Assembly: GCF_001681715.1 (NCBI RefSeq)
Contig: NZ_LNWY01000006.1
Location: 124,001 to 188,000, forward strand
Source: Tritonibacter mobilis
GTDB lineage: Bacteria; Pseudomonadota; Alphaproteobacteria; Rhodobacterales; Rhodobacteraceae
Reading direction: 5' to 3'
DNA: 64,000 bases
Shown: piece by piece, positions 1 through 64,000 of the stretch
Position numbering within the stretch: the first letter of the stretch is position 1
How the letters are laid out: every line of letters begins with the position of its first letter
Position numbers and translations under genes: made by a program
Notes under the pieces: generated by a model
Seen by the model: the letters and a program-made list of their open reading frames with translations, nothing else
What the model was told of the DNA's origin: nothing
Databases searched by the model: none

Positions 1-254
1 TGTTGCTGATCGATGGCCCGGCAGTGCTGGGCGCGATGGAGATGGACAGGATTGATGCTGGGGGTGGCAGGGCGGCGTTGCGAGCAGGGCTTGCTGCGGC
101 ACAGCCCTCACTGTCCGAGCCGGAGCTGGAGGCTCGTGCGCTGGTTCTGTCAGCGGCGTTTGACCGGGCCGCTCTTGCGATCGCACAGGGGCAGGGGCGC
201 GCGGACATCTTTGAGGACGCGATGTCCGCGCTCTTGCGCACTGCTCTGATGTAG
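1..254 (+). CDS. TetR/AcrR-family transcriptional regulator, C-terminal fragment (5' end outside window)
   Basis: The open frame enters from the left edge and stops with TAG at 252-254, so only about 84 C-terminal residues are visible. The stretch starting LLIDGPAVLGAM, followed by an alpha-helical, alanine-rich tail, resembles the ligand-binding C-terminal domain of TetR/AcrR regulators, where a similar 'DGPAVLGW' segment is common. The DNA-binding helix-turn-helix is not in the window, so the family call rests on this weak similarity. A GC-rich hairpin starts 10 bases after the stop, and topA ends convergently just beyond it. No regulatory target can be inferred. Confidence 0.5.
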   Translation, partial: LLIDGPAVLGAMEMDRIDAGGGRAALRAGLAAAQPSLSEPELEARALVLSAAFDRAALAIAQGQGRADIFEDAMSALLRTALM

Positions 255-263
255 AACGCCAAA

Positions 264-283
264 CGCCGCGCGTTAGCGCGGCG
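264..283 (+). terminator. Hairpin after the TetR-like gene
   Basis: An 8-bp perfect stem (CGCCGCGC / GCGCGGCG) with a GTTA loop lies 10 bases after the stop codon. No U-tract follows, so termination is inferred from position and symmetry. A second hairpin (CCTGCAT/ATGCAGG, 302-319) follows before topA. Confidence 0.5.
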
Positions 284-326
284 CTCGGCCCAACGGGAGG
301 GCCTGCATATCCATGCAGGTGCGACG

Positions 327-344
327 GGCGGGAGCGCCCCCGCC
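327..344 (-). terminator. Hairpin after topA
   Basis: A GGCGGG/CCCGCC stem with a 6-base loop sits just beyond the topA stop codon on the minus strand. With the two hairpins at 264-283 and 302-319 it fills the roughly 95-bp convergent gap. No T-run is visible. Confidence 0.4.
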
Positions 345-350
345 TCGCTG

Positions 351-3020
351 TTACTCGCCTGACGCTTTGGCCGCTTTCTTTTTTGCGGGCGCTTTCTTCT
401 TCGCAGCGGTTGTCTTGGTCGCCGCTTTTTTCGCCGGGGCTTTCTTCTTGCCGGATTTGGCAGCCTTCTCGTTCAAAAGCTCGACCGCCATGTCCATGGT
501 CACATCCTTGGCCTCGGTGTCCTTGGGTAACGTGGCGTTCACCTTGCCCCATTTGACATAGGGCCCGTAGCGCCCATCCATGATGTTCACCGGCGCTTTG
601 TCATCCGGGTGCTCGCCCAGCTCGCGCAGCGGTTTAGCCGCGGCAGATCGGCCCCGACCCGGATTGGCGCGTTTTTCCGCCAGCAGTTCCACCGCGCGGT
701 TCATACCGATTTCAAAGACGTCGAGCGTTTCCTTGAGGTTCACATAGACGGGTTTTTCCTCGTCCGGGCGCTGATGCATGATGTAGGGGCCAAACCGACC
801 GAGGTTCGAGGACACGACTCCCCCGTCCGGATGTGCGCCGATTTCGCGCGGCAGCGTCAACAAGGTCACCGCCTGCTCTAGCGTGATATCGTTGGGCCCC
901 CAGCCCGGCAGGTAGTCCTTACCCTGTTTCGGCAGCGACGAACGTGGCGGCTTCTTGTTTTCAGGCGTCGCCTCGCCACGCTGCACATAAGGTCCGAACC
1001 GACCGGATTTCAGGTGGATCTCATCACCGTCGTCCTCGCCCAGAATGCGCTCGTAGCCTTCGGCGCCTTCACCAGAGATCGGGCGAGTGTAGTTGCACTC
1101 GGGGTAGTTGCCACAACCGACAAAGCCGCCGGTGCGCGAGGTTTTCAGGTGTAGCTGCCCCGCGCCGCATTTCGGGCAGAGGCGCGGATCGCCGCCATCT
1201 TCGCGCGGCGGATAGAGCTGGGGGGCAAGCGCCTCGTCCAGGATGTCCAGCACTTCGGAAATACGCAGATCGGATGTCTCGGCAATCGCCGCCGAGAAAT
1301 CGCGCCAGAAGCTATCCAGAAGTTCCTTGTAGTCCTTGCCGCCTGCACTCACATCATCGAGCTGGTTTTCCAGCGCCGCGGTGAAGTCATACTCCACGTA
1401 GCGCTTAAAGAAGTTCAGCAAAAAGATGGTCACGATCCGCCCCTTGTCCTCGGGGAACAGGCGGTTCTTGTCCTTGCGGACATATTCGCGGTCCTGGATC
1501 GTGGTGATGACGCTGGCATAGGTCGAAGGGCGGCCAATGCCCAGTTCTTCCATACGTTTGACCAACGTGGCCTCGGTATAGCGCGGCGGGGGCTGTGTGT
1601 GGTGTTGCAGCGCCAATGTTGCGCCATCCTGCGACAGGACAGAACCGTCTTTGCCTGCTTTTTCAGCCTGCGCTGCAAGAGAGCCTGCGAATTTCAGCGC
1701 CTCGCCCTGCATGATCTGCGGCAGGCGCTTGTCGTCCTCGTCCACCACATCGTCGCGGCCTTCTTCGTAGACGCGCATGAAACCGTCAAACAGCACCACC
1801 TGACCGGTGGCACGCAGCACTACCTGCTTGTCGTCAGAGCCGATATCGACCGTGGTGCGCTCCAACCGGGCACCGGCCATCTGGCAGGCCAATGTGCGCT
1901 TCCAGATCAGATCATAAAGCTTGCGCTGATCGTCCTCGCTCACCTTCAAGCTCGCGGCGTCGCGGCTCATCTCGGTGGGGCGGATACATTCGTGCGCTTC
2001 TTGGGCGTTCTTGGCTTTGTTTTTATAGATGCGCGGCTCGCCCGGTACATAGTCCTTGCCGTAGCGTTTTGCGATTTCGTCACGCGCGGCAGTCACGGCC
2101 TCTGGGGCCATGTCGATACCGTCGGTCCGCATATAGGTGATCAGACCGGCCTCATAGAGGCGCTGCGCCGCGTTCATGCACTGCTTTGCACCCATGCCGA
2201 ATTTACGGCTCGCTTCCTGTTGCAGGGTCGATGTCATGAACGGCGCAGACGGATTGCGCGCAGCGGGTTTGGCCTCGACCGACAGCACCGACATCTTGCG
2301 GCTGGAGACAGCCTGCACCGCAAGTTCGGCTGCAGTGGAATTAGCGAGGCTGAATTTATCGAGCTTCTCGCCGCCCAGAACTGTCAGGCGCGCCTCAAAA
2401 GACTGACCGCGCGGGGTGGTGAGATTTGCACGCACCGACCAGTATTCCTGCGGGTTAAACGCCTCAATCTCCATCTCACGTTCGACGATCAGGCGCAGGC
2501 AGACCGACTGCACGCGCCCGGCAGACCGTGCGCCGGGCAGTTTGCGCCACAGTACGGGTGACAGGTTGAAACCCACCAGATAGTCCAGCGCCCGGCGGGC
2601 CAGATAGGCCTCCACCAGCGGCATATCCACATCGCGGGGATTTTTCATCGCCTCAGCGACGGCATCCTTGGTGATCGCGTTGAAGGTCACGCGTTTGACA
2701 TCGGTGTCTTTCTTGATCGACCGGCGCTTTGTCAGCGCCTCTTGCAGGTGCCAGCTGATCGCCTCGCCTTCGCGATCGGGGTCAGTCGCGAGGATCAGTG
2801 CGTTGTCATTTTTGAGGGCCTCGGCAATGGCGCGCACATGTTTCTTAGAGTCGTTGCCGACCTCCCAAGTCATGGCAAAATCATCATCCGGTTCGACCGA
2901 TCCGTTCTTGGCGGGCAGATCGCGCACATGTCCGTAGGATGCCAAAACCGTGTAGTCGGAGCCCAGATACTTGTTGATCGTTTTGGCTTTGGCCGGGGAT
3001 TCGACGACGACGACTGGCAT
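351..3020 (-). CDS. topA: DNA topoisomerase I (type IA)
   Basis: Relaxes negatively supercoiled DNA by single-strand passage. The 889-residue protein opens with the TOPRIM signature VVVESPAKAKTI. The TOPRIM acidic motif TDPDREGE lies near residues 79-86, and the catalytic tyrosine is in ITYMRTDG at about residue 296. One CxxC...C...C zinc ribbon begins near residue 615, followed by three topoisomerase C-terminal repeats, each with an F/Y-GPY motif. The last ~35 residues are a Lys/Ala tail, typical of alphaproteobacterial TopA and a likely DNA-binding extension. ATG at 3020 is preferred over an upstream in-frame TTG at 3050, because the family N-terminus starts MPVVVVESP and GGAAAGG lies upstream. 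dprA is the next gene upstream on the same strand. Confidence 0.97.
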   Translation of the reverse strand: MPVVVVESPAKAKTINKYLGSDYTVLASYGHVRDLPAKNGSVEPDDDFAMTWEVGNDSKKHVRAIAEALKNDNALILATDPDREGEAISWHLQEALTKRRSIKKDTDVKRVTFNAITKDAVAEAMKNPRDVDMPLVEAYLARRALDYLVGFNLSPVLWRKLPGARSAGRVQSVCLRLIVEREMEIEAFNPQEYWSVRANLTTPRGQSFEARLTVLGGEKLDKFSLANSTAAELAVQAVSSRKMSVLSVEAKPAARNPSAPFMTSTLQQEASRKFGMGAKQCMNAAQRLYEAGLITYMRTDGIDMAPEAVTAARDEIAKRYGKDYVPGEPRIYKNKAKNAQEAHECIRPTEMSRDAASLKVSEDDQRKLYDLIWKRTLACQMAGARLERTTVDIGSDDKQVVLRATGQVVLFDGFMRVYEEGRDDVVDEDDKRLPQIMQGEALKFAGSLAAQAEKAGKDGSVLSQDGATLALQHHTQPPPRYTEATLVKRMEELGIGRPSTYASVITTIQDREYVRKDKNRLFPEDKGRIVTIFLLNFFKRYVEYDFTAALENQLDDVSAGGKDYKELLDSFWRDFSAAIAETSDLRISEVLDILDEALAPQLYPPREDGGDPRLCPKCGAGQLHLKTSRTGGFVGCGNYPECNYTRPISGEGAEGYERILGEDDGDEIHLKSGRFGPYVQRGEATPENKKPPRSSLPKQGKDYLPGWGPNDITLEQAVTLLTLPREIGAHPDGGVVSSNLGRFGPYIMHQRPDEEKPVYVNLKETLDVFEIGMNRAVELLAEKRANPGRGRSAAAKPLRELGEHPDDKAPVNIMDGRYGPYVKWGKVNATLPKDTEAKDVTMDMAVELLNEKAAKSGKKKAPAKKAATKTTAAKKKAPAKKKAAKASGE

Positions 3021-3159
3021 AAAATTGGGCACCTTTCCATACGGGTTCAATCGGCTCTATGGCCGGGCAAAATGTGTCGCGCAAGGGGAGAATGTCAATC
3101 CACGCGAAGAAAACAGCCCGTGTAGCAATGGCTGATGATGATGTGTTGCAGGGGCGGAT

Positions 3160-4308
3160 TCAGCGTTTTTTGATGATCACGCCGCCCGGCCCACGACCAA
3201 TTTCGCCAGAGAGTTCAAGGTCGGTCAGCACGGTACGTATCTTTCGCGCGGGGGTATCGAGGTCATCGATCAGCTGTCCTTCGGGAGTGGGGGCGACGGC
3301 AAGGCGGTCTAGGATTTGTTGGTGTAGCGCGGCGGTCTGACGCAGGCTGCGTCGCTCTGGTGGCGGCGACGGGAGGTCATTGATGTGGGGACGCCGAACG
3401 GCGCGTTCCATCTGCATCGGCGGCAATGCGTCAATGATATCACGGGCATCGCGCACCAAGGTTGCACCGTCTCGGATCAGGAGATTGCCACCACTGGCGC
3501 GCCCATCGCAGGGGTGGCCGGGTACGGCCATCACATCACGCCCCAGATCCAAAGCGTCTCTGGCGGTGATCAGGCTTCCGGATTTTATCGCGGCCTCTAC
3601 CACGATTGTCGCAAGGCCTAGCCCTGCGATGATACGATTGCGAGGTGGGAAATGTCGGGCCTGCGGTTGCAGCCCCATCGGCTGTTCTGAAAGACGCAGG
3701 CCTTGCTCCGCGAGTGCTGTGGCAAGGCGTGCATTTTCACTTGGGTATATAATGTCTACGCCGCCGCCCTGAACCGCAATCGTTCCACTGCCAAGTGCTC
3801 CCTCATGGGCGCTGGCATCAATGCCTCGGGCAAGGCCGGATACAACGAGGTAGCCCGCTTCTCCGAGATCCCGCGCCAGCCCATAGGCCATGCGCCGCCC
3901 CAGTGAAGAGGCGTTACGCGCACCAACAATCGAAATCGCGGGCCGTGCCAGAAGCGACAGATCGCCAATCGCCCATAGTGCCGGGGGAGGGTTGGGGATG
4001 TTGGCAAGCAGGCTGGGATAATTGGCATCTCCAAAGCACAAAAGCCGCGCGTTGGCGGCTTTTGCGTTCTCAAACTCGGCGTCCAATGCATCTTTTGAGT
4101 ATGTTTTATACCCTTTGACGCCTGAAGTCGCTGCCACTTCAGGCAGCTTTTCAAGCACATTCTGTGCTGAACCATACTCGGCCAAAAGCCGGTAGAAGGT
4201 CACGGTCCCGATGCCTCGGGAGCGCAACAGGCGAAGCCAGGAATACCTTTGATCTTCCGTGGTGGGTGGGAGTGGGGGGTGAGTGGAAGAATATGCTTCT
4301 CCGGTCAT
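3160..4308 (-). CDS. dprA: DNA-processing protein DprA
   Basis: DprA/Smf family: binds incoming single-stranded DNA and loads RecA during natural transformation. The 382-residue protein has an N-terminal SAM/HhH-like region (residues ~20-80). A Rossmann-like domain follows, with the family signatures SIVGARNAS, VVSGLARGIDASAH, GGGVDIIYP and PPRNRIIAGL (about residues 125-225). A C-terminal winged-helix (DprA_C) ends in the LELSGEIGRGPGG segment. It lies upstream of topA on the same strand with a 139-bp gap, an arrangement common in Rhodobacterales. Presence of dprA alone does not show the strain is competent. Confidence 0.96.
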   Translation of the reverse strand: MTGEAYSSTHPPLPPTTEDQRYSWLRLLRSRGIGTVTFYRLLAEYGSAQNVLEKLPEVAATSGVKGYKTYSKDALDAEFENAKAANARLLCFGDANYPSLLANIPNPPPALWAIGDLSLLARPAISIVGARNASSLGRRMAYGLARDLGEAGYLVVSGLARGIDASAHEGALGSGTIAVQGGGVDIIYPSENARLATALAEQGLRLSEQPMGLQPQARHFPPRNRIIAGLGLATIVVEAAIKSGSLITARDALDLGRDVMAVPGHPCDGRASGGNLLIRDGATLVRDARDIIDALPPMQMERAVRRPHINDLPSPPPERRSLRQTAALHQQILDRLAVAPTPEGQLIDDLDTPARKIRTVLTDLELSGEIGRGPGGVIIKKR

Positions 4309-4650
4309 GCCCTCGCCTCGCCTTGTTGCAATATTAGGATTAAGGCCTGAGAGGTTAACAGGTGGTGAACATCGCGACAGTTTATCGAGATTTTTCGATA
4401 CTTTTGGCTATGCCATTGAAAACAAAGGGCCGTGACATATCGCACGATGATGTGTGACCGCGATTTGCCATAAGGCTTATGGTAAACACAGGCCGGTTTT
4501 CGGACTCAAACGGGCCCAAAAACCGTGATTTGTTAAAGAGCCGTGAGCGCAGGGGCTTCCCTTGCGTCACCTAGGGGGCTGAAAAGAAAAGACGACTCGC
4601 CCAGATCGGGTGAGTCGTCTTATGCGTGTGCTGTTTTTGAGGGCAGGCGG
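4309..4650. other. Intergenic region between dprA and tldD
   Basis: No convincing gene. A 62-codon minus-strand frame at 4382-4570 has no recognisable family or good ribosome-binding site and is not called. The region holds the tldD terminator (4581-4620) and presumably the dprA promoter, for which no clear -35/-10 pair is seen. Confidence 0.6.
4581..4620 (-). terminator. Rho-independent terminator of tldD
   Basis: On the minus strand a 13-bp stem with one G-U pair (arms 4608-4620 and 4590-4602, 5-base loop GATCT) is followed by TTTTCTTTTC. It lies about 30 bases after the tldD stop. Confidence 0.88.
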
Positions 4651-6072
4651 TCAGGTTGCCGACCCCCCAACCGTCAAGCCGCCCATCAAGACACTGGGCT
4701 GCCCCACGCCGACGGGCACCCATTGGCCCTGTTTGCCGCAGTTGCCCATGCCGGGATCAAGCGCCATGTCGTTGCCAAGACCTCGGATCTTCTGCAAGGC
4801 AGTTGCCCCATCGCCGATCAAAGTGGCCCCCTTGACCGGTGCTCCGACCTTGCCGTCTTTGACGCGGTAGGCCTCTGTGCAGGAGAACACAAACTTGCCA
4901 TTGGTGATATCCACCTGACCACCGCCAAATCCCACGGCCCAAATCCCGTCCTTGATGTCCTTGACCAGATCTTCAGGCGCGGCATCACCGCCGAGCATAT
5001 ATGTATTGGTCATGCGCGGCATCGGGGCGTGAGCATAGCTCTGGCGACGTCCGTTGCCCGTTGGCTCAACTCCCATGAGGCGCGCGTTCTGGCGATCCTG
5101 CATGTAGCCCACGAGGATGCCATCCTCGATCAATGTGGTTTTCTGGCTTGGCGTGCCTTCATCGTCGACCGTGATAGAGCCGCGCCGGTCCGGAATGGTG
5201 CCATCGTCCAACACTGTGACACCGGGCGCTGCGATGCGTTGGCCCATGAGACCGGCAAAAGCGGACGATCCCTTGCGATTAAAATCACCTTCAAGCCCAT
5301 GACCGATGGCCTCATGAAGCAGAATTCCTGGCCAGCCCGGGCCAAGCACCACATCCATTTCCCCGGCAGGGGCAGGCTCGGCCTCTAGGTTGACTAAGGC
5401 GATACGCAGGGCTTCGCGGGCTCTGGCCTGCCAGTCCTGCGGTTCGATCAGCCCGTCGAGTCCAACACGCCCGCCGCCACCGGCGGTGCCGCTTTCACGC
5501 CGACCGGCATCTTCCACAATTACCGAGACATTCACGCGCGTCATCGGGCGCACGTCGCGCACGCGGGTGCCATCAGAGCGCAGAATTTCGATTTCCTGCA
5601 GGGACGCGGCAAGCGTTGCCGATACCTGAACCACGCGCGAATCCAGTTCACGGGCAAAGCTGTCGATCTCGCGCAGCGTCTCCACTTTGACCGGGAATGC
5701 TTGTGCTGCGATTGGGTCGAGATCGCCATATAGCTTTTGATTGGTCGCCTGCGGGGCAGGGGCCATGGTGCCGCCACCGTCCCCCACGGCAAGCCTTGCG
5801 GTTTCAGCTGCGCGCTGCAATGCAGATAAGGACATGGTGGTCGAATGAGCGTAACCGGCCACCTCACCACGTACGGCGCGCAGGCCAAATCCTTCTGCTG
5901 CATCGTAACTGGCGGTGCGCAGACGGCCATCATCAAACACCAGCGCTTCGGATTTTGTACGCTCGGCAAAGATCTCGCCATCGTCGGCGCCAGCCAGTGC
6001 TTGGCGCAACAACGGCAGAGCCTCATCCTCGGGGAGAGTGGTTTCAAACGGGGAAAAAGCGGTTGTATCCAT
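4651..6072 (-). CDS. tldD: Metalloprotease TldD
   Basis: TldD/PmbA (U62) family protein, normally paired with TldE/PmbA in a heterodimeric zinc protease acting on unfolded peptides and microcin precursors. The 473-residue sequence carries the HExxxH zinc motif HEAIGH at residues 253-258, followed by GLEGDFNRKG. The C-terminal half has the conserved YMLGGDAAPEDL and GFGGGQVDITNGKF segments. No pmbA is visible in this window, so the partner would be encoded elsewhere. ATG at 6072 is chosen over the in-frame TTG at 6075; GAGG lies 9 bases upstream. The gene is divergent from ctaC, and an FNR-like box lies about 20 bp upstream of the start. Confidence 0.95.
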   Translation of the reverse strand: MDTTAFSPFETTLPEDEALPLLRQALAGADDGEIFAERTKSEALVFDDGRLRTASYDAAEGFGLRAVRGEVAGYAHSTTMSLSALQRAAETARLAVGDGGGTMAPAPQATNQKLYGDLDPIAAQAFPVKVETLREIDSFARELDSRVVQVSATLAASLQEIEILRSDGTRVRDVRPMTRVNVSVIVEDAGRRESGTAGGGGRVGLDGLIEPQDWQARAREALRIALVNLEAEPAPAGEMDVVLGPGWPGILLHEAIGHGLEGDFNRKGSSAFAGLMGQRIAAPGVTVLDDGTIPDRRGSITVDDEGTPSQKTTLIEDGILVGYMQDRQNARLMGVEPTGNGRRQSYAHAPMPRMTNTYMLGGDAAPEDLVKDIKDGIWAVGFGGGQVDITNGKFVFSCTEAYRVKDGKVGAPVKGATLIGDGATALQKIRGLGNDMALDPGMGNCGKQGQWVPVGVGQPSVLMGGLTVGGSAT

Positions 6073-6091
6073 CAAATCGGCCTCGATTTTT

Positions 6092-6105
6092 TTGATCTAA
6101 GTCAA
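6092..6105. promoter_or_regulatory. FNR/FnrL-like box
   Basis: The sequence TTGATctaaGTCAA matches the FNR-family consensus TTGAT-N4-ATCAA at 9 of 10 defined positions. It lies in the divergent tldD/ctaC region, about 150 bp before ctaC and 20 bp before tldD. Oxygen-responsive control of the aa3 oxidase operon is an inference. Confidence 0.5.
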
Positions 6106-6253
6106 GAAAGAGACGCTATGACGCGCGCTACCCTCTTTATAACCTCCCGAGAATATGATTTTTAACGGCAACAAAGACAACGGGCGCGGTAGAGTTTTTA
6201 GAAACGATTCCGCGACCCCAATCCATGCAACGATCAAGCGATCAGGAAACGAC

Positions 6254-7168
6254 ATGAAGAATGCTTTGACGCTTTCGGGCTTTATCGCCGCCCTTTCTAG
6301 CCTTCCAGCCATGGCGCAAGAAGGTCTGGAAACCATTGGTAAGCCGACTGACGGTAACCTCGGTTTTCAGCCGGCGGCGTCCGAACTTGCAGAAGGCATT
6401 CACCAGCTGGATCACATGATTCTCATCATCATCACCGCGATCTGTGTGTTCGTGGGTGGTCTGCTGCTCTACGCAATCTTGCGGTTTAACCGTCGTGCCA
6501 ACCCAAACGCGGCGAGCTTCACCCACAACACCCCGATTGAAATTGCATGGACCGTGGTTCCGATCCTGGTGCTGATCGTCATCGGTTCCTTCAGCTTGCC
6601 TGAATTGTTCCGCCAGCAGGAAATCCCAGAAGGTGACGTGACCATCAAGGTCACAGGTTACCAGTGGTACTGGGGCTATGAATATGTCGATCACGAGTTC
6701 GCGTTTGACAGCTATCTGATTGGTCACCCGGCGACGCTGGACGAAAGCGCACGCCCAGCGGATGCAGATGTGACTCCCTTCGTTTACAACGACGCGATGA
6801 AGCTGAAACTGGAAGAAGCGGGTTATGCGGGCGATGAATTCCTGCTGGCAACCAACACCGCAGTGGTTGTTCCTGTGAATAAAACCATCGTAATGCAGAT
6901 CACCGCTGCAGACGTGATTCACTCCTGGGCGCTGCCTGCATTTGGTGTGAAACAAGATGGCGTGCCCGGTCGTCTGGCAGAGCTGTGGTTCAAGCCCACC
7001 AAAGAAGGCATCTACTTCGGTCAGTGTTCCGAGCTTTGCGGCAAAGACCACGCCTATATGCCGATCACTGTCAAAGTCGTGAGCGAAGAAGCCTATGAAG
7101 AATGGCTGAACGGTGCCATTGAGGAATACGCAGGGCTGCCACAGTCCTACGATGTTGCCTCCAACTGA
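6254..7168 (+). CDS. ctaC: Cytochrome c oxidase subunit II (aa3-type)
   Basis: CuA-containing subunit that accepts electrons from cytochrome c and passes them to subunit I. The 304-residue precursor starts MKNALTLSG at ATG 6254, preceded by AGGAAA. A Sec signal peptide (residues 1-18) ends AMA|QE. Two membrane segments cover roughly residues 50-75 and 95-115. The periplasmic cupredoxin domain has the aromatic patch YQWYWGYEY and the CuA ligands C258, C262, H266 and M269 in CSELCGKDHAYM. A longer frame opening at 6155 is rejected because it lacks the signal-peptide start. It is the first gene of the cta operon; subunit I (ctaD) is not in the window. Confidence 0.97.
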   Translation: MKNALTLSGFIAALSSLPAMAQEGLETIGKPTDGNLGFQPAASELAEGIHQLDHMILIIITAICVFVGGLLLYAILRFNRRANPNAASFTHNTPIEIAWTVVPILVLIVIGSFSLPELFRQQEIPEGDVTIKVTGYQWYWGYEYVDHEFAFDSYLIGHPATLDESARPADADVTPFVYNDAMKLKLEEAGYAGDEFLLATNTAVVVPVNKTIVMQITAADVIHSWALPAFGVKQDGVPGRLAELWFKPTKEGIYFGQCSELCGKDHAYMPITVKVVSEEAYEEWLNGAIEEYAGLPQSYDVASN

Positions 7169-7183
7169 TCACGTTCATCCGGT

Positions 7184-7265
7184 AGATACGCTGCACCCGA
7201 TCAGGTGCTAAGGCGGCGTATCTTTGGCCTAGACAAAGAACGACCACGCCCAACTGCGTGGTCGT
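7184..7265 (+). repeat. Tandem inverted repeats between ctaC and ctaB
   Basis: The first stem is AGATACGC/GCGTATCT (7184-7191 with 7216-7223), followed by only a short T stretch. The second is a perfect 10-bp stem at 7240-7249 with 7256-7265 (ACGACCACGC/GCGTGGTCGT, loop CCAACT), ending 25 bases before ctaB. They could attenuate or protect the transcript between ctaC and ctaB. Confidence 0.5.
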
Positions 7266-7290
7266 CACTGACCTGAGAAGAGCCTGAAAC

Positions 7291-8232
7291 ATGACTGACG
7301 CCAGCATTAACGCAAGCATGACCCGCGAAGAGGACGCCTCCTTTGGCGATTACTTTGCGCTGCTGAAGCCTCGGGTGATGTCGCTGGTGGTGTTTACCGC
7401 GTTCGTTGGCCTGATGGCAGCACCGATGGGGGTACACCCCGTTGTTGGGTTCGCGGCTATCTTGTTCATTGCGATCGGTGGCGGTGCCTCAGGCGCGCTC
7501 AACATGTGGTGGGATGCCGACATCGATCAGGTGATGAAACGCACCAAATCGCGTCCCATCCCTGCGGGCAAGGTCGATAAAGGCGAAGCGCTGAGCCTCG
7601 GGCTCGCGCTGTCTGGTATGTCTGTGATCATGCTGGCGCTGGCGACCAACGTGTTTGCAGGTGCGTTTCTCGCCTTTACCATCTTCTTTTACGTGGTGGT
7701 TTACACCATGTGGCTCAAACGTGCGACGCCTCAGAATATCGTGATCGGCGGTGCGGCAGGAGCCTTTCCGCCGGTGATTGGCTGGATTGCTGCAACCGGC
7801 AGCATGTCGATCGAGCCCTGGCTGATGTTTGCGTTGACCTTCCTTTGGACGCCGCCGCATTTTTGGGCCTTGGCCCTCTTTATGCGTAATGACTACGATA
7901 TGGCGGATGTGCCGATGCTGACCGTGACCCACGGACGCCGCTCCACCCGCAAGCATATCCTTGTCTATACGGTAATTCTCGCGATCTTTGCGCTCGCCAC
8001 GGCTTTTACCGGCGTAGGTGGACCGATCTATCTGGCGGTCGCACTGGTTCTTAATGCGCTGTTCCTGAAGGGCGCTGTGCAAATCTGGCGCCGTGATGAA
8101 GACATCTGTGAGATGGATAACTTCAAGGTTGAGCGCACTTTCTTCAAACTGTCGCTGCTCTACTTGTTCCTCCACTTTGGCGCGATCCTGATGGAGGCGC
8201 TGTTGAAACCCTATGGACTGGGAGGCTGGTAA
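7291..8232 (+). CDS. ctaB: Protoheme IX farnesyltransferase (heme O synthase)
   Basis: UbiA-family membrane prenyltransferase that converts heme B to heme O, the precursor of heme A for aa3 oxidase. The 313-residue protein has about eight to nine membrane segments. It shows the first Asp-rich motif NMWWDADIDQVMKRT (about residues 71-85), SRPIPAG just after, and a second cytoplasmic-loop motif around YDMADVPML with HGRRSTRKH. It lies between ctaC and ctaG as in Rhodobacter and Paracoccus relatives. It ends 1 base before the next small gene, indicating one transcript. Confidence 0.97.
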   Translation: MTDASINASMTREEDASFGDYFALLKPRVMSLVVFTAFVGLMAAPMGVHPVVGFAAILFIAIGGGASGALNMWWDADIDQVMKRTKSRPIPAGKVDKGEALSLGLALSGMSVIMLALATNVFAGAFLAFTIFFYVVVYTMWLKRATPQNIVIGGAAGAFPPVIGWIAATGSMSIEPWLMFALTFLWTPPHFWALALFMRNDYDMADVPMLTVTHGRRSTRKHILVYTVILAIFALATAFTGVGGPIYLAVALVLNALFLKGAVQIWRRDEDICEMDNFKVERTFFKLSLLYLFLHFGAILMEALLKPYGLGGW

Positions 8233-8233
8233 T

Positions 8234-8395
8234 ATGAGCCTGCGCAAAGAACACGAAATCCACAGCCGCCGCAGAGGCCGCAACGTGGGTGTTGGCCTGC
8301 TGCTTGCGGGATTCGTCGTGCTGGTACTGGCGTTGACCATGGTCAAGGTGACCTCGGCAGGCTTCACCTTCCCAGAATTTGAAGGCACGGAGTAA
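8234..8395 (+). CDS. Small membrane protein of the cta operon (CoxF-like)
   Basis: This 53-residue protein has a basic N-terminus (RKEHEIHSRRRGRN), one membrane helix of about 22 residues (VGLLLAGFVVLVLALTMVKV) and a short tail ending PEFEGTE. It starts at ATG 8234, immediately after the ctaB stop (8230-8232), and ends 4 bases before ctaG. A small single-helix protein at this exact place is usual in Rhodobacterales cta operons and is often annotated as an oxidase assembly or 'CoxF' protein. Its biochemical role is not established from sequence. The start at 8234 is preferred to 8213, which would overlap ctaB. Confidence 0.8.
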   Translation: MSLRKEHEIHSRRRGRNVGVGLLLAGFVVLVLALTMVKVTSAGFTFPEFEGTE

Positions 8396-8399
8396 CCCC

Positions 8400-8987
8400 A
8401 TGGCAATGAGCGGTCCTAAAAAAACAGTGATCCAACTCGTTGGTGTGGTCGCACTGATGGGTGGTCTGGCGTGGGCCTCGGTGCCGTTTTACGACTGGTT
8501 TTGTCGTGTCACGGGATTTGGCGGCGTCACCCAGGTGGCCGAAGCTGGCTCCGATCAGGTGCTGAACAAGACGATCAAAGTACGGTTTGACGCCTCAAAA
8601 GACCGAGGCATGCCATGGGAATTCAAACCCGTAGAGCGCATCATGGAGTTGAAGATCGGCGAGACCGGTCTTGCATTCTACGAAGCTTACAACCCTACGG
8701 ATCGTCCGGTTGCCGGGCAGGCGTCGTATAACGTCGCGCCGTATTCAGCTGGTTACTACTTTGAAAAAATTCAGTGTTTCTGCTTTAACGAGCAGGTGCT
8801 GCAACCGGGGGAGCGGGTTATGATGCCCGTGACCTTCTTCGTGGACCCCGAGATCGTCGAGGACCCGGAGGCAAAATATGTGCATACGATCACCTTGTCG
8901 TATACATTTCATGAGATCGATCTGCCCGAAGGCTATGCTGCCCTCGACACCGGGGATACATCCGGGGCAGAGACGGAACTGAACTAA
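8400..8987 (+). CDS. ctaG: Cytochrome c oxidase assembly protein CtaG (Cox11 family)
   Basis: Membrane-anchored copper chaperone that delivers copper to the CuB site of subunit I. The 195-residue protein has a single N-terminal membrane helix (about residues 9-30) and then a periplasmic beta-sandwich domain. The Cox11 copper motif CFCF provides C126 and C128, and C35 lies just after the helix in YDWFC. The GERVMMPVTFFVDP segment is also family-typical. The start is ATG 8400 (MAMSGPKK), 4 bases after the preceding small gene. Confidence 0.96.
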   Translation: MAMSGPKKTVIQLVGVVALMGGLAWASVPFYDWFCRVTGFGGVTQVAEAGSDQVLNKTIKVRFDASKDRGMPWEFKPVERIMELKIGETGLAFYEAYNPTDRPVAGQASYNVAPYSAGYYFEKIQCFCFNEQVLQPGERVMMPVTFFVDPEIVEDPEAKYVHTITLSYTFHEIDLPEGYAALDTGDTSGAETELN

Positions 8988-9012
8988 GGCCGCTTTGGTG
9001 AGGGACACTTAA

Positions 9013-9828
9013 ATGGCGCATGCTAAAAATCACGACTTCCACATTCTGCCGCCTTCAATTTGGCCGCTGCTGAGCTCCGTTGGCGCCTTCGTCATGTTGT
9101 TTGGCGCTGTCCTTTGGATGCACGACGTCACCGCGTGGCTGTTCTGGGCCGGCCTCGTTGCGGTGCTCTATTCTGCCTTTTGCTGGTGGTCTGAGACCGT
9201 CGCTGAGAACAAGGCGGGAGATCACACACCAGTTGTTCTGATCGGCCTGCGCTACGGGTTCATTCTCTTCGTTATGTCCGAAGTCATGTTCTTCTTCGCG
9301 TGGTTCTGGTCCTTCTTTAAACACGCCATGTATCCGATGGAGCGGTATGTCGGCAGCGAATATGTCGCGCCTGATATCTACCCGGTCGATGCCTTCCATT
9401 TGCCGCTGATCAACACATTGGTGCTGCTGTTGTCTGGTTGTGCCGTGACATGGGCGCACCACGCGCTTGTGCATGAAAACGATCGCAAAGGTCTGATCAA
9501 CGGTCTCGCCATCGGTATCGCGCTTGGTATCTTCTTCACCGCATTGCAGGGCTACGAGTATGTACACCTGCTGCACAAGGGGTGGGAGTTCGGCGGTGAC
9601 GAATTCTATTCCAACTTCTTCATGGCGACCGGCTTTCACGGTTTCCACGTTATTTTGGGTACCATCTTCCTCATCGTTTGCCTGATCCGCGCAATGAAGG
9701 GTGACTTCACCCCGAAATCCCACGCTGGTTTCGAGATGGCGGCCTGGTACTGGCACTTTGTTGACGTTGTCTGGCTGTTCCTCTTCGTGGCCGTCTACAT
9801 CTGGGGCACCGCCGGTCTGGCGCACTGA
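9013..9828 (+). CDS. ctaE: Cytochrome c oxidase subunit III
   Basis: Seven-helix membrane subunit that stabilises the aa3 oxidase core. The 271-residue protein starts [19 protein letters not shown]. It contains the COX3 signatures [21 protein letters not shown] (helix III), [30 protein letters not shown] and [21 protein letters not shown] (final helix). GTGAGGGA precedes the ATG. It follows ctaG by 25 bases on the same strand. Confidence 0.97.
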
Positions 9829-9967
9829 TCACAATGTAGTGGGTACATGATTGCGGTTTTCCTTTCGGCAATCAGCACGTATCTAACGGGGCGCGCGGGG
9901 ATCACCTCGCGCGCCTCTTGCATATCTCAGGGGTGAAAATGGCAATCGGGTCAGGAGGGGTCGTTTG

Positions 9968-10630
9968 ATGCGGCGCGTGATCTTTCTCGCAGTGGTCGGG
10001 GGCTTGGGCCTCTTGGCGCTCGTGTCGCTGGGCATCTGGCAGATGCAACGGCTGACATGGAAAGAGAACATCCTTTCCACCATTGAGACACGCATCACCG
10101 CCGCGCCGGTGCCCTTGCCGGACGCCCCTACGATCGAGGCGGACCGGTATCGCGCCGTGACGATCTCCGGTGAGATTGAGCCCGAAGAGCTGCATGTCTT
10201 CTGGGTCACCGAAGCGCAGGGGGCGGGCTACCGCGTGATCTCCCCCTTCGTGACCGACACCGGACGCCGTATCCTTGTGGATCGCGGCTACATCCGGGCC
10301 AAGGATAAGGATGATACGCGCCCCACTGGGGCCGCGGTCCTCACAGGGAACCTGCTCTGGCCGGATGAAGGTGACTGGACCACCCCGCCGCCAGAAGAGG
10401 ATACCAATATCCTCTATGCCCGTGACATCGCGTATATGTCTGATCGTCTGAACACCGAACCGTTGTTGGTCGTGGTGCGTGCGGGGGCCGAAAACCCCAC
10501 GCCGCTGCCGGTCTCCACCGAAGGCATCCCGAACAACCACCTGCAATATGTCATCACATGGTTCTCGCTCGCCCTGATCTGGGCGGCCATGACCGCCGCC
10601 TTTCTCTTGCGTACGCGCGCCAAAACCTGA
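9968..10630 (+). CDS. surf1: SURF1-family cytochrome oxidase assembly protein
   Basis: SURF1/Shy1 homologue, a heme A-binding assembly factor for aa3 oxidase. The 220-residue protein has the expected two-helix topology: an N-terminal helix (residues ~5-22) followed by GIWQMQRLTWK, and a C-terminal helix after HLQYVITWFSLA. Between them is a periplasmic domain with YRAVTISGE, YRVISPFVTDTGRRILVDRGYI and the conserved NNHLQY segment. ATG 9968 with AGGAGGGG 7 bases upstream is preferred over the TTG one codon earlier. The 139-bp gap after ctaE contains only a weak 7-bp hairpin (9848-9874). Confidence 0.94.
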   Translation: MRRVIFLAVVGGLGLLALVSLGIWQMQRLTWKENILSTIETRITAAPVPLPDAPTIEADRYRAVTISGEIEPEELHVFWVTEAQGAGYRVISPFVTDTGRRILVDRGYIRAKDKDDTRPTGAAVLTGNLLWPDEGDWTTPPPEEDTNILYARDIAYMSDRLNTEPLLVVVRAGAENPTPLPVSTEGIPNNHLQYVITWFSLALIWAAMTAAFLLRTRAKT

Positions 10631-10644
10631 CAGGAACTGACGCC

Positions 10645-12036
10645 ATGAAATATATCTCCACCCGCGGCCAAGCGCCTGAACTCACCTTCGAAGAAGCGAT
10701 GCTGACAGGGCTTGCCCGCGACGGCGGGCTATATGTCCCGGCGGAGATCCCGACGCTCTCGGCTGAGGAGATCGCGGGGTTTGCAGGGCTGCCCTATGAG
10801 GAGGTCGCCTATCGCGTGATGTGGCCCTACGTGTCCGGTTCTTTCACCGAAGACGAGTTCAAGGGCATCATCGCCCGCGCCTATGCAGGGTTTGAACATG
10901 CCGCCCGCGCGCCGCTGAAACAGATGGCCCCGAACCACTTCCTGCTGGAGCTGTTCCACGGCCCGACGCTGGCGTTCAAGGATTTCGCCATGCAGCTCAT
11001 TGGTCAGCTGTTTCAGGTCGCGCTCAAGCGCCGGGGCGACAGCGTGACCATCGTCGGCGCGACCTCTGGCGATACAGGCTCGGCGGCGATCGAGGCGTTT
11101 CGGGGTCTGGATGCGGTCAACGTCTTTATCATGTACCCGCATGGCCGCGTGTCGGAAGTGCAGCGCCGCCAGATGACCACGCCGGATGACGCCAATGTTC
11201 ACGCACTCGCCGTCGATGGCGATTTCGACGATTGTCAGGCTGCGGTCAAAGACATGTTCAACGATTTCGATTTCCGCGATTCGGTGCATCTGGCGGGGGT
11301 GAACTCGATCAACTTTGCCCGCGTGCTGGCGCAGGTGGTCTACTACTTCACCGCCGCCGTGGCGCTTGGTGCGCCGCATCGCAGGGTGTCCTTCACCGTG
11401 CCCACCGGCAACTTCGGGGACATTTTTGCAGGCTTTATTGCACGTCAAATGGGTCTGCCGATTGAACAGCTCGTGGTGGCCACCAATCAGAACGACATCC
11501 TGCACCGCTGCCTCTCGGGCGAGGGGTACTTCAAGGGTGAAACCATCCCGTCGATTTCGCCCTCGATGGATATTCAGGTGTCCTCGAACTTTGAGCGGGC
11601 CTTGTTTTATGCCTACGATCAGGACGGTGCGGCCGTGGCGCAGCTGATGGACGAGCTGAAAACCGGTGGTGGCTTTAACGTGAGCCAAGGCGCAATGCAG
11701 GCGCTGAGCGAGATTTATACCTCGGGCCGCGCCTCCGAGGAGGAAACCTCTGCGACCATCAAATCGGAACTGACCGCGTCGGGCGAGCTGTTGTGCCCCC
11801 ATGGCGCGGTGGGTGTGAAGGTCGCCAATGAGCACCTTCAGGACGGCGTGCCTATGGTCACGCTCGCCACGGCGCATCCGGCGAAATTCCCGGCAGCGGT
11901 CGAAGATGCCTCCGGCGTGCATCCGCCTCTTCCCCCCCGCATGGCAGATCTGTATGAAAGGTCGGAACGGGTGACCCGGATCGCCAATGATCTCGGCACC
12001 ATCGAAGATCACATCAGAAAGCACATCGCCAATTGA
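10645..12036 (+). CDS. thrC: Threonine synthase
   Basis: PLP enzyme converting O-phospho-L-homoserine to L-threonine. The 463-residue protein starts MKYISTRGQAPELTFEEA, as in other long-form (ThrC type 2) enzymes. The PLP lysine is K112 in HGPTLAFKDFAMQL. Downstream are GATSGDTGSAAIEAFRG (phosphate/PLP loop), VNSINFARVLAQVVYYF and VPTGNFGDIFAG. An upstream in-frame start at 10558 is rejected because it would overlap surf1. The stop overlaps the TTG start of the M16 peptidase, so the two are translationally coupled. Confidence 0.97.
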   Translation: MKYISTRGQAPELTFEEAMLTGLARDGGLYVPAEIPTLSAEEIAGFAGLPYEEVAYRVMWPYVSGSFTEDEFKGIIARAYAGFEHAARAPLKQMAPNHFLLELFHGPTLAFKDFAMQLIGQLFQVALKRRGDSVTIVGATSGDTGSAAIEAFRGLDAVNVFIMYPHGRVSEVQRRQMTTPDDANVHALAVDGDFDDCQAAVKDMFNDFDFRDSVHLAGVNSINFARVLAQVVYYFTAAVALGAPHRRVSFTVPTGNFGDIFAGFIARQMGLPIEQLVVATNQNDILHRCLSGEGYFKGETIPSISPSMDIQVSSNFERALFYAYDQDGAAVAQLMDELKTGGGFNVSQGAMQALSEIYTSGRASEEETSATIKSELTASGELLCPHGAVGVKVANEHLQDGVPMVTLATAHPAKFPAAVEDASGVHPPLPPRMADLYERSERVTRIANDLGTIEDHIRKHIAN

Positions 12037-13295
12037 CCGTTAAACAAGACACCCTGCCAAACGGGTTTCGTATCGTCACTGAGTATATGCCGGGGCTGCA
12101 ATCCGCAGCCCTCGGTATCTGGGTTTCGGCAGGGGGCCGCCACGAGCGGCTCGAACAGAATGGGGTGGCCCATTTCCTCGAACATATGGCGTTCAAGGGC
12201 ACGAAGCGGCGCACCGCGTTGCAGATTGCCGAGGCCATCGAGGACGTGGGCGGCTATATCAATGCCTACACCAGTCGCGAGGTCACGGCCTATTACGCGC
12301 GCGTGCTGAAGGATGATGTGGACCTCGCGCTCGACGTGATTGGGGACATCGTTCTGAACTCGGTCTTTGATGAGCGCGAGATCGAGGTTGAGCGCGGCGT
12401 GATTCTGCAAGAGATCGGTCAGGCGCTGGACACGCCGGACGACATCATCTTCGACTGGCTACAGGAAGAAAGCTACCGGGATCAGGCCATTGGCCGCTCG
12501 ATTCTCGGCCCCGCCGAACGGGTGCGCAGCTTTACCAAGGAAGACCTGCGCCGTTTTGTGGCTGAACACTATGGACCGGGCCAGATGATCCTGTCGGCAG
12601 CCGGTGCGGTCGATCACGACCGGCTGGTCAAGGCCGCGACAGAGATGTTTGGCGATCTGGAGCCCAAACAGCAAGACGTTGTGGAGACCGCCAGCTTTGT
12701 CGGCGGTGAGGCCCGGCGCGACAAGGCGCTGGAGCAAGCTCATGTGGCGCTGGCCTTTGAAAGCCCCAGCTACCGCGCCGACGACATCTACACCGCGCAG
12801 ATCTATGCGGCGGCTCTTGGTGGCGGCATGTCCTCGCGGCTGTTTCAGGAAGTGCGCGAAAAGCGGGGCCTGTGCTACACGATTTTCTCTCAGGCGGGCG
12901 CCTATGAGGACACGGGCATGATGACCATCTATGCCGGCACGGCGGGCGAACAGGTCGCCGATCTTGTGGGCATCACCGTGGACGAGCTGAAACGCGCCGC
13001 CGATGATATGTCGGATGCCGAGGTTGAGCGCGCGCGTGCGCAAATGAAGGCGGGCATGCTGATGGGGCTGGAGAGCCCTTCGAACCGTGCCGAACGTCTG
13101 GCACGACTGGTGCAGATTTGGGACCGCGTGCCCAGCCTTGAGGCCACAGTTGAGAAAATCGATGCGGTGACCACTGCGGACGTACGCGCCATGGCGGCAC
13201 AGATCGCACGCGAAGCGCCTGCGGCCCTTGCTCTTTATGGTCCGGTCGCCGATGCGCCGAGCCTTGAGGAGGTCGCCCGGAGGCGCGCTGCCTGA
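12033..13295 (+). CDS. M16 family zinc peptidase (processing-peptidase-like)
   Basis: Pitrilysin-family peptidase related to mitochondrial processing peptidase beta. The 420-residue protein carries the inverted zinc motif HFLEH at residues 47-51, with the third ligand E127 76 residues later in VILQEIGQ. The C-terminal non-catalytic half has GGGMSSRLFQEVREKRGLCY. The TTG start at 12033 overlaps the thrC stop (TTGA). This thrC-M16-GNAT order is common in Rhodobacterales. The physiological substrate is unknown. Confidence 0.93.
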   Translation: MTVKQDTLPNGFRIVTEYMPGLQSAALGIWVSAGGRHERLEQNGVAHFLEHMAFKGTKRRTALQIAEAIEDVGGYINAYTSREVTAYYARVLKDDVDLALDVIGDIVLNSVFDEREIEVERGVILQEIGQALDTPDDIIFDWLQEESYRDQAIGRSILGPAERVRSFTKEDLRRFVAEHYGPGQMILSAAGAVDHDRLVKAATEMFGDLEPKQQDVVETASFVGGEARRDKALEQAHVALAFESPSYRADDIYTAQIYAAALGGGMSSRLFQEVREKRGLCYTIFSQAGAYEDTGMMTIYAGTAGEQVADLVGITVDELKRAADDMSDAEVERARAQMKAGMLMGLESPSNRAERLARLVQIWDRVPSLEATVEKIDAVTTADVRAMAAQIAREAPAALALYGPVADAPSLEEVARRRAA

Positions 13296-13885
13296 TGCTT
13301 CTGGCCCGTCGGACGGTGAAACTGGAGACGGAGCGTCTGACGCTCCGCCCGCCGGTGCACGCGGATTTCCGGTACTGGGCCTTTCTGCGTCAGCAGAGCA
13401 AAGATCATCTGGTGCCGTGGGAACCAGCTTGGTCGCCCGATCACCTCAGCCGCAAATCCTTTACCAACCGGGTCTATTGGGCCAAGCGGTCCATTGCACA
13501 GGGGTCGGCCCTGCCGCTGTTCCTGATCCGGCGCGAGGACGATCATCTGGTCGGGGCCATCACGCTGGATAATATCCGGCGCGGTCCGGCCATGGCGGGC
13601 ACCATCGGGTATTGGACTGGCGCGCAATTTTCCCGCCGGGGGTACATGCGCGAAGCCATCGGCGCGGTGGTCCACCATGCTTTCACCCGTCTTGATCTAA
13701 GCCGTATTGAGGCCGCTTGCCTGCCGGAGAACGCCGCCTCTCGCGGGCTCCTAGAGCGCTCCGGCTTCAAATACGAGGGCGTGGCGCAGTCCTATCTGCA
13801 GATCAACGGACGCTGGCGCACGCATGTGCTTTATGCCGCGCTGCGCAATGACAGGCGTGGCAAGACGATGGTGGGACAAGCCTGA
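13295..13885 (+). CDS. GNAT acetyltransferase (RimJ/RimL-like)
   Basis: The 196-residue protein is a GNAT fold of the ribosomal-protein N-acetyltransferase type. It shows ETERLTLRPPVHADF near the N-terminus, GYWTGAQFSRRGYMREA as motif A and ENAASRGLLERSGFKYEGV near the end. The start shares one base with the preceding peptidase stop (TGATG), so it is part of the thrC transcript. Members of this subfamily acetylate ribosomal proteins S5/S18 or other substrates; the target here cannot be read from sequence. Confidence 0.9.
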   Translation: MLLARRTVKLETERLTLRPPVHADFRYWAFLRQQSKDHLVPWEPAWSPDHLSRKSFTNRVYWAKRSIAQGSALPLFLIRREDDHLVGAITLDNIRRGPAMAGTIGYWTGAQFSRRGYMREAIGAVVHHAFTRLDLSRIEAACLPENAASRGLLERSGFKYEGVAQSYLQINGRWRTHVLYAALRNDRRGKTMVGQA

Positions 13886-13961
13886 TCGGCCGCTGCACAG
13901 ACGTCAGAAGGCTGGAGCAACTGGTCTTGCCTTTATGGCGTGGATTTCGGATGCATTGCTT

Positions 13962-15377
13962 ATGACATTGAAATCCGCTGATCCCGCTTTCCTTGATGCT
14001 CTTTCTGCCCGTTTGCCTGCGGATACGCTGCGCAGACCTGATGTGCGTTATCTCGAAGAACCTCGTGGGCGCTACAGCGGGCAGGCTGCAGCCGTTGCCC
14101 TGCCGCGCAACACGCAAGAGGTCGCAGAGATCATCCAAGCCGCCCATGTAGGGTGTGTCGGCGTTGTACCCTACGGTGGCGGGACCGGTCTTGTGGGCGG
14201 GCAAGTGATGCCGGAAGGCGCTACACCGATCCTTCTGTCGCTCGAACGGATGCGCAAAATTCGTGCGGTGTATCCGCAGGAAAACGTGCTGATTGCAGAG
14301 GCTGGGGCGGTACTCGCGGAGGTGCAGGCGGCTGCCACGGATGCCGGGCGTCTGTTTCCGCTTTCGCTTGCTGCAGAAGGCACCGCCCAGATTGGCGGTA
14401 ATCTTTCAACCAATGCGGGCGGCGTGAATGTGTTGCGGTATGGCAATGCGCGTGATCTTTGCCTTGGGCTGGAGGCCGTGCTGCCCACAGGAGAGATCTG
14501 GCATGGTCTGTCGCGGCTCAGAAAAGACAACACCGGTTACGATCTGAAAAACTTGTTGATCGGCGCGGAGGGCACCTTGGGGGTGATCACGGCCGCCGCG
14601 CTGAAACTCTCTCCCATTCCCGCCAATGCTGGCACCGCTATTTTCACCGTGCGCGACCCTGCCGCTGCAGTGGAGTTGCTGGCAATGGTGCGCGACGCGG
14701 TGGGTGAGGGGGTGAGCGCGTTTGAGCTAATTCACCGTCAGGGTTTGGACTTTCTGGCCGAGAAGCTCCCCGAACTGCGCCAACCCTTTGATCCCCGCCC
14801 CGAGTGGTGCGTTTTGATTGAGCTGGGTCTTGGTAAGGGGCAAGATGCCGAAGACGCACTGGCTGACCTCTTTGGGCACGCGATGGAGGCGGAGCTTGCA
14901 GAGGATGGTGTTATCGCACAATCTGAAGCTCAACGTCAGTCGCTCTGGGCCGTGCGGGAACATATTCCCGAAGCGAATCGCCTGATCGGGTCTGTGTCGA
15001 GCCATGACATCTCGGTGCCGATTTCGCGGATACCAAAGTTCATTCCCGCCGGCTGGAAAGCCATTTCTGAACTGGATTCTTCTCTTAGAATCAATTGCTT
15101 TGGTCATTTGGGAGACGGTAACTTGCATTACAACGTCTTTCCCGGTGCCGGGCGGTCACGTGCGGAATACGACGCGCTGCGCGGGGAGGTCAAACGTATC
15201 ATCCACGATCTGGTCTATGATTACGGCGGGTCCATGAGTGCAGAACATGGGATCGGGCGTATGAAGGTCGGTGATCTTGAACGCTATGGTGACCCCATGA
15301 AGCTCGCGGCGATGCGGGCCATCAAACAGGCGCTTGATCCACATGGCATCATGAATCCCGGCGCTGTGATGCGATAG
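13962..15377 (+). CDS. FAD-linked oxidase (D-2-hydroxyacid dehydrogenase-like)
   Basis: VAO/GlcD-type flavoprotein. The 471-residue protein has a PCMH FAD domain (about residues 40-215) with VGVVPYGGGTGLVGGQV, AAEGTAQIGGNLSTNAGG and LIGAEGTLGVITAA. The FAD-oxidase C-terminal domain has the metal/substrate motifs CFGHLGDGNLHYN and SAEHGIGRMK. The closest subfamily by eye is D-2-hydroxyglutarate/D-lactate dehydrogenase. The start is uncertain: ATG 13962 (MTLKSADPAF) matches family length; ATG 13935 is an in-frame alternative, and neither has a strong ribosome-binding site. Electron acceptor and exact substrate are undetermined. Confidence 0.88.
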   Translation: MTLKSADPAFLDALSARLPADTLRRPDVRYLEEPRGRYSGQAAAVALPRNTQEVAEIIQAAHVGCVGVVPYGGGTGLVGGQVMPEGATPILLSLERMRKIRAVYPQENVLIAEAGAVLAEVQAAATDAGRLFPLSLAAEGTAQIGGNLSTNAGGVNVLRYGNARDLCLGLEAVLPTGEIWHGLSRLRKDNTGYDLKNLLIGAEGTLGVITAAALKLSPIPANAGTAIFTVRDPAAAVELLAMVRDAVGEGVSAFELIHRQGLDFLAEKLPELRQPFDPRPEWCVLIELGLGKGQDAEDALADLFGHAMEAELAEDGVIAQSEAQRQSLWAVREHIPEANRLIGSVSSHDISVPISRIPKFIPAGWKAISELDSSLRINCFGHLGDGNLHYNVFPGAGRSRAEYDALRGEVKRIIHDLVYDYGGSMSAEHGIGRMKVGDLERYGDPMKLAAMRAIKQALDPHGIMNPGAVMR

Positions 15378-15492
15378 CGCCCAGACTTACGATTATCACG
15401 GATACGTGATGACCCCGGCATTGCAGCCTTGCCCACTGAAGACCCAGATAGAGCACGCAGTATTTAGTTAGTTCAATGTGTTGAGGCCTAAA

Positions 15493-16095
15493 ATGTCCCT
15501 ATTGCAAGCCGCGAGTGTTTTGGTGCTCGCATTTTACATCTTGTCCCTCTTGGCAGGGTCAAGACTGGCCTCAAAGGCTGCGGGACGTTCTGTATGGCTC
15601 TTTGGGGCGGCGCGAGGGCGGGATCGCATCGCTGCCTTGGGATTTCGCGCCAGTTTTGCCTTGGCGCTGTTGGGGCCTGTGATCTGGGCCTTGATGCCAG
15701 ATCTTTCTGCACTCAGCCTCGGCGGGTGGACCGGATATCCTTGGTTGACCTTCATCGGGCATATGTTGGCCATTTGTGGTGCCGGGTTTGCGTTTGCCGC
15801 ACAGATGGCGATGGGCGCATCGTGGCGTGTTGGTGTCTCCAACGATGCCATTGGAGAGTTGGTGAGCGCCGGTTTGTTCACCCTGTCGCGCAATCCGACT
15901 TTTGTAGGTCAGGCGGCGCTTTTGATTGGCGTGGCGTTGGCGGTGCCGACACTGGCAGGCGTGTTCGGTGTCATCCTGTTCATCGCTTCAGCGCAGATGC
16001 AGATCCGCAGTGAAGAGGCGGCATTGCTCACGGCCCATGGAGATGCATTCACACAATATACAGCGAATGTGCCGCGCTGGCTGCGCTTGCCCTGA
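15493..16095 (+). CDS. Isoprenylcysteine carboxyl methyltransferase-like membrane protein
   Basis: The 200-residue protein has about five membrane segments. Its C-terminal half carries the ICMT/PEMT signature GLFTLSRNPTFVGQAALLIG, followed by a family-typical ending (QIRSEEAALLTAHGDAFTQY). Bacterial members are presumed SAM-dependent methyltransferases of unknown substrate. ATG 15493 (MSLLQAAS) has GAGG 7 bases upstream and is preferred over TTG 15478. The gene converges on the fasciclin gene. Confidence 0.85.
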   Translation: MSLLQAASVLVLAFYILSLLAGSRLASKAAGRSVWLFGAARGRDRIAALGFRASFALALLGPVIWALMPDLSALSLGGWTGYPWLTFIGHMLAICGAGFAFAAQMAMGASWRVGVSNDAIGELVSAGLFTLSRNPTFVGQAALLIGVALAVPTLAGVFGVILFIASAQMQIRSEEAALLTAHGDAFTQYTANVPRWLRLP

Positions 16096-16108
16096 AGAGG
16101 CCAAAAGC

Positions 16109-16130
16109 AGAGGAGCCCGAAGGCTCCTCT
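16109..16130. terminator. Hairpin between convergent genes
   Basis: A perfect 9-bp stem AGAGGAGCC/GGCTCCTCT with a CGAA loop lies between the + strand methyltransferase-like gene and the - strand fasciclin gene. On the minus strand it is followed by GCTTTTGG, a short T-run, so it probably serves the fasciclin gene best. Confidence 0.6.
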
Positions 16131-16164
16131 CGATTCGTGAGTGATGTGGTGCGGTCAGAAGGCA

Positions 16165-16647
16165 TTAGCTGCCCGGCATGATGACCTTGTCGATTACGTG
16201 GATGATGCCGTTTTCGGCTTCAATATCAGCCTGAATCACCTTTGCCTCATCCACCATGGCACCGCCATCGATGTCGACAGTGATCTCAGCGCCCTGAACG
16301 GTGGCGGCTTTCATGCCGTCCGTCAGATCCGAGGACATCACTTTGCCCGGCACCACATGGTAGGTGAGGATGGAAATAAGCTGCTCCTTGTTTTCAGGTT
16401 TCAGCAGTTCCTCGACGGTGCCCTCAGGCAGGGCTTCAAAGGCGGCGTCGGTCGGGGCAAACACGGTGAACGGGCCATCGCCTTTCAGTGTATCCACCAG
16501 ATCGGCAGCGGAAACAGCAGCAACCAATGTGTCGAAATTGTCATTGCCCGATGCGATATCAACGATGTCTTTGGAATGGCCGTCGGCGAAGGCAGCGGTG
16601 GCGACGGCAAAGCTGGCGACGGTACCGAGTGCAAACTTGCGGAACAT
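16165..16647 (-). CDS. Secreted fasciclin-domain protein
   Basis: The 160-residue precursor has a signal peptide ([23 protein letters not shown]) and one FAS1 domain over the rest. It shows the H1 motif [17 protein letters not shown], the YH-containing segment [10 protein letters not shown] and the closing [15 protein letters not shown]1 proteins mediate adhesion or matrix binding in the periplasm or outside the cell. ATG 16647 is chosen over the frame opening at 16809, because it begins the signal peptide and AGGAG precedes it. Confidence 0.93.
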
Positions 16648-16862
16648 GGGGTAACTCCTCTTGTCTCTATCACGTTGGACGCCGCGACCGCGGCATCTGT
16701 GTAGGACAACGAAACAGCGCCGTTTCTGGATCTGGCGGATCTTTGCCAGTGTTGGTTTGACACAAAGAAAAAGCCCCCTAAGCTGGGAGCCTTTGGGAAA
16801 TCCAGTCACGCTTGCGTGTGAAGCTGTGATCCTGCGTGAGTAATCTGGGCGAGATCTTCGCC

Positions 16863-17402
16863 TTACAGTCCCTCAAATTCACAAAGTACATGCACATCCA
16901 TCCCGAGGCTTTCGAGATGTTTGCGACCGCCAAGTTCCGGCAGGTCGATGATGAACGAGCAGGAGATGATCTCTCCGCCGAGCTTCTCGATCAGCTTGAT
17001 ACCTGCACCTGCCGTACCACCGGTGGCAAGCAGGTCATCCACCACGAGGATTTTCTCGCCGGGCTGGATGGCGTCCTTGTGCAGTTCTACGACCGCCTCG
17101 CCGTATTCCAGTTTGTATTCCTGAGAAATGGTTGCGCCGGGCAATTTGCCTTTCTTGCGCACGGGCACAAAACCGGTGCCCAGCTGATGCGCAATAGCGC
17201 CGCCCAGAATAAAGCCGCGCGCCTCAAGCCCTACGACCTTGTCGATACGCTGCCCCGCATAGGGGTGCAGCATCTGATCCACGGCCATGCGAAATCCACG
17301 CGGGTCGGCAAACAGCGTGGTCACATCGCGGAACATGATCCCCTCATGAGGGAAATCGACGATGGTGCGGATGTAGTCTTTGACGGTCTTGGAGGTGCTC
17401 AT
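16863..17402 (-). CDS. apt: Adenine phosphoribosyltransferase
   Basis: Purine salvage enzyme: adenine + PRPP to AMP. The 179-residue protein starts [21 protein letters not shown]. It contains [18 protein letters not shown], the flexible-loop region KKGKLPG and the PRPP-binding motif [14 protein letters not shown]. The start at 17402 is preferred over a longer frame because all family members begin near this point. It lies downstream of mtnP on the same strand. MtnP releases adenine from methylthioadenosine and Apt recycles it, so the pairing makes metabolic sense. Confidence 0.96.
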
Positions 17403-17526
17403 GGGGGTGGGGTCCCTGATCTGGCTTCGCAATCTCGGACAAGGCGGAGACATCAGCCCCGACCGAACCATGGCGGTGTGGCTGATGCCGGGCGTTCATG
17501 CAAGCTTCATCTGCATAAAACGACCC

Positions 17527-18399
17527 TCACAGAACCCGTCCCGCCACCGCATCCAGTTTAGCAAGAAGTGCCGGGTCGCGTTTTTCCTTGGCCGTCATTA
17601 TCGCATACTCCAGCGCGCGGTCGCAGCCATGGGGGCAGGGCGCGCGTGTGCTGCCAAGGCGGGCGGGCAGGCCTTTTATCAGGGTACGTCCCTTTTCGGA
17701 ATTGCCCTTGAGCGTGGCGATAACGGCCGTTACATCGACCTCCCCATGATCCGGGTGCCAGCTGTCGTAGTCGGTAACCATCGCCACAGATGCATAACAC
17801 AGCTCCGCCTCGCGGGCGAGTTTCGCCTCTGGCATATTGGTCATACCAATCACATCCGCGCCCCATTGTTCGCGGTACATCTTGGATTCCGCCAGCGTCG
17901 AAAACTGCGGTCCTTCCATCGCCAGATATGTGCCGCCACGGTGCACATTGATGTGTGCTGCGCGGGCTGCGTCCTCAACGGCGTCGCTCAGGCGGGGGCA
18001 TGTGGGATGTGCAAGCGCGACATGTGCCACGCAACCAGACGAGAAAAAGCTCTTCTCGCGTGCAAAGGTCCGGTCAATGAACTGGTCGACGACGACAAAA
18101 TCGCCGGGAGCCATTTCCTCGCGGAAGGACCCACAGGCAGAAACAGAGATCACATCTGTTGCGCCCAGACGTTTCAGCGCGTCAATATTGGCGCGATAAG
18201 GCACATCGGTCGGGGCATGAACATGGCCGCGACCGTGCCGGGGCAAGAATGCCATCTTCACGCCATCCAAGCGCCCGGTCAGGATCTGATCCGAAGGTGC
18301 CCCCCAAGGGGTTTCAACGGTTGTCCAGGTGGCATCGTCCAGCCCGTCGATATCATAGATGCCTGAGCCGCCGATCACTGCGATCATGGTTTCTGTCAT
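17527..18399 (-). CDS. mtnP: S-methyl-5'-thioadenosine phosphorylase
   Basis: Cleaves methylthioadenosine, a polyamine and homoserine-lactone by-product, to adenine and methylthioribose-1-phosphate. The 290-residue protein has the PNP/MTAP class II features: AVIGGSGIYDIDGL at the N-terminus, LPRHGRGHVHAPTDVPYRAN, the phosphate/base region YLAMEGPQFSTLAES, and GMTNMPEAKLAREAELCYAS. AGGAGA lies upstream of the ATG. It precedes apt on the same strand and is divergent from dnaE. Confidence 0.95.
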   Translation of the reverse strand: MTETMIAVIGGSGIYDIDGLDDATWTTVETPWGAPSDQILTGRLDGVKMAFLPRHGRGHVHAPTDVPYRANIDALKRLGATDVISVSACGSFREEMAPGDFVVVDQFIDRTFAREKSFFSSGCVAHVALAHPTCPRLSDAVEDAARAAHINVHRGGTYLAMEGPQFSTLAESKMYREQWGADVIGMTNMPEAKLAREAELCYASVAMVTDYDSWHPDHGEVDVTAVIATLKGNSEKGRTLIKGLPARLGSTRAPCPHGCDRALEYAIMTAKEKRDPALLAKLDAVAGRVL

Positions 18400-18591
18400 T
18401 TGGATCTCTCCTGCGGTGTTTGTGCAGACCTATGGCTGAGAGCCGTGTGATCTGGCAAGGTTTTGTGCTCATGCAGGTAGTCTTTTTCGCAGGCGGCGAG
18501 CCCTGTTCAATGGGAACCGAGGTGAGGTCGTAACGGTCGTGCCGGACGATCATATCTTTCCCACCTGCGCGCGCGGGGGTAGGGTCTGGCC

Positions 18592-21500
18592 ATGACAGCT
18601 TCTCCTCGATTCATCCACCTGCGTACCCACACCGAATACTCTCTGCTGGAGGGGGCCGTTCGGCTGAAGAAACTGCCGGATCTGTGCACATCCAATCAGA
18701 TGCCCGCAATCGCGGTCACCGATACCAATTCGATGTTCGCAGCACTGGAATTTTCCGTAACGCTCTCGGGGGCAGGGATTCAGCCCATCATCGGCTGTCA
18801 GGTCGATCTGACCTTTGAAAAGAGCGATCCCGGTGAAAAGCCGAAGTTTCCCGCACCAGTGGTTCTGTTGGCGCAGAATGAGGCGGGCTATGAGCATCTG
18901 ATGCGGTTGTCCTCGTGCCTCTATGTGAACAACGGCGGGCAGTTGCCGCAGGTCTCGCTTGAGGAGCTTGAGGCCAATTCCGCTGGTTTAATCTGCCTCA
19001 CTGGTGGGCCGGAGGGGCCGATTGGCAAACTGCTGCAGCAGGGACAACGCCCCGCCGCTGAGGCATTGATGCAGCGCCTGAAAGAGATGTTCCCTGACCG
19101 CCTTTATGTAGAGCTGCAGCGCCATCCGGGCGAGGACGGCCAGCCTGAGGCGGAAACGCTGACCGAGCGGGGCCATGTGGAGATGGCCTATGCGATGGAT
19201 CTGCCCTTGGTGGCGACCAATGACGTCTATTTTCCCAAAACCGAGATGTACGAGGCGCATGATGCGCTGATCTGTATTGCCGAAGGGGCCTATGTCGATC
19301 AGGCGGAACCACGTCGCCGTCTGACTGCACAACATTATTTCAAAAGCCAAGAGGAGATGATCGCGCTTTTTGCCGATCTTCCGGAGGCGATTGAAAATAC
19401 TTTGGAAATCGCGCAACGCTGTGCTTTCATGGCCTATCGCCGTGATCCGATTTTGCCGAAGTTTGCCGATGACGAGGTGGATGAATTGAGGCGCCAGGCC
19501 AATGAGGGCCTGCAGCAGCGCCTCGCGGTGATCCCTCATGCGGTGCCAGTTGAGAAATATCAGGAGCGACTGGATTTTGAGCTGGGTATCATTGAGAGCA
19601 TGGGATTCCCTGGCTATTTCCTGATCGTTGCAGACTTTATCAAATGGGGCAAGGAGCAGGGTATCCCAGTGGGGCCGGGGCGGGGCTCTGGTGCGGGTTC
19701 GCTGGTGGCGTATGCGCTGACCATTACCGACCTTGATCCGCTGCGCTACAGCCTGCTGTTTGAACGCTTCTTGAACCCGGAACGGGTCTCCATGCCCGAC
19801 TTCGACATCGACTTCTGTATGGATCGCCGCGAGGAGGTGATCAAATATGTGCAGCAGAAGTACGGCCGCGACAAGGTGGGGCAGATCATCACCTTTGGTG
19901 CGCTCTTGTCCAAGGCTGCGGTGCGCGACATTGGCCGGGTACTGCAGATGCCCTTTGGTCAGGTGGATCGCCTCTCAAAGATGATTCCGGTCGAAGGCGT
20001 CAAACCCGTCTCCATCGAAAAAGCCCTGCAGGATGAGCCGCGTCTGGCAGAAGAGGCGCGAAATGAGCCGGTAGTGGACCGGCTGCTGACCTATGGCCAG
20101 CAGGTGGAGGGGCTGCTGCGAAATGCCTCCACCCACGCAGCGGGGGTTGTGATCGGCGACCGGCCTCTGGATGCGCTGGTGCCGCTCTATCAGGATCCGC
20201 GTTCCGACATGCCCGCGACCCAGTTCAATATGAAGTGGGTGGAACAGGCTGGACTGGTGAAGTTCGACTTCCTTGGCCTCAAGACCCTGACCGTGATCGA
20301 AAACGCGATGAAGCTGATTTTTAAATCGGGACGGGATCTGCATGTCGGGGCGGACGGGACCGAGCTTTATGAACCCGCAGAGGGGGCGGAAAACCAGATC
20401 AACCTGATCCCGCTGGATGACGAGGTGACCTATAACCTCTATTCGCGCGCCAAGACGGTGGCGGTGTTTCAGGTGGAATCCACCGGCATGATGGATGCGC
20501 TGAAGCGCATGAAACCCACCTGTATCGAGGACATCGTGGCGCTTGTGGCGCTTTATCGTCCCGGCCCGATGGAAAACATCCCGGTCTATTGCGAGGTCAA
20601 AAATGGCCTGCGCAAGATCACCTCGGTGCATCCGCTGATCGACCATATCCTTGAGGAAACTCAAGGTATTATCGTTTATCAGGAACAGGTGATGCAGATC
20701 GCGCAGGTCATGGCGGGCTATAGCCTTGGCGGCGCGGACCTGTTGCGTCGTGCGATGGGTAAAAAGATCAAAGAGGCGATGGACGCCGAGCGCCCGAAAT
20801 TTGAGAAGGGCGCGGCAGAAAACGGCGTCGATAAGAAAAAGGCCTCAGAGGTTTTCGACCTTCTGGAGAAATTCGCCAACTACGGCTTTAACAAATCCCA
20901 CGCGGCAGCCTATGCGGTGGTGTCCTATCAAACCGCGTGGCTGAAAGCGAACCACCCGGTGGAGTTCATGGCGGGCGTCATGAACTGCGATATTCACCTC
21001 ACGGAAAAGCTCGCGATCTACTTTGAGGAAGTGAAGAAAGGGCTTCAGCTTCCGTATGCAGCGCCAGACATCAACCGCTCGCTTGCGACCTTTGACGTGG
21101 TCGACGGTGAGCTGATCTATGCGCTGGGCGCGCTCAAGAATGTGGGCGTCGATGCCATGAACCTGATCGTGACAGCGCGGGGAGACCAGCCATTTGTGAC
21201 GCTTTATGATTTTGCCCGCCGCGTGGATCTGAAACGTGTGGGCAAGCGCCCGCTCGAGATGCTCGCACGGGCCGGGGCGTTTGACGTGCTGGATAGCAAC
21301 CGTCGCCGTGTGTTTGAGAGCCTTGAGGGGCTGGTGCAATATTCTGCCGCCATTCAGGAGCAGAAGAATTCCAACCAAGTGTCTTTGTTCGGGGAGGCGG
21401 GCGATGACTTGCCGGAGCCGCGTATGGCGGGAGTCCCCGATTGGCTTCCAGCCGAACGTCTGAGCGAGGAGTTCAAGGCGGTTGGTTTTTATCTGACCGG

Positions 21501-22092
21501 GCATCCGCTGGATGACTACATGCCTGCGCTCAAACGCAAGGACGTGATGACGCTGGACGAGGTGATGGCGAAAGCGGAGCGCGGCCCCTTCATGGCGAAG
21601 ATGGCGGGCGTTGTGGCGGGGCGGCAGGAACGTAAATCCGCACGCGGCAATCGCTTTGCCTTCGCACAGCTATCCGACACCACGGGCGCTTATGAGGTGA
21701 CGATTTTCTCTGATGTGCTGGAGAAAAGCCGCGATCATCTGGAAACCGGATCGAAAGTGGTGATCACGGCCGAGGCCACCATGGAAAGCGACCAGCTGAA
21801 GCTGTTGATGCGCTCGGCTGGGCCAGTGGACTCTGCGATTGCCGATGCGGGTCGATCCAGTCTGCGAGTCTACCTAGAGAGTGCCTCGGCGGTAGCGACG
21901 GTGGCGACGGTGCTGGAGGATGCGAAGAAGGCCGCAAAGAATGCCAGCCCCGGTGAGATCTACGTCTATTTGCAGGACCCGAACCTGCCGGGAGATGTGG
22001 AAATGGATCTTGGCCAGCTGTTCCCGATCAATCCGCAGATCAAAGGCGCGCTCAAAAGCCTTGAGGGTGTGATGGACGTGGAGGAGATCTGA
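18592..22092 (+). CDS. dnaE: DNA polymerase III subunit alpha
   Basis: Replicative polymerase. The 1166-residue protein (E. coli-like length) begins with a PHP domain (FIHLRTHTEYSLLEGAV). The C-family palm signature MPDFDIDFCMDRREEV carries D403 and D405 of the catalytic triad, and GPGRGSGAGSLVAYAL lies upstream. The thumb/fingers region includes ALVALYRPGPMENIPVY and FNKSHAAAYAVVSYQTAWLK. A helix-hairpin-helix region and an OB-fold domain (around residues 990-1080) follow. The QVSLFGE segment near residue 929 resembles a clamp-binding motif. The gene is transcribed away from mtnP across a 192-bp gap. Confidence 0.98.
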   Translation: MTASPRFIHLRTHTEYSLLEGAVRLKKLPDLCTSNQMPAIAVTDTNSMFAALEFSVTLSGAGIQPIIGCQVDLTFEKSDPGEKPKFPAPVVLLAQNEAGYEHLMRLSSCLYVNNGGQLPQVSLEELEANSAGLICLTGGPEGPIGKLLQQGQRPAAEALMQRLKEMFPDRLYVELQRHPGEDGQPEAETLTERGHVEMAYAMDLPLVATNDVYFPKTEMYEAHDALICIAEGAYVDQAEPRRRLTAQHYFKSQEEMIALFADLPEAIENTLEIAQRCAFMAYRRDPILPKFADDEVDELRRQANEGLQQRLAVIPHAVPVEKYQERLDFELGIIESMGFPGYFLIVADFIKWGKEQGIPVGPGRGSGAGSLVAYALTITDLDPLRYSLLFERFLNPERVSMPDFDIDFCMDRREEVIKYVQQKYGRDKVGQIITFGALLSKAAVRDIGRVLQMPFGQVDRLSKMIPVEGVKPVSIEKALQDEPRLAEEARNEPVVDRLLTYGQQVEGLLRNASTHAAGVVIGDRPLDALVPLYQDPRSDMPATQFNMKWVEQAGLVKFDFLGLKTLTVIENAMKLIFKSGRDLHVGADGTELYEPAEGAENQINLIPLDDEVTYNLYSRAKTVAVFQVESTGMMDALKRMKPTCIEDIVALVALYRPGPMENIPVYCEVKNGLRKITSVHPLIDHILEETQGIIVYQEQVMQIAQVMAGYSLGGADLLRRAMGKKIKEAMDAERPKFEKGAAENGVDKKKASEVFDLLEKFANYGFNKSHAAAYAVVSYQTAWLKANHPVEFMAGVMNCDIHLTEKLAIYFEEVKKGLQLPYAAPDINRSLATFDVVDGELIYALGALKNVGVDAMNLIVTARGDQPFVTLYDFARRVDLKRVGKRPLEMLARAGAFDVLDSNRRRVFESLEGLVQYSAAIQEQKNSNQVSLFGEAGDDLPEPRMAGVPDWLPAERLSEEFKAVGFYLTGHPLDDYMPALKRKDVMTLDEVMAKAERGPFMAKMAGVVAGRQERKSARGNRFAFAQLSDTTGAYEVTIFSDVLEKSRDHLETGSKVVITAEATMESDQLKLLMRSAGPVDSAIADAGRSSLRVYLESASAVATVATVLEDAKKAAKNASPGEIYVYLQDPNLPGDVEMDLGQLFPINPQIKGALKSLEGVMDVEEI

Positions 22093-22430
22093 GGCCGCTA
22101 TTCTGCGCAGACCAAGCTCCGCGTTTAATTGTGAGTGACCTGCCTCTGTTGCGATTTTTGGGACAGTCATGGGGAATGCACGGAATTGTCGAGACCGGCG
22201 TCGGGGTGTCCGTCCTTTGGGAATCGTTAAGACAGCAAGTATGCGCGTCTTTGGTGCTAAGGTGCGGTGACGCATTCTCATCACCGTAGGGCGTATGAGC
22301 CCCCAGCTCTTTGCGCGTCCAAGGTCTGATCGCGCGCGCTGCTTTGATAGAAAACACAGCGTTAGAAATTAATGAGGGCGCGAGGGTCAGATAAACCTCA
22401 GCGCCCTCATCGCATCACTCTGGATCAGGC
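22093..22430. other. Intergenic region between dnaE and a DUF995 gene
   Basis: No gene supported; minus-strand frames here have no family resemblance. The only clear structure is the hairpin at 22373-22409. Confidence 0.6.
22373..22409 (-). terminator. Hairpin after the DUF995-like gene
   Basis: A 9-bp stem TGAGGGCGC/GCGCCCTCA is extended by GAGG/CCTC with one bulge. On the minus strand it is followed by the T-rich ATTAATTTC. It begins about 20 bases after the stop. Confidence 0.65.
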
Positions 22431-22919
22431 TTAAAGGCCGAGTTTGTTCTTTGCGGCGTTCACGTCGGACTGGAACACATAGCCACGCTTGAAACTGCTG
22501 TTGGAGGAGGTCACAGGCCACCATTCAGAGTCGCCGGGCCAGCTGCGGTACATCACGCCCCAACCGTTCACAACGTGTTGAATGCAAAGGGGTTCTGAGG
22601 AAGAGCTGCCTGCGCCACTGCCGTCTGGATAGAACCATGTGAGGTCCTGACAAAGGGTGCCATCGGCAGAGACGCTCCATGTGCCCGCAGCCATATTTTC
22701 AGACTGCTCAGAGCACCAGGCACGCGCCTGATTGTTCGGGGAGAAATAGATCCCGCCCTGACAGTCTTGTCCCCAGATGTCGGTTTTTCCTGAGTAGGTT
22801 GCGATCACTTTGCCAGCAGGTGCGGGGCGCGCATTTCTGGGCTTCGGATCAGCTGCAGCGGCCACAGGCAGGCTCGCTACGAGCGAAATGGACAGTAGAG
22901 TTTTGATCGTCGGGACCAT
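22431..22919 (-). CDS. Secreted DUF995-like protein
   Basis: The 162-residue precursor has a signal peptide (residues ~1-22, ending VAAAA|DP). The mature part is Trp-rich with several cysteines: YSGKTDIWGQDCQGGIYFSP, GTWSVSADGTLCQDLTWFYP, and YRSWPGDSEWWPV. This pattern of a short beta-rich domain with W-G, GTWSV and LC motifs matches the DUF995 group of alphaproteobacterial secreted proteins, whose function is unknown. ATG 22919 has AGGAG at suitable spacing. It is transcribed convergently to dnaE. Confidence 0.75.
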   Translation of the reverse strand: MVPTIKTLLSISLVASLPVAAAADPKPRNARPAPAGKVIATYSGKTDIWGQDCQGGIYFSPNNQARAWCSEQSENMAAGTWSVSADGTLCQDLTWFYPDGSGAGSSSSEPLCIQHVVNGWGVMYRSWPGDSEWWPVTSSNSSFKRGYVFQSDVNAAKNKLGL

Positions 22920-23068
22920 GGGTCATGTCTCCTTGCGCGTCAAAATGAGCAGACGGGTCAATTTATATAAAATCTTGTCCAAACTTTGAGCCGCAAGGCA
23001 AGAGCTATCGCAGACGCGAAAGGGGCAGCTGGGATCATGCGCCAGAGCCGCCGCGAACCCTCTGGCAC

Positions 23069-23263
23069 TTAGTAGTGGGGCGGGCGCTCGTCGCCAAAAA
23101 TCGCGCCACCGCTGCCTTCGGCCTCGCGCTGGGCCTCGCGCTCCATCAGCATCTGCACGCGCCGCTTCAGGAGGTCGATGTCCGACTGCTGGCTGGTCAC
23201 GATCTCGTTCAGCTCATCGACGGTGCGGGTCAGATAGGCGATCTGTTCTTCGAGATGTTGCAT
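23069..23263 (-). CDS. slyX: SlyX family protein
   Basis: The 64-residue protein is mostly a coiled coil (MQHLEEQIAYLTRTVDELN, heptads to about residue 45) with the typical SlyX C-terminal PPHY. Function is unknown beyond the family name. AGGAGG lies before the ATG. It is divergent from hisS. Confidence 0.88.
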   Translation of the reverse strand: MQHLEEQIAYLTRTVDELNEIVTSQQSDIDLLKRRVQMLMEREAQREAEGSGGAIFGDERPPHY

Positions 23264-23405
23264 GGGGTATGCCTCCTGTGTTGCGGACTGATGTAACGCG
23301 GGCGCGGGCAGGCGTCCATGGGGCGTGCGCAGGGCGTCGCACCTTGCTCACTGAGGCCCCTTGGGCTAGACGCAAGCGCGAGAAACCACCCGCAAGGAGG
23401 CCACA

Positions 23406-24920
23406 ATGGCCAAAGCCAAGAAACAGCCCCGTCCCAAGGCAATTACGCCCAAAGGATTCCGTGACTATTTCGGCGAAGAGGTGACCCAGCGCACGCATAT
23501 GCTGGCCACCATTGCGGAGGTTTACCATCATTACGGCTTCGAGGCGCTTGAATCCTCTGCCGTGGAAACGGTCGAGGCGCTGGGTAAGTTCCTGCCCGAC
23601 GTGGATCGCCCGAACGCAGGCGTTTTTGCGTGGCAAGAGGCCGACGAGAACGACCCCGAGGGCAAACCGGGCGACTGGATGGCGCTCCGCTATGACCTGA
23701 CCGCCCCCTTGGCCCGCGTTTATGCACAGCACCGCAACGACCTGCCCAACCCTTATCGTCGTTTTGCGATGGGGCCTGTTTGGCGCAACGAGAAACCCGG
23801 CCCCGGTCGCTATCGCCAGTTCTATCAATGCGATGCGGATACGGTTGGCACGGCCTCCATGGCGGCGGATGCAGAGATCTGCATGATGCTGTCGGATACG
23901 CTTGAAAAGGTTGGCATTCCGCGTGGCGACTATCTGGTGCGCGTCAACAACCGCAAGGTTTTGAACGGCGTGCTGGAGGCGATGGGCCTTGCCGAGGAGG
24001 ATCCCAAGCGCGACGACGTTCTGCGCACCATCGACAAGTTCGACAAGGTGGGCGAGAGCGGTGTGCGCGAGCTTCTGGGCAAGGGGCGGCTTGATGCCTC
24101 TGGCGCCTATATCGACGGTGTGGGGCTTGAGGAGCAGCAGGCAGAGCCGGTGCTGGCGTTCCTGACGTCTAAGGGCGACACCGTGGCAGAGACCATGACC
24201 AACCTGCGCGCCGCCGTGGGCGACAGCAAGGTCGGCCAAGAGGGCGTTGCCGAGCTGGAACTGATGGGCGCGCTCTTTGCGGCTGCGGGCTATGGCGACG
24301 ATCGCATCCTGATCGACCCGTCGATCGTACGCGGGCTTGGCTACTATACCGGTCCGGTGTTCGAGGCCGAGCTGGCCTTTGAAATCTTTGATGAAAAGGG
24401 CCGAAAGCGCCAGTTCGGCTCGGTTGCGGGCGGTGGGCGCTACGATGGTCTGGTGAAACGCTTTACTGGCCAAGAGGTGCCTGCGGTGGGTCTGTCGATC
24501 GGGGTTGACCGTCTGCTGGCGGCGCTGCGCGAAAAGGGCCGCCTGGCCGCGACCCCCACCGGCCCGGTGGTGGTGACGGTGATGGATCGCGACCGCATGG
24601 CCGACTATCAGGCCATGGTCGCGGAACTGCGTCAGGCTGGCATCCGAGCCGAGGTCTATCTTGGCAACCCCAAGAACTTTGGCAACCAGTTGAAATACGC
24701 GGACAAACGCCATTCGCCCGTGGCTGTGATCGAAGGTGGCGATGAAAAGGACCGCGATGTGATCCAGATCAAGGATCTGATCCTCGGTGCCAAGATCGCT
24801 GAAAGCGCCACCTTGGAAGAGTGGAAAGAACGCCCGAGCCAGTTCGAAGTGCCCCGCACGGAGCTGGTCGCGAAGGTGCGTGACATCCTCGCCAGCCAAG
24901 CCAAAGATCAGGAGGGCTGA
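23406..24920 (+). CDS. hisS: Histidyl-tRNA synthetase
   Basis: Class II synthetase charging tRNA-His. The 504-residue protein is the alphaproteobacterial form. It contains motif 1 near [16 protein letters not shown], motif 2 as [22 protein letters not shown] (about residues 118-139), the histidine-binding [10 protein letters not shown], and motif 3 [19 protein letters not shown]-terminal anticodon-binding domain begins near [18 protein letters not shown] precedes the ATG. It stops 2 bases before hisZ; hisS-hisZ-hisG form one operon. Confidence 0.97.
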
Positions 24921-24922
24921 AC

Positions 24923-26014
24923 ATGCCCAACCGTTCCCAGATCGAAGCCCGCGCGGCGCTGTTGCGTCAGCGCTTTGAAGTGGCGGGCGGCGTTGTCGTC
25001 GACCCGCCGCTGTTGCAACCTGCTGATATCCTGCTGGATCTCTATGGTGAGGATATCCGTGCGCGCGCCTACGTGACCTCAGACGCACTGCGGGGCGAGC
25101 AGATGCTGCGCCCGGATTTCACCCTGCCAATGGTGCAGATGCATATGAAGGGCGGTGCGGAACCTGCGCGCTATACCTATGCGGGGCAGGTGTTTCGCCG
25201 TCAGGAACACGACCCGGACCGGGCCAATGAATTTGTGCAGGTCGGCTATGAGGTCTTTGACCGCACCGACCCGGCGGACGCGGATGCCGAAGTTTTCGCG
25301 CTGTTTCAACTGCAATTGCGTGGATTGGAATTGCGTGTGGCGACCGGTGATATTGGGATCCTCTTGGCGGCGGTCGAGGGGCTCAACACCACGGAGGTCC
25401 GCAAATCGGCGCTGCGGCGGCATATCTGGCGTCCGCGCCGGTTCCGCGCGCTCTTGGATCGCTTTGCCGGGCGTACCCCAATGTCCGAGAGCCGCAAGAA
25501 ACTATTGTCGACCACGGGCCCGCTGACCGGCACCGCACCGGAGATCGGCAAACGCCGCGCTGCCGAGATCGATGCGCGGGTAGAAACCCTGCGTGCGGAT
25601 GCGGCAGCGCCGCCGATCTCGGAACATGAGATGGAAGCGCTGGAGGCCTTGCTGGCGGTGCGGGAAACGGTGCCCTATGCGCTCGAACAAATGCGCGATA
25701 TTGCGGTCGATCTGCCGGCGATCCTGCCGGCCCTAGATCGGCTGGAGGCCCGCACATCTGCGATGAAGGCGCGTGGGATCGCGATCGATCAGCTCGACTT
25801 TGAGGCCTCATATGGCCGCACTTCTATGGAGTACTATGACGGCTTTGTGTTTGGCTTTTACGCCGAACGCCGTCCGGACCTGCCCCCCATCGCAACGGGG
25901 GGGCGTTATGACGCGCTGACGCGCTATCTGGGGCAGGAGGATGAAATCCCGGCGGTGGGTGGTGTGATCCGCCCTGACCTGATCCTGACGCTTGAAGGGG
26001 AGGTTCGGTCATGA
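24923..26014 (+). CDS. hisZ: ATP phosphoribosyltransferase regulatory subunit HisZ
   Basis: HisRS paralogue lacking synthetase activity that forms a hetero-octamer with short HisG and is required for its activity and histidine feedback. The 363-residue protein keeps the class II fold (LLRQRFEVAGGVVVDPPLLQ, RYTYAGQVFRRQEHDPDRANEF) and ends near the position where HisS would start its anticodon domain. It overlaps hisG by 4 bases (ATGA). The presence of hisZ predicts that the adjacent HisG is the short form, as observed. Confidence 0.94.
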   Translation: MPNRSQIEARAALLRQRFEVAGGVVVDPPLLQPADILLDLYGEDIRARAYVTSDALRGEQMLRPDFTLPMVQMHMKGGAEPARYTYAGQVFRRQEHDPDRANEFVQVGYEVFDRTDPADADAEVFALFQLQLRGLELRVATGDIGILLAAVEGLNTTEVRKSALRRHIWRPRRFRALLDRFAGRTPMSESRKKLLSTTGPLTGTAPEIGKRRAAEIDARVETLRADAAAPPISEHEMEALEALLAVRETVPYALEQMRDIAVDLPAILPALDRLEARTSAMKARGIAIDQLDFEASYGRTSMEYYDGFVFGFYAERRPDLPPIATGGRYDALTRYLGQEDEIPAVGGVIRPDLILTLEGEVRS

Positions 26015-26703
26015 GCATCAAACTGGGTGTGCCGTCCAAGGGGCGGCTGATGGAGAAGACCTTCGACTGGTTTGCCAAACGCGGCATCACCCTGTCGCGC
26101 ACCGGATCTGATCGCGAATACGCAGGTGCGGTTGAGGGCGTCGAAGGGGTGGATCTGGTTCTACTGTCGGCCGGAGAAATTCCGCGTGAACTGGCGGCGG
26201 GCCGCATTCACCTAGGTGTGACCGGCACCGATTTGGTTCATGAAAAACTGCCGCGTTGGGAGCAACAGGTTGAGGAGCTGGAGCCGATGGGCTTTGGCGA
26301 GGCCGACCTGATCCTCGCGGTGCCGCAGTTCTGGATCGACGTGGACACGCTTGAAGATCTCGATGCTGTGGCTGCGGCGTTCCGGCGTACCCATGGCCAC
26401 AGACTGCGGATCGCTACCAAATATCACCGTCTCATTCGTGAGTTCTTGGCGGATGCAGGTGTTGCGGATTACCAGCTGATCGATAGTCAGGGTGCAACCG
26501 AAGGCACGGTCAAAAACGAGACCGCCGAAATGGTGGCCGACATTACCTCCACCGGAGAGACCCTGCGCGCCAACCACCTGAAAATCCTGTCGGATGGCCT
26601 GGTGCTGCGCAGTCAGGCAACGCTGTGGCGCAGCCGGGTGGCGAAATGCACGTCAGAGGAAAAATCTGCGCTCAAGACGCTGCTAGCTAAAATTGATAGC
26701 TAA
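26011..26703 (+). CDS. hisG: ATP phosphoribosyltransferase catalytic subunit (short form)
   Basis: First step of histidine biosynthesis: ATP + PRPP to phosphoribosyl-ATP. The 230-residue HisG lacks the C-terminal regulatory domain found in ~300-residue enzymes. It shows IKLGVPSKGRLMEKT at the N-terminus and the PRPP loop region DSQGATEGTVKNETAEMVADI. Its start overlaps the hisZ stop. A nested inverted repeat with an internal terminator follows. Confidence 0.96.
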   Translation: MSIKLGVPSKGRLMEKTFDWFAKRGITLSRTGSDREYAGAVEGVEGVDLVLLSAGEIPRELAAGRIHLGVTGTDLVHEKLPRWEQQVEELEPMGFGEADLILAVPQFWIDVDTLEDLDAVAAAFRRTHGHRLRIATKYHRLIREFLADAGVADYQLIDSQGATEGTVKNETAEMVADITSTGETLRANHLKILSDGLVLRSQATLWRSRVAKCTSEEKSALKTLLAKIDS

Positions 26704-26734
26704 CGGTTGATGCGAGGCTCTGCCTCGCGCTCCG

Positions 26735-26805
26735 GGATATTTGGGTTAGAAGAGGAAGGGCCGCGGGGATCGCGGCCTTTTGGGTTCTTCTAACATAAAA
26801 TATCC
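26735..26805. repeat. Nested inverted repeat containing the hisG terminator
   Basis: Outer arms GGATATTT (26735-26742) and AAATATCC (26798-26805) enclose middle arms GTTAGAAGA (26745-26753) and TCTTCTAAC (26786-26794). These enclose a GGCCGCG/CGCGGCC hairpin (26759-26777) followed by TTTT. The innermost part is a good Rho-independent terminator for hisG; the outer arms make a much longer hairpin than termination needs. A 7-bp hairpin (GCGAGGC/GCCTCGC, 26712-26728) precedes it. Confidence 0.8.
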
Positions 26806-26843
26806 TGGGGTGAACTGGCCATCGCCAGGAGGGGCAAAGCCCC
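26797..26843. repeat. REP-like intergenic repeat, copy 1
   Basis: AAAATATCCTGGGG is followed by the hairpin CTGGC-catc-GCCAG and then GGGGC-AAA-GCCCC. The same architecture recurs at 41033-41078. Confidence 0.55.
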
Positions 26844-26858
26844 TATTCTTCTGTGGCG

Positions 26859-27290
26859 TCAAACCACACCGATTTCAGCCAGTGCCTGAGAGAGTTCCGC
26901 AGGCAATGGCTCTTCGCTCTCACGCCCTGATGGGAGGTCAGATGGAGTATCCTCCGGCTTTAGATAGCGCCATCCCTGGAAGGGGCGTTTCGGTGCCGTA
27001 TGTGTCCGGTGGATTTTGGAATCAAGGACGATCGCACAACGTCGGATCTCGTCATCGCCGAACACTTCATCCATCCGCAGAATACGTTGACGGCATTGGA
27101 TCAACCCTTTGATGACCCAATAGATCGACCCACCTTGCAGGATTTCCGGCTCACGTTTGGGCCACATGCGGGTAACGTGACGGGGCAGCCCATCTTGCCA
27201 GCGTTTGGCATAGACCGCTTGCCAGTCCATCAAACCCTCTACGCTTTCCGTGCCTACAGAGAGCTTAACGAGGTTTATATGTTTATCCAC
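26859..27290 (-). CDS. DUF1489 family protein
   Basis: The 143-residue cytosolic protein matches the DUF1489 family common in Rhodobacterales by its conserved stretches: NLVKLSVGTESVEGLMDWQ, GLPRHVTRMWPKR, GGSIYWVIKG, FQGWRYLKPEDTP and the ending ALAEIG. Function is unknown. The GTG at 27290 (VDKHINLVKL) is preferred as start over the ATG at 27389, because family proteins begin with this segment and GGGGA lies upstream. Confidence 0.85.
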   Translation of the reverse strand: MDKHINLVKLSVGTESVEGLMDWQAVYAKRWQDGLPRHVTRMWPKREPEILQGGSIYWVIKGLIQCRQRILRMDEVFGDDEIRRCAIVLDSKIHRTHTAPKRPFQGWRYLKPEDTPSDLPSGRESEEPLPAELSQALAEIGVV

Positions 27291-27462
27291 AAGATGTCCC
27301 CAGAGTCGTCCAGACGTTCGGCTTGATATTGTAGCCTGAGTGCGGAGAACGACAAGCGCTGGGTGTTGAGAGCGGCACGCTTGTGACATGCGCGTCTGCT
27401 ATCGGAGCCGTGAGATGCGAGGTCGCCACCTGTGTTCTTTGGCGCTGTGTTGTACCGATGAG

Positions 27463-27502
27463 CAATCTCCCCCGGTGCTATTGACCAGCGCGGGGGAGAT
27501 TG
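27463..27502 (-). terminator. Hairpin after the FYDLN gene
   Basis: A perfect 12-bp stem CAATCTCCCCCG/CGGGGGAGATTG with a 16-base loop lies 6 bases beyond the stop of the minus-strand FYDLN gene. No U-tract follows in that direction. Confidence 0.65.
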
Positions 27503-27508
27503 AAGTGA

Positions 27509-27838
27509 TCAGGTCTCTTCGTCTTCAGACGCGACATCGGCGAGTTCGTCGAGGGAGACGTTGTCCTCTTCATCGTCGTCGTCCAGCACGTCATCGCCGA
27601 GATCCATATCAACGGCATCATCATCATCGTCGAGGACCGCATCGTCAGAATCGTTGTTCTGCTTCGCCTTCAGGCTTGCGGCATCTTCGGCGTCGGCTTC
27701 GATCATACGGCTCTTGGTGGTGTCAATTTCGACAGCTTCGCCGGTGTAGGGGCTGATGATCGGGTTCTTGTTCAGGTCGTAGAACCGTTTGCCAGTGGTC
27801 GGGCAGACGCGTTTCGTACCCCATTCTTCCTTGGGCAT
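27509..27838 (-). CDS. FYDLN-acid-domain protein (TIGR02300 family)
   Basis: The 109-residue protein has an N-terminal conserved block MPKEEWGTKRVCPTTGKRFYD followed by NPIISPYTGE, then a strongly acidic tail with runs of Asp/Glu (about residues 60-109). This is the alphaproteobacterial FYDLN-acid family of unknown function. The acidic tail makes it a possible binding partner for basic proteins or nucleic-acid-binding factors, which is speculation. The start at 27838 is preferred to 27862 because it fits the family N-terminus. Confidence 0.9.
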   Translation of the reverse strand: MPKEEWGTKRVCPTTGKRFYDLNKNPIISPYTGEAVEIDTTKSRMIEADAEDAASLKAKQNNDSDDAVLDDDDDAVDMDLGDDVLDDDDEEDNVSLDELADVASEDEET

Positions 27839-27950
27839 GTGGATTCCCTTATAAAATAGCATGAGTCGGTGAGACGATTCAGGTGCCTTGCCATATGCCG
27901 CCTACCCTGTCAAAGCCTTTGCTCGCCTGTGGCGTATGAGGAGGAACGTG

Positions 27951-28652
27951 ATGCCGGAACTGAGCCTCGCGGGTGAACCGGAAGTACGAGTGACTTTGCG
28001 CAGGTCTGCGCAGGCTCGCCGCATGTCTCTGCGGATCTCTTCGCTCGATGGGCGGGTAACCCTGACGCTGCCCAAACGGGTCTCCGAGCGGGAGGGGCGG
28101 GCATTTCTGCTGGAAAAGGAAGAATGGATCCGAGGTCATCTGGCGAAACAGCCAGAGCGGATTGATGTAGGCCCTGGGACGACCCTGCCCGTTGAGGGGC
28201 GAGAGGTGTCCATCCGTGTAGGTACAGGACGCCGTGTGATGCGCGAAAACGATATGCTACTGGTGCCGGAGCCCGCACCTGCGCGGCGGCTGCAGCGATA
28301 CTTGCGGGAATTGGCACGGGATCGGCTGGCTGCAGCGTCAGATCTTTATGCGGCCCGGCTCGGGAGCGGGTACACGAGCCTCACTCTGCGTGATACGCGG
28401 TCTCGCTGGGGGTCCTGTTCATCGACCGGGGGCTTGATGTACTCTTGGCGGCTCATTCTCGCCCCGCCTGAAATACTGAACTATGTCGCAGCGCATGAGG
28501 TTGCACATCTGCAAGAGATGAACCACTCGCGCGCATTCTGGGCTGTCGTTGAGAAAATACATGGCGATTACCGTGCGCAGCGCCGTTGGTTGCAGGGCGA
28601 AGGCAATGCGCTACACCGTTATCGTTTCGACGAGAGCGTCGAGGGGGATTGA
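27951..28652 (+). CDS. SprT/YgjP-like zinc metalloprotease (DUF45, M48-type)
   Basis: The 233-residue protein has the DUF45 signatures SRWGSCSSTGGLMYSWRL (about residues 151-168) and the zinc motif HEVAH at residues 182-186, with a further histidine at 192 in NHSRAFW. The family is predicted to be an intracellular metalloprotease of unknown substrate. ATG 27951 is preceded by GAGGAGG and is preferred over the earlier in-frame 27888. It is divergent from the FYDLN gene. Confidence 0.9.
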   Translation: MPELSLAGEPEVRVTLRRSAQARRMSLRISSLDGRVTLTLPKRVSEREGRAFLLEKEEWIRGHLAKQPERIDVGPGTTLPVEGREVSIRVGTGRRVMRENDMLLVPEPAPARRLQRYLRELARDRLAAASDLYAARLGSGYTSLTLRDTRSRWGSCSSTGGLMYSWRLILAPPEILNYVAAHEVAHLQEMNHSRAFWAVVEKIHGDYRAQRRWLQGEGNALHRYRFDESVEGD

Positions 28653-28665
28653 TCTTCCGATGATT

Positions 28666-28675
28666 TGTGATCACA
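28666..28675. promoter_or_regulatory. Palindromic operator candidate TGTGATCACA
   Basis: A perfect 10-bp palindrome lies 10 bases before the preferred start of the GntR gene. A 9-base match (TGTGATCAC) occurs at 33265-33273, in the promoter region of the dehydrogenase operon of the same cluster. This fits an autoregulatory GntR site, but TGATCA cores are not rare in this sequence. Confidence 0.35.
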
Positions 28676-28684
28676 TGCTGCGTC

Positions 28685-29347
28685 ATGGATAAGCTGCTGA
28701 CGGGCAATCGGCCCACTGCTGAAAATACGGGTTCCGCCCATGATCGCGTCTATCGCGCCTTACGAACCCGTATCATGCACGGGGCGATTGCACCGGGAGC
28801 GGCGCTGACCCTGCGCGGTATTGGCAAGGACTATGATGTCTCGATGACGCCCGCGCGAGAGGCAGTACGGCGATTGGTGGCAGAAGGGGCGCTCTTTTTG
28901 TCGTCGTCCGGGCGCGTGTCAACTCCGGAGTTGTCCAATGAGCGGATCGAAGAACTGGCCGCCCTGCGCGCTCTGATTGAGGTGGAGCTGGCCTCGCGTG
29001 CGCTACCGCGGGCGCATATGGCGTTGATAGACCGGTTGCAAGCGATCAATGGCACCGTGGCGGAGATGATCTCCAAACGCGACGCGGTGGGGTATATTCG
29101 GACCAATCTCGAATTTCACCGTACGCTCTATCTGCGTGCGCAGGCGCCTGCGATGCTGGCAATGGCGGAGACGGTCTGGTTGCAGTTGGGACCGACCATG
29201 CGGGCGCTTTATGGACGGTTGGGCCGAACTGAGCCACCGCAGAACCACAAGCTGATCATTGCCGCCTTGAAGGCGGGCGATGAGCCGGGGCTCAGGCTTG
29301 CGGTGCGCACCGATGTGACTCAAGGGCTTCGGCTGCTGGCAGGATAG
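28685..29347 (+). CDS. GntR-family transcriptional regulator (FCD domain)
   Basis: The 220-residue protein has a winged helix (about residues 20-85: SAHDRVYRALRTRIMHGAIAPG, then MTPAREAVRRLVAEGAL). An all-helical FCD ligand-binding domain follows, with the E-x-R-x-x-I/L-E segment LAALRALIEVELA and the N/D-xx-FHR motif NLEFHRTLY. FCD regulators usually sense small organic acids. It is the first gene of the accessory cluster, so it probably controls part of it. The start is uncertain: ATG 28685 or GTG 28667, neither with a clear ribosome-binding site. Confidence 0.9.
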   Translation: MDKLLTGNRPTAENTGSAHDRVYRALRTRIMHGAIAPGAALTLRGIGKDYDVSMTPAREAVRRLVAEGALFLSSSGRVSTPELSNERIEELAALRALIEVELASRALPRAHMALIDRLQAINGTVAEMISKRDAVGYIRTNLEFHRTLYLRAQAPAMLAMAETVWLQLGPTMRALYGRLGRTEPPQNHKLIIAALKAGDEPGLRLAVRTDVTQGLRLLAG

Positions 29348-29481
29348 GTTTTGTGCGCAGTGGCGTTCTTTTGAGATGTCCAACGCGTTCTCGCACGGGC
29401 AACGTTGCGCTGCCGAACTGTGTCTTGTGAAGATCGCGTGATCTGTGCAGTCTCCGATCAGGAGCAGCGAGTGAGGATATG

Positions 29482-30264
29482 ATGCGCGCCAACCCACTGA
29501 GACGAAGCCTGCTGCCCGCCGTGCGCAGTTTGTTTGAGGCAGATCCCGATTTGCGTGTGGTCTACGGCTATGATCCGCAACAGATTTCAGATGTTCCGTC
29601 GCTCCTTGCCACTGTTCTTGCTTCCTGCATGCCAGAGACAGAACTCCGAGATCTGGTGCGCCGCACAGCGGCAGATATCTTTGCGTGCTCGGCCGAATTG
29701 GTGGAGGTTGTTCTCGACGATCTCCTTGCCACGACCGCGCGGGATGAGGCGCCCGGAGGGGCTGCGCAGGTACTGCATATGGCGCATGGGTTTCAGGCGC
29801 TGTTGTCTTACCGTCTGACCCGCGCGTTGTGGACCGCTGGACGTGAGCCGCTGGCGCTGGGTTTGAAGTTACAATTCACCCGCGCGCTTTCCGTCGAGAT
29901 CTGGCCACAGGCCACGATAGGTCGCGGGGTTTGGGTGGATCATGGGCTTGGGCTGGTGATCGGCCAGACCACTGTGATCGAGGATGATGTGTCTCTTTGG
30001 CATGGCGTGACCTTGGGGTCGAATTTTGTCGATATGGGAGACGCCCGTCACCCGATTTTGCGGCGCGGTGTCGTCGTCGGAGCCGGGGCGACGATCCTCG
30101 GGCCGGTGGAAATCGGCGCAGGCGCGACCATCGCTGCCGGAGCGGTGGTGACGCGCGATGTGCCTGCGGGTCATGTTGTCACCGGGCCGCGCGCGCAAGA
30201 TCGCGGGTCGGCGCGGTTTGCCGGCTTCACATCATTAGAACAGCTTAGGGGAGAGGGTGCATGA
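29482..30264 (+). CDS. cysE: Serine O-acetyltransferase homologue (CysE-like)
   Basis: Left-handed beta-helix acetyltransferase. The ~260-residue protein has the SATase N-terminal helical domain (about residues 1-140) and HGFQALLSYRLTRALW. The hexapeptide-repeat domain follows, with WPQATIGRGVWVDHGLGLVIGQ, DDVSLWHGVTLG and VVVGAGATILGPVEIGAGATIAAGAVV. The canonical product is O-acetylserine for cysteine synthesis. Here it is translationally coupled by ATGA overlap to a glyoxalase-like gene inside a catabolic-looking cluster, with no cysteine synthase adjacent. It may be a dedicated paralogue. ATG 29482 has GAGG at 5 bases; ATG 29479 is the adjacent alternative. Confidence 0.87.
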   Translation: MRANPLRRSLLPAVRSLFEADPDLRVVYGYDPQQISDVPSLLATVLASCMPETELRDLVRRTAADIFACSAELVEVVLDDLLATTARDEAPGGAAQVLHMAHGFQALLSYRLTRALWTAGREPLALGLKLQFTRALSVEIWPQATIGRGVWVDHGLGLVIGQTTVIEDDVSLWHGVTLGSNFVDMGDARHPILRRGVVVGAGATILGPVEIGAGATIAAGAVVTRDVPAGHVVTGPRAQDRGSARFAGFTSLEQLRGEGA

Positions 30265-31154
30265 GTTCGCTTGGTATTGATCACCCGTTGGTGTGCGTGC
30301 GCGATCTGCCGATGATGCGCAAAACCTACTGCAGCCTTGGGTTTTTGATGAAACCGCCGGGAATGCACCCGTGGGGCACCTCTACGGCACTGGTCATTTT
30401 TCGCGATCAACTGCTGGAACTGGTGGGGATTCAGGATGAAAACCTGCTCGACACATATGCTGCGGGTGAATTCTGTTTCGGGCGTCACGTGCAGCATTGG
30501 CTGGCAGAGCGCGAAGGGGTTTGCCTCTCGGCGCTGAACTCCCGCGATGCGGCGGCGGATGAAGCGCGCGTCGTAGCACAGGGGGGCACCTGTGAGGGCA
30601 CCATTGAGTTTGGGCGCGATGTGATACGCGATGACGGCACACCGGACCGCACCAAAACCACGCTCAAGATATTCACGCGGGCAGGGTTGCCCCGGCTCAG
30701 CATGTTCGCCTGTCAGCAACACCGCCGTGACCTGATTGAATTTCCGGACTGGATGGACCATCCCAATGGAGCTCACGGCTTCGCTTCTGCAACCATCCTG
30801 GCGGAACCTGACGCCCAGCCTGCGGTGCGCGATTGGCTGGCGGTTTTGCACGGCGCGGATGCCGTTCGGGACACCGACTGGGGCTTTGCGGTCGCGACCG
30901 CGAACGGTGATTGGCGCGTTGTCAGCCGCGCCACTGCGCCCATGCTCTTTGGTGCGTTGCCGGATGAACTAGCCCCAGATGGTGCGCCATCTGTCATCTC
31001 GCTGGATATCCGGTGCGAGTCGCTGTCCCGGTTGCGCCCCTTTATTGCAGCTGCGAATTTTGCCTCTCGTGAGGTTGACGGTGCGCTGGTCCTCGGCGAC
31101 GTCACGCGTCTGGGCGGCATCCTGCTGAGCTTTCAAGAAATACCAAAGACCTGA
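30261..31154 (+). CDS. Glyoxalase-like (VOC superfamily) protein
   Basis: The 297-residue protein begins SSLGIDHPLVCVRDLPMMRKTYCSLGFLM, the typical first beta-alpha-beta module of VOC enzymes with a His metal ligand candidate (IDH). A second half follows with HPNGAHGFASATILAEP. Overall it resembles the PF13468 'glyoxalase-like domain' group, whose reactions are mostly unknown. The ATG overlaps the cysE stop, and the gene ends 8 bases before the M20 amidohydrolase, so all three are probably co-translated. Substrate cannot be assigned. Confidence 0.82.
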   Translation: MSSLGIDHPLVCVRDLPMMRKTYCSLGFLMKPPGMHPWGTSTALVIFRDQLLELVGIQDENLLDTYAAGEFCFGRHVQHWLAEREGVCLSALNSRDAAADEARVVAQGGTCEGTIEFGRDVIRDDGTPDRTKTTLKIFTRAGLPRLSMFACQQHRRDLIEFPDWMDHPNGAHGFASATILAEPDAQPAVRDWLAVLHGADAVRDTDWGFAVATANGDWRVVSRATAPMLFGALPDELAPDGAPSVISLDIRCESLSRLRPFIAAANFASREVDGALVLGDVTRLGGILLSFQEIPKT

Positions 31155-31162
31155 GAGATACC

Positions 31163-32302
31163 ATGTTCGACACTTCGCACATCAATGACGCCATCGCCTT
31201 GCGCCGCGACCTTCACCGCCACCCGGAACTGGGGTTTGAGGAGCACCGCACCTCCGAAAAAATCGCAACGCTTCTGGGGGAATGGGGGTGGCGAGTGCAT
31301 CGCGGCTTGGCCGGCACCGGCGTGGTGGCCCAAATGGGGCAGGGCGCGCCGGCGATTGGTCTGCGCGCCGATATCGACGCACTGCCCATGGATGAGGCCA
31401 CGGGGCTGGATTATGCGTCTGGCACACCGGGCAAGATGCATGCCTGCGGTCATGACGGGCACACCGCGATGCTGCTGCTGGCAGCGCGAAAGATCGCTGA
31501 GGAAGGTGTAAAACAAGGCACCGTGACACTGATCTTCCAGCCCGCCGAAGAAAATGACGGTGGCGCGCGGGTGATGATCGAACAGGGTTTGTTTCGTGAA
31601 TTTCCGGTCGATCAGGTCTATGGCATTCACAACTGGCCGGGGCTTGCAACGGGGCGCATGGTGGCGCGCGATGACAAGATGATGGCGGCCTTTGCGGTCT
31701 TTGAAATTGAGGTGGCCGGACGTGGCGGGCACGGGGCGATGCCAGAACAGTCGGACGGGGTAATTGCAGCTGCGGCGGCAATGGCGTCGGCCTTGCAGGA
31801 AATCCCGGCGCGGTCCCTCTCTCCGCTGGAGCCGGGCGTGGTGTCGGTGACGCAAATCCACTCTGGCTCGGCATGGAATGTTTGCCCGGACCGGGCGGTG
31901 TTGCGCGGCACAGCGCGCTGGTTTGATCCTGCGGCGGGCGACACCATTGAGGCCCGCATAAAAGAGGTCGCAAATGCCTGTGCTGCCGCGCAGGGCTGCG
32001 CGGCGCGTATCGACTATCAGCGCCGCTATCCGGCGACGATCAATTCCGCCGCTGAGGCCGCTGTGGCGCGTGACGTTGCCGCCGAGATGGGGCTAGATAC
32101 CGCAACTGCGGCCCCCAGCATGGCATCAGAAGATTTTGCCTTTATGCTCAATGAAGTGCCCGGAGCCTATATCTGGCTTGGGGCTGCGCGTGAGGGTGAA
32201 AATCCGGGGCTGCATTCGGCGAAGTTCGATTTCAACGACGCGGTGCTTCCGGTTGGTGCAGAGTTTTGGGTGCGTCTGGTACGGCGTGTCTTGGCGGCCT
32301 GA
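31163..32302 (+). CDS. M20 family amidohydrolase (peptidase M20D)
   Basis: Metal-dependent deacylase/amidohydrolase of the hippurate hydrolase / N-acyl-amino-acid hydrolase group. The 379-residue protein has LRRDLHRHPELGFEEHRTS at the N-terminus and the metal motif HACGHDGHT (H93-H100 region, with C95 typical of M20D). It also has FQPAEENDGGARVMIEQG, a dimerisation domain with GRGGHGAMPEQSDGV, and MASEDFAFML near the end. Family members hydrolyse N-acyl, indole-acetyl or aminobenzoyl amino acids. It shares one base with the LysR start and is probably the initiating hydrolase of the cluster. Confidence 0.93.
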   Translation: MFDTSHINDAIALRRDLHRHPELGFEEHRTSEKIATLLGEWGWRVHRGLAGTGVVAQMGQGAPAIGLRADIDALPMDEATGLDYASGTPGKMHACGHDGHTAMLLLAARKIAEEGVKQGTVTLIFQPAEENDGGARVMIEQGLFREFPVDQVYGIHNWPGLATGRMVARDDKMMAAFAVFEIEVAGRGGHGAMPEQSDGVIAAAAAMASALQEIPARSLSPLEPGVVSVTQIHSGSAWNVCPDRAVLRGTARWFDPAAGDTIEARIKEVANACAAAQGCAARIDYQRRYPATINSAAEAAVARDVAAEMGLDTATAAPSMASEDFAFMLNEVPGAYIWLGAAREGENPGLHSAKFDFNDAVLPVGAEFWVRLVRRVLAA

Positions 32303-33210
32303 TGGACGCGCTAGAGACCAAATTCCTGCGCGAATTCCTCGCGGTAGCGCATGAAGGCTCGATCCGCCGCGCGGCGGATCGCCTGAATGTTGTCCCATCG
32401 GCAATTTCGCGCAAAATCGCCGAGGCTGAGGCGCGGCTTGGGGTCACCCTGTTTGAACGCAGCTCCAAAGGCGTCGCTTTGACCGAAGCCGGAGAGCTGC
32501 TGCGCGAACACGCCCAGCATATGCGCGACGAGCAGACCTATCTTTTGGACCAGATCGGTCATTTTCGTGATGGACGTAGCCAGATCGTGCGGATCGCAAC
32601 CGGTGAGGGCTTTGCTGCGGACCTGATGGAGAACGGCCTGCTGGGCCTGACACGCGCGCATCCCGAGCTGCGTTTCGTCATTGATCATGCGGGCACGGAT
32701 GAGCTGCAGCGCAAGGTCATAGAAGGCGAAAGCGATATCGGTATCGCCTATAATCCGCTGATGACGGAGGCAACGCGGTCGCTGGCCCATTCGCGGCAAT
32801 CCCTTTGTGCGATCGTGCCGCGCAACTCGCCGCTCGCAGAACGAACGAGTGTGAGCCTGGCCGAGGTGCTGGAGCATCCGGTGGCTATGCTCAATACAGG
32901 CTATGCGATCCGCCATCTCGTTGGGCAGGCGGCAGCAGATCGCGGGCTGGCGCTGCGGGTGCAGGTGGAGACGGCCTCAATCCCGCTGTTGATCCGTTAT
33001 GTCTGCGCAGGCGTCGGGGTGAGCTTTCTGCCGCGCTTTTCCGCAACCAGTCAGGCCGAACGGGGCGATCTGGCGGTGCTTGATATTGAGGAAACCTCGC
33101 TTCAGCAGGTCAGTACGCATCTGATGGTGCGCGCCCGTCGCCGCCTGCCAAGGTCCGTTGCGCTGGTGGCGCGACATCTTGCCGAAAATATGCTGGCGTT
33201 TCGCAACTGA
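32302..33210 (+). CDS. LysR-family transcriptional regulator
   Basis: The 302-residue protein has an N-terminal winged helix (KFLREFLAVAHEGSIRRAADRL then PSAISRKIAEAEARLGVTLFERS) and a periplasmic-binding-like effector domain. ATG 32302 overlaps the M20 stop by one base (TGATG), an unusual position for a LysR gene, which is more often divergent from its targets. The following dehydrogenase operon begins 128 bp downstream, so it may act on that promoter. A longer frame from 32266 is rejected because it would overlap M20 further. Confidence 0.93.
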   Translation: MDALETKFLREFLAVAHEGSIRRAADRLNVVPSAISRKIAEAEARLGVTLFERSSKGVALTEAGELLREHAQHMRDEQTYLLDQIGHFRDGRSQIVRIATGEGFAADLMENGLLGLTRAHPELRFVIDHAGTDELQRKVIEGESDIGIAYNPLMTEATRSLAHSRQSLCAIVPRNSPLAERTSVSLAEVLEHPVAMLNTGYAIRHLVGQAAADRGLALRVQVETASIPLLIRYVCAGVGVSFLPRFSATSQAERGDLAVLDIEETSLQQVSTHLMVRARRRLPRSVALVARHLAENMLAFRN

Positions 33211-33219
33211 CGGGCTCCT

Positions 33220-33273
33220 GCGTTGCCGCAAGAGCAACGCACTGTGCGCGAATGCCACTCTTCCTGTGATCAC
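33220..33273 (+). promoter_or_regulatory. Regulatory region before the dehydrogenase operon
   Basis: The 128-bp gap contains a 7-bp hairpin GCGTTGC/GCAACGC (33220-33240) and TGTGATCAC (33265-33273), the latter shared with the GntR upstream palindrome. No unambiguous -35/-10 pair was identified. Confidence 0.35.
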
Positions 33274-33338
33274 CTTGACTGCGGTTTCCTGATGTGAAGG
33301 GCCCGGTATAGGCGCAACACAATAGGAAGCAGACACAT

Positions 33339-34250
33339 ATGGCAGCGACGAACGGCACGCGGGCAGGGGTTATCGGCCTTGGCGCAATGGGATTGGGGAT
33401 GGCCACCAGCCTCCTGAAAGCAGGATTCACTGTGGTGGGATTTGACCCTGCAGATCCGGCGCGCGAAGGCGCCACCGATGCGGGTGTGACCACTGTCGAG
33501 ACCACCGATGCAGTCTTTGCGGATGCAGATGTGATCGTATTGTCCCTGCCAACCGCGCAGCATGTTCAGACGGTTGTTCAATCGGCTCTGGGCGCAAATC
33601 TGTTGGCACAGGGACAGGTTACGAAGATCATCATCGATACCTCCACCTCTGAGGCGGCGATCAGCCGTGCGCTCTCTGCGGAATTGTCGGCGGCTGGCCA
33701 TGGGTTTTTGGACGCACCCGTCAGTGGTGGCCCCGCTGGCGCGGCCTCCGGTCAGCTTTCGGTCATGCTTGGTGGTGCGGCGCAATGGGTCCAGGCGGCG
33801 ATGCCCGCGTTAGAGGCCATGGCCGCAAAGATCATGCATGTCGGCCCCAGTGGCGCGGGCAATGTCGCCAAGCTCGTGAACAATATGCTGGTCGCCAATC
33901 ACATGGTCACCACACTGGAAGCCCTGCGTCTGGGAGAGGCTGCAGGCGTCCACGCAGAAGAGATGCTGAAGGTCGTAAATGCCGCTACGGGCCGCAGCGC
34001 GATCTCGGAAATCCATTACCCAAATTGGGTGCTGCCGCGCAGTTTTGACAGCGGGTTCTCCACTGGCTTGATGCGCAAGGATCTGCGACTGGCCCGCGAA
34101 TTGGCGGCGGAGGCCGGGGTGGCAACGCCCGTGGCCGACCTCGCTGCAACGCTTTGGGCCGAAGGTCACTCCGGCCTGAAGGATAGCGATGATTTTATGC
34201 TCATGGGGGACCCAGAGGTCGATCGCCTGAGCGCGAAGGAGAAGAATTGA
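33339..34250 (+). CDS. NAD(P)-dependent beta-hydroxyacid dehydrogenase (3-hydroxyisobutyrate dehydrogenase-like)
   Basis: The 303-residue protein is a GarR/MmsB-type dehydrogenase. It has the Rossmann motif GVIGLGAMGLGMATSLLKAGF at the N-terminus, the substrate-binding DAPVSGGPAGAASGQLSVM, and the catalytic lysine K178 in GAGNVAKLVNNML. Such enzymes oxidise beta-hydroxyacids to semialdehydes. The aldehyde dehydrogenase gene overlaps its stop, which suggests sequential oxidation of a hydroxyacid via a semialdehyde. AGGAAG lies before the ATG. Confidence 0.9.
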   Translation: MAATNGTRAGVIGLGAMGLGMATSLLKAGFTVVGFDPADPAREGATDAGVTTVETTDAVFADADVIVLSLPTAQHVQTVVQSALGANLLAQGQVTKIIIDTSTSEAAISRALSAELSAAGHGFLDAPVSGGPAGAASGQLSVMLGGAAQWVQAAMPALEAMAAKIMHVGPSGAGNVAKLVNNMLVANHMVTTLEALRLGEAAGVHAEEMLKVVNAATGRSAISEIHYPNWVLPRSFDSGFSTGLMRKDLRLARELAAEAGVATPVADLAATLWAEGHSGLKDSDDFMLMGDPEVDRLSAKEKN

Positions 34251-35785
34251 TGACACAGGATATGATCGATACGTCAGCCCGCGTTGCGGATCTGCTGCAC
34301 GAACTGACCGGCTCGGCGGAGGTGCAATCCTATGTGGGCGGCGCACTTGTACCCGGAACGGGCGCAGAGCTGGAACTGACCGACCCGGCCACTGGTGCGG
34401 TTTTTGCCCGCTACCGTGATGCAGGCGCTAAGGTTGTGGCACGCGCAGCAGAGGCCGCCAAAGCAGCGCAAAAGGAATGGTACGCCAAGACCGCATCAGA
34501 GCGCGGGCGCATCCTGTTTGAGATCGGACGCCAAATCCGCCAGCACGCCACGGCCCTCTCGGAGCTTGAGGCGCTGTCGTCCGGGCGGCCCGTGCGCGAC
34601 ACTGGCGGTGAGCCTGCGCGGATGGCAGAGATGTTTGAGTATTACGCGGGCTGGTGTGACAAAATCACCGGCGATGTGATCCCGGTTCCCTCAAGCCATC
34701 TGAACTACACCCGCCAAGAACCGCTTGGCGTGGTGGCGCAGATCACACCGTGGAACGCCCCGCTCTTTACCTGCTGCTGGCAGGTTGCCCCTGCGATTTG
34801 TGCGGGCAACGCGGTGATGATCAAACCCTCAGAGCTGACGCCGCTGACCTCGGTGGTGATCGGCATCCTGTGCGAAAAAGCCGGCGCTCCCAAGGGACTA
34901 GTCAATGTGATTGCGGGCGATGGTCCGGGATCGGGTCAGGCGATGATCGACAACCCCGAGACTGCTTTGGTGGTCTTTGTAGGATCTGCAGAGGCAGGTA
35001 GTAAGATCGCGGCTGCGGCCGCCAAGCGTCTGATCCCCTCGGTGCTGGAGCTAGGTGGCAAGTCGGCCAACATCGTCTTTGACGATGCCGATATCGACCG
35101 AGCCGTCGTGGGCGCGCAGGCGGCGATCTTTGCCTCCTGTGGGCAAAGCTGCGTCGCAGGCTCGCGCCTCTTGGTGCACCGCTCGGTACAGGCCGAGGTG
35201 GTTGATAAACTCGCGACCGCTGCCGCCCGTATCCCGGTGGGCGTGCCGATGGACCCGATGACGCAAGTGGGGCCAGTCAACAACCTGCGTCAATGGAGCA
35301 AGATCGACGCAATGGTGAAAGAGGCCACCGCGGCAGGCGCACGGATCGCAAGCGGCGGGAGCAAGCCAGATGCGCTCTCTTCCTGCGGCGGATTCTTCTA
35401 TGCGCCCACCGTTCTGGATGGGGTGACGCCGCAGATGGAGATCGCCAATGAGGAAGTCTTTGGCCCTGTGGTCTCGGTTCTGCCCTTCGATGACGAAGAA
35501 GAGGCCGTGAACCTTGCCAATGCCACGCCCTATGGCTTGGCGGGGGCAGTCTGGACGCGCGACGTGGGGCGGGCGCACCGGGTGGCGGCGAACGTGCGCG
35601 CGGGCACCTTCTGGATCAACAGTTACAAGACCATCAACGTGATGTCGCCCTTTGGTGGGTTTGGCCGCTCCGGCTATGGCCGCTCATCCGGGCGTGAGGC
35701 GCTTGCGGCCTATACACAGACCAAATCAGTCTGGGTCGAAACGTCCGAAAACCCGGTGCAGGGCTTTGGCTACGCCCCCGGATAA
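34250..35785 (+). CDS. NAD(P)-dependent aldehyde dehydrogenase
   Basis: ALDH superfamily enzyme that oxidises an aldehyde to a carboxylic acid. The 511-residue protein has ITPWNAPLFTCCWQVAPAI, the general base E267 in LELGGKSANIVFDDAD, and the nucleophile C301 in SCGQSCVAGSRL. The C-terminal EEVFGPVVSVLPF and NSYKTINVMSPFGGFGRSGYGR segments are typical of betaine/vanillin-type ALDHs. It starts at ATG 34250, sharing one base with the dehydrogenase stop. The natural aldehyde is unknown; context suggests the product of the preceding dehydrogenase. Confidence 0.93.
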   Translation: MTQDMIDTSARVADLLHELTGSAEVQSYVGGALVPGTGAELELTDPATGAVFARYRDAGAKVVARAAEAAKAAQKEWYAKTASERGRILFEIGRQIRQHATALSELEALSSGRPVRDTGGEPARMAEMFEYYAGWCDKITGDVIPVPSSHLNYTRQEPLGVVAQITPWNAPLFTCCWQVAPAICAGNAVMIKPSELTPLTSVVIGILCEKAGAPKGLVNVIAGDGPGSGQAMIDNPETALVVFVGSAEAGSKIAAAAAKRLIPSVLELGGKSANIVFDDADIDRAVVGAQAAIFASCGQSCVAGSRLLVHRSVQAEVVDKLATAAARIPVGVPMDPMTQVGPVNNLRQWSKIDAMVKEATAAGARIASGGSKPDALSSCGGFFYAPTVLDGVTPQMEIANEEVFGPVVSVLPFDDEEEAVNLANATPYGLAGAVWTRDVGRAHRVAANVRAGTFWINSYKTINVMSPFGGFGRSGYGRSSGREALAAYTQTKSVWVETSENPVQGFGYAPG

Positions 35786-35893
35786 AATCCTAACAAGAAA
35801 CACTAAATGGGGCCTCAAACCCGGCGGCCCCATTGTCAAAACCAAATGCCCCGGTCAGAAGGGCGCAAATGGAACCAACGGAAGGTATAATCC

Positions 35894-36715
35894 ATGGATA
35901 TCAAGGACATCGTGTTAGACTGGCGATTGCATCTCAGCGCAATTGTCATCACCGTAATCGCTGAGGCGATCGGCGTCATTAAGGTGCCGATTGGCTTTGG
36001 TGCGATCCTGCTTTTGCCGCTGCTCTACGCCTTTGTGTTGGGGCTGTTGATCAACCCGAATGTGGTCAGCGCGGCCAAGGTCTGGATCAAAGATCGAGAC
36101 GTGAAGGCGGCTTCGCCAATGATCGTGATCGCCATCATGCCCTTTATTGCGAAATTCGGCACGATCATCGGCCCGTCGATGGAAACCATCATCGCTGCAG
36201 GTCCGGCGTTGATCCTGCAAGAGCTGGGCAACCTCGCGACGATTATTCTGGCATTCCCTGTTGCGGTGCTGGTGCTGCGCATGGGGCGCGAGTCGATTGG
36301 GGCGTGTTTCTCCGTCGCGCGCGAGCCCAATATTGCGATTATCGCGGATAAATACGGTCTCAAAAGCCAAGAGGGCGCGGGCGTCATGGGGGTCTATGTG
36401 ATCGGCACGCTTTTTGGCACTTTTATCTTTGCCATTCTCGCATCGATCCTCGCTACAACTGGGATGTTCTCAATTGAGGCTCTGGCCATGGCTTGTGGCA
36501 TTGGCTCGGGCTCAATGATGGCAGCTTGTTCCGGTGCACTGGTGAGCGCCGTGCCAGAGATGAAAGATCAGATTCTCGCATTGGCCGGGGCCAGCAACGT
36601 GCTGACCTATGCCACCGGCATGTATCTCTGTGTGTTCGTGGCATTGCCCGTGACGGAGAAACTCTATGACTGGCTCGGGTCAGACAAAAACGCAGCCCCT
36701 CAGGCGGGAGAATAA
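35894..36715 (+). CDS. DUF3100 family membrane protein (putative transporter)
   Basis: The 273-residue hydrophobic protein has about eight to nine membrane segments and small-residue-rich loops such as GIGSGSMMAACSGALVSAVPE and ASNVLTYATGMYLC. It matches the DUF3100 family by overall pattern; family function is not established. Co-location with an M20 hydrolase and oxidising enzymes suggests substrate uptake or product export. A GGAAGG site precedes ATG 35894, which lies 108 bp after the ALDH. It is followed after 2 bases by a second membrane protein, probably its partner. Confidence 0.75.
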   Translation: MDIKDIVLDWRLHLSAIVITVIAEAIGVIKVPIGFGAILLLPLLYAFVLGLLINPNVVSAAKVWIKDRDVKAASPMIVIAIMPFIAKFGTIIGPSMETIIAAGPALILQELGNLATIILAFPVAVLVLRMGRESIGACFSVAREPNIAIIADKYGLKSQEGAGVMGVYVIGTLFGTFIFAILASILATTGMFSIEALAMACGIGSGSMMAACSGALVSAVPEMKDQILALAGASNVLTYATGMYLCVFVALPVTEKLYDWLGSDKNAAPQAGE

Positions 36716-36717
36716 TC

Positions 36718-37194
36718 ATGAGCGATACGCAATCTTTCGAAGATCCCACTGTTGAGGAAAAACTCAGTCTTGATGTGCATGCTGCCGCGCTGATCGTGGT
36801 CAGTGTGGTGGCGCTGGTGGGCAATACCGTCGCCACCGACAGCACCGTGCCCGAAGGGCTGGTTGGGCTGATCGTCCTGTGGCTGATCTGTATGGTCGGG
36901 CTGTTGCTGACGGAGCTTGTGCCGTTCAAATTGCCCTCCGTTGCGTGGATTTCCTTGGTCGGCATCGTGATGACGCTGCCGTGGACACCGGGCAGTGCTT
37001 GGGTGCTGGAAAAGGTCGGGCATGTGAACTTTTTGACGCTGGCAACGCCTTGTCTGGCCTACGCGGGTATCGCGATTGCCAAGCGTGAGATCGAAATCGC
37101 CAAGACCTCTGGCTGGAAGATCGCCGTGGTGGCGGTGCTGGTGATGACAGGCACTTACGTCGGTTCTGCAATCGTGGCGCAGATGTTCCTCTGA
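36718..37194 (+). CDS. Small integral membrane protein, partner of the DUF3100 protein
   Basis: The 158-residue protein has a hydrophilic acidic N-terminus (about 20 residues) and about four membrane segments (around residues 25-42, 47-65, 75-90 and 135-155). A polar stretch AKREIEIAKTSGWK separates the last two. No family was recognised with certainty. It starts 2 bases after the DUF3100 stop, and the pair ends at a strong terminator. A large plus a small membrane protein recalls two-component carriers such as MadM/MadL, an analogy in size and order only. Confidence 0.75.
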   Translation: MSDTQSFEDPTVEEKLSLDVHAAALIVVSVVALVGNTVATDSTVPEGLVGLIVLWLICMVGLLLTELVPFKLPSVAWISLVGIVMTLPWTPGSAWVLEKVGHVNFLTLATPCLAYAGIAIAKREIEIAKTSGWKIAVVAVLVMTGTYVGSAIVAQMFL

Positions 37195-37226
37195 TCCGGT
37201 CTGCAACGCCGAAATAAAGGTTCTGG

Positions 37227-37264
37227 CCTCTGCCCGCACACCCTGTGGGCAGAGGTTTTCTTTT
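37227..37264 (+). terminator. Rho-independent terminator of the catabolic cluster
   Basis: A perfect 9-bp stem CCTCTGCCC/GGGCAGAGG (37227-37235 with 37247-37255) is followed by TTTTCTTTT. It lies about 30 bases after the last membrane-protein gene. Confidence 0.92.
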
Positions 37265-37499
37265 GGTCCCTGTGGGACGCGCTGAAGAAAGTTGGATCTA
37301 ATGCGGCGATGTTACGCCGTTGGCAAAATTCCCCTTCCGGTTGGAGTGGCTATTCTGCCATCCTGATCAGGCAATAATATTGAATTTCGAGGGATATTGC
37401 CTCGTCGGCACGTCAATCCAATGGGCTTGTCCCGAACGATCTGAACCATATTTGAAACGGGTGGGAGCGGGACGCAGCTTGGAAAGAACGCGCATGATG

Positions 37500-37527
37500 T
37501 TGACCCTCCTAGTTGTTTTGATACAGT
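37500..37527 (+). promoter_or_regulatory. Candidate sigma-70 promoter of vgrG
   Basis: TTGACC (37500-37505), a 16-bp spacer and TACAGT (37522-37527) lie 26 bp before the vgrG ATG. AAGAGG follows as ribosome-binding site. Confidence 0.4.
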
Positions 37528-37553
37528 CCGCGCATCTTTAAGAGGCATGTTTG

Positions 37554-39602
37554 ATGAGTGTATTTTCGCAAGACGCCCGACTCGGGCGACTCACCACCGT
37601 TTTGGGGCCGGATATTCTGGTTCTGCGGCGGTTTGACGGCGACGAAGCGCTAAGCGGGCTGTTCGATTTCACGGTCGAGGCGGTTGCGACCCGTGACGAT
37701 CTCGATTTCGACTCGCTGCTGGGTACCCATGCGACTGTAACGCTTGTCGGTGCTGATGGGCCTGCGCATTTTGACGGCATCGTCACCGAGGCGCGATGGA
37801 AAGGCCCCAGCGAAAATGGCTGGCGCTACGATCTGCGTCTGCGGCCTTGGTTCTGGCTGGCAGGTCAGCGGCGCAATATGCGCATTTTCCACAATAAAAC
37901 CGTGGTTGAGATTATTGAAGAGCTGCTCTCCGACTATGCCCACCTAGGTGAGCCGCATCTGGAGGTGGCACTTATCGGGGATTACCCGGAGCTTGAATAT
38001 ACCGTGCAATACCGCGAGAGCGATCTGGCCTTTGCACGACGTCTGATGGAGCGTTTCGGTCTGTCCTTCCACTTCCGTCACCAAGAAGGCGCGCATACGC
38101 TGGTGATGACCGACGATGTGCTGAAGCATGAGACCTTCGGCACGCGTCCGTTTTATGGCATGGGCCAGAACAAGGGCACCGGCGGCGAGCATTTCTGGGA
38201 ATGGGGCCCAGAGCGGCGCCTGACCACGGGTGCAACCCGTCTTATGGATTACAACTTTAAAACGCCCACGGCCGCTATGGAATCGGATCGCATGGGCGAT
38301 GCGCAATATGCCGAGGGCCAGCTTGAAGCCTATGATTATCCGGGCGATTACCTCGACCTGGGTCGTGGCAACAAGGTCGCGCAATTGCGGTGCGAAGAAG
38401 AGCGCGGCAATGACGCACGTCATGCAGCCACTGGCGATCTGATCGGTTTTCGCCCCGGTCACGTGGTGCATCTCGCCGGAGGCGACGCGGTGCCGGGGAA
38501 TGGCAGTGACCACATTTGTCTTGCTGCGCGGTATCGTTTTGTCAGCCAAAGCTATGGCTCCAACCGCGAGGCGGTCGCGGAAGAACGCCCCTTTGTCGGG
38601 GATTATAAACTGATGCCGACCACTGCGCCGATGGTGCCACCGCGCACCACGCCGCGCCCGGTTGTGCAAGGCCCACAGACCGCTGTTGTGGTTGGTGAAG
38701 GCGAAATTGACTGCGATGAGTACGGCCGCATTCTGGTGCATTTCCACTGGGATCTCGAAAAAGCCTACTCTATGCGCTGTCGGGTGTCGCAGAACTGGGC
38801 AAGCCAAGGCTGGGGCGGCATGGTGATCCCTCGCATCGGTATGGAAGTTGTGGTCGAATTCCTTGAGGGCGACCCGGATAAACCGCTGGTGTCGGGCTGT
38901 GTTTACAACGGCAAGAACAAACCGCCCTATCCGCTGCCCGCAAACAAGACCAAATCCGTCTTCAAAACCGACACCCACAAGGGCAGCGGCTTTAACGAGC
39001 TGACCTTTGAGGATGAGCGCGACGAAGAGCTGATCTATATGCACGGTCAGAAGGATCAGGAGATCGTCATTGAGAATGACCGCTCCAAGACCATCGGGCG
39101 GGACGAGACCAACTCCATCGGGCGCGACCGCTCGCAAGCTGTAGGTCAGGATGAAACCATGTCGGTGGGGCGCGACCAGCGCGAGAACATCGGACAGGAC
39201 GTGATCTATCAGGTAGGGCGTGACCAGCAGGAAAAATACGGCAAGGATCACGTGCATGTGGTTGGAAACATCCACAAACAGGACATCTATGCCGATCATC
39301 TGGTGCAAATCGGGCGCAATCACGAGGAAACCGTGTTTGGGAAATCGACCCTGAATGTCACAGAGGCGATCACCAACAACACCGCGAAGCACACTCTGAT
39401 GGCCTACGAGAAATTCGTCATCAAGGGCCCGGGCGGTAAGATCACTTTGGATGCATCCGGCATCACGCTTGAGGCGGGCAGCATCAACCTGAAAGGTGCG
39501 GTGAGCATGGGCGGCAGCGGCAGCGCACAGGTGCCCACCTTGCAAAACGCAGCACGCGACGCTCTGCCGTTGGTCGAAGAATGCGTCACTCAGAAAGACT
39601 GA
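37554..39602 (+). CDS. vgrG: Type VI secretion system spike protein VgrG (TssI)
   Basis: Trimeric spike protein of T6SS-type contractile machines. The 682-residue protein has a gp27-like N-terminus (FDGDEALSGLFDFTVEAVATRDD; VQYRESDLAFARRLMERFGLSFHF) and a gp5 OB-fold (GEIDCDEYGRILVHFHWD; SQNWASQGWGGMVIPRIGMEVVVEFLEGDPDKPLVSGCVYN). A beta-helix of short VGRDQ/IGRDE-type repeats follows (about residues 510-610), then a DUF2345-like end (KFVIKGPGGKITLDASGITLEAG). There is no extra C-terminal effector domain. ATG 37554 is preferred to the adjacent TTG. PAAR follows 23 bases later; no other T6SS gene is in the window. Confidence 0.95.
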   Translation: MSVFSQDARLGRLTTVLGPDILVLRRFDGDEALSGLFDFTVEAVATRDDLDFDSLLGTHATVTLVGADGPAHFDGIVTEARWKGPSENGWRYDLRLRPWFWLAGQRRNMRIFHNKTVVEIIEELLSDYAHLGEPHLEVALIGDYPELEYTVQYRESDLAFARRLMERFGLSFHFRHQEGAHTLVMTDDVLKHETFGTRPFYGMGQNKGTGGEHFWEWGPERRLTTGATRLMDYNFKTPTAAMESDRMGDAQYAEGQLEAYDYPGDYLDLGRGNKVAQLRCEEERGNDARHAATGDLIGFRPGHVVHLAGGDAVPGNGSDHICLAARYRFVSQSYGSNREAVAEERPFVGDYKLMPTTAPMVPPRTTPRPVVQGPQTAVVVGEGEIDCDEYGRILVHFHWDLEKAYSMRCRVSQNWASQGWGGMVIPRIGMEVVVEFLEGDPDKPLVSGCVYNGKNKPPYPLPANKTKSVFKTDTHKGSGFNELTFEDERDEELIYMHGQKDQEIVIENDRSKTIGRDETNSIGRDRSQAVGQDETMSVGRDQRENIGQDVIYQVGRDQQEKYGKDHVHVVGNIHKQDIYADHLVQIGRNHEETVFGKSTLNVTEAITNNTAKHTLMAYEKFVIKGPGGKITLDASGITLEAGSINLKGAVSMGGSGSAQVPTLQNAARDALPLVEECVTQKD

Positions 39603-39625
39603 GCCCAATCAGGGGAGGGTGAATT

Positions 39626-39883
39626 ATGCTACCAGTTGCACGCGTTGGAGACGAACATGCCTGCCCAAAGTGCAGGAAATGTCAGATCATCAGCGGAGGC
39701 TCGGCCACCATCGATGGTCGCCCAGTCGCACGGATTGGCGATAAAACCACCTGCGGTGCGGTGATCACCTCGGGGTCTTCCCTGTCTACGGATGACGGCA
39801 AGCCTGTGGCCTATCTCGGGTGTCAGACATCGGTGGGTGGTGTCATTGTCAGCGGCTCGCCAAACCATAAGGTTGCGCCGTAA
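39626..39883 (+). CDS. PAAR-domain spike tip protein
   Basis: The 85-residue protein is a single PAAR domain, the sharp tip that sits on VgrG. It has MLPVARVGDEHACP at the start, repeated glycine-containing beta elements (GGSATIDGRPVARIGDKTTCG) and the ending GVIVSGSPNHKVAP. Cys and His residues are available for zinc binding. It lacks any N- or C-terminal effector extension. AGGGGAGGG precedes the ATG. It is co-transcribed with vgrG and followed by a bidirectional terminator. Confidence 0.93.
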   Translation: MLPVARVGDEHACPKCRKCQIISGGSATIDGRPVARIGDKTTCGAVITSGSSLSTDDGKPVAYLGCQTSVGGVIVSGSPNHKVAP

Positions 39884-39970
39884 TCCGGCAATCGCACCCC
39901 ATTGCATACGGTTTTGAACCGAGAGCGTTGGCCCATTGTCTCAGTTGCACGCTTTTCAAATACCAAAGGA

Positions 39971-40004
39971 AAAAGCCGCCAGCAGGATCTCTGCGGCGGC
40001 TTTT
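39971..40004. terminator. Bidirectional terminator between PAAR and nrdF
   Basis: A 10-bp stem AAAAGCCGCC/GGCGGCTTTT, extended by GCAG/CTGC with one bulged A, has a T-run on both strands. It separates the + strand PAAR gene from the - strand nrdF. Confidence 0.9.
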
Positions 40005-40009
40005 CTTGT

Positions 40010-41086
<1,077 letters not shown>

Positions 41087-43219
41087 TTACAGCGAACAGG
41101 ACACGCAGCCCTCGACCTCGGTGCCTTCCAGCGCCTGTTGGCGCAGGCGGATGTAGTAAATCGTCTTGATCCCTTTCTTCCACGCATAGATTTGCGCGCG
41201 GTTGATGTCTCGGGTCGAGGCCTCCGCCGGGAAGAACAGGGTCAGCGACAGTCCCTGATCGACGTGCTGCGTTGCCGCCGCATAAGTGTCGATGATCGCC
41301 TCGGGACCGATGTCATAGGCATCGCGGTAATACTCGAGGTTGTCGTTGGTCATATAGGGCGCGGGATAGTAGACGCGACCAATCTTGCCTTCCTTGCGGA
41401 TCTCGATCTTGGCGGTGATCGGGTGGATCGAAGAGGTGGCATAGTTGATATAGCTGATCGAACCAGTGGGCGGCACCGCCTGCAGATTGCGGTTATAAAG
41501 CCCTTGCTTCATCACCTTGTCGCGCAGCGCTTCCCAGTCCTTGCGGGTCGGGATCTCGATGCCTGCGGCTTCAAACAGCTCTTTGACCCGGTCGGTTTCC
41601 GGCAGCCAGTCCTGATCGACATATTTCTCAAAGAAGCTGCCATCGGCATAGGCGGAGTCTTCAAAGCCTTTGAACTTTGCCTTCTTCTCTTTTGCCAATG
41701 CGTTAGAGGCGCTGAGCGCATGATAAAGCACGGTGCAGAAGTAGATATTGGTGAAATCCACCCCTTCTGCGCTGCCGTAATGGATGCGCTCGCGGGCGAG
41801 GTATCCATGCAGGTTCATCTGACCGAGACCAATAGCGTGGCCTTCCTCGTTGCCCTTGCGGATGGAAGGCACAGAATCGATGCTCGACATTTCCGACACA
41901 GCATTGAGCGCGCGGATTGCGGTGCCCACGGTGCCGGCCAGATCGCCACCATCCATCGCACGTGCGATGTTCATGGAACCGAGGTTACAGGAAATATCCG
42001 TGCCCATCTGCGCATAAGACAGGTCGTCGTTGAACTCGGAGGCCTCGTTCACCTGCAGGATTTCGGAGCAGAGGTTTGACATGGCAATGCGGCCCGCGAT
42101 GGGGTTTGCCGCATTCACCGTGTCCTCGAACATGATGTAGGGATAGCCGGATTCAAATTGAATTTCGGCGATGGTCTGGAAGAACGCGCGCGCATTGATC
42201 TTCTTTTTGCGGATCTGTGGGTTGTCGACCATCTCGTGATATTTCTCGGTGACCGAGATTTCCGAGAAGGCCTGCCCGTAGACTTTTTCCACGTCATGCG
42301 GCGAGAACAGATACATGTCCTCGTTTTTCTTGGCGAGCTGGAAGGTGATGTCGGGGATCACCACGCCCAGAGACAGCGTCTTGATGCGGATCTTCTCATC
42401 CGCGTTTTCGCGCTTGGTATCCAAGAAACGCAGAATATCCGGGTGATGCGCGTTCAGATAGACCGCGCCTGCGCCCTGACGCGCGCCCAGCTGGTTGGCA
42501 TAAGAAAAACTGTCCTCAAGAAGCTTCATCACCGGGATGACGCCCGAAGACTGGTTCTCGATGCCCTTGATCGGGGCGCCGTGTTCACGAATGTTGGTCA
42601 GCATCAAGGCCACGCCACCGCCGCGCTTCGAGAGTTGCAGCGCCGAGTTGATGCCGCGCCCGATCGACTCCATGTTGTCCTCAAGACGCAACAGGAAGCA
42701 GGACACAAACTCGCCGCGCGCCTTCTTGCCCGCATTGAGGAAGGTGGGCGTTGCGGGTTGGAAGCGGCCGTCGATGATCTCCGACATCAGCTTCATCGCG
42801 AGTTTTTCATCCCCGCGTGCCAGCGTCAGCGCATTCATCACCACGCGGTCCTCGTAGCGCTCCAAATAGCGCTGCCCATCGCGGGTTTTCAGCGTGTAGG
42901 ACGTGTAATATTTGAACGCACCGAGGAAGGACGGGAAGCGGAATTTCTTGCCATAGGCCGCATCCCAGATCTTGCGCTGGAAGTTGCGGGAATACTGATC
43001 CAGCACTTCAGGCTCGTAATAGCCTTTCTCAACGAGGTAGCCGAGTTTTTCGTCCAGCGAGTGAAAGAACACGGTGTTCTGATTCACATGCTGTAGGAAA
43101 TACTGCCGGGCCGCCATGCGGTCGGCGTCGAACTGGATGTTGCCCTCGTCATCATAGAGGTTCAACATCGCGTTCAGCGCGTGATAGTCGAGATCGGCGG
43201 TTACGCTTGCGTCAAGCAT
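41087..43219 (-). CDS. nrdE: Class Ib ribonucleotide reductase alpha subunit
   Basis: Catalytic subunit that reduces ribonucleoside diphosphates. The 710-residue length fits NrdE, which lacks the N-terminal ATP-cone. It has [19 protein letters not shown] (first redox cysteine), [15 protein letters not shown] (active-site C and E), [18 protein letters not shown], and the C-terminal redox tail EGCVSCSL that is reduced by NrdH. It overlaps nrdI by 19 bases. The absence of an ATP-cone implies overall activity is not allosterically switched by dATP binding to a cone. Confidence 0.97.
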
Positions 43220-43623
43220 GTCTGCTGCTCCTGTGCCGCCCAGAACCGGGCGAGGCCCGCGCGGATGCGGGCGATGTCTGTTTCGGTTCCCGCCAACTCA
43301 AAGCGGTAGAGGACGGGGACATCGCATTTTTTGGCGATCACATCCCCCGCGAGGGCGAAAGTGGTGCCAAAGTTGCGGTTGCCCCCGGCAATCACGCCCT
43401 GCAGAAGGGCACGATTGCGCGTGTTGTTCAGAAACTTGATGACCGATTTTGGCACCGCACCACGCCCTTCGCCATCGGCAAAGGTTGGCGTCACCAATAC
43501 ATAGGGCGCATCTACTTCCGGGGAAGGCTCTGTCTGCGGCAGCCGCAGAGCCTTAAGCCCCAGTCGCTCCATCAAACGGGCCGTATTGCCCGAACGGGAG
43601 GAGTAATAGACAAGCCCGGTCAC
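43201..43623 (-). CDS. nrdI: NrdI flavodoxin-like protein
   Basis: Flavoprotein that supplies oxidant for assembly of the Mn2-tyrosyl cofactor in NrdF. The 140-residue protein has the FMN phosphate loop [12 protein letters not shown] at the start, [21 protein letters not shown] and the glycine-rich [22 protein letters not shown]. Its C-terminus overlaps the nrdE start by 19 bases, which indicates coupled translation. nrdH ends 9 bases upstream. Confidence 0.95.
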
Positions 43624-43632
43624 CGTTGTCTC

Positions 43633-43854
43633 TTATGCCAACTGGCCGATCAGATCGGGACGAAAGCCTGCCCAGTGATCTTCGCCTGCGACAACCACGG
43701 GTGCCTGACGGTAGCCAAGACCCTGCACCATTTCCATGGCAGCGGCATCTTCCGTCAGATCAACGAGATCAAAAGAGATCCCCTTCGCCTCAAGGGCGCG
43801 GGTGGTGGCGGTGCACTGCACACAGGCAGGTTTTGAATAGACAGTGATGCTCAT
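43633..43854 (-). CDS. nrdH: NrdH glutaredoxin-like protein
   Basis: Thioredoxin-fold electron donor for NrdE. The 73-residue protein has MSITVYSKPACVQCTATTRAL with the redox motif CVQC, and GYRQAPVVVAGEDHWAGFRPDLI with the cis-proline. ATG 43854 is chosen because it begins the fold; a frame extending to 43926 would run into the leader. It is the first gene of nrdHIEF, 116 bases downstream of the riboswitch aptamer. Confidence 0.95.
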   Translation of the reverse strand: MSITVYSKPACVQCTATTRALEAKGISFDLVDLTEDAAAMEMVQGLGYRQAPVVVAGEDHWAGFRPDLIGQLA

Positions 43855-43969
43855 CTGCAAGATCCCCTCAGGTGTTGTCCTACCGGGCGGAGAAGTCACG
43901 TAATCCGGCACTGTTACCAGTACCAAATGACGCGTCCGGGCCCACCGCCGCGGTCGTCGTTTGTCGTGC

Positions 43970-44135
43970 TCTGGCAGGTCTCCTGGCTTTGCGGCTCAAA
44001 CGCCCCATCCCGCCTTCCCAATGCGCGATCGCATCAGTGGCACGGGCGGGACTTACCGCTTACAGTTGCGGGGGCAGCACCGGATTTACACCAGTTTCCC
44101 TCTTCGCTTGCGAGTCGCCTCGAAAGAACCAAAGC
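43970..44135 (-). ncRNA. Cobalamin (B12) riboswitch
   Basis: Read on the minus strand, the sequence contains the conserved aptamer blocks in order: GGGAAACTGGTGTAAATCCGG, GCTGCCCCCGCAACTGTAA (the B12-box core, 44060-44078), GCCACTG, TTGGGAAGGCGGG and AAGCCAGGAGACCTGCC (near 43973-43989). This is the standard B12-element order. It ends about 116 bases before nrdH. Such elements usually repress their operon when adenosylcobalamin is abundant. Here that would switch off a B12-independent reductase when a B12-dependent one (class II, not in the window) can work. Confidence 0.93.
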
Positions 44136-44150
44136 AACACGATATTGATG
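44135..44150. promoter_or_regulatory. NrdR-box-like site 2 (weaker)
   Basis: CAACACGATATTGATG matches the NrdR consensus ACACwATATATwGTGT at 9 of 16 positions. Its centre is 30 bp from site 1, about three helical turns, as in known tandem NrdR operators. It overlaps the predicted -10 region and the 5' end of the aptamer. Confidence 0.5.
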
Positions 44151-44170
44151 CAGAAGCACGAAATGGTCAA
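44142..44170 (-). promoter_or_regulatory. Predicted promoter of nrdHIEF
   Basis: On the minus strand TTGACC (44170-44165), a 17-bp spacer and CAATAT (44147-44142) form a sigma-70-like promoter. It would start transcription near 44135, exactly where the riboswitch begins. Both elements fall inside the NrdR-like boxes. Confidence 0.5.
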
Positions 44171-44180
44171 TATATGGTGT
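44165..44180. promoter_or_regulatory. NrdR-box-like site 1
   Basis: GGTCAATATATGGTGT matches the NrdR consensus ACACwATATATwGTGT at 12 of 16 positions, including the ATATAT core and one full GTGT arm. NrdR is the conserved repressor of ribonucleotide reductase operons. Confidence 0.7.
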
Positions 44181-44199
44181 AGGGTTAGCGGGTCTTTTG

Positions 44200-44208
44200 T
44201 TGTCCACA
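44200..44208 (+). promoter_or_regulatory. DnaA-box-like site (TTGTCCACA)
   Basis: One mismatch to the DnaA consensus TTATCCACA, about 35 bp upstream of the predicted nrd -35 element. Confidence 0.4.
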
Positions 44209-44287
44209 GGCCACCTAAATGTCGCGCCCCTGCATTGTGTCTGCATTGTAAGGACATCCGTCCTGATCCTGCGCCTTACCCCCATGC

Positions 44288-44296
44288 TTATCCACA
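44288..44296 (+). promoter_or_regulatory. Perfect DnaA box (TTATCCACA)
   Basis: A 9/9 match to the DnaA consensus, followed directly by GATTC (a GANTC site, the target of the cell-cycle methyltransferase CcrM). DnaA regulates ribonucleotide reductase genes in other bacteria. The box lies about 120 bp upstream of the predicted nrd promoter. Confidence 0.5.
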
Positions 44297-44385
44297 GATT
44301 CGATCCGGTGAGGTTCGGTGCGGGCGCATCCGGTCCCTGAAACGAGGGGAATCGCCCGGCTCATTTCCTGCGACAAAAGGTAGGG

Positions 44386-44757
44386 CTAGGATCTGTCGCG
44401 GCAATATTGAGCCGTACCCGCGAGCGGCATCAGCCAGCTTTCCCGGCGATCTGTCCAAAGCTCATAGGTCGGGGTGAATTGGTCGGGTTTGTCTAACGTG
44501 CCAAGGTGAACTTCCACCTCGCCATCGCTGCATGAAAAAACGGAAGAGCCGCATCTGGGGCAGAAATGACGCCCCTGATACTGCTGTGTGCCGCCCGTCA
44601 CAGTCACCGCGTTTTCCGGGTATATGGCGGCGGCCCAAAAGACCGCGCCGTGGTGTTTGCGACAGTCGAGGCAGTGACAGAGGCCGACGCTTTCCGGTTC
44701 CCCCGATGCCACCAGGCGAATGTCGCCGCACAGGCAGCTTGCGGTTACATCTGGCAT
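44386..44757 (-). CDS. GFA (CENP-V/GFA domain) family protein
   Basis: The 123-residue protein is a zinc-binding GFA domain with the cysteine pairs CLCG, CHCLDCRKHHGAVF and CPRCGSSVF, and the family ending of the WTDRRESWL type. The family is named after a glutathione-dependent formaldehyde-activating enzyme, but most members have no proven activity. It starts 28 bases after the acr3 stop on the same strand with a strong GGGAGG site, so it is probably the last gene of the arsenic operon. A role in arsenic tolerance is only suggested by position. Confidence 0.87.
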   Translation of the reverse strand: MPDVTASCLCGDIRLVASGEPESVGLCHCLDCRKHHGAVFWAAAIYPENAVTVTGGTQQYQGRHFCPRCGSSVFSCSDGEVEVHLGTLDKPDQFTPTYELWTDRRESWLMPLAGTAQYCRDRS

Positions 44758-44784
44758 TTCAGACCTCCCATACTCGGTGCGAGA

Positions 44785-45819
44785 TCAGCTTGCCTGACCT
44801 TTGGCGTCGGTCAAGGAGAACTTGGCGCGGGTGCGGTTGGCAAAGGCCACCAAGGTCAGCATCACCGGCACCTCGACCAGCACGCCAACGACAGTTGCCA
44901 ATGCTGCGCCGGAATTGAGGCCAAAGAGGCTGATTGCAACCGCGACCGCCAGTTCAAAGAAGTTCGACGTTCCGATCAGCGCGCAGGGGGCGGCGATCCG
45001 ATGTGGCACCCGCATCGCATAGGCGGCGCCATAGGCGATGAAGAAAATGCCATAGCTCTGGATCAGGATCGGCGCGGCGATCATGGCGATCACGGTGGGG
45101 CGGTCGAGAATGACCTGACCTTGCAGGCCAAACAGGATCACCACGGTTGCGATCAGGCCGATGACCGACAGCGGCTTGATCCGTGCCAGGAAGGCGGCGA
45201 TACGCGCCTCATCCCCCAGGTGGCTCCGGGTCCAGAGACCGGCCACAAGGGGCAGCAGCACAAACAACACCGCCGAGAGGATCAGCGTGCTCCACGGCAC
45301 CTCGATATCGGTGACCCCGAGCAGGAAGGCCACGATGGGGGCAAAGGCCACCACCATGATCAGATCGTTCACCGAGACTTGCAGCAGCGTATAGCTCTCG
45401 TCGCCCTTGGTCAGTTGCGACCAGACAAACACCATGGCCGTGCAGGGCGCGGCCCCGAGCAGGATCAGCCCGGCGATATATTGCTGGGCGTCAGCGGGGT
45501 TCAGGAAGGGGGCAAAGACCACCTCGAAAAACAAAACGCCAAGGGCGGCCATGCTGAAGGGTTTGATGAGCCAGTTGACCACCAGCGTGATCGCAAGCCC
45601 CTTGGGCTGGCGTGCCACATCCCGCAGGCTCTTGGGGTTCACGCCGATCATCATCGGGTAGACCATCGCCCAGATCAGCACCGCCACCACCAGATTGACA
45701 TTGGCGACTTCGGCGGCGGCAATGGTGCCCACGAGAGCAGGGGAGAGATTGCCAAGCGCAATGCCCGCAACCATGGCCAGCGCCACCCAGATGCTCAGGT
45801 ATTTTTCAAAGATGCTCAT
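44785..45819 (-). CDS. acr3: ACR3-family arsenite efflux permease
   Basis: Ten-helix arsenite/H+ antiporter of the BASS superfamily. The 344-residue protein has [34 protein letters not shown] and the hallmark [15 protein letters not shown] with its essential cysteine. It also has [17 protein letters not shown] and [25 protein letters not shown]. Its ATG overlaps the arsJ stop by 4 bases, so arsJ and acr3 are co-translated. Confidence 0.96.
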
Positions 45820-47090
45820 GCCGGGGTGCTTTCTGGTGTTGGGGCGGTCAGGCGACCGGCGATCAGCGCGCTGAGGGCGATCATCACGGTGGCCGTGCCG
45901 AGGCAGGCTGCAACGCCGCCCAGTTGATAGGTGAGGCCCGACAGGACGGTGCCCAATAGCCGCCCGCCTGCATTGGCCATGTAATAAAACCCCACATCCA
46001 TCGTGACCCGTTCGTCCTTGGAAAAGGCGAGGATCAGATAGGAGTGGAGCGAGGAATTCACCGCAAAAAGCGCCCCAAACAGCGGGAGGCCAGCCACCAG
46101 CGTCACGGTGAGCCAGAGCGCAGGTTGGTCTGACATCAGCACTGCCGCCGTGAGGACGGCGGGCACCACCGCGAGCATGCCGGCCCAGCGGCGAGCGGCG
46201 GCGATCAGGTCAGCCTCACTGCGCGATGGCGCGCGCAGGATGCGGGGCGCGGCGGCCTGCACGGCGCCATAGCAGATAACCCAGATCGCCATGAACGTAC
46301 CGATCATGAAGAACGCCGCGCGGTTGCCCTCTTCGGTGCCGTCCGACAGCACCGCGTAGAAATAGACCGGAATGCCGACCACGAACCAGACGTCGCGCGC
46401 GCCAAACAGGAACACCCGCGCTGCCGACAGCCAGTTGATATTGGCGGATTTGGAGAACACTTCGGAGAACTTTGCGCCCTTGCGTCCGGTGGGCAGGCCT
46501 GCGGGCATCGCAATCAGCACCGCGATCAGGATCAGGCCGAGGATGATCGCCATACCCAGCGTTGCCCATGTGAACCCCGCCAGCGCGAGCAAGGCTGCGC
46601 CCAGCAGGAAACCCAACCCCTTGACCGCGTTCTTCGATCCGGTCAGCACCGCCACCCAGCGAAACAGCCCGTCGCCCTCGCGCGGGGCGAGCAGTTTGAC
46701 GGCAGATTTCGACGCCATCTTGGCCAGATCCTTGGCCACGCCCGACAGCCCCTGCACCGCCATCACAAAACCGACCGAGGTGGCGATCTGCCAGGTGGGA
46801 TCAAGCTGCGTCAGTGCCACCAGTGCCACCACTTGCAGGCCGAGCCCGGCATAGAGCGTCGTCGTCAGGCCAAACCGCGCCGCGATCCAACCTGCCGAGA
46901 GGTTGGTGACCATGCCCGCGATCTCGTACAAGACAAAGAGATAGGCCAGCTGCACCGGGCTGAACCCCAACGTATGAAAGTGCAAAAGCACCAGCATCCG
47001 GAGCGCGCCATCGGTCAGCATGAAGGCCCAATAGGCCGCCGTCACCGCCACATAGGCGGCAAGGCCGTTCTGCGCGGGCGTGGAGGTCAC
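45816..47090 (-). CDS. arsJ: Organoarsenical efflux MFS transporter ArsJ
   Basis: Exports 1-arseno-3-phosphoglycerate, the unstable product formed by the neighbouring GAPDH from arsenate. The 424-residue protein has 12 predicted membrane segments and ArsJ features such as [46 protein letters not shown] and [20 protein letters not shown]. The GTG start at 47090 overlaps the gapdh stop (GTGA), and the stop overlaps acr3. A longer frame from 47159 lies inside gapdh and is rejected. Confidence 0.94.
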
Positions 47091-48085
47091 AGTTTCGCAC
47101 CCACCATCAGGGCCACATCCACCAGACGATGCGCATAACCCATCTCGTTGTCGTACCAAGCGTAGATCTTCACCTGGGTGCCATTCACAACCATGGTCGA
47201 GGGCGCATCCACAATGGAGGACCGCGTGTCATTGGTGTAGTCCGCCGACACCAGCGGGCGTTCCTCATAGCCGAGGATACCAGAAAGCGCGCCGGTCGCC
47301 GCCTCCCGGAACATGGCGTTCACCTCCTCGGCGGTGGTCTTGCGGGCAACCTCAAATACGCAATCGGTGATCGAGGCATTCAGCAGCGGCACCCGCACCG
47401 CATGGCCGTTCAGTTTGCCCTTGAGCTCCGGGTAGATCAGCGTGATCGCGGTGGCGCTGCCAGTGGTGGTCGGGATCAGGGAGTTGAGCGCAGAACGTGC
47501 CCGCCGTAGATCCTTGGCCGGGCGATCAACAATGGTCTGGGTGTTGGTCACATCATGGATCGTGGTGATCGAGCCATGTTTGATGCCGATCCCCTCGTGC
47601 AGCACCTTCACCACCGGCGCGAGGCAATTGGTGGTGCAGCTCGCGGCGGTCACAATGCGGTGGAGGGCGGGATCATAGATGTCGTCATTGACACCCATGA
47701 CGATATTGGCGGCATCGCCATCCTTGACCGGGGCGGAGACCACGACCTTTTTGACGCCCGCCTCGAGATACGGGGCAAGCTTGGCCTCGGTTTTGAAAAC
47801 CCCGGTACAGTCAATCACCACATCGACGCCGTCGAGCGGCAGATCCGCGATGCGGGTCTGGTTCAGGACGGGCAGGCGGGTGCCATCGATGGTGATGCTG
47901 TCGTCATCGCTTGTGATCTCCGCGTCCCAGCGGCCATGCACCGTGTCGAACTCCAGAAGATGGGCGTGCATCGCCGCATCGCCCACCGCATCGTTGATCC
48001 AGGCGATCTGAGCGCCGCGTTCCAGCAGCGGTTTCAGGGCCAGTTTGCCCATCCGGCCAAGGCCGTTCAATGCATAGACGGTCAT
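47087..48085 (-). CDS. ArsJ-associated glyceraldehyde-3-phosphate dehydrogenase
   Basis: GAPDH paralogue of the arsenic operon: with arsenate in place of phosphate it forms 1-arseno-3-phosphoglycerate for export by ArsJ. The 332-residue protein has an NAD domain ([15 protein letters not shown]) and the catalytic cysteine C150 in [11 protein letters not shown]. The C-terminal [16 protein letters not shown] segment is also typical. It begins 42 bases after the arsRC stop and is coupled to arsJ by GTGA. Its position marks it as the resistance paralogue rather than the glycolytic enzyme. Confidence 0.94.
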
Positions 48086-48127
48086 GTGCTGTCCTTATAC
48101 TTCCGTGAGGGTCAGAGCGGTGCGAAT

Positions 48128-48958
48128 TCAGTGGTTGCGCGCGATGTCATCCACCGCCTTTTGCAGTGAAATCCGGTCCAGCTCCGCAAAGGGCAGGGCG
48201 GCAAAGGCGCGGATGCGGTTCTTGAGCGTGCCATAGGCCTGCTGGAACGCGAGGCTGCGTTCGGCGTCAGTGCCCTCGGCCTTGACCGGGTCGGGCATGC
48301 CCCAATGGCCAGAAATGGGCTGACCCTCCCAAGCGGGGCATTCCTCATTGGCAGCCCCGTCGCAGACGGTGAAGACAAAATCGAACTTCGGCGCGGTGTC
48401 GGTGGTGAACTCACTGACGTTCTTGGCGCGCAGTGTGGCTGTGTCATGTCCCTTGTTGCGCAGCACCTCAAGCGCGAAGGGGTTCAGCTCAGTATAGGGT
48501 TTGGTGCCGGCCGAGTAAGCATTGAACCGATCGCCCCCTTCAGTGTGTAGGATAGATTCGGCAAAGATCGACCGGGCAGAGTTGCCGGTGCAGATGAACA
48601 GGACGTTGAATTTCGAGTCGGTCATGGCAGGAGTCTCCGGGATCACGTCAGAAAGAACAGGCATGCAGAGTTCGGGGCGGCCACGGCAGCAATCGAAAAA
48701 CAGCGCATCGAGCATTTCGCGCATGCCGTTCATATCGACCTGATAGTTGAGCCATGTGCCCTCGCGGGTTTGCGTCACCAATCCGGCCTGCATCAAAGCA
48801 GACAAATATGACGACAATGTACTGGGCTTCACATCCAGCGCAGCGCCGATCTCTCCGGCTGGGACACGGTCGGGATAGCGACGCATCAACAGCCGAAACA
48901 CCAAAAGGCGCTGGGGGTGTCCTAGAACGGACAGACGAAGGGGAATCTCTTTTTCCAT
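48128..48958 (-). CDS. arsRC: ArsR-ArsC fusion: arsenic-responsive repressor joined to arsenate reductase
   Basis: Single 276-residue protein with two domains. Residues 1-100 are a winged-helix ArsR-type repressor (LSVLGHPQRLLVFRLL, VKPSTLSSYLSALMQAGLVTQT) with C90, C91 and C98 as candidate arsenite ligands. Residues ~115-276 are a low-molecular-weight phosphatase-type arsenate reductase with the P-loop CTGNSARS (C123 nucleophile, R129) and the later cysteine in FVFTVCDGAANEECPAWEG. The two are in one frame with a short linker and no internal stop. It is the first gene of the operon. An inverted repeat lies directly at the start codon, and no ribosome-binding site is visible. Confidence 0.93.
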   Translation of the reverse strand: MEKEIPLRLSVLGHPQRLLVFRLLMRRYPDRVPAGEIGAALDVKPSTLSSYLSALMQAGLVTQTREGTWLNYQVDMNGMREMLDALFFDCCRGRPELCMPVLSDVIPETPAMTDSKFNVLFICTGNSARSIFAESILHTEGGDRFNAYSAGTKPYTELNPFALEVLRNKGHDTATLRAKNVSEFTTDTAPKFDFVFTVCDGAANEECPAWEGQPISGHWGMPDPVKAEGTDAERSLAFQQAYGTLKNRIRAFAALPFAELDRISLQKAVDDIARNH

Positions 48959-48988
48959 ATTTCGCGTTTTATCGAAATAATGATCGAT
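48958..48988. promoter_or_regulatory. Candidate ArsR operator
   Basis: TATTTCG-N8-CGAAATA (48958-48964 and 48973-48979) touches the first base of the arsRC start codon. It overlaps a second inverted repeat ATCGA-N8-TCGAT (48971-48975, 48984-48988). The position fits autorepression. Confidence 0.55.
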
Positions 48989-49533
48989 GGCAACAAAAAC
49001 CTGAGCGGAGAGCCGTTAAATTCCTCTGCCAGTGGTCGCAGGCGTGTTGCGATCACCATATCTGCGAACAGCTGTCGCGTTGCCATGGTTTTGGATTTTT
49101 CACACTTAGCTGAAGGGGCTCTGGTAGGGGTGAGTCTCGCTGCGGTGCGTAAAAGTTTAACGACCCGGCGCACGGTTAAGGGATCTTAAATCCGGCGAAA
49201 TGTGGCAATAGTGACAATTTTGGGCGGTGGGACCCCATGTTTTGCGGAGAAATTACCCCCCAAACTGAGGACAATCAGCTCTGATCGATGCGATAAACGA
49301 TACAATTTGTTTTAAAATACAGGCTATTAGTGAGAATTTGTCCAAATTGTTAACTTTTCCGCCTGCAATTTCTTAATTTTCTGGCATCTTGAACTGCATC
49401 TGACCTGGGGGGGTTAAGATTTGTTAAGACTGACACAATCAATCCATGTTTTGGTCCAAGGCCAACAGGGACCAGCCATATTCCAGCCGCACGCCTGAAC
49501 GAGTGTGTGAATGTGGGAATATGGAGTGGAAAC
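48959..49533. other. Intergenic region between arsRC and the protease gene
   Basis: No gene supported. The arsRC-proximal end has the operator candidate. From about 49200 to 49400 the sequence becomes notably AT-rich (for example AATTTGTTTTAAAAT), unlike the surrounding GC-rich DNA. It probably holds the protease promoter. Confidence 0.6.
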
Positions 49534-50241
49534 ATGAGACTATTGCTTGCGATAGTCGCGGCATGCCTGTCGTTAGGTGTGTCCGGGGCAGCTATAGCGA
49601 AAGATGGCAGAGCCAGCAGTCTTCCGGGGTGGGAAGCTGTTGGCAGACTGAATATCGCCGGAAAATATATGTGCACCGGTACACTGATTGCACCAAACCT
49701 CGTGCTGACAGCAGCGCATTGCGTCTATGATGCGCGGACTGGTCAGCGGATAAACCCGCGTGGGATCCGCTTTGAGGCGGGACTGGACGGTCGCAAAGTG
49801 AAAGCGGCGCGCTCGATATCCAAAGCGGTGGTGCATCCGTCCTATCAATTCCGCGCAGGCGGAGATGCGCAACTTGGTAGCGATATTGCAGTCTTGCGTC
49901 TGTCGCAGCCGATCAATCGCTCTGATATCCGACCCTTTGCCATGTCTGCCAGAGCGGATCGGGGCGCGAATGTGGATGTGCTGTCATACAGCTACACAAA
50001 TGCAACCCGCGCGAACCGAGAGCAAAACTGTCAGGTGCTGTCGCGACGCACACGGACACTCGTGATGTCGTGCCGAGTCGACTTTGGTGCTTCTGGTGCG
50101 CCGGTTCTGGAGATCATTCCGGGCCAGCCCCCCAAAATCGTCTCTGTGATCTCGTCAAAAGCTGCAATGGGGCAACGCCGGGTGTCGATCGGCACCACAT
50201 TGGACCGGACCCTGCGCGCGATGATGCAAAACGCGATCTGA
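49534..50241 (+). CDS. Secreted trypsin-like serine protease
   Basis: The 235-residue precursor has a signal peptide (MRLLLAIVAACLSLGVSGAAIA, residues 1-22) and a chymotrypsin fold. The triad is H62 in LTAAHCVYD, D117 in GSDIAVLRL and S187 in FGASGAP. C48/C63 and C166/C180 are plausible disulfide pairs. The oxyanion segment reads GASGAP rather than GDSGGP, as in some V8/bacterial members. ATG 49534 with GGAG 9 bases upstream is chosen over 49507. The gene stands alone, and its substrate is unknown. Confidence 0.9.
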   Translation: MRLLLAIVAACLSLGVSGAAIAKDGRASSLPGWEAVGRLNIAGKYMCTGTLIAPNLVLTAAHCVYDARTGQRINPRGIRFEAGLDGRKVKAARSISKAVVHPSYQFRAGGDAQLGSDIAVLRLSQPINRSDIRPFAMSARADRGANVDVLSYSYTNATRANREQNCQVLSRRTRTLVMSCRVDFGASGAPVLEIIPGQPPKIVSVISSKAAMGQRRVSIGTTLDRTLRAMMQNAI

Positions 50242-50366
50242 CATCAAAGGTTTGAGGACTGGATAGCCTCAGCCCGCCAAAAGGGCAGGTTGGTGGCTGG
50301 AACGTTCCAAATACGGATGACATGATCCGGCGCCAGAATGGCGACCGGGTATTGTCATATCCGCTC

Positions 50367-51539
50367 CTATGGCTCCCGGAATGCTTCGCGGGATTTATAG
50401 AGCGGTTTCAGCAGATAGGTCAGGATGGTCTTTGACCCCGTCTGCAATTCTGCGGTGGCCCGCATCCCCGGGCGAATCTCAATTTGTTGCTGACGCGCTG
50501 TCAGGCTGGAGCGATCGACGCGCACAGTGACACGATAAAAGGGCGCTGCACGCGGGTCGCGCTCATCTTCAAATGTATCTGCCGAGACAACATCAACCTT
50601 GCCCCGAAGCGAGCCGTAGATCGTGTAGTCATAGGCGCTGAGCTTGATGGTTACATCCTGTCCACGCTGCACATTGGCGATGTTTTCAGGTTTCACCCGT
50701 GCTTCAACAAACAACTCTTCCCCCAGCGGAATGATCTCAAGGATCTCATCGCCCGGGCGCACAACGCCACCGATGGTGGTGACGGCGAGACTGTTTACGA
50801 TGCCTGCCATGGGCGAAGTGATCACCGTACGGTTCAGCTGATCGCGGGCCAGCCGTTGTTCCTGCCGCAGCGACGTCAGCAGGCGCAGCGTCTCGGAGTA
50901 TTCTTCAGCCAGAGTGAGCTCCGCCTGTGTGCCGATCTCGTCGAACTTTGCCTGTGCATCGCTCACTTTTTTCTTGGCTTCGTTCACCTCTAGCAGCGCG
51001 ACAATCTTCTGTTCGTGTAGGGATTTCAGGTTCGAAAGCTCGTTCTTGAGCTGGCGCAGAATGTCCTCGGCGCTGTTGCGGCGGCTGTCATAGTCGCTCT
51101 GGCGGGCCTTCAGGAGCGCGCGTTCAGAGGCGAGGATGTCGGGGGATCGACTGGCCAGCGCATCGGGGACGGCAAATTCATATGCGCCCTCGATTTCGGC
51201 TTCCAGACGGTATTGTTTGATTTCCAACCCGTCGATCTGGTCTTGCAGATCGTCAGAAGCGGCGCGGAACTTGGTGTCCTGCAGCTTGGCGAGGATCTGA
51301 CCCGCCTGAACTGTATCCCCTTGGCGTACATAAAGTTCGGCGAGAATGCCGCCCTCAAGGTTCTGCACGATCTGGGAGCGTGAAGAAGAGACCACTTGCC
51401 CGTCGGCACGCACGATCTCATCCACAGAGGCAAAGCCTGCCCATGTGACGAACAAGACCAGCACCAGCGCCACCAGCTTGATCATGCGGCTGGCGCCATG
51501 GGTGCCTTCAAGGATGTCCATGTCTGCTGCGATGCTCAT
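50367..51539 (-). CDS. Type I secretion periplasmic adaptor (HlyD family)
   Basis: Membrane fusion protein linking the ABC exporter to the TolC-like channel. The 390-residue protein has one N-terminal membrane helix (about residues 19-37), a biotinyl-lipoyl half motif (VQNLEGGILAELYVRQGDTVQAGQIL), a long coiled coil (about residues 90-230), the second lipoyl half (TVITSPMAGIVNSLAVTTIGGVV) and a beta-barrel C-terminal part (RPGMRATAELQTG). Its ATG overlaps the ABC gene stop by 4 bases. It is the last gene of the exporter set. Confidence 0.95.
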   Translation of the reverse strand: MSIAADMDILEGTHGASRMIKLVALVLVLFVTWAGFASVDEIVRADGQVVSSSRSQIVQNLEGGILAELYVRQGDTVQAGQILAKLQDTKFRAASDDLQDQIDGLEIKQYRLEAEIEGAYEFAVPDALASRSPDILASERALLKARQSDYDSRRNSAEDILRQLKNELSNLKSLHEQKIVALLEVNEAKKKVSDAQAKFDEIGTQAELTLAEEYSETLRLLTSLRQEQRLARDQLNRTVITSPMAGIVNSLAVTTIGGVVRPGDEILEIIPLGEELFVEARVKPENIANVQRGQDVTIKLSAYDYTIYGSLRGKVDVVSADTFEDERDPRAAPFYRVTVRVDRSSLTARQQQIEIRPGMRATAELQTGSKTILTYLLKPLYKSREAFREP

Positions 51540-54040
51540 GAGGCTTTGCTCCCCCCGTTCAGATGCGCCAGCACCTCGTCCCGCGGCCCGTCCACGACCA
51601 TCCGACCCGCCTGCAGGATCAAGGTGCGGTTGGTCAGCGACAGGATCGGCATACGGTGTGTGGCGATAATGGCGGTGCGGGTACCAAGCCAGCTGTCAAG
51701 GCGGCTCACCAAGGTGCGCTCCAGCGTCTGGTCCAGTGCGGCGGTTGGCTCGTCCAGAATGACAACGGATGGGTTTTGCAGATGCAGACGCGCCCAGCCC
51801 ACGGCCTGACGCTGCCCGATGGACAGGCCCGCGCCGCTGTCACCGATCTGCAGGTCCAGTCCGCGTGGATGCGACTTCACAAAAGGTGCAAGTCCCGCAA
51901 ATTCCAGCGCTTCCATCACCCGCTCGTCTTCATGCGGCAGATAGGACAGATTGAGGTTGTCGCGCAATGTGCCCGCAAAGAGCCGCACATCCTGACCCAG
52001 ATAGCCAATGTTGCGCCGCAGGTCGCGCGGTTCAATCTGGCTCATATCAGTGCCGTCCAGCATCACGCGACCTCGTTCAGGCGTGTAAAGCCCCGCGAGC
52101 AGTTTCAGCAGCGTGGATTTGCCGGAGCCATTGACGCCAAGGACTGCAACCCGCTGACCGGGGATCACGGCAACGGCAGGCACATCGACTGTCGGAGCGC
52201 TGTCCGCGTCGTAGCGAAACACCACCTCGCGCAGCTCAAAGCCGCCTTCAATGGTTTCACGGCGCAGATATGCACGCCCCTTTTCGCGTTCCTGTGGTGC
52301 GGCGGCAATCACGTCGAGCGCATCCAGAGCCGCGCGCACGTTGCTCCAGCGTGCAAGCGTGCCCGCAAATTGCGTGAGCGGCGCCAGGGTGCGGCTGGTA
52401 AGAATACCGGTGGCAATGATGGTGCCGACAGTGAATTCACCGGCAAACACCATGTAAGTGCCCAAGATCACCGCACAAATATAGGTGGCTTGCTGCACAC
52501 CCTGAGACCAGTACGTCAGCGCGCTTGAAAGTTTACGCTGCCCGTTGGAGGCCTGTGACGACAACAGGTTCAGCTCATCCCAAAGCCGCAGAACACGCTC
52601 CTCGCCGCGTTGGGTTTTGATGGTTTCCATCTCGCTGACCACCTCATGCAGCAAACGGCCGCTCTTGGCGGAAGCACCCTGCGCCTGACGGGTCATCGCC
52701 AGCATTTTCTTCTGTATGAAATAGGCGGGCAGCAGCATCAGCACGCCGCCAATGATGATCACATAGACCACCGGACCACCAATGGAGGCCACCAACAGCA
52801 AGAACACCGCGATGAACGGCACATCGGCCAATGTCGACAGCGTCGAGGACGTAAAGAACTCGCGCACCGAGGAAAAATCCCTCAACGCCGCAAAGAGCCC
52901 AGAAGGGGGCAGGGGGCTTTGGTCCATCTTCAGACCGATCACCCGGCGCATCAGCTTGTGCTGCACCGCCATATCGATCTGACGACCGGCTGCGTCGGTG
53001 ATGCGCGCGCGCGCCAGTTTGAGCACGCCTTCCATCCCGATGGCCAGCAAGGCACCAATGGCGAGCACCCAAAGCGTCGCCTGCGACTGATGCGGAACGA
53101 CGCGGTCATAGACCTGTAAGGAGAACAACGCCACGGCCACGGCCAGCACATTTGCCACCAGCGAGCCTAGCATGATTTCACCCATCTGCCTGCGATACTT
53201 GGGGAATTCGCCCCAGAACCAATGCGAGGTATCTAGCTGCGGCGTGTGGCGCTGCGTCAATTGCGACAGGGTCGCGCGCGTGGTCAGGATCTGGCCCGTG
53301 AAATAGGGCATGAATTCCTGCGTTGGGATCTCCGCACGATTATCGGGGCAGGAGGTGTCATGGACCGCAAACCCGGCTTTGCCTTGTGAGAGCACAAGAA
53401 CCGGTTGGCCACCTTGCATGATCGCGATGCCGGGCCAGTGCTGAGGCTTGGGGGTCTTGACCTGCTGCACACGCGCTTTCAGACCGGATGTAATCAGCGC
53501 GCTCATCATGGCCTCGGGGCGTAGGGAGGCCGGGCCACTGGCCTGCAGCTGCTCGAGCATATCCTGAGGGCTCAGCGTGCAGCCGCGCAGGGCTGCAAGA
53601 CGGCACAGCATCTGCGCCCGTGCTTTCAATCGGATCTGATGATCGTCGGATGCGGTGTCATGCGAGGGGAGAGCTCTTGACGCGGGCGCGACCTGAGCGT
53701 CGTCCTGAGCTGTCTGAGCAGGCTCTACGCACTCCGCAGATTCTGGCGCGCGCGGCAGGTTGGGCGCATCTGTACTGGCCTGCGCATCGGGTGTTTTTTC
53801 TTTTTTTTGCAAGAGCTTAGGCAGGGAGGCTTTGCCCTCGGGTTGTGCCGGAGCAGAGGCAACCTGTTCTGGTTCGCTTAGCGGTGCGATCATGGAGATC
53901 TTCACCGGGCCATTTGCATCATTGGCGGCGGCGTTGCGTCGTTTGCGCGTCAGATTAGGGGAAATCGAAGACAACTTCAGCCCGCGTTTGGCGGGCTTGG
54001 TTGTGGGCGATGTCGGAGTTTGGTTGTCCTGATCCGTCAA
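51536..54040 (-). CDS. Type I secretion ABC transporter (permease/ATPase) with N-terminal extension
   Basis: The 834-residue exporter powers secretion of the neighbouring adhesin. Residues 1-135 are a Pro/Ala/Gln-rich, probably disordered extension. Residues ~140-265 resemble a C39-peptidase-like domain, but no DCG(P)xC catalytic cysteine motif is seen, so it is probably a non-cleaving substrate-binding domain. Six membrane helices follow (about residues 285-560). The ATPase has Walker A GVNGSGKST near residue 634, signature LSIGQRQ and Walker B VVILDEP. Domain order resembles LapB/RTX exporters. The start overlaps the TolC-like stop (ATGA). Confidence 0.94.
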   Translation of the reverse strand: MTDQDNQTPTSPTTKPAKRGLKLSSISPNLTRKRRNAAANDANGPVKISMIAPLSEPEQVASAPAQPEGKASLPKLLQKKEKTPDAQASTDAPNLPRAPESAECVEPAQTAQDDAQVAPASRALPSHDTASDDHQIRLKARAQMLCRLAALRGCTLSPQDMLEQLQASGPASLRPEAMMSALITSGLKARVQQVKTPKPQHWPGIAIMQGGQPVLVLSQGKAGFAVHDTSCPDNRAEIPTQEFMPYFTGQILTTRATLSQLTQRHTPQLDTSHWFWGEFPKYRRQMGEIMLGSLVANVLAVAVALFSLQVYDRVVPHQSQATLWVLAIGALLAIGMEGVLKLARARITDAAGRQIDMAVQHKLMRRVIGLKMDQSPLPPSGLFAALRDFSSVREFFTSSTLSTLADVPFIAVFLLLVASIGGPVVYVIIIGGVLMLLPAYFIQKKMLAMTRQAQGASAKSGRLLHEVVSEMETIKTQRGEERVLRLWDELNLLSSQASNGQRKLSSALTYWSQGVQQATYICAVILGTYMVFAGEFTVGTIIATGILTSRTLAPLTQFAGTLARWSNVRAALDALDVIAAAPQEREKGRAYLRRETIEGGFELREVVFRYDADSAPTVDVPAVAVIPGQRVAVLGVNGSGKSTLLKLLAGLYTPERGRVMLDGTDMSQIEPRDLRRNIGYLGQDVRLFAGTLRDNLNLSYLPHEDERVMEALEFAGLAPFVKSHPRGLDLQIGDSGAGLSIGQRQAVGWARLHLQNPSVVILDEPTAALDQTLERTLVSRLDSWLGTRTAIIATHRMPILSLTNRTLILQAGRMVVDGPRDEVLAHLNGGSKAS

Positions 54041-55332
54041 ATCTTGTCCCCATCTGCAAGCAGACCCAGAGAGGCGGCAAGTGCCAGTTGGATCATGACC
54101 ACTTCGTATTTCGCGTCGATATAGGCCTGTTCCCGCTTCACCAGTTCTTCGTAGATCGGGATCACATCCATGACCGGACGCTGCCCGGCCTCAAACTGGG
54201 CTTTGAACAGATTATATGTTTCACGGCTGGCTTTTGAGAGCGCCAGCGCCTCGCGTTCCTGACGGCGATAGGACGCCAGACGTTGCATTTCGCGGCTGTA
54301 TTCGCGCCGCGCTTCTTCTTCGGCTTCGCCAATACGGCGCAGCGCCGCCTCTTTTGAGGCTTCGACCGCGCGCAAGGCCGCAGGGGTGCCAAACCCCAAC
54401 GGTTCAGCAAGGTTCAACAGCACGCCTGCGCCGCTGCCTTCGCTGCCAACCTGACCGGTTGCAGAGACCTGCGGCAACAGACCTGCGCGTTCCATTTTGG
54501 CCTGCTCAATGGTGCGGGTCGCTTCGGATTGTGCTTTGAGTACGCTCAGGTAGTTGCGGCCATCTGGCGGCAAGCTCATGTTAAGGCGCTGTGGTGACGC
54601 GGAAAAACTCTGTCCGGTCATCGCTTCCAGCTCTGCGCGCGCGGTGCGGGCGGCATCGTTGGCGGTGGCCATGCTTGACTGCATGCCACTGATTTTGGAC
54701 TGCACCACATTGAGATCGGAGCGGTCAGAGACACCGCCGTTCACCCGCCCCACAACCACACGCTCAAAATCGCGCATGGTGCGGATGGCGCGGTGGGCAT
54801 AGGCGGCTTTCTCGTCGCCGCGCAGACCCGAAACATAGAGTGAAAGCGCGGATTTTACGCGGTCATTCATATCAGCCGACAGGGTCACGGCTGCAACCTC
54901 GACATCGGCAGCGGCAAAAGCGCGTTCTGCCTTGCGTCGACCATTGTCGAACAGAACCTGCTCCAGCAGCATGCTTGCGACCATCTCGCCCAGATCATTC
55001 AGGCTGACGCTCGGGCGCAAGGATGGGAGCCAGTTTTTTGATTTCGCTTCAGCGCGCAGTTTGGCGCTGATCAGTGCCGCCTCGGAGGCGCGCGCGGAGG
55101 CAGAAAGCGCAGCAGTTGCGACCGTATCGTAGGTGCTGCCGTTCTCAAGAAGAGATTGCCGCTGCATAAGTGCGGTGATGACTTCGGATTGCGGAGCATC
55201 CTCAGCCTGCGCGAAATTGCTGCGCGCTGCGGTGCCGTCCTGCGTACCCGACGTGGTGCCGGGGAGTGGCAGACCACACGCCGTCAGGCTGCACAGAAGT
55301 GCAACGGCAGAAATGCGTCGTGCCAGAGCCAT
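54037..55332 (-). CDS. TolC-family outer-membrane efflux lipoprotein
   Basis: The 431-residue protein has a lipoprotein signal with lipobox LTAC (acylated C19), then two OEP-type helical repeats, for example LNDLGEMVASMLLEQVLFDNGRR and NLAEPLGFGTPAALRAVEASK. Such proteins form the trimeric channel through the outer membrane. ATG 55332 (MALARRISAVALL) is preferred to 55422 because it gives the signal peptide. It lies about 110 bp downstream of the adhesin gene and is coupled to the ABC gene. Confidence 0.92.
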   Translation of the reverse strand: MALARRISAVALLCSLTACGLPLPGTTSGTQDGTAARSNFAQAEDAPQSEVITALMQRQSLLENGSTYDTVATAALSASARASEAALISAKLRAEAKSKNWLPSLRPSVSLNDLGEMVASMLLEQVLFDNGRRKAERAFAAADVEVAAVTLSADMNDRVKSALSLYVSGLRGDEKAAYAHRAIRTMRDFERVVVGRVNGGVSDRSDLNVVQSKISGMQSSMATANDAARTARAELEAMTGQSFSASPQRLNMSLPPDGRNYLSVLKAQSEATRTIEQAKMERAGLLPQVSATGQVGSEGSGAGVLLNLAEPLGFGTPAALRAVEASKEAALRRIGEAEEEARREYSREMQRLASYRRQEREALALSKASRETYNLFKAQFEAGQRPVMDVIPIYEELVKREQAYIDAKYEVVMIQLALAASLGLLADGDKI

Positions 55333-55441
55333 AGATATCCCTCGTGCCTCAGAGTATCCCGTGGTTTGTCCACGGGTTATCGCGGTCGCGCAGCCCGTCG
55401 CGATGCCGTTAAACGGCGGCAACAGGCTGCGCGATGCATTC

Positions 55442-58400
55442 TTAGATAAGCGTACCGTTCAGGCTGATACCGGCATCTTCTTCGATCAACACGGTTGCAT
55501 CGCCAATCACATAGGCGCTGTAGCCATCGACCGTCGATGTGACCTCTGTCGCACCATTCAGCGTGACTTCGTGGTTCACATTCGCCAGCTCATCTGCCCG
55601 GATCGTCAGGGTGTCGGAGTTGTTCGACAGATCCTTGATCAGGTCTTCGGTCAGAACAAGGTTGGCCCCGTCCGTGCCGTTTTCGAACACCAGATCAATC
55701 GCGTCGATGTTGAACCCGTCCAGACCAGAGAGCAGGCTTGCGCTGGGGTTTTCTTGGTCGATCACCAGGGTCGAGGACTTGTTGCCCGCGTCATCGGTGC
55801 TCTGAATGATCAGGTTGGCGCCGTCTGAGATCGGAGTGTCGAGGTCGAGTCTGTCGATCCCAGAAATTCCCGAGGCCGTTTCCGTCGCACCCACCTGTGT
55901 CGCGTTACCGCTGCTGTCGAGCGAGTACAGAGACCGGGCATCGCCTGAGTCATCAAGGTAGATGTCGTGGATTTGCCCCGCAATGGCGGTCGTTCCGGCG
56001 AATTCTGGCGTGTCATACAGCGTATCGATGCTGATCGGCTGCACAAGCGTGTCGACGTTGCCTGCAGGGTCGGTCGCTGTGACAGTGGCGTTTAGCCCAC
56101 CTTGCGGGAAGGTACCGATATCATCGCCGTCGACGGTCAGGCTCCAGTTGCCATTTCCATCTACCGTCGCATCATGCGTGGTGCCGTTGATCTCAACCGA
56201 AACACTGGACCCCTGCTCGACTGTCCCCTGCAGGGTAAAGCCTTGCTGCATATCCTCAAGGTTCACGTTCACCGTGTCGTTTTGATCCGCGGAGGTGTAG
56301 TTCACCACTTCGGTATCCAACGCGACTGTATCGGTGTCGGTTTCGGTGTTGCCAGCATCATCGCTGATCGACGCGGTCACATCCAGATTGTCGGTGCCCT
56401 CAGGGATCTCACTTGCGGCAAAGTCATAGGACCAGTTGCCGTTTGCATCCGCGACAGTGGTGCCGCTTGCGGTGCCGAGGGTGACGGTAACAGTCTCGCC
56501 TGCGGTCGCGGTCCCTGTGATGGTAACCCCATCCGCACGCTCGTTGTTGTTGATGATGTCGTCAGTCTCGATCGGCGCGTCGCTGAGCTTCACAAAACCT
56601 GCGTCGGTGTCGACACGGATAGAGGACGTTGTCGTATCGGTGTTGCCAACCGCATCGGTCGAGGTCACGGAGATCGACGTGTCATATTCGCCATCGGGCA
56701 GGGTGCCCGGCTCGTAGGTTACGGTCCAGTTGCCGCTGTTGTCAGCGGTTGTCGTGCGGGTGACACCTTCGATGAGAACCTCAACAGTTGCGCCTGCTTC
56801 TGCGGTGCCGGTAATGGCAACGCCTGCGGCAGATTCTGTTGCGTTCACAATGTCATCACCACCGGCAAGACCAGTGTCGATGGTCACTTCGGTCTCAGTG
56901 TCCACTTTGATCGTGGAGGCGGCCGTAGCGGTGTTACCCACTGCATCGGTGGAGGTCACGGAGATATCCGCATCATATTCCCCACCCGGCAGGCTACCGG
57001 ATTCGTAGGTAACGCTCCAGTTGCCGTTGGCGTCTGCGGTTGTGGTCCGTGTCACCCCTTCGACGACGACCTCGACAGAAGAGCCCGCTTCGGCGGTGCC
57101 GGTGATCGCGACGCCAGCGCCTGCCTCGGCTGCGCTGACAATGTCATCGCCGCCTGCAAGGTTGCTGTCGATGGTGACTGCGGCTTCTGTGTCGATGGCA
57201 ATGGTGGACTGCGTGGTGGCGCTATTGCCCGCTGTATCGGTAGATGTCACTGAAATATCAGCGTCATACGTCCCGCCGGGCAGAGTGCCAGTTTCATAGG
57301 TCACCGACCAGGTACCATTGCTGTCGGCTGTGGTGGTGCGGGTGACGCCCTCCACGACCACTTCGACCGTCGCGCCCGCTTCGGCGGTGCCGGTGATGGC
57401 AACGCCTGCGGCGGCAGCGGCCTCAGCTGCGTTGACGATATCGTCACCGCCTGACAGTCCGGAATTCACAGCGACCGAGGTCTCCGTGTCCACTTCCAAC
57501 ACATCCTGCGTCACGGTGCTGTTGCCGTGGGGGTCTGTGGTGGTGATCTTAATGTCGGTTTCGTATTCGCCGGTGCGAATTTCGTCCGGGGTAAAGGTCA
57601 GCGTCCAGTTGCCATCGCCGTCGACGGTGGTGGTGTGGCTGTTGCCTTCGATTTCCAGAGTAACCGTCGCGCCGGGTTCACCGGTCCCGCTGATGATAGT
57701 CCCGCTTTCCTGTTCATCGCCATTGACGATGTCATTCACCGACTGAGTGCCTTCGGTGATAACGACCGTTGGCGGTTCCGTGTCGATGTCGATGGTGGGG
57801 CCATCGACATCATCATAGGTGGTGCCATCGGGCGCTACGACGTCCACGGTGGTCTCATATACGCCATCGTCGGGCAGGTCGTCGGTCGGGAAATCAACAG
57901 ACCAAGTCCCGTCGTCACCAACGGTTGTGGTGCCGGTCACGCCGCCAATGTCTACTTCTACGGTGGAGCCGGGCTCGCCCGTGCCAGAGATCGTCACCCC
58001 ATCCGGGTCACCTTCTGGGACGTCATAGGTGCCATCGGCGTCGTTTACGGTCGGAACGATGGGGCCACCATCTCCACCACCGCCGCCACCGTCTCCGTCA
58101 CCACCGCCGCCGGCGATGATAGCGGCACCTGCCGCGGCTGCGCCCAGACCGCCGAGGCCACCAAGGAACGGGGCCGCAACCAGCGGCGCAACCACTGGTT
58201 CAATACGATCAACGTCAAGGAAGACCATGTCGTCGTAAGCGCTCCACTTGCCAGAAAGGTCAAGCGGCTCATAGCTCGCAAACAACATGCCATCGGCTTT
58301 GTCTTCGAGCACAACCTCGATGAAATCGCCTTCATCGCTCAGGAAAAGATTTTTGGGGCCGGAGGCTGCGGTGTCATAAAACCCGTCCAGCTCGACGATC

Positions 58401-58588
58401 GTACCATCGGCCAGGGTAATATGCAGATCGCGGCCACGCCGGGTGTAGCTCTGCACATCGCTCGGATCGAGGTTGAGAGAGATATCCTTGGCGTCGGTGG
58501 TTGAAATGACTGAGGGGGACCCTTCTGCAGAGGTCCCATGCTGATTGGTACCCGAAGCGTTGCGGGTAATAAATGCAACGGTGCTCAT
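55442..58588 (-). CDS. Large Ig-like-repeat surface protein/adhesin (BapA-like, T1SS substrate)
   Basis: The 1048-residue acidic protein has no Sec signal. Residues ~35-130 resemble the BapA/LapF prefix-like domain (YTRRGRDLHITLADGTIVELDGF). A Gly/Ala stretch and a GGGGDGDGG low-complexity linker (about residues 140-175) follow. Then come about seven bacterial Ig-like repeats of ~95 residues (about 190-855), each with an I-x-GTAEAG-type turn and a closing D-T/D-T-E strand. Three central repeats (about 373-660) are nearly identical in protein and DNA. The last ~190 residues are Asp/Asn/Leu-rich, as in type I secreted proteins. It heads the TolC-ABC-HlyD operon, so it is the likely cargo; no classical GGxGxD RTX array is seen. 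Confidence 0.9.
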   Translation of the reverse strand: MSTVAFITRNASGTNQHGTSAEGSPSVISTTDAKDISLNLDPSDVQSYTRRGRDLHITLADGTIVELDGFYDTAASGPKNLFLSDEGDFIEVVLEDKADGMLFASYEPLDLSGKWSAYDDMVFLDVDRIEPVVAPLVAAPFLGGLGGLGAAAAGAAIIAGGGGDGDGGGGGGDGGPIVPTVNDADGTYDVPEGDPDGVTISGTGEPGSTVEVDIGGVTGTTTVGDDGTWSVDFPTDDLPDDGVYETTVDVVAPDGTTYDDVDGPTIDIDTEPPTVVITEGTQSVNDIVNGDEQESGTIISGTGEPGATVTLEIEGNSHTTTVDGDGNWTLTFTPDEIRTGEYETDIKITTTDPHGNSTVTQDVLEVDTETSVAVNSGLSGGDDIVNAAEAAAAAGVAITGTAEAGATVEVVVEGVTRTTTADSNGTWSVTYETGTLPGGTYDADISVTSTDTAGNSATTQSTIAIDTEAAVTIDSNLAGGDDIVSAAEAGAGVAITGTAEAGSSVEVVVEGVTRTTTADANGNWSVTYESGSLPGGEYDADISVTSTDAVGNTATAASTIKVDTETEVTIDTGLAGGDDIVNATESAAGVAITGTAEAGATVEVLIEGVTRTTTADNSGNWTVTYEPGTLPDGEYDTSISVTSTDAVGNTDTTTSSIRVDTDAGFVKLSDAPIETDDIINNNERADGVTITGTATAGETVTVTLGTASGTTVADANGNWSYDFAASEIPEGTDNLDVTASISDDAGNTETDTDTVALDTEVVNYTSADQNDTVNVNLEDMQQGFTLQGTVEQGSSVSVEINGTTHDATVDGNGNWSLTVDGDDIGTFPQGGLNATVTATDPAGNVDTLVQPISIDTLYDTPEFAGTTAIAGQIHDIYLDDSGDARSLYSLDSSGNATQVGATETASGISGIDRLDLDTPISDGANLIIQSTDDAGNKSSTLVIDQENPSASLLSGLDGFNIDAIDLVFENGTDGANLVLTEDLIKDLSNNSDTLTIRADELANVNHEVTLNGATEVTSTVDGYSAYVIGDATVLIEEDAGISLNGTLI
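56600..57480 (-). repeat. Tandem ~290-bp DNA repeats inside the adhesin gene
   Basis: Three consecutive units of about 288-294 bp with high similarity encode the central Ig-like domains. Matching blocks include the GGTGACGCCTTCGAC-type and GCCTGCTTCGGCGGTGCCGG-type segments. They allow domain number change by recombination. Confidence 0.85.
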
Positions 58589-58980
58589 GCTTAACTGCTC
58601 ACTTTATAACGCGCACGCGGTATGAATCACCTCGCGTCGCTTGGTTCATTAGCCTGTATGTGTCTGCCTTATGCCGACTTTGCGGCGTTATTGAGGTTAA
58701 TATGCATTCAACTTAGTTTACCTGTCCAGACCGTGTTTGGCCCTCGGTGCCCGGTTTGAAGCCATAGCGTGCCTCAAACACCTCACTTTTGGTCAGGCAC
58801 GCCAATGCGTGTCCTCGATCCCGTAGAAATACTGCAACTCGTTAATATTAGATTAACCATAATTCTGGCGAAAACAGACAGGGCCTGCGGGCGGCTAGCC
58901 CATGTATTGCGCTTATTGAGGAGCTGCCTGTTGGGCTGTGTCAAACACGCATGTCGCATAAAATTGAAGCAAAGTGACGT

Positions 58981-59052
58981 GTAAATTTACCAGCGTTAAC
59001 CGAAAATATACCAAACTTTGGTATCAAGAGTGGCATATGTAGTGTATGCTAC
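58981..59052. promoter_or_regulatory. Cluster of palindromes upstream of yeaG and the adhesin gene
   Basis: GTAAATTTAC (58981-58990) is a perfect 10-bp palindrome. ATACCAAA-C-TTTGGTAT (59008-59024) is a perfect 8+1+8 palindrome. GCATA-N7-TATGC (59033-59049) and GTAG-N6-CTAC (59039-59052) follow. These look like operator sites; the proteins that bind are unknown. Confidence 0.5.
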
Positions 59053-59094
59053 GAATAAAACAGATCCGACGCTAAGCCCCTTGGCAGCGGTGGA

Positions 59095-59125
59095 ATCCCT
59101 CCTACCATCAGGTAGAGGCTGGGAT
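59095..59125 (+). other. Predicted hairpin in the yeaG leader
   Basis: ATCCC (59095-59099) pairs with GGGAT (59121-59125), and CTACC (59102-59106) pairs with GGTAG (59111-59115), closing an ATCA loop. It lies about 155 bases before the yeaG start. No T-run follows. Confidence 0.4.
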
Positions 59126-59278
59126 GCCGACTGGTAACGCGGCCCAATGCGCCGAGCAGACTCAAATAACAACGACAAACGCGGATACCTTTATGGCCCT
59201 CGTCAGGCCGCTCTTTTCGCGTGCAATCCCTGAACCCAGGAGGACGGGTAACGACGTTAACCAGGAGGCGAGACCCCG

Positions 59279-61213
59279 ATGAATAAAGTTGCAGAGCTTT
59301 TTGCAGAGGCCTATGGCCAGACGCGCGAGCAGGAAATGTCTTTGCAGGACTATCTCACGGCCTGTCGCGATGATCCCAGCATGTATGCCAATGTCGCAGA
59401 ACGCATGTTGAAGGCCATCGGTGACGAGGAACTGGTAGACACATCAAAGGACGCCCGATTGGGGCCGATCTTCCAGAACCGGACGATCAAACGCTACTCA
59501 GCCTTCAAGGATTTCTACGGCATGGAGGACACGGTCGAACGGATCGTGGGTTATTTTCGCCATGCCGCACAGGGGCTCGAGGAACGTAAACAGATCCTCT
59601 ATCTGCTGGGGCCGGTTGGCGGCGGCAAGTCATCGCTGGCGGAACGGTTAAAGCGCATTGTCGAGGATCAGCCGATCTACGTCCTCAAAGCGGGCGATCA
59701 GATGTCGCCCATCTTTGAAAGCCCGCTGGGCCTGTTTGATCCTGTCCGCATGGGCAAACTTCTTGAAGAAGAATACGGCATTGCCACTCATCGTTTGCCG
59801 GGCCTGATGTCACCTTGGGCGGTGCAACGCCTTGATGAGTTCGAGGGCGACATCAATAAGTTCACAGTTGTGAAACTGCACCCCTCGCGCCTGCGTCGCA
59901 TCTGTGTCGCCAAGGTCGAGCCAGGGGATGAGAACAATCAGGACATCTCCACCCTCGTCGGCAAGGTCGATATTCGCCAGCTGGAGCACTACAGTCAGGA
60001 CAATCCGGATGCCTACAGCTTTTCCGGTGGTTTGAACCGGGCCACGCAGGGTGTGCTTGAATTTGTTGAGATGTTCAAAGCACCGATCAAGATGCTGCAC
60101 CCGCTGCTGACCGCCACGCAGGAAGGCAACTACATGGGGACCGAGAGTTTCGGCGCGATCCCCTTTAACGGTCTGATCCTCGCGCATTCCAACGAGAGCG
60201 AATGGCAGACGTTCAAGAACAACAAGAACAACGAGGCCTTTATCGACCGGGTGTCGATAGTGAAGGTGCCTTACTGCCTGCGGGTCTCGGACGAGGCGAA
60301 GATCTACGAAAAACTGATCCAGAATTCTGAGCTGCGCGAAGCGCCTTGTGCGCCGGAAACCCTCAAGATCCTCAGCCGGTTCTCGGTCCTGACGCGTCTG
60401 AAGCCACATGAGAACTCAAATCTCTACTCCAAGATGCGGGTCTATGATGGCGAGAGCCTGAAAGACACCGACCCCAAGGCCAAAACCGTGCAGGAGTATC
60501 AGGACCGCGCGGGCGTTGACGAGGGCATGAACGGGGTTTCTACCCGCTTTGCCTTTAAGGTGCTGTCGTCGGTCTTCAACCACGACACCAAAGAGGTCGC
60601 AGCTGATCCGGTGCATCTGATGTATGTGCTGGAGGGGATGATCAAACGCGAACAGTTCCCGCAGGAGACAGAACAGAAGTACCTGGAGTTCATCAAGACC
60701 GAGCTTGCGCCGCGCTATGAGGAGTTTATCGGCAACGAGATCCAGAAGGCCTATCTGGAGAGCTATACCGAATACGGCCAGAACGTCTTTGACCGCTATA
60801 TCTCTTATGCGGATGCTTGGATCGAAGAGCAGGACTATAAAGACCCCGATACCGGGCAGCTCTACGACCGTGAGGTGCTGGACGCGGAACTCTCGAAAAT
60901 CGAGAAACCGGTGGGCATCGCCAATCCTAAGGATTTCCGCAACGAGGTTGTGAAATTTGCTCTGCGGCACCGCGCCAACACCGGCTCGAACCCAGCGTGG
61001 AATTCTTATGAAAAGCTGCGCGATGTCATTGAAAAGCATATGTTCTCTCAGGTTGAGGAACTGCTCCCAGTGATTTCTTTCGGGTCGAAGAAAGACAGCA
61101 AGACCGAAAGCAAGCATCAGGAGTTCGTCGAGCGCATGCGCGCCCATGGCTACACCGACAGGCAGGTCCGACGCCTTGTTGAGTGGTACATGCGGGTGAA
61201 CAAGGCGGGCTAA
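59279..61213 (+). CDS. yeaG: PrkA-family serine protein kinase YeaG
   Basis: The 644-residue protein has an AAA+ ATPase-like N-terminal domain with Walker A GPVGGGKSS (residues 111-119, K117), ENSNLYSKMRVYDGE in the middle, and a C-terminal kinase-like PrkA domain. It belongs to the sigma-S/nitrogen-stress YeaG family, which works with YeaH. Ribosome-binding sequence AGGAGG precedes the ATG. It is followed after 18 bases by yeaH and then spoVR, the standard three-gene operon. Confidence 0.96.
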   Translation: MNKVAELFAEAYGQTREQEMSLQDYLTACRDDPSMYANVAERMLKAIGDEELVDTSKDARLGPIFQNRTIKRYSAFKDFYGMEDTVERIVGYFRHAAQGLEERKQILYLLGPVGGGKSSLAERLKRIVEDQPIYVLKAGDQMSPIFESPLGLFDPVRMGKLLEEEYGIATHRLPGLMSPWAVQRLDEFEGDINKFTVVKLHPSRLRRICVAKVEPGDENNQDISTLVGKVDIRQLEHYSQDNPDAYSFSGGLNRATQGVLEFVEMFKAPIKMLHPLLTATQEGNYMGTESFGAIPFNGLILAHSNESEWQTFKNNKNNEAFIDRVSIVKVPYCLRVSDEAKIYEKLIQNSELREAPCAPETLKILSRFSVLTRLKPHENSNLYSKMRVYDGESLKDTDPKAKTVQEYQDRAGVDEGMNGVSTRFAFKVLSSVFNHDTKEVAADPVHLMYVLEGMIKREQFPQETEQKYLEFIKTELAPRYEEFIGNEIQKAYLESYTEYGQNVFDRYISYADAWIEEQDYKDPDTGQLYDREVLDAELSKIEKPVGIANPKDFRNEVVKFALRHRANTGSNPAWNSYEKLRDVIEKHMFSQVEELLPVISFGSKKDSKTESKHQEFVERMRAHGYTDRQVRRLVEWYMRVNKAG

Positions 61214-61231
61214 CAGGCGGGAGGTGTCTTC

Positions 61232-62548
61232 ATGCACCACTTCATCGACAGGCGCGCAAATCCAAAAGGCAAAAGCTTGGGGAACCGGCAACGGTTCCTC
61301 AGACGCGCGCGCGAAAATATCAAGGAACGCGTGGATCGCTCGGTGCGGGAAAAATCCATTGGCAGCGGCGAGAGCGTTCCGGAAAATGGTGAAAAAATCA
61401 CCATTCCCTCTAAGGGGTTAAAAGAGCCACGTCTATATCATGGCCCCGGCGGAAATCGCCAATACGTGCTGCCGGGCAATAAGGATTTTGTCGTCGGAGA
61501 TACCATTGACCGACCCCAAGGTGGAGCGGGCGAGGGAGGGCGTAAGGCCTCTGAGGATGGGGAGGGCGATGACGAGTTTTCCTTTACCCTGACGCGGGAT
61601 GAGTACCTTGAAATCCTGTTTGATGGGCTGGAACTGCCCGATCTGGTGGAAAAGGCCACCGTTGAGACCGAAACCATCGGTACGCGTCGCGCGGGTCTGA
61701 CCACGGCAGGCACCCCCAATAACCTCAATCTGGTGCGCACCATGCGCAACTCGCTGGGCCGTCGCATTGCCCTGCAGCGCCCCACAACCAAGAGTCAGCG
61801 TGAGCTGGAGGCGCAGATTGCCGAGTTAGAAGAATTGGAGGAGCGCTCGCCCAGTCAAGAACAGGTACTGGCGGAGCTCACCGCAAAACTCGACGGCATC
61901 AAGCGCAAACGCCGCGTCGTGGGCTACATCGACCCGCTGGATCTGCGGTATGATACCTTTGTGCCGGAAAAAATCCGCAACTCCCGTGCGGTGGTCTTCT
62001 GCCTGATGGATGTCTCCGGCTCCATGCAGGAGCGCGAAAAGGATCTGGCGAAACGGTTTTTCCTCTTGCTGCATCTGTTCCTGACGCGCGGCTATGAGCA
62101 CACCGAAATCGTATTTGTGCGCCATACCCATTATGCGCAGGAAGTGGATGAAGAGACGTTCTTTTACGCTCGCGAAACTGGCGGGACGATTGTCTCTACG
62201 GCGCTGGAAAAGATGAAGGAAATCATCGACGAACGCTACCCACCGGATGAATGGAACATCTATGGCGCGCAGGCCTCGGACGGGGAGAATTTCGGCAATG
62301 ACTCCGTGCGTTGTCGTAAAATCCTGACCGAGCAATTGCTGCCGATGTGCCAGTTCTACGCATATGTCGAGATTGTCGAAGAAAGCGCGCAGATGCTGTT
62401 GGACAATACCGAGGCGGGCGAGGACCTGTGGCAGAACTACCGGCAAGTCAAAGAGGCCTGCAGGCATTTTGAGATGCAGCGCGTCTCTGAGCCGGGCCAC
62501 ATTTACCCGATCTTCCGAGAGTTCTTCCTGCCCAAGGTGAAAGGCTGA
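61232..62548 (+). CDS. yeaH: YeaH (DUF444 family) protein
   Basis: The 438-residue partner of YeaG. It has a basic N-terminus (HHFIDRRANPKGKSLGNRQRFL) and a charged middle region. A von Willebrand A-like domain follows with the MIDAS-type motif DVSGSM near residues 262-267, and FVRHTHYAQEVDEETFFY and GTIVSTALEKM segments. The family acts in stress signalling with the kinase; its molecular role is not known. GGGAGG lies before the ATG. Confidence 0.95.
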   Translation: MHHFIDRRANPKGKSLGNRQRFLRRARENIKERVDRSVREKSIGSGESVPENGEKITIPSKGLKEPRLYHGPGGNRQYVLPGNKDFVVGDTIDRPQGGAGEGGRKASEDGEGDDEFSFTLTRDEYLEILFDGLELPDLVEKATVETETIGTRRAGLTTAGTPNNLNLVRTMRNSLGRRIALQRPTTKSQRELEAQIAELEELEERSPSQEQVLAELTAKLDGIKRKRRVVGYIDPLDLRYDTFVPEKIRNSRAVVFCLMDVSGSMQEREKDLAKRFFLLLHLFLTRGYEHTEIVFVRHTHYAQEVDEETFFYARETGGTIVSTALEKMKEIIDERYPPDEWNIYGAQASDGENFGNDSVRCRKILTEQLLPMCQFYAYVEIVEESAQMLLDNTEAGEDLWQNYRQVKEACRHFEMQRVSEPGHIYPIFREFFLPKVKG

Positions 62549-62553
62549 CCCGT

Positions 62554-64000
62554 ATGGAGACCGCAAAAACCACCACCACACCGCTGTTCGATGGGCCAGA
62601 GTGGACGTTCGAGCTCTTGGAGAAAGCGCGCGATGCGATTGAGACAATCGCATTGGGTGATTTGGGATTGGACGTCTATCCCAACCAGATTGAGATCATC
62701 TCGGCCGAGCAGATGCTGGATGCCTATTCCTGTGTCGGGTTGCCGTTGATGTATCAGCATTGGTCGTTCGGCAAACATTTTGCCCGCGACGAGGCGCTCT
62801 ATCGCACGGGGCGTCAGGGCCTTGCCTATGAAATTGTCATCAACTCCAACCCCTGCATCAGCTACAATATGGAAGAGAACACCATGGCGATGCAGACGCT
62901 GGTGATGGCGCATGCGGCCTTTGGGCATAACCACTTCTTCAAGAACAACTATCTGTTCCAGCAATGGACTGATGCGGATGGGATTCAGGATTATCTGGCC
63001 TTTTCCAAAAACTACATTGCCGCCTGCGAGGAGCGCTATGGCTTTGATGCGGTGGAGGAAATTCTAGACGCAGCCCATGCGCTACAGTCGCAGGGTGTTT
63101 TTCGCTATGGTCGCCCACCCAAACCGACGATTGAGGAACGCCGCGCCATGCAGCAGTTGCGCGAGGCTTACGAGAAGGGGCAAAGCGCGCTGGATATCTG
63201 GACGGATGCAACGCTGGGGCTGAAGCGTGATTCAGACGCGCAAGATGAGGATCTGGATCACTCTGAACGGCGCAAGCGCATGAACCTGCCGCAGGAAAAC
63301 ATCCTTTATTTCCTTGAGAAACACAGCCCTGTGTTGGAGCCGTGGCAGCGCGAAATTCTGCGCATCGTGCGGATGCTGGCGCAGTATTTCTATCCGCAAA
63401 AACAGACCAAGGTGATGAATGAAGGCTGCGCGACGTTTGTGCATTACTACATCATCAACGCGCTTTATGATCAGGGTCTTGTGACTCAGGGCGCCTTAAT
63501 GGAGATGATGCACAGCCATACAAATGTGGTGATGCAGCCAGAATATGACGACCCGCGCTACTCCGGTATCAACCCCTATGCGCTGGGCTTTGCGATGATG
63601 CAGGACATTCGCCGCATCTGCGAGGAGCCGACCGAGGAGGACCGCGAGTGGTTCCCGGATATTGCGGGCGATCCTGACTGGCGTGGGGTGCTGCGCAATG
63701 CCTGGGCCAACTACCGCGACGAGAGTTTTATTCAGCAGTATCTGTCGCCGCACCTGATCCGCAAGTTTAAGCTGTTCACGCTGACGGATGATGAGACGCA
63801 CCCAAAGCTGGTGATCAGCCAGATCCACAATCGCGCGGGCTATAAGGCCATTCGCCGCGACCTCGCGAAGCAATATGATCTGGCCTATATCGAACCCGAT
63901 ATTCAGGTGAGCGATGCGGATCTAAAAGGGGATCGCACGCTCAAGCTTACTCACAAAGTGCGCGACAATGTGCATCTGGCCGAGGCCGACCGGGATGAGG
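62554..64000 (+). CDS. ycgB: SpoVR-family protein (YcgB-like), 3' end outside window
   Basis: The frame opens at ATG 62554, 5 bases after the yeaH stop, and runs to the right edge without a stop, giving about 482 visible residues of an expected ~510. Conserved SpoVR segments include PLMYQHWSFGKHFARDE, YEIVINSNPCISYNMEENT, AHAAFGHNHFFKNNYLF, NEGCATFVHYYIINALYDQG and NPYALGFAMMQDIRRICEEP. Family function is unknown; it is linked to spore cortex in Bacillus and to stress in Gram-negatives. The yeaG-yeaH-spoVR order is the usual one. Confidence 0.95.
   Translation, partial: METAKTTTTPLFDGPEWTFELLEKARDAIETIALGDLGLDVYPNQIEIISAEQMLDAYSCVGLPLMYQHWSFGKHFARDEALYRTGRQGLAYEIVINSNPCISYNMEENTMAMQTLVMAHAAFGHNHFFKNNYLFQQWTDADGIQDYLAFSKNYIAACEERYGFDAVEEILDAAHALQSQGVFRYGRPPKPTIEERRAMQQLREAYEKGQSALDIWTDATLGLKRDSDAQDEDLDHSERRKRMNLPQENILYFLEKHSPVLEPWQREILRIVRMLAQYFYPQKQTKVMNEGCATFVHYYIINALYDQGLVTQGALMEMMHSHTNVVMQPEYDDPRYSGINPYALGFAMMQDIRRICEEPTEEDREWFPDIAGDPDWRGVLRNAWANYRDESFIQQYLSPHLIRKFKLFTLTDDETHPKLVISQIHNRAGYKAIRRDLAKQYDLAYIEPDIQVSDADLKGDRTLKLTHKVRDNVHLAEADRDE

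Follow-up and report, generated by a model that had tools for sequence, protein, structure and literature searches.

A cobalamin riboswitch upstream of the class Ib ribonucleotide reductase operon of Tritonibacter mobilis and its likely role in repressing a backup to class II NrdJ

The nrdHIEF operon of Tritonibacter mobilis, which encodes a class Ib ribonucleotide reductase, is preceded by a cobalamin riboswitch. On the basis of the sequence comparisons reported here, it is very probable that the B12-bound leader of this operon keeps class Ib off while the B12-dependent class II enzyme NrdJ makes dNTPs, and that class Ib is turned on as a backup when B12 falls. If class Ib is off under adenosylcobalamin, dNTPs would therefore be made by class II NrdJ.

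The window analyzed in this study is a stretch of 64,000 nucleotides from the T. mobilis genome. When the whole 64 kb was compared with all 4227 Rfam families by cmscan, RF00174 (Cobalamin) was the sole match above the gathering score. The hit covers the full model (1-189) and extends over 43956-44148 of the minus strand, with 126.3 bits (cut-off 31.5) and E 2.4e-31; the aptamer ends 101 nt ahead of the nrdH start codon (ATG, with its first base at 43854). A first-pass annotation of this DNA had placed a cobalamin riboswitch on the minus strand before nrdHIEF and suggested an Infernal search with the Rfam model as a check; the covariance score was four times the cut-off and a complete operon lies downstream, which confirms the riboswitch at the level of sequence. 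The span originally noted, 43970-44135, falls inside the aptamer, but the latter extends 13-14 nt further at each end. Both the L5-containing conserved core block GCTGCCCCCGCAACTGTAA (44060-44078, minus strand, as aligned to the model) and the B12 box AGCCAGGAGACCTGCC (43973-43988, minus strand) were free of mismatches. Over the six core blocks used as a yardstick, the window's switch had one mismatch in total, compared with a median of four among 64 nrdH-linked switches (the window's included). Seven cobalamin riboswitches could be identified in the genome, and the nrdH one ranked second by score. Separately, a cobalamin riboswitch was observed before a Rieske oxygenase related to glycine betaine monooxygenase GbcA in L005 (G000:C11:19913-20119) and L016 (1947-3402); it was an Rfam match in the window's genome and a match by pattern only in L016, where it is divergent from the nrd switch. 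The two oxygenases are 73% identical, and the L016 protein scored 498 bits, below the GbcA cut-off of 670. A B12-controlled betaine-type oxygenase, if true, would be a less familiar riboswitch target.

The class Ib operon is complete, with four genes on the minus strand that all score above curated cut-offs: nrdH, a glutaredoxin-like redoxin (43633-43854; TIGR02194, 98.4 bits, cut-off 85.75), nrdI, the class Ib assembly flavoprotein (43201-43623; TIGR00333, 143.9 bits, cut-off 74.65), nrdE, the catalytic subunit (41087-43219; TIGR04170, 1214.6 bits, cut-off 750) and nrdF, the radical subunit (40010-40987; TIGR04171, 478.3 bits, cut-off 355). As a class, class Ib reductases use Mn, with a Mn-tyrosyl radical cofactor assembled with NrdI. 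The nearest NrdE was that of Tritonibacter scottomollicae (93%), and the earlier description of the host as a marine roseobacter is plausible. Just 5' of the nrd locus, on the same strand (44785-48085), are genes for ACR3 arsenite efflux and for ArsJ with its glyceraldehyde-3-phosphate dehydrogenase partner; 3' of nrdF, on the opposite strand (37551-39883), are frames that by eye resemble a type VI secretion VgrG spike and a PAAR protein.

Several elements could be recognized on the minus strand between the aptamer and nrdH. A probable P13 hairpin (43936-43953) carries the L13 loop CGGTGGG (43941-43947), which is conserved in related leaders, and is followed by a stem-loop (43897-43934) that forms in computed folds of the window's leader. 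Next comes an anti-Shine-Dalgarno (anti-SD) stretch CTTCTCCGCCCGGT (43882-43895, with UCUCC at 43889-43893), which in alternative folds pairs either with the Shine-Dalgarno (SD) sequence or with P13/L13. The SD sequence of nrdH itself, GAGGGGA (43863-43869), was picked by pairing with the 16S rRNA 3' end. A loop CGGNGGG directly after the B12 box was found in all 23 Rhodobacterales-type leaders analyzed, a set from which L044, L015, L020 and L029 were left out, and by analogy L13 is predicted to be the kissing partner of the C-run in L5 (passages of PMC9600662). B12 binding would let the L5-L13 kissing loop fix the P13 hairpin; the downstream UCUCC would then be free to pair with GGGGA of the nrdH SD, and translation would be blocked. 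Without B12, P13/L13 would pair with the anti-SD stretch and the ribosome site would be more open.

To assess SD accessibility, the 23 leaders were folded with and without P13/L13 fixed, using shuffled spacers as controls. Mean accessibility with P13 formed was 0.26, compared with 0.40 for shuffled spacers (Wilcoxon p 0.0005), and P13 formation lowered it in 18 of the 23 leaders (p 0.002; relative to shuffles p 0.048). For the window's own leader, the computed value went from 0.40 in the free form to 0.26 with P13 formed. In the unconstrained minimum-energy fold of this leader, P13/L13 pairs with CUUCUCCGCCCGGU and thus takes the anti-SD away from the SD; the SD is not free there but base-paired with the first codons, and in the centroid it is partly open. 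When P13 was excluded from the folded stretch, UCUCC paired with GGGGA. The SD/anti-SD helix in the window is short (5-6 pairs), and the folding of the leader was only slightly better than that of shuffles (z -1.74, 14/200 as good). The gain of matched over mismatched SD pairing was modest (272/5000 permutations as good by duplex energies, 132/5000 in a second test). Spacer-versus-SD duplex energies were rejected, given these 272 permutations and the dominance of large interior loops. A general anti-anti-SD role for the 3' strand of P13 was rejected too, as matched pairs were no better than mismatched ones (1877/5000). In these models, the statistics support SD sequestration; support for a coupling of sequestration to B12 is weak, although we regard such a coupling as likely, and control at this operon looks translational. 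The same ligand and logic would also be compatible with a stop of transcription instead of translation, by Rho or at an unrecognised terminator, a reading to which we assign a rather low probability. It is favored by the leader of about 100 nt that separates aptamer and nrdH and by Propionibacterium acnes, in which a large part of nrdAB transcription seems to stop short of the first gene (passages of PMC3848588), but no intrinsic-terminator-like site was found in 43780-44400 (shuffles mean 0.6), and SD sequestration exceeds that of shuffles.

Further control may act on transcription in addition to the proposed B12-dependent control of translation. A probable -35 element TTGACC (44165-44170, minus strand) is paired with a probable -10 element CAATAT (44142-44147) over a 17 nt spacer; a simple sigma-70 scan found no site at this probable promoter. 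All 24 Rhodobacterales-type leaders have TTGAC upstream of the core of the aptamer; the distance is 89-106 nt in 23 leaders, and L044, with 139 nt, is the exception. Overlapping the -35 is a moderate NrdR-box-like candidate, ACACCATATATTGA (44167-44180, minus strand), with AT[AG]TTGAC in 21 of the 24 leaders; a second, weak candidate, ATCAATATCGTGTT (44136-44149, minus strand), overlaps the -10 and was assigned by eye and position. The NrdR matrix was built from 12 distinct Rhizobiales boxes. With it, the site overlapping box 1 ranked 11 of 127970 in the window, so ten other places in the window score as well, and box 2 was absent from the best-scoring matrix sites in the window. NrdR itself is encoded in the genome (166 bits, cut-off 124.65). 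An NrdR-box-like site was also observed about 620 nt before nrdJ (L009, 4342-4357, minus strand), scoring 13.0 with the Rhizobiales matrix compared with 10.7 for the best site in the window. Further upstream of nrdH are TTGTCCACA (44200-44208) and TTATCCACA (44288-44296), which we take to be DnaA-box-like from their resemblance to the consensus. Such sites occur upstream in 12 of 61 related leaders, compared with 0.25 expected from shuffles, and in only 4 of 25 in the loci up to L044; the window as a whole contains three, which is not rare (6/100 shuffles have as many). The NrdR-like sites over the promoter and the DnaA-like sites upstream may add control by the dNTP pool and by replication at the level of transcription.

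The genome to which the window belongs is listed as 100% complete with 0.75% contamination. Two genes with a class I/II reductase domain were identified in it, nrdE and that of class II NrdJ, the latter full-length (1217 aa, 2223.7 bits in the profile search, cut-off 1737). In the whole genome, we found no other class I/II large subunit, no second R2 besides NrdF and no class III NrdD, and none of the seven cobalamin riboswitch matches is at nrdJ. Thus, the expectation of the first-pass annotation that a class II enzyme is present elsewhere in the genome was correct. The organism probably makes B12, because cobaltochelatase CobN is encoded in the genome and cobO- and cobA-like frames (by eye) lie close to two of its switches. 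With regard to other forms of class II reductase, a shorter one (frames of 761-985 aa) exceeded the TIGR02504 cut-off in 9 of 20 genomes searched (for example, L094, G001:C16). Some genomes have it beside the long NrdJ, and the window's genome is without it.

The relationship between the switch and class II was then analyzed in the 80 best NrdE relatives from a genome collection, fetched with flanks and chosen by similarity to the window's NrdE. A switch before nrdH was present in 63 of the 80 loci: 60 were detected by pattern search, and the remaining 20 were checked with Rfam, which added three of 12 (L015, L020 and L079, with 43.6, 37.1 and 76.5 bits, respectively) and none of the last eight. 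The arrangement occurs over Rhodobacterales- and Rhizobiales-type loci, and the distance from the B12 box to nrdH is approximately 95-150 nt in Rhodobacterales-type leaders and 256-416 nt in Rhizobiales. Class II was searched with the NrdJ model NF005736 over 50 + 29 genomes and the wider TIGR02504 over 20 of these; 79 of the 80 genomes were covered (L063 was left out), and a score above the cut-off of either model was taken as positive. Class II was present in 61 of 62 switch-bearing genomes versus 8 of 17 switch-less ones (Fisher p 1e-6, a statistic that ignores kinship). Nine genomes lack both the switch and class II: two Vibrio, six Actinomycetota and Pseudochrobactrum. The lone switch-bearing genome without class II is L079 (Brucella rhizosphaerae), whose switch has 11 core-block mismatches, the third worst of 64, and looks like a decaying one. 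It should be noted that this apparent decay does not prove the class II link, since the two most degraded switches, L020 and L015, are both in genomes with NrdJ. The link appears to be one-sided, because several class II genomes have no switch or a degraded one, and a strict rule of switch if and only if class II is ruled out by the class II genomes without a switch. Rfam up to E 5 gave no cobalamin match in the switch-less Paracoccus loci L030, L033, L036, L040 and L043. By eye, short aptamer-like pieces persist in some switch-less Paracoccus loci. In the Paracoccus clade of L030, L033, L036, L039 and L043, NrdJ is present and the long nrdH leader is, by eye, partly conserved between species; the cobalamin model no longer matches near nrdH there, L039 being outside the E 5 search.

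A second sample, less biased than the first, comprised 198 genomes drawn evenly from the window's own family, the window's included. NrdJ was found in 188 of them at E <= 1e-200 (182 of these above the cut-off) and NrdE in 22. Of the 22 NrdE genomes, 16 have the switch before nrdH according to Rfam; NrdJ was present in all 16 and in five of the six without a switch. The sixth, G229, is the sole NrdE genome of the family without NrdJ and has a single class I/II large subunit. Among the switch-less genomes, L112, which has NrdJ, retains by eye about half of the aptamer core, and the leaders of L114 and L126 may lie elsewhere, since no nrdH was found near their nrdE. By itself, the family sample gave no significant association (Fisher p 0.27), and it overlaps the 80-locus set, since 3 of the 21 other NrdE rows have exactly the same sequence as rows of that set. 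We read class II as the housekeeping enzyme of the family and class Ib as a rare extra. With the one near-universal and the other rare, the arrangement therefore looks like a backup held off by B12 and not an equal pair. The exchange between class Ib and class II predicted by the first-pass annotation stands insofar as NrdJ is present and the switch-class II link recurs.

In the NrdE tree (82 rows, quick method, SH-aLRT supports without bootstrap), host families are intermixed, and Paracoccus appears in several places. The NrdE of Lautropia (Burkholderiaceae) pairs with that of a Paracoccus (SH-aLRT 94), and the Stappia NrdE groups with those of Paracoccus onubensis and a genome of the window's family (SH-aLRT 91). 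The switch label requires 12 changes on this tree, at least five of which are forced by well-supported branches. A set of Paracoccus loci share neighbors with one another, and several loci resembling those of Salipiger, Stappia and Pseudoruegeria have neighbors in common with them. In Roseivivax, Ponticoccus and Pseudosulfitobacter, the leader adjoins nrdH on plasmids. A Rhodobacterales-type nrdHIEF with a riboswitch was also observed in L014, on a contig whose title names Nocardioides marinus; since its NrdE groups with the window's family, mislabelling or contamination of this record is possible. On account of the mixed NrdE tree, the neighbor patterns and the plasmid locations, we tentatively suggest, at somewhat less than even probability, that nrdHIEF moves among alphaproteobacteria, and into at least one member of Burkholderiales (Lautropia), as a unit carrying its own promoter, NrdR-like sites and B12 riboswitch. 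As the unit would carry its own switch, it would arrive already silenced in hosts with class II and B12 and wake only when B12 runs out, and loss of class II, or a lasting use for the backup, would let the switch decay.

A transferred operon could also have brought along an aptamer that no longer matters to the host. The rare and patchy occurrence of the operon in the family (22/198), the flanking genes of the window, which are matched by L011 alone out of 34 loci compared, and the loss or degradation of related switches on several occasions would all fit such a relic, but the aptamer in the window is near-perfect and the arrangement spans Rhodobacterales- and Rhizobiales-type loci, and we consider a relic very unlikely. 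It is also very unlikely that the switch serves cobalt or metal economy in place of enzyme exchange, with class Ib co-induced with a cobalt/B12 uptake regulon under B12 shortage for the use of a Mn cofactor; the other six switches of the genome include ones before transport-like and cobW-like frames (by eye), but the near-strict presence of class II in switch-bearing genomes would be left unexplained.

Class Ib as a backup under B12 control has parallels in known systems. The claim of the first-pass annotation that B12 control of a B12-independent reductase is known in some bacteria holds for Streptomyces nrdABS and for P. acnes nrdAB and nrdDG. The Streptomyces genome also has a class II reductase. 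As in the window, a coenzyme B12 riboswitch acts on a B12-independent reductase in Streptomyces, where it is reported to control transcription of nrdABS (Borovok et al. 2006, as cited in PMC5962746); the differences are that nrdABS is class Ia, belongs to an actinomycete and is controlled at transcription, whereas the window has class Ib and control that looks translational. In P. acnes, passages of PMC3848588 describe annotated cobalamin riboswitches in the nrdAB and nrdDG leaders, with nrd-boxes nearby and, as in T. mobilis, class II NrdJ elsewhere, and the same exchange was proposed there from RNA-seq. In contrast with the window, the targets in those passages are not class Ib but nrdAB and the anaerobic nrdDG, and the nrdAB leader appears to be a place where transcription stops (PMC3848588). 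In a study of 15 Rhodobacterales and 15 Rhizobiales genomes, 'isozymes of B12-dependent enzymes' form a category of cobalamin regulons (PMC3766115, main text). This is the functional class of the pair in the window's genome, in which the B12-dependent NrdJ is not itself switched. The main text of that paper contains neither 'nrd' nor 'ribonucleotide', and its supplementary tables may list nrdHIEF. Our search found no paper tying a cobalamin riboswitch to nrdHIEF or class Ib; supplements and subscription papers were outside it. Thus, the T. mobilis leader adds a well-anchored new case to a known control type, that is, a B12 riboswitch on a B12-independent reductase, here of class Ib.

Cells cannot do without dNTP synthesis, and a B12-dependent enzyme for it was found in nearly every genome sampled from the family (188/198). 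From the distribution of a B12-gated spare reductase, which about one-twelfth of the sampled genomes (16/198) would possess, one could predict the species able to survive when B12 is short. Since relatives with and without the switch exist in nature, the backup idea can be tested.
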